NCBI GenBank assembly: GCA_031286025.1
Contig: JAITVB010000138.1
Coordinates: 1-12,982 of the forward strand
DNA from: Rikenellaceae bacterium
GTDB lineage: Bacteria > Bacteroidota > Bacteroidia > Bacteroidales > Rikenellaceae
Direction: 5' to 3'
DNA: 12,982 bases
In this document: positions 1-12,982 of the stretch, in pieces
Numbering within the stretch: position 1 is the stretch's first letter
Layout: each line of letters starts with the position of its first letter
The notes under the pieces: model-generated
What the model was told of the DNA's origin: nothing
Seen by the model: only the letters and a program-made list of their open reading frames with translations
Databases searched by the model: none
Translations under genes and position numbers: made by a program

Positions 1-156
1 CCCTCCCAGGAAACGGATTTCGCGCGAAGGTTCGAAGCGGGCCCTACCCGCTCCCGTTCCCCCGCGCACACCGATGTAATGCTGCGCTCCGGCCGACAGG
101 CTTGCGGTCAGAAGCGTCAACGTGGCAGTCAATACCAATATGCTTTTCAGTTTCAT
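1..156 (-). CDS. Outer-membrane beta-barrel protein, N-terminal part (partial)
   Basis: Reading the minus strand from the ATG at 156 gives 52 open codons that run off the window edge. The protein starts with MKLKSILVLTATLTLLTASL and then SAGAQ, a clear Sec signal peptide with probable cleavage after AGAQ. The mature part begins HYIGVRGGTGAGRARFEP, which resembles the first strand of small Bacteroidota outer-membrane beta-barrel (PorT-like/porin-like) proteins. That family assignment is recalled from similar proteins and rests on few residues. The ATG lies 12 nt after the stop of the lipoprotein gene on the same strand, so the two are probably cotranscribed and may both serve the cell envelope. 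The substrate and exact role cannot be told from this fragment. Confidence 0.72.
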   Translation of the reverse strand, partial: MKLKSILVLTATLTLLTASLSAGAQHYIGVRGGTGAGRARFEPSREIRFLGG

Positions 157-168
157 CGTCGGGTAGCG

Positions 169-2361
169 TTATTCTTCGATTTGTCCTTTTTCGACTTCTT
201 CGGGGAGGGAACGACCAACTTCGGGATCATGCTCTGTTTCAACGGCCGCGTTTTCTTCCATCGGCTGTTCATGGCCGGTCCTTTCCTCGTCCGATTCGGA
301 GGCATCCGGTGCCGCTTCATGGTGTACAGGCGGTTTCGGCTCGAAAAAGGTCGAGGCGTCTATGTCGATCGCCACATCCCAGTTGATCCGGGTGAGCATC
401 GTCTGTTTTTTGGTCGGCGGGTCGAAATAGAACTCGACTCGTTCGGGCATCCGTCTGCGCACCACATCGCCCGGGTCCCAACGGCCGTTGGCGTTGCGGT
501 CTTCGATCAAGCGCACCCGCATGTTGCCCGGCGGAACGAACTCGATCGTGTTCTTTCCGGCCTGCGTACGCAGCATTTCGCGCGCCACACTCTTGGCTTT
601 CTCTTCGATCACCTGGATGATGTAGTTATATCCCGGGGTGGTGCCGGTCAGGTTGACCGTGATGCTAGCGTATTTGTCGGCCTCGGCCACCGTGAACTCC
701 TGCCGGAGGGTGTCGTTGGCCACGCCGTTGATGTCGCAGAAAGCGCCGGCGGGGATCAGCAACTGGTATTTCTCGCCTCGTCGCCAATCCGATGAAAGGA
801 CGTATCGGCGGATGCTCATCGTGTCGCGTTCGACAGTGAACGTGGCGGTGTGTCTCGCGTTGCGGGCGTCGGTGCGGGTGAGGGCGATCCCTGTCAGGTC
901 GGTTTCGGCCAACGGCAGGTCGAACGAGATGTCGACCCTGTCGTAGGGCATCAGGGGCGACCCCGCGTTGATCGTCGTTTTGAGCGTTTCCTTTTGGGCT
1001 GTATCGGCTACCAATGAATCGGCCGGCAGAGGGCCTGCCCCGGGCAACAGGGTCGAATCTCCCGCCAACCGAGCCGTCGCGGCCGAATCGGCCGCCGGGG
1101 CGGCTGTTGCCATTGAGTCGGCCGTAGCCGCAACGGTCGTGGCCGGAGCTTTGCGTTTGCCCCAGTTCCAAGGCCAAAAACGGCATCCTCCCTCGCGGGG
1201 CGGACGTTCGGCCCGTGCCTGGTCGTCTTTCTTGTTGTTGTCGGCGGTCTTGGGCGGGGTGTGGATGAATTTCAGTTCCTGGGTGCGCGGCAAGAGCGTC
1301 CCGGTGCTGTCGTGGGCCAGGTAAGTGATTTCGCCGGTAATCGTATCGGGTAGCTCTGTCTTCGGCCGGTTGATCCAGTAGAAGATCGAGTCGCGGGTCA
1401 CCCTGGCGTATTCGCGGATCAGGGCCGACGAGTCGACGCCGTTGAGGCGCAGGCTTTCGATCACCGGATACTCGGCCGAAAAACGCAACATCAGCTGCTG
1501 CGGCCCGGGCCGTTTGTGGTCGCTGAGCGAATTGCGCCGAAACGCCTTTTCGACAAACGTTTTCAGGAAGATCTGCGGTTCGGCCACGGTATACATCAGC
1601 GTTGAGTCGTACCACATCCGGAACGACGGCATACGGGCCGGATTGTGCGTGCTGTCAAGGAATCCGATGTGGTCCACGCCCGGGTCGTAGATTTCGTTGC
1701 CGTTGTTGTCGATCATCGCATAGACCTGGTAGTCGATCGGTTTGAGATGCTCGTGTACGAAGGTTCCGTTGGGCATTGTCCGGCCCACTGCCGCCGCACG
1801 GGCCCTGAAGATCGTCGAGTCATAGCCGTCGCCCCGAACCAGGTGGCTCGTGTCGAAGAAGAACAGGAAGGCATTCTTGACCGTGTCGGCCGTTTCGGCG
1901 TTGGCCACCGCTCCCGACATCAGCATCGAGTCGATCGTGGGCCCCGTCGAGAACGCATAGGTGAAGCCCGTTGCCGGATTCGATTCGTGGTGGTCGACGA
2001 TGCTTTTCCCGAAATTGAGCGCATAGGTGGTGTTTTCTTCGAGCGGCGAGGTGATCTCGACCAACACGCCTTTGTTTTTGATGCTCAAAGTCGGTTTCTT
2101 GGCCATAAGCGGAGAGGTGAAAAACTCCTGTTGCTGCTCTTTGAGTTGGACGTATTCGTCAAATTCGATATAGACGCTTTTAGCCGTGAAATCGGTCGTT
2201 TCCCGCCGGGGAGTGGCACGCACCATCTTCGGCGGGATCGTGTCCTTGGGCCCCCCCTGCGGCCCGGTGGGCGAGATGTTCGCACAACGCCAGAAAAGCC
2301 CGCTGCAGAAAAAGAGCGAAGCTGCGATCAGAAGCATATATCTCAGGGTGTCGTTTCTCAT
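169..2361 (-). CDS. Ig-like (Big_5/SbsA-type) domain surface lipoprotein
   Basis: This is a large envelope protein of unknown function, 730 aa from the start chosen here. After a hydrophobic segment (about residues 8-24) comes CANISPTGPQGGPKD, the Cys followed by a Gly/Pro-rich stretch typical of the Bacteroidota Big_5 lipoprotein family. An Ig-like domain then spans about 40-140 (IPPKMVRATP, then VYIEFDEYV, ending near TYAFSTGP). Two Asp/Asn/Gly loops resemble calcium-binding dockerin or EF-hand loops: IDNNGNEIYDPG in the middle and EDRNANGRWDPG near the C-terminus. In between lies an Ala/Ser/Asp-rich low-complexity linker, and the last 50 residues are Glu-rich. The open frame extends upstream to 2439, but a TAACTTTG -7 box at 2407-2414 would place transcription start near 2400, so the ATG at 2361 (alternative 2394) fits better. 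The residue before the Cys is Arg (FWRC), which is unlike a normal lipobox. The beta-barrel gene follows after 12 nt. Confidence 0.8.
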   Translation of the reverse strand: MRNDTLRYMLLIAASLFFCSGLFWRCANISPTGPQGGPKDTIPPKMVRATPRRETTDFTAKSVYIEFDEYVQLKEQQQEFFTSPLMAKKPTLSIKNKGVLVEITSPLEENTTYALNFGKSIVDHHESNPATGFTYAFSTGPTIDSMLMSGAVANAETADTVKNAFLFFFDTSHLVRGDGYDSTIFRARAAAVGRTMPNGTFVHEHLKPIDYQVYAMIDNNGNEIYDPGVDHIGFLDSTHNPARMPSFRMWYDSTLMYTVAEPQIFLKTFVEKAFRRNSLSDHKRPGPQQLMLRFSAEYPVIESLRLNGVDSSALIREYARVTRDSIFYWINRPKTELPDTITGEITYLAHDSTGTLLPRTQELKFIHTPPKTADNNKKDDQARAERPPREGGCRFWPWNWGKRKAPATTVAATADSMATAAPAADSAATARLAGDSTLLPGAGPLPADSLVADTAQKETLKTTINAGSPLMPYDRVDISFDLPLAETDLTGIALTRTDARNARHTATFTVERDTMSIRRYVLSSDWRRGEKYQLLIPAGAFCDINGVANDTLRQEFTVAEADKYASITVNLTGTTPGYNYIIQVIEEKAKSVAREMLRTQAGKNTIEFVPPGNMRVRLIEDRNANGRWDPGDVVRRRMPERVEFYFDPPTKKQTMLTRINWDVAIDIDASTFFEPKPPVHHEAAPDASESDEERTGHEQPMEENAAVETEHDPEVGRSLPEEVEKGQIEE

Positions 2362-2406
2362 CGGGAATCGTATGGCCGGGACGTGGCGCTTCATACGCCA
2401 GACCGA

Positions 2407-2414
2407 CAAAGTTA
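2407..2414 (-). promoter_or_regulatory. Promoter -7 box for the Ig-like lipoprotein gene
   Basis: The minus strand reads TAACTTTG, an exact match to the Bacteroidota -7 consensus TAnnTTTG. It would start transcription near 2400, leaving a leader of about 40 nt before the ATG at 2361. No clear TTTG-like -33 element is seen at the usual spacing, so the site is a candidate only. Confidence 0.55.
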
Positions 2415-2694
2415 GGGAATAATTTTGAATTTTAGCCATCCCGCCCCCTGTCCTGCCGCTTTCTTTTCCGGCCGGAACGGAATTTTATGGCGTATCCCGG
2501 CTTTGGTGAGGCCGGTTTTTGTACAAAACATCCCGCGAATGCGATAAATCCACTCAATTTATGATAAAAAAACAAAAATAAAACAGGGATAAGAATCTTA
2601 TCGATTGTAATGCGGGAGATCAAAAGCGATTAGATTTCGAAATATTTGGTTCTTTCCTAAAAAGGGTTTGTAAAATCCGACAACGTGCGTTTTT

Positions 2695-2702
2695 TAATTT
2701 TG
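2695..2702 (+). promoter_or_regulatory. Possible upstream -7 box facing susC
   Basis: TAATTTTG matches TAnnTTTG exactly. A TTTG at 2667-2670 lies 24 nt upstream, somewhat farther than the usual 19-21 nt. It stands 43 nt before the stronger box at 2738 and sits in AT-rich sequence where chance matches are common. Confidence 0.3.
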
Positions 2703-2713
2703 GTATGTGCAAA

Positions 2714-2745
2714 TGTGAAGAATTTATAAAAATTTCTTACCTTTG
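2714..2745 (+). promoter_or_regulatory. Best promoter candidate for the susC-susD operon
   Basis: TACCTTTG at 2738-2745 matches the Bacteroidota -7 consensus exactly, and TGTG at 2714-2717 is a 3-of-4 match to the -33 TTTG element at a spacing of 20 nt. Transcription would begin near 2752, giving a leader of about 420 nt before susC that contains the whole inverted-repeat segment. The promoter lies outside that segment, so inversion would change the leader and not this promoter. No other exact TAnnTTTG on the plus strand was found between here and the susC start. Confidence 0.5.
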
Positions 2746-2871
2746 TTAATCAGAATCAGTTTAAATACTGCTTTTGTGTTGCTTTTTTATGACAAAAGGG
2801 GCGCGGGCAAGTATCGGAATAACAAATCCGCCCGTATTTGCAAGTTCTTTTACAAGAGAAGTTTTGGGCCA

Positions 2872-2891
2872 GGAAACATAATGTAGATTAT
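2872..2891 (+). repeat. Left arm of a 20-bp perfect inverted repeat (candidate inversion site)
   Basis: GGAAACATAATGTAGATTAT is the exact reverse complement of 3083-3102. The arm contains an internal dyad, ATAAT-GTAG-ATTAT, with an asymmetric centre, an arrangement known from tyrosine and serine recombinase core sites. Just outside, the match breaks down (GGGCCA against CGGCGG), and no target-site duplication is visible. Confidence 0.85.
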
Positions 2892-3082
2892 ATCCGCAAC
2901 AGTTGAACGCAGGGGATGGCATCACAATACACTAAAAAACAGACAGATGGCATAGGGGGAGGATAATCCCGGAAAGGATAACCAAAGACTGGTGGGCGGG
3001 AGAGCCGGAAAAAACAAAAAAAACCGATGTAAGCACCAAGGCTCAGAAAGGGAAAGTTTTGAGATGAATGTTTTATAAGTGC
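2892..3082. other. 191-bp segment between inverted repeats, candidate invertible regulatory element
   Basis: The segment is enclosed by perfect 20-bp inverted repeats and ends 91 nt before the susC start, a layout like the phase-variable invertible elements of gut Bacteroidales. The plus strand is strongly purine-rich. It holds a direct repeat AGGATAA (2960-2966 and 2975-2981), a second direct repeat GATGGCAT (2915-2922 and 2946-2953) and a long A run near 3010-3022. No exact TAnnTTTG promoter was found inside on either strand. A 16-codon frame (2916-2966, preceded by AGGGG) is the only start with a plausible ribosome site and is too short to judge. That the segment inverts is inference. Confidence 0.5.
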
Positions 3083-3102
3083 ATAATCTACATTATGTTT
3101 CC
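3083..3102 (-). repeat. Right arm of the 20-bp perfect inverted repeat
   Basis: This is an exact reverse complement of 2872-2891. Here the internal dyad is longer and perfect, CATAAT-CTAC-ATTATG at 3082-3097. The arm also contains TATGTTTC (3094-3101), a 7-of-8 match to the -7 consensus facing susC, with TTTT at 3071-3074 (inside the enclosed segment) 19 nt upstream as a weak -33. If that promoter is real, inversion would exchange its upstream element. Confidence 0.85.
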
Positions 3103-3173
3103 CGGCGGAGACAGGCATTGGATACCGATTACACGAAAGATTCTTCACAGTTACTAACTACAAAAAAACGCTT

Positions 3174-6116
3174 ATGAAAAAATTTACACTAACACTCTTG
3201 GTTGTGCTTCTGGCGAGCGTGCAGACGTTCGCTCAGAACGTACAGGTGACGGGCAGGGTCGTCGGCGAAGACGGCAACCCGATCGTCGGTGCGGTGGTGA
3301 TGGTTTCCGGCACCCAACAGGGGGTGACCACCGATGCTTCCGGCAACTACGCCATCACTGCCCCCGCCCGGGGCATCCTCGAATTCTCCCTGCTCGGGAT
3401 GATCTCCCTGACGGAGGAGATCAACGGGCGTACCCAAATCAATGCCAAGCTGATTGCCAACGCCGAAGAGATCGAGGTGGTCGTCGCCTACGGATCGGCA
3501 CCGAGAAAGGCCGGAACGGTGATCGGTTCGGTCGACAAGGTTGACGCGGCCAAACTGGCCGACCGTCCTTCGACAAGCATAATGGACGCTATGCAGGGCC
3601 AGGTGGCCGGACTTTCGGTAATGACCTCTTCGGGTGAGCCCGACGCGCTTTCGACTTTCCGCCTCCACGGGATCGGTACATTGAACACCACCTCCAGCAA
3701 AGAGCCGCTGATCCTGCTCGACGGTTCGCCGATCACCACGGGTACCCTGTTGGCCATGAACTCCAGCGACATCGAAAGCATCAACGTACTTAAGGACGCT
3801 TCGTCGACCTCGATCTACGGTTCGTCGGCCGCTAACGGCGTTATCTACGTCGTTTCCAAACTGGGACGCCGCAACGTGGACGAAGGCGTGAAGGTAACCC
3901 TGAAGGAGCAATACTCGGTTTCGACGGTGGCCAAACCCCGCCTCCAGGCGATGAGCACCAACCAGTATACCCAGTATCTGTATGACCTCGGGGTGATCGA
4001 CCAAAACGACATGGCAGAGCTCAACGCCTTTGGCGACACCGATTGGTTCAACGAGATTTACCAACCCGCACCGATGAACCAGGTCGATCTGTCGGTGACC
4101 GGCGGCAGCGAGAAGACGGCTTACCACTTCTCGGGAAGTTATCTGAATCAGGACGGGGTGACCCAACAATCGGGAATGACCCGCTATACCTTCCGCGCCA
4201 ACGTCGAATCGCAAGCCCAGAAATGGCTGCGCACCGGCGCCAATATCGGGTTGAGCTATTACAATTCGACCAACTCGCAAGACGTCGACAACTTTGGCAA
4301 CTGGTTTACCAACCCCGCCAACGGTGCCATACTGATCCCCCACTATCAGACGGCATACGACGAAAACGGCGAAGAGATTCAGATCCTTGATTATACGGGC
4401 GGATATCCCAGTCCGTTGGTTTTCGACAACCTCTTCCCCCGCAACAAGAACAGGCTCCAACTCAACGGATCGACTTTCGTACAGCTCACTCCGATCGAGA
4501 ACCTGAACATCCGTTCCAACCTCGCCGTCAACGCGTTCGACAACAACACCAAGAACACGTCGTCGCCCGATTACGTGCATGCCAACGGCTCGGGTTGGGT
4601 ACAACAGGGATGGCAGCGCAACTACAACTGGACGCTATCCAACACCATCGAATACAAATTCAGGGTGGCCGAAGACCATTCGTTCATCGCGTTGGCAGGC
4701 CAGGAAGGCAAATACAGCAACTCCGAATACACCAACCTGCGCATGATGGGGGTTAAGGATTCCCGTTTCATGTATCTTAACCAGGGTGTTTCGATCCAGG
4801 CTCCCCCGCCCGTTACGCTCACCGAGTCGGCGTACTATTCGTTCTTCGGTCGCGTCGATTACGATTTCCGCGAAAAGTATTACGTCGATTTCTCGCTCCG
4901 CACCGACCGCGACTCCCGCTTCGGGAAGAACCGCCAAGCCGCCACCTTCTACTCGGCAGGGGTGATGTGGAACTTGAAAAAGGAAAACTTCCTGCAGAAC
5001 GCCGACTGGTTGTCGAGACTCTCGATGAAGTTCAGCACCGGCACCTCGGGGAACTCCAATATCGGCGAATATGCCCAATACGCCACGTTGGCCGCCACGA
5101 CCTACGACGGTAAGTCGGGATGGAACCCCGACAGTGCGGGAAACTCCAACCTCGGATGGGAATCGCAGCGCCTGAGCACACTCGGCATACACGCGGGATT
5201 CTGGAACAAATTGAACATCGAGATCGATCTTTATGACCGAAAAACTTCGGACATGCTTCTCAACAAACCGGTGCCGCGCACGTCCGGCTTCGCCACGATC
5301 GCGTCGAACGTCGGCGAGATGGTCAACCGCGGGATCGACCTGACGATCGACTATACCATTCTCCGGAACAAGAACTGGCTCGTTTCGACCCGGGGAACCT
5401 TCAACTACAACCACAACGAAGTGACCTCGCTTTTCGACGGCCTCGAAGAGTATCCCTATGACCCCGACGGCTTCAACATCATGAAGATCGGCCACACGAT
5501 CGGCGAATGGAAGCTGAAGGAATACATGGGCGTCGATCCCGCAACGGGCGACTGGCGTTGGAACGACGGCAAGGGCGGCTACACCAACGATTTCGATACC
5601 GCTCCCTATATCGAGACGGGCAAATCGTGGTTCGCCCCCTACACGGCCGGATGGAACTTCACGGCTACTTGGCGTGGCCTGACTTTCTCGATGGACTGGA
5701 CCGGCGTCTTCGACAAGTGGATGTGGAACAACACCCTCTACTTCTCGGAAAACCCGGGGTTTGCCGACGGGTCGGTGAACCAGTCGACCGGCGCCCTCAA
5801 CTATTGGAAGAAAGCCGGCGACAACGCCCGCTATCCGGCCTTGAGCTATGGCTATGATATGCCCTACGAAAGTACGCACATGCTCGAAGACGGTTCGTTC
5901 ATCCGCCTGAAGAACCTGACGCTCAGCTATGCGTTGCCGAAGTCGGTGTTGAAAAAGACCGGTTTCCTCTCCGATGCACGTGTTTTCGTCGGGGGACGCA
6001 ACCTGGTCACGATCACCAAGTATAACGGTCTCGATCCGGAAGTCGACGCAATGTTTACTCTCGACAACTATCCCAACACGCGGCAGTATACGTTCGGGAT
6101 TGAACTGACATTTTAA
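3174..6116 (+). CDS. SusC/RagA-family TonB-dependent outer-membrane receptor
   Basis: This is the outer-membrane channel that takes up a bound nutrient (glycan, peptide or similar) using TonB energy. The 980 residues fit the family. A signal peptide covers residues 1-21 (MKKFTLTLLVVLLASVQTFAQ, in 20-residue terms ending TFAQ). A carboxypeptidase-regulatory-like beta-sandwich spans about 24-95 (VTGRVVGEDGNPIVGAVV), followed by EEIEVVVAYGSAPRK. The plug spans about 110-230 and carries the SusC signature LKDASSTSIYGSSAANGVIY at 207-226. The rest is a 22-strand barrel ending in RQYTFGIELTF with a terminal Phe, as expected for BAM-inserted proteins. The susD gene follows after 26 nt. There is no sigma or anti-sigma pair and no N-terminal signalling extension, so control probably lies in the long upstream region. 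The substrate cannot be read from the sequence. Confidence 0.95.
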   Translation: MKKFTLTLLVVLLASVQTFAQNVQVTGRVVGEDGNPIVGAVVMVSGTQQGVTTDASGNYAITAPARGILEFSLLGMISLTEEINGRTQINAKLIANAEEIEVVVAYGSAPRKAGTVIGSVDKVDAAKLADRPSTSIMDAMQGQVAGLSVMTSSGEPDALSTFRLHGIGTLNTTSSKEPLILLDGSPITTGTLLAMNSSDIESINVLKDASSTSIYGSSAANGVIYVVSKLGRRNVDEGVKVTLKEQYSVSTVAKPRLQAMSTNQYTQYLYDLGVIDQNDMAELNAFGDTDWFNEIYQPAPMNQVDLSVTGGSEKTAYHFSGSYLNQDGVTQQSGMTRYTFRANVESQAQKWLRTGANIGLSYYNSTNSQDVDNFGNWFTNPANGAILIPHYQTAYDENGEEIQILDYTGGYPSPLVFDNLFPRNKNRLQLNGSTFVQLTPIENLNIRSNLAVNAFDNNTKNTSSPDYVHANGSGWVQQGWQRNYNWTLSNTIEYKFRVAEDHSFIALAGQEGKYSNSEYTNLRMMGVKDSRFMYLNQGVSIQAPPPVTLTESAYYSFFGRVDYDFREKYYVDFSLRTDRDSRFGKNRQAATFYSAGVMWNLKKENFLQNADWLSRLSMKFSTGTSGNSNIGEYAQYATLAATTYDGKSGWNPDSAGNSNLGWESQRLSTLGIHAGFWNKLNIEIDLYDRKTSDMLLNKPVPRTSGFATIASNVGEMVNRGIDLTIDYTILRNKNWLVSTRGTFNYNHNEVTSLFDGLEEYPYDPDGFNIMKIGHTIGEWKLKEYMGVDPATGDWRWNDGKGGYTNDFDTAPYIETGKSWFAPYTAGWNFTATWRGLTFSMDWTGVFDKWMWNNTLYFSENPGFADGSVNQSTGALNYWKKAGDNARYPALSYGYDMPYESTHMLEDGSFIRLKNLTLSYALPKSVLKKTGFLSDARVFVGGRNLVTITKYNGLDPEVDAMFTLDNYPNTRQYTFGIELTF

Positions 6117-6142
6117 CCGAATAAAAAGAAAAAAGGAAACAT

Positions 6143-7663
6143 ATGAAAAGAATAATTTCAGTTTTGATGCTGTCGGGGGCCGTAGCGGGGATGAACTCCT
6201 GTTCGTTGGACTATCCTCCCAAGGTGAAAATGGGGTCGGAGAACGTCGAAACCCCCACCGATGCCGCTGCGGTAAGAAGTTCGATGTACCGTTACGCAAG
6301 ACTCCTCTTTTCGGGGCAGGCGAACTATTGGGCCGATTACCAGGCCGATCTGGTAAATGAAACCAACTACTCGGGTAACCGCGGCGGGTTCTTCTATCGT
6401 TGGACCAACACGGAAAAGAACTTGGATTTCGTTACGGACTGGGAAGCCCATTATCAGGTCATTTCCAAGGCGAACTTTATGTTGACCAATATCGACGACA
6501 TCATCGCCAGCTATCCCGCCAACGCCGCAGCCCTGAAGAACTACAAGGGCGAAGCGTTGTTGCTCCGCGCGATGGCTTACCGCCATCTGGCACTGCGCTA
6601 TTGCAAGGACTACGAACCGGCTTCGGCCGCGACCGATTACGGGGTGCCTGTAAAATTGGACTTCGATCCGGTCAGTCCTTCCACGGGCCGTGAAAACATG
6701 CAAGCCCTTTACAAGCAGATCACGGACGATATCGCCGCCGCCGAGGCGCTGATCACGACCGCCGGCTCGCAGAACGCGGTTTATCTGACCAGGGATTGCG
6801 TCAACGCGTTCAAGGCCCAGGTTTACCTCGACATGCACAACTATGACGGCGTGATCGCGGCTGTCAACGCACTGGGAAGCACATATCCACTGATCGCTTC
6901 GAAGTCGAATCTGGAAGCAATGTGGCTCTCGGATACTTCGACCGAAACCATCTTCCAGTTTCAGCTCACCTCGTTGGATCTGGCTGCCGCCATGCAATCG
7001 ACCGACTACTATCAGTTGACCGGCACCTTGGATGGAGTCACCACAACTACGGCCGGCTACATTCCCGAACAGTGGGTTGTCGACCTCTATGACCGTGACA
7101 ATGATTACCGTTGGGGGCTTTACCTGTACGACGGGTGGTTGGGGGCGACAAACGAAGCCGGCAGTGTCGTGAGAGCCATTCAGCTTCGTAAATTCTTCGG
7201 CAACACCGACTTGCGTGTTTCTTCCACTTCGCCGAACTATTACAACAAGCCGAAAGTATTCCGTATGGCCGAAATGTTGCTGAGCAAGGCCGAAGCCCAG
7301 GCCCTGAAGTCGGCCCCGGACTATGTCGGTGCGATGACGACCTTGGAAGAATTGCGCGCATCGCGCGGTTTGGCGCCGATCACTCCGGTTCCCGCCACCC
7401 AGGATGCCGTAATGAAAGCGATCCGGGACGAACGCGTTCGCGAAATGATCGGCGAAGGCGGCCGTCTGCCCGACATCAAGCGTTGGAAACTGACCGTGAC
7501 CCGCGATTCGCAGTCGGACATGCCCCTCGGGCCGGGCGGTCATACAATGACGATCAAGTGGGACGACGACAAGATTCTGTGGCCGATCCCGCAATCCGAA
7601 TTCGGCGTCAACCCGGCCATCTCCGGCCAACAGAACCCGGGTTGGGCCGCTCCGGCGGAATAG
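6143..7663 (+). CDS. SusD/RagB-family nutrient-binding surface lipoprotein
   Basis: This is the surface lid that binds the nutrient over the SusC channel. The 506 residues are normal for the family. The signal sequence ends in GMNSC, so Cys20 is the probable lipidated residue, followed by SLDYPP. The helical TPR-like N-terminal half includes YKGEALLLRAMAYRHLALRY, the classic SusD helix, at about 133-152. The C-terminal half has VREMIGEGGRLPDIKRWKL and ends with ILWPIPQSEFGVNPAISGQQ then NPGW, both hallmark SusD C-terminal motifs. It lies 26 nt after susC, so the two form one operon, and a strong terminator starts 13 nt after its stop. No hydrolase, protease or surface glycan-binding protein follows, so this is a bare pair whose substrate is unknown. 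Confidence 0.95.
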   Translation: MKRIISVLMLSGAVAGMNSCSLDYPPKVKMGSENVETPTDAAAVRSSMYRYARLLFSGQANYWADYQADLVNETNYSGNRGGFFYRWTNTEKNLDFVTDWEAHYQVISKANFMLTNIDDIIASYPANAAALKNYKGEALLLRAMAYRHLALRYCKDYEPASAATDYGVPVKLDFDPVSPSTGRENMQALYKQITDDIAAAEALITTAGSQNAVYLTRDCVNAFKAQVYLDMHNYDGVIAAVNALGSTYPLIASKSNLEAMWLSDTSTETIFQFQLTSLDLAAAMQSTDYYQLTGTLDGVTTTTAGYIPEQWVVDLYDRDNDYRWGLYLYDGWLGATNEAGSVVRAIQLRKFFGNTDLRVSSTSPNYYNKPKVFRMAEMLLSKAEAQALKSAPDYVGAMTTLEELRASRGLAPITPVPATQDAVMKAIRDERVREMIGEGGRLPDIKRWKLTVTRDSQSDMPLGPGGHTMTIKWDDDKILWPIPQSEFGVNPAISGQQNPGWAAPAE

Positions 7664-7676
7664 CCTGATCCCAATG

Positions 7677-7713
7677 AAAAAGAGAGGTTGCCTTTACGGC
7701 AACCTCTCTTTTT
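7677..7713 (+). terminator. Rho-independent terminator of the susCD operon
   Basis: AGAGAGGTTGCC (7681-7692) pairs perfectly with GGCAACCTCTCT (7698-7709) around a 5-nt loop TTTAC. The flanking AAAA and TTTT can extend the stem to 16 bp, and six T residues in total follow the GC part. It starts just after the susD stop and should act on both strands. The longest open frame of the next gene begins with an ATG inside this hairpin, which argues against that start. Confidence 0.93.
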
Positions 7714-7854
7714 TGAATATCTGTTTCCGGCGCAGCACCACGGGCTCTGATTGTCGGGGCCGATTTCCGGATTCGCCTGGATTTCGCTCAGTGGAATCTG
7801 ACTGGCACTTGGCTCATTTTAGCCGCATTCTGCTCTTTTTAGGAGGGTTTTGCG

Positions 7855-7862
7855 TATCTTCG
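7855..7862 (+). promoter_or_regulatory. Candidate -7 box for the MFS permease
   Basis: TATCTTCG matches TAnnTTTG at 7 of 8 positions counting the free ones, and lies between the susD terminator and the permease. No clear TTTG -33 is seen. Transcription would start near 7868, only about 13 nt before the TTG start proposed for the gene. An AGGAGG lies upstream at 7841-7846, but no in-frame start sits at the right distance from it. Confidence 0.35.
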
Positions 7863-7880
7863 CGGGAAAAATGGGTTGTT

Positions 7881-9152
7881 TTGAAAAAACGAGATAGGGG
7901 TCATCCCTGGTTTTGGGTTCCAACGCTTTATTTTGCGGAGGGGATGCCGAATGTGGTCGTGACCACGGTTGCGATCGTGATGTTCAAGTTGTTGGGCATT
8001 TCGAACGCGGAGATCGCGTTTTACACCAGTTGGTTGTATCTGCCTTGGGTGGTGAAACCGCTGTGGAGTCCGTTGGTGGATATTTTCAGGCGCAAGCGAT
8101 GGTGGATCCTGATCATGCAACTGATGATCGGCGGGTCGTTGGCGGGGGTGGCGTTGGTGCTGCCGGGGCCGGATTATTTCCGGTATAGTCTGGTTTTCCT
8201 TTGGTTGTTGGCATTCAGTTCGGCAACGCATGACATTGCGGCCGACGGGTTTTATATGATCGGGCTGACATCGAAACGGCAGGCTTACTTTGTAGGCATC
8301 CGCAACACGTTCTACCGGATCGCTTCGGTGGCGGGTCAGGGGGGCGTGGTGGTGTTGGCCGGGCGGTTGGTTGGATGGGATCGGATCGGGAATATGCAGG
8401 CGGCTTGGTCGATCACGTTCGGTATCCTGGCGGTGCTGTTCGGACTGTTTTTCCTGTATCACCGGGCGGTGTTGCCGCGTCCGACGGGCGATGTGGCGGC
8501 CCATGCCGATGAAGGGCCGTGGGCGGCATTCGGCGAAACATTCGTGTCGTTTTTCCGCAAACCGGGAATCGGGGCGGCGCTGACGTTCATTCTGGTTTAC
8601 CGCTTGGCCGAGTCGCAACTGTTAAAAATCGCTTCGCCATTTCTGTTGGATGCGCGCGAGGCGGGGGGATTGGGCCTGCCGCCGGAAACTTACGGTGTGG
8701 TTTATGGCACACTGGGGGTGATTGCCTTGACGGCGGGCGGAATCATCGGCGGGATTGCCGTTTCGCGGCAGGGGCTGAAGGCGTGGATCCGGTGGATGGT
8801 TTGTGCGATGAACCTGCCCAATTTCGCTTACTTTTATCTGGCGTTGGCGCAACCTGAATCGATCGTGACGATTTCGGCTTGTGTGGTGATCGAGCAGTTC
8901 GGTTACGGATTCGGCTTCACGGCGTTTATGCTCTACCTGATCCTTTTTGCCGAGGGGGCGAGCAAGACGGCCCACTATGCGCTTTGCACCGGATTTATGG
9001 CCTTGGGGCTGATGCTTCCCGGGATGTTTTCAGGGTGGATACAGGAGACGGTGGGCTATGTGAATTTCTTCGTCTGGGTGTTGGTTTGCACGATTCCGGG
9101 ATTTTTGATTATTCGACTCCTGAAGATTCCGGAAAATTTCGGGAAGGCATAG
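7881..9152 (+). CDS. AmpG/PAT-like MFS permease (TTG start)
   Basis: This is an inner-membrane transporter of the major facilitator superfamily, 423 aa from the TTG at 7881, with about 12 hydrophobic segments. The N-terminus KKRDRGHPWFWVPTLYFAEG matches the typical start of Bacteroidota permeases of this group. The loop WSPLVDIFRRKRWW (about 62-75) and ATHDIAADGF (about 115-124) correspond to the WSP..D and ATQDI..D motifs of the AmpG (anhydromuropeptide) and acetyl-CoA (PAT) transporters. The open frame reaches back to an ATG at 7674, but that start lies in the susCD terminator and its extra 69 residues look like translated non-coding DNA. No other in-frame ATG precedes the conserved region, so TTG is the best start. 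Muropeptide or amino-sugar import is suggested by the family resemblance, with no supporting neighbour in the window. Confidence 0.85.
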   Translation: MKKRDRGHPWFWVPTLYFAEGMPNVVVTTVAIVMFKLLGISNAEIAFYTSWLYLPWVVKPLWSPLVDIFRRKRWWILIMQLMIGGSLAGVALVLPGPDYFRYSLVFLWLLAFSSATHDIAADGFYMIGLTSKRQAYFVGIRNTFYRIASVAGQGGVVVLAGRLVGWDRIGNMQAAWSITFGILAVLFGLFFLYHRAVLPRPTGDVAAHADEGPWAAFGETFVSFFRKPGIGAALTFILVYRLAESQLLKIASPFLLDAREAGGLGLPPETYGVVYGTLGVIALTAGGIIGGIAVSRQGLKAWIRWMVCAMNLPNFAYFYLALAQPESIVTISACVVIEQFGYGFGFTAFMLYLILFAEGASKTAHYALCTGFMALGLMLPGMFSGWIQETVGYVNFFVWVLVCTIPGFLIIRLLKIPENFGKA

Positions 9153-9178
9153 GCAAGAGAGCGGCTACGCGAAAGAAC

Positions 9179-9202
9179 CGCCGCTTTTTATAAAAAGCGG
9201 CG
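9179..9202 (+). terminator. Perfect 24-bp palindrome after the permease, probable terminator
   Basis: CGCCGC at the left end pairs with GCGGCG at the right, and the centre TTTTTATAAAAA completes a fully symmetric hairpin. It begins 26 nt after the permease stop. An extra copy of AGCGGC at 9160-9165 could compete for GCCGCT at 9180-9185, allowing an alternative fold. The run of T lies within the stem and not after it, so this is not a textbook intrinsic terminator. Confidence 0.65.
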
Positions 9203-9233
9203 CCAAAATTTTTTGGAAAAACGAAGTTTTTCC
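9203..9233 (-). terminator. Tandem hairpins between convergent genes, probable terminator of the exbB-exbD-tonB operon
   Basis: Two further stems follow the palindrome: CCAAAA/TTTTGG (9203-9216) and GGAAAAAC-GAA-GTTTTTCC (9215-9233). They share the GG at 9215-9216, so they exclude each other. They lie 42 nt or more past the tonB stop on the minus strand, with AT-rich sequence beyond, and can serve both convergent transcripts. Confidence 0.55.
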
Positions 9234-9274
9234 GGGGTGACTTCCTTGGGAACTCCCTGTGCGGAAACACACCG

Positions 9275-10078
9275 TCAATTCATCCGGTAGTTGTAGATGA
9301 TCGTACCCACCTGCGGGAAAGGAGCACTCGGATCCGTATTGAACTTCGCCTGCCGCGCCGCCAGCAGTGCCGCCGCCACCAATTTGCTGTTGGCGGTCGT
9401 CGATCCTACCGAGCGGTAAGCCGCATTCACCACATCGCCCTGCTGATCAACACGTATCTCAACCACCACACGCCCTTCCTCGCGCTCCGAATAATCAGGC
9501 TTGGGCAACACCCCCACGATCGAACGGCCGTTCAGATCATACGAAATCCCACTCGTTCCCAACCCCGCGCCACTATGGCTACCGGCCGGATCGCCCGCCA
9601 GGTTGCCTTGATTGCCCGCGCCCCCTGTCACCCCTTCCGATGCGGCATTCCCACCGCCGCGCCCCGGGAACAGGGCGTTTTGGTTCACCTGCCGCGGTTG
9701 TTCGACAGGCGGCGTCGGCGATGGGCGGTTGGTCGGATGAGTCGAAGGCGTCGGATATTGGGTGGTCGGACGCCGCGCCGGTGCAATGGCCGGCGTATCG
9801 TCCCGGTCGCTCGTCAGCACGTCCTGCTGCGACGAAACTGTCGCGGACTGCGACGCCGCGGCCGCATTGGCAAACCGGTCGTTCGTCGGCAGGTCTTCAT
9901 CGCCCCACCCCGTTTCGCTGTTGCCAAAGTTGATCAGGATGCCTTCGCCCGAAACGATCTCGCTACCCGGGTCGAACGTTAGGAAAAGCGCCAACAGCAA
10001 CCACAGCACGGCATAAAGCGCCGTAGCTCCCGCCGCTATCGCATTCCCTTTGTTGTCCTTTACCTGGATCGGGGTCAT
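9275..10078 (-). CDS. tonB: TonB-like energy transducer
   Basis: The protein links the ExbB-ExbD proton motor to outer-membrane receptors such as SusC. It has 267 aa. A short cytoplasmic N-terminus is followed by one membrane anchor at about 16-35 (AGATALYAVLWLLLALFLTF). A long low-complexity periplasmic part follows, Pro/Thr-rich at about 100-128 and Gly/Ala-rich at about 138-176. The C-terminal domain at about 183-267 (LPKPDYSEREEGRVVVEIRV, then DQQGDVVNA and a final Asn) resembles the TonB C-terminal fold. The ATG lies 2 nt after the exbD stop, so the two are translationally close. A TolA-like role is an alternative for such Bacteroidota proteins, because the C-terminal domain lacks the YP motif of classical TonB. 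The symbol is therefore given with moderate certainty. Confidence 0.8.
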   Translation of the reverse strand: MTPIQVKDNKGNAIAAGATALYAVLWLLLALFLTFDPGSEIVSGEGILINFGNSETGWGDEDLPTNDRFANAAAASQSATVSSQQDVLTSDRDDTPAIAPARRPTTQYPTPSTHPTNRPSPTPPVEQPRQVNQNALFPGRGGGNAASEGVTGGAGNQGNLAGDPAGSHSGAGLGTSGISYDLNGRSIVGVLPKPDYSEREEGRVVVEIRVDQQGDVVNAAYRSVGSTTANSKLVAAALLAARQAKFNTDPSAPFPQVGTIIYNYRMN

Positions 10079-10080
10079 CG

Positions 10081-10473
10081 TTATTCCGGGCTTGTCGCCA
10101 ATATGAGCCGGTAATTGTTGTTCTTCGCAATGTTCATCACCTTGACCACTTCGTCGATCGGCACGCTTTTATCGCAATGGAGCGATATGGTAGGCTCCTC
10201 TTTACCGGTCAGCCTGGCCTGCAGTTGCGGTTCGAGTTGGTTGAAAGGAATCGGGGTGGTTTCGATATAGTAGTGGAGGTTGGCAGTGACCGACACCGTC
10301 GTGTAGGGTTTTTCCTTGAGGTTATTGCTGCTCTTGGGCAACATCAGTTTCAACGCGTTAGGATTGATGAGCGTCGTCGCCACCATCAGGAAGAGCAACA
10401 GCAGGAACATCAGGTCGGTCATCGAAGCCGCCCCGAACGTCGTTTCTACTTTTGAGCCTCTCTTGATTGCCAT
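10081..10473 (-). CDS. exbD: ExbD/TolR-family biopolymer transport protein
   Basis: This is a subunit of the inner-membrane proton-driven motor. The 130 aa are typical. The N-terminal cytoplasmic stretch ends in AASMTDLMFLLLLFLMVATT: one membrane helix at about 20-36, with Asp20 at the place of the proton-carrying Asp of E. coli ExbD (Asp25). The periplasmic domain contains ISLHCDKSVPIDEVVKVMNI, matching the conserved D..VP.....V motif. The gene starts 31 nt after exbB and is followed 2 nt later by the tonB-like gene. Only one ExbD gene is present here, whereas some Bacteroidota operons carry two. Confidence 0.92.
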   Translation of the reverse strand: MAIKRGSKVETTFGAASMTDLMFLLLLFLMVATTLINPNALKLMLPKSSNNLKEKPYTTVSVTANLHYYIETTPIPFNQLEPQLQARLTGKEEPTISLHCDKSVPIDEVVKVMNIAKNNNYRLILATSPE

Positions 10474-10504
10474 TTTTCTTGAGATTTTTGTGGGGTGGTG
10501 ACGG

Positions 10505-11197
10505 TTAGCGTTTTTCGGCCGGTTGGTTGAGCAGGTCCATGAAGGCGATCGAGTTGGCTTCCATCTGGAAGACCAGTTTCTCGATGCGGGCCACCAGATA
10601 GTTGTAGCCGAAGTAAGCCGGAATGCCGACCACCAAACCGGCTACGGTGGTGATCATCGCGGTATACATCCCACTCGCAAGGATGGTCATATCGACCGCA
10701 CCGCCGGCTTCGGACATTTTCATAAAAGCCTGAACCATACCGAGTACTGTCCCCAAGAACCCGATCATCGGTGCCCCCCCGGCGATGGTCGCCAGAAACG
10801 GCAACCCGCTTTCGAGCTTCGACACTTCGAGGTTGGCCACGTTTTCGATCGACGAGTTGACATCGTTCAGCGGACGGCCGATGCGTTCGATCCCCTTTTC
10901 GATCATCCGGGCGATGGGAGAGTTGGTCTCTCTGCACAGGTGGATGGCGGCGTCGATCTTGCCGTCATAAATGTAATCGCGGATGCGGTTGATGAAGTTC
11001 ATGTCGAACGAGGACGCCTTGCGGATGGCCCAGAAGCGTTCAAAAAAGATAAAAACGGAAGCAGCGCCGAGCAGCGCCAACGGAATCATCAGCCATCCCC
11101 CGGCCAGGATCAACTCGCCGAAGCCCATCGTTTTTACCTGTTGTGTCGCTTGGGCCAGGGTGTCGGCCACTTCTGCCTGTAAGAAGATCGTCATCAT
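10505..11197 (-). CDS. exbB: ExbB/TolQ/MotA-family proton channel
   Basis: This is the channel subunit of the motor that energises TonB. It has 230 aa. Three membrane segments are seen at about 28-52, 132-156 and 171-196. The family signature around GAPMIGFLGTVLGMVQAF (142-158) is clear, and TTVAGLVVGIPAY (183-195) carries the Thr residues of the third helix. The ATG at 11197 and the next codon (Met) are both possible starts. It is the first gene of the minus-strand operon exbB-exbD-tonB and has a consensus promoter about 50 nt upstream. TolQ is the alternative, but the order with one ExbD and a TonB-like protein favours ExbB. Confidence 0.93.
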   Translation of the reverse strand: MMTIFLQAEVADTLAQATQQVKTMGFGELILAGGWLMIPLALLGAASVFIFFERFWAIRKASSFDMNFINRIRDYIYDGKIDAAIHLCRETNSPIARMIEKGIERIGRPLNDVNSSIENVANLEVSKLESGLPFLATIAGGAPMIGFLGTVLGMVQAFMKMSEAGGAVDMTILASGMYTAMITTVAGLVVGIPAYFGYNYLVARIEKLVFQMEANSIAFMDLLNQPAEKR

Positions 11198-11248
11198 TGT
11201 TCGTGAATTTTATTTTTCGAATTTTTAAGAACCCGCATTAAAATCATA

Positions 11249-11279
11249 CAAAGTTACGTGATTTTCACCGAACCGCAAA
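11249..11279 (-). promoter_or_regulatory. Consensus promoter of the exbB-exbD-tonB operon
   Basis: The minus strand reads TTTG (11276-11279), 19 nt, then TAACTTTG (11249-11256). Both elements match the Bacteroidota -33 and -7 consensus exactly. Transcription would begin near 11243, giving a leader of about 45 nt. Confidence 0.85.
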
Positions 11280-11316
11280 CACTTTTCCGCACTTTTAATC
11301 CGCATTTAAGGCGTGG

Positions 11317-11348
11317 TTTGCGCACAAATCGAAAAACCGTTACTTTTG
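11317..11348 (+). promoter_or_regulatory. Consensus promoter of the DUF4271-hemD operon
   Basis: TTTG at 11317-11320 and TACTTTTG at 11341-11348, 20 nt apart, match both Bacteroidota promoter elements exactly. Transcription would begin near 11354, about 40 nt before the ATG at 11395. It is back-to-back with the exbB promoter, the two -33 elements being 37 nt apart. Confidence 0.85.
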
Positions 11349-11394
11349 TAACGTTTTCCCGGCTCCGTTTAGTGTCCTTGCCGCGGGTCGGCCA

Positions 11395-12291
11395 ATGCCC
11401 ATGCCAAGCCAACCGTTCGATACCCCCGCTCATCCTTCGCCTGTTGGCGGAGCAGGCCTGCCGACCGCGTCCCTGCCGGAGCCCTGGCTCGATTCGGCGG
11501 CGCTGTTCGGGCCGGTCGAGGAGGGGACAAGGTACCGACCGGACGGCGACCCGGCGCAGATCTTCGGCCCGCGAGCCACGCTCAATCCGGCGCTCGACGC
11601 CCGGACCGAGATCCGGCCTGCGGCGGCTTCCGACCCGGCCAACCAGGCCGCGCTCCAGGGGATGCTCTTCGTGGTGTTTGCCATGTTTGCCGTGTTGGTC
11701 TACCAATTCCGCGGTTTCGTCCCCGGACTTTTTTCCATGGCAGTCAACGGGTCACGGATGAACAGCGCGGCACAGGACCGCAGCATCCTCTTCCGGATCT
11801 TTATCGGCACCGCGAACGGAATGGGGATACTCGCACTGACGGCGGCGCTCACCGCCCTTTACCTCGAATCGGGGACAGGCGATCCCTTTCCCGAACCATT
11901 CCGGTTTTTCAACAGGGCCGTCGCCCTGGTGATCGTTGCGGCGATCGCTTCGATCTGTCTTTACCGTTACCTGCTGCACCGGCTCATCGTGTGGGTGGCC
12001 GGCAGCCGCGACCTGATCCGCGAACTCTCGAACCTTAACAAAATTGTCTTTGCTGTCGCCTCGGTCATCGGTGTTCCCCTGCTCCTGATCTTCGGATTTC
12101 GTTACCAAACGGGCGAGAACACCGTTGCATGGTTTCTGGCCATCTTCCTGTCATTCTTTTTGTTATACTACCTTATCGAAACTTTTCGATTCTTTGTCGT
12201 CCGAAAAATTTCTTTATTGCAGTGGTTTTTGTACCTTTGCGCCGTCGAATTTCTGCCGGTCAGCTGGTTTGTTTTGTTAGCGGTCAGGTAG
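11395..12291 (+). CDS. DUF4271 integral membrane protein
   Basis: This is an inner-membrane protein of unknown function, 298 aa. The first 85 residues are hydrophilic and Pro/Ala-rich. Six hydrophobic segments follow at about 90-105, 136-158, 174-197, 216-236, 244-267 and 275-296. The C-terminal half (YRYLLHRLIVWVAG, then LSNLNKIVFAVASVIGVPLL and YYLIETFRFF) matches what I recall of DUF4271, a family found almost only in Bacteroidota and very often directly before hemD. That is the arrangement here, with 30 nt between the genes. ATGs at 11395 and 11401 are both possible starts. No catalytic motif is evident. A link to haem supply or to the cell envelope is guesswork based on the neighbour. 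Confidence 0.85.
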   Translation: MPMPSQPFDTPAHPSPVGGAGLPTASLPEPWLDSAALFGPVEEGTRYRPDGDPAQIFGPRATLNPALDARTEIRPAAASDPANQAALQGMLFVVFAMFAVLVYQFRGFVPGLFSMAVNGSRMNSAAQDRSILFRIFIGTANGMGILALTAALTALYLESGTGDPFPEPFRFFNRAVALVIVAAIASICLYRYLLHRLIVWVAGSRDLIRELSNLNKIVFAVASVIGVPLLLIFGFRYQTGENTVAWFLAIFLSFFLLYYLIETFRFFVVRKISLLQWFLYLCAVEFLPVSWFVLLAVR

Positions 12292-12321
12292 CCGGGAAAT
12301 TAACTTAACAACAAAAAGGGC

Positions 12322-12982
12322 TTGAAAGTAAAATCCATTCTTATTTCCCAACCCGCTCCCGGAGCGCAGAAACGGTCGCCGTTCGAGGAAGTGGTCTCGA
12401 AATACAACATCAAGGTCGATTTTCATCCTTTCATAAAGGTCGAGCCGGTCAGTGTCAAGGAATTCCGGTCACAACGGATAGAGATCCTCGCCCATTCGGC
12501 AGTTATCTTCACCAACCGCTCGTCGATCGACCATTTCTTTCACATCTGCGGAGAGACACGCACTACGGTGCCCGAAACGATGAAGTATTTTTGCGTGACC
12601 GAGGCGATCGCCCTCTACCTCCAAAAATATATCGTCTACCGCAAACGGAAAATCTTTTTCGGCAAATCGACTTTCCCGGAATTGATGGAGGTGGTGCTCA
12701 AGCACAAGGACGAACATTTCCTGTTACCGCTGCCCGACTCGCACAAGCCCGAGATCCCGAAGACGCTCGACAAACTCAGGATCAAATACGGCAAAGTGAT
12801 TCTCTCGCACACGGTAAGCGCCGACACGGCGGGGATCGACCTGACGAAATACGATATCGTGGCCCTCTACAGCCCGTCGGATGTGGCGACGTTGACCGGC
12901 AATTTTCCAGGTGCGGTCAACGGACGTCCACTGATTGCCGCTTTCGGCAACGGCACCGCCATAGCGGTACAGGAGGCCGGGT
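12322..12982 (+). CDS. hemD: Uroporphyrinogen-III synthase, 5' part (TTG start, partial)
   Basis: The enzyme closes hydroxymethylbilane to uroporphyrinogen III in haem and sirohaem synthesis, in the cytoplasm. 220 codons are present and the frame runs off the window. The translation begins MKVKSILISQPAPGAQKRSP and contains FTNRSSIDHFF, MKYFCVTEAIALYLQKYIVY, RKRKIFFGK and ALYSPSDVATL, all characteristic of the Bacteroidota HemD form. The start is TTG at 12322: an in-frame stop (TAA at 12301) lies just upstream and no ATG or GTG occurs in between, so TTG is the only start that keeps the conserved N-terminus. A weak AAAAAGGG precedes it. It follows the DUF4271 gene by 30 nt and probably shares its promoter. 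The ~250-aa family length implies only about 30 residues are missing. Confidence 0.92.
   Translation, partial: MKVKSILISQPAPGAQKRSPFEEVVSKYNIKVDFHPFIKVEPVSVKEFRSQRIEILAHSAVIFTNRSSIDHFFHICGETRTTVPETMKYFCVTEAIALYLQKYIVYRKRKIFFGKSTFPELMEVVLKHKDEHFLLPLPDSHKPEIPKTLDKLRIKYGKVILSHTVSADTAGIDLTKYDIVALYSPSDVATLTGNFPGAVNGRPLIAAFGNGTAIAVQEAG

Follow-up and report, generated by a model that had tools for sequence, protein, structure and literature searches.

The inverted repeat at 2872-3102 of the window, the whole stretch of 12,982 nucleotides from a Rikenellaceae bacterium that was analysed here, is, with a probability of roughly 0.7, one of at least five Xer-type inversion switches that would vary SusC genes by flipping a short segment. 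It very probably belongs to a known kind, the multi-locus SusC inversion switch, of which the dif-like recombination sites are the new feature.

Results

A perfect inverted repeat lies in front of susC

The initial annotation had placed a perfect 20-bp inverted repeat enclosing 191 bp upstream of susC. Its coordinates were confirmed (2872-2891 and 3083-3102, with 191 bp between the arms), and when the whole window was dinucleotide-shuffled 40 times, no inverted pair at most 500 bp apart reached more than 15 bp. Extended outwards the repeat measures 24 bp with one mismatch. The putative left recombination site, distal to susC, occupies 2868-2891 on the plus strand, with the perfect 20-bp core at 2872-2891 and a dif-like 15-mer, ACATAA-TGTAGA-TTA, at 2876-2890; the right site, proximal to susC, is its inverted copy at 3083-3106 on the minus strand. 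The 191-bp interior (2892-3082, assigned to neither strand) is 68% purine on the plus strand. The flanks were read directly and, as had been claimed, they show no target-site duplication next to the repeat.

The repeat pair sits between a divergent gene with a Big_5 domain (169-2439) and the susC-susD pair. susC (3174-6116, plus strand) encodes a SusC/RagA TonB-linked outer membrane protein of 980 aa (675.5 bits, cut-off 368.25). It is followed by susD (6143-7663, plus strand; SusD_RagB and SusD-like_3) and by a perfect 16-bp hairpin ending in T6 (7677-7713, plus strand), the probable terminator of susCD. No invertase gene was found near the element in the window, Rfam at gathering thresholds gave nothing in the window, and no tRNA was detected in it. 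Behind susCD, and separated from it by a terminator-like hairpin, lies an MFS permease (7674-9152) whose best NCBIfam match, to AmpG-family muropeptide transporters, reached 168.7 of 350 bits and is below the cut-off; as a clue to the substrate of susCD this is a hint at most. The SusCD locus is also adjoined by consecutive TonB-like, ExbD/TolR-like and ExbB/TolQ-like genes on the minus strand (9275-11197).

The same repeat recurs in the genome

The same repeat was found at several loci of this one genome, with short segments directly upstream of susC. The assembly (G000; 1.72 Mb, 261 contigs, 77.5% complete) contains eight copies of the 16-base core ACATAATGTAGATTA when at most two mismatches are allowed, and these form exactly four inverted pairs, measuring end to end 223 bp in the window (contig C97), 247 bp on C129, 262 bp on C219 and 265 bp on C87. 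The reversed control pattern gave no pairs in the genome. A fifth pair, of 245 bp end to end, is present on contig C52 (L221, 4586-4830) and shares the arms, but not the spacer, of the other four; its site reads ACATAA-CGTAAG-TTATA, the spacer being identical in both copies. The scan for other spacer classes covered the SusC loci and the other loci that were examined (147,594 bases, overlaps included). The window arms, perfect over 20 bp, surpass those of the other four pairs both in length and in likeness to each other.

Four of the five elements precede SusC genes: those following C97, C87 and C219 score above the curated cut-off and the SusC gene of C52 was also confirmed, while the gene after C129 is truncated by the contig end after about 19 codons. 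Seen from the side of the genes, the SusC model had 19 matches in the genome, 11 of them above the cut-off, and inverted repeats of at least 14 bp with 60-450 bp between them preceded four of the 19 (C97, C87, C219 and C52). Many contigs end just before susC, and upstream counts were taken from match coordinates and locus lengths. Only six of the 11 genes above the cut-off have 1500 bp assembled upstream, and four of those six carry a switch. The earlier proposal that the window repeat is an invertible switch of SusC/SusD gains much strength from the four further pairs of this genome, three of which precede confirmed SusC genes; the inversion itself, which we infer, was not observed.

The interiors of C87 (L012, 7578-7842) and C129 (L013, 3574-3820) are identical at 196 of 216 positions (91%), and that of C219 agrees with C87 at 147 of 224 (score 171; 100 shuffles reached at most 113). 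The homology between these three elements ends at the sites, their flanks aligning no better than unrelated DNA. It looks as if the C87 and C129 cassettes had been copied or exchanged between unrelated loci. The window interior appears not clearly related to those of its sisters. Alignment with C87 scored 91 against a shuffle maximum of 88, the scores with the remaining two (86 and 62) stayed within shuffles (maxima 89 and 95), and so did the alignment with C52. None of 268 family genomes contains a homologue of this interior, and a DNA search of them with positions 2860-3180 returned, outside the own genome, just pieces of 22-32 bases from six genomes. Its purine skew is singular as well, since only three of 3439 sliding windows over seven sequences of this genome are equally extreme, and these three lie on the segment itself. 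The window member is the odd one and the least understood of the five switches.

The putative recombination sites resemble dif

Reading outward, the ten half-sites of the five pairs have TATAA (five), CATAA (two) or TCTAA (three) as inner part and TTATGT as outer part in all ten. The spacer in the same reading is TCTACA in eight sites and CTTACG in two, and in each of the five pairs it is identical within the pair. Set against the dif core (TATAA, six nucleotides, TTATGT), seven of the ten inner parts are TATAA or CATAA and three are TCTAA. The full 11-bp XerD arm TTATGTTAAAT was not found among the ten: nine sites stop matching after about TTATGT, and the only one to come near the full arm is the right site of C52, TTATGTTAAAA.

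The relatives were searched for dif with a pattern based on the E. coli dif, at most two mismatches being allowed. It matched in 39 of 61 genomes, a number that is partly due to chance since some genomes also match the control pattern. In a stricter form, sixteen loci read TTGAATTATAA-T(A/T/C)TA(T/C)A-TTATGTTAAAT. The core of these is fixed by the filter itself; outside the filter, A and T follow TTAA in 15 of 16 and T precedes the core in 14 of 16. This conservation beyond the filtered core indicates a real site. The switch core with TCTACA falls within the variation of these sixteen dif-pattern sites, and the switch sites, which are asymmetric, resemble the dif of related genomes. In the assembly itself the own dif was not found: the core search (at most two mismatches) gave the eight switch sites only and the dif pattern two switch sites only. 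The idea that the spacer is private with respect to the organism's own dif was dropped, the latter not being in the assembly and the dif spacers of relatives being variable.

Three loci of Bacteroidota type (L123, 1448-1664; L167, 424-637; L219, 1501-1740) contain a dif-like site with a full TTATGTTAA arm and, at a distance of 210-240 bp, another such site in inverted orientation with a TTATGTCTGC or TTATGTCTCC arm. These pairs are possibly Xer-using elements beside dif.

Predicted promoters and terminators of the sister elements

The interiors of C87, C129 and C219 contain the -7 boxes TATTTTTG, TAATTTTG and TAACTTCG, of which the last has five of the six bases, at 33, 31 and 30 nt from the susC-proximal core. 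The consensus TAnnTTTG is that given for the Bacteroides -7 element in PMC4747536. No perfect box was present in the 200 bp upstream of these three elements. A single perfect box is weak evidence, as 13-16% of shuffled interiors have one; the case for promoters rests on the constant position of the box, and C87 and C129 are near copies. In C52 no box of the TAnnTTTG type faces susC inside the segment, and no perfect one occurs in 220 bp outside.

A hairpin is found at the far end of the segment in C87 (z -6.8), C129 (z -6.9) and C219 (z -1.8). On inversion of C87, C129, C219 or C52, susC would be faced by a hairpin (-17.8 to -26.3 kcal/mol) that ends in a T-rich stretch, and for each of the four its strength was equalled in none of 100 dinucleotide shuffles. 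In the orientation as found, only C129 shows a terminator (-16.1; one of 100 shuffles as strong). A terminator faces the gene in one orientation only in C52, C87 and C219, and not in the window. The C52 terminator is also listed by a looser consensus scan, for which the chance expectation in that region is 0.9. Judged from this placement of promoters and terminators, the four sisters look ON in the present orientation and OFF in the opposite one, C52 being a case that would act via its terminator alone.

Expression signals of the window element

The annotation's statement that no consensus promoter lies inside the segment holds for TAnnTTTG. The best candidate inside on the susC strand is a degenerate -7 box, AAGTTTTG, with five of six defined bases (3054-3061, plus strand; 30 nt inside the proximal site). 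It stands where the sisters have their promoters, and 40 of 2000 shuffles do equally well. Likewise, the best promoter had been placed outside and upstream, where two perfect TAnnTTTG boxes were indeed found, TAATTTTG at 2695-2702 (plus strand, TTTG 24 nt upstream) and TACCTTTG at 2738-2745 (plus strand, TGTG 20 nt upstream); the latter seems the likeliest of the candidate outside promoters. Between these boxes and the segment the leader contains a hairpin with a U-rich 3' side (2795-2851, plus strand, -18.4 kcal/mol), which eight of 200 shuffles fold as well and which is absent from the consensus terminator scan. That scan does list two T-tailed terminator-like hairpins at 2466-2515 (plus strand), between the divergent gene and the susC promoters.

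No passing terminator was detected in the window segment in either orientation. A T8GT6 tract on the minus strand (3009-3023) faces susC only if the segment is inverted, after a weak hairpin of about -5 kcal/mol, and the inverted leader is pyrimidine-rich, with C above G. The suggestion that inversion acts by changing the leader RNA fits the sister C52, where a terminator faces susC only when inverted, but for the window, which is without a passing terminator either way, an inner weak promoter and a leader mechanism are about equally likely to control susC.

Candidate recombinases

PF00589 matched three proteins of the genome: XerD with 341.9 bits (cut-off 329.6), a XerC-like protein with 297.5 bits (cut-off 335.15) and a truncated integrase. 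PF00239 had no match in this 77.5%-complete genome, and the only complete tyrosine recombinases found in it are XerD and the XerC-like protein. An integrase on contig C25 (L027, 6958-7875, minus strand) has weak XerC/XerD matches and a shortened C-terminus; it lies near the apparent 3' end of a tmRNA gene that was judged by eye.

Distribution in relatives and beyond

Upstream of SusC in relatives, an inverted repeat of at least 14 bp was found at none of 29 loci (the best 51% identical), two of which (L078 and L092) have less than 1500 bp upstream; three of the 29 have a repeat of 12 bp. Core pairs were found in none of 267 other family genomes. Among the 393 genomes of the order there is one other, G608, with a dif-like pair, carrying the full XerD arm on one side; one of its sites is probably the true dif, next to which an inverted dif-like site lies. 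For the exact pair pattern there was no match in genome_contigs, a collection from which this or very near genomes may be left out, and none in viral_contigs.

The generalised pair ACATAATNNNNATTA, with 181-241 bp between its halves, occurs in at least 119 stretches of the named genomes, and 80 of these loci (L098-L177) were analysed. Among the matches listed, these 80 loci contain 81 pairs, 76 of which have an identical spacer, the spacers being locus-specific; the loci are mostly from gut Clostridia and the arms mostly symmetric. A frame of at least 60 codons leads away from the pair within 400 bp in 71 of the 75 matched-spacer loci among the matches listed, by a mechanical count made without a control, and a perfect TTGACA/TATAAT pair lies inside in five of the same 75. 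Eight neighbour proteins were chosen: three have collagen repeats, one leucine-rich repeats and one a Listeria-Bacteroides repeat; the rest are a TIR/cupin protein, one with a GH3 C-terminal domain and one without a match. From these sequences the pairs of gut Clostridia look like a large family of invertible promoters, and their spacers and neighbours support the view that inversion is what a core of this type is for. For Firmicutes_A, PMC11892184 reports inverton groups that have new motifs.

Discussion

The mechanism that best accounts for these elements is that a tyrosine recombinase of the Xer type, either the XerC/XerD pair or an unassembled close relative, would recombine the two inverted dif-like sites and so flip the 190-235 bp or thereabouts between them. 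In C87, C129 and C219 as found, the promoter would face the gene (ON-like); flipping would turn it away and bring an intrinsic terminator in front of the gene (OFF-like). In C52 a terminator is all that the flip would bring. The window orientation as found is probably ON-like, its susC being transcribed either from a weak inner promoter (3054) or from the outside promoters through a purine-rich leader, for which the flip would substitute a pyrimidine-rich leader with the T8GT6 tract. Several observations count against this explanation. A flipped form was not seen, and the readable sisters all look ON, which is disfavoured under frequent unbiased flipping. The sites are absent from 267 other family genomes, and the order has one dif-based pair. 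The window interior has no clear likeness to its sisters and is without a consensus promoter or passing terminator, C129 has a terminator in the orientation as found, and there is no invertase gene nearby.

The enzyme that flips these switches might instead be a dedicated master invertase of Xer-like type, comparable to Tsr0667 in B. fragilis or RecV in C. difficile, with its gene in the part of the genome that was not assembled. This refines the explanation above and does not exclude it; its chances we regard as slightly under even. The completeness of 77.5% leaves room for such an enzyme, known SusC switches use dedicated enzymes according to PMC4747536, the outer arms beyond TTATGT are mostly unlike dif, and the sites are restricted to a lineage, as expected of an acquired enzyme. 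The two Pfam searches, however, produced only XerD, the XerC-like protein and the truncated integrase, and the half-sites differ from each other as in dif, which suggests two unlike recombinase subunits. That the housekeeping XerC and XerD double as master invertase of a SusC regulon in this Bacteroidota species is offered as a tentative reading, somewhat short of an even chance, and part of it, at the same tentative level, is that dif-like sites with pair-specific spacers have been recruited into cassettes in front of genes, so that receptor switching would require no recombinase of its own. Against it counts that XerC and XerD at dif normally require FtsK, and that over a fifth of the genome is missing.

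A different possibility concerns the window copy alone, which could be worn or inactive, its cassette lost or replaced and susC constitutive from the outside promoters. Its unrelated interior, degenerate promoter box and missing terminator would agree with this, as would the perfect outside -7 boxes; yet its arms, more alike than those of any sister, are not decayed, and the strand asymmetry of the segment is unique in the sequence compared; we consider this possibility unlikely. Less probable still is that the sites are paired operators for a regulator, for instance a looping repressor, and have never recombined. A shared site upstream of several SusC genes could well be a regulon motif, but the sites always form an inverted pair with an identical spacer, the cassette homology between loci stops at the sites, and C52 keeps the arms while both of its copies share another spacer, as recombination and not binding requires; on the pair-identical spacers, the homology ending at the sites and the resemblance to dif, this idea was rejected. 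A MITE, a small transposon-like repeat inserted by chance, was rejected as very improbable: inverted ends, a size of about 220-265 bp and several copies would suit it, but there is no target-site duplication, the C97 and C52 interiors are unrelated to the rest, and each of the five known copies lies directly in front of a gene, which in four cases encodes SusC.

The preferred reading, inversion by an Xer-type recombinase, has parallels in several known systems. The SusC/SusD inversion switches of B. fragilis are governed by the master tyrosine recombinase Tsr0667 (cited in PMC4747536), and as described there they resemble the present ones in that one recombinase system serves, or here would serve, several distant SusC loci through short inverted repeats; the B. 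fragilis segments carry promoters. B. fragilis has shufflon-type multiple inversions and a dedicated enzyme, whereas here single dif-like pairs with two spacer classes occur and no dedicated enzyme was found. As to the promoter inside the segment, three sisters have one (one of them with five of six bases), the window has a five-of-six box only, and C52 has none facing susC. For C52, and possibly the window, an outside promoter with an invertible leader segment, as in C. difficile, fits what is seen: at cwpV an intrinsic terminator is proposed to act in the OFF state (PMC2784873), and the account of a flagellar leader switch invokes Rho (PMC7446863). The differences are that C. difficile uses RecV and that the window segment yielded no terminator and may contain a promoter of its own.

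Inversion between pXerC/D sites of Acinetobacter plasmids is attributed to the host XerC/XerD in PMC9947245, where active pairs share an identical spacer; these are dif-like sites as here, but they rearrange a plasmid and do not flip a cassette before one gene. At the mba locus of Ureaplasma parvum, PMC3599477 describes inversion by XerC, and binding of another recombinase, CodV, to the putative dif. There, as is proposed here, an Xer-family recombinase acts on short repeats to invert phase-variable loci for surface proteins. The gut Clostridia segments with the core ACATAATNNNNATTATGT share with the present sites the outer half-site ACATAAT, the arrangement in inverted pairs and a spacer that is identical within and variable between pairs. 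Their arms are mostly symmetric (TTATGT on both sides), whereas the inner half here, TATAA, CATAA or TCTAA, is nearer to the XerC side of dif. A search of the open-licence literature turned up no paper that describes SusC switches with dif-like sites or phase variation by XerC/D in Bacteroidota, though one may exist.

In Bacteroides, dedicated master invertases are known to control phase-variable SusC loci; the loci described here have dif-like sites, and a dedicated enzyme was not found for them. The site pattern is a tool for finding further switches of this sort, a related core marking many inverted pairs in gut Clostridia. With two spacer classes, cassettes could be exchanged between some loci but not between others. 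If XerC and XerD do the flipping, a bacterium could gain switches merely by acquiring sites, and the switching of its receptors would depend on the machinery that resolves the chromosome and could be coupled to chromosome segregation.
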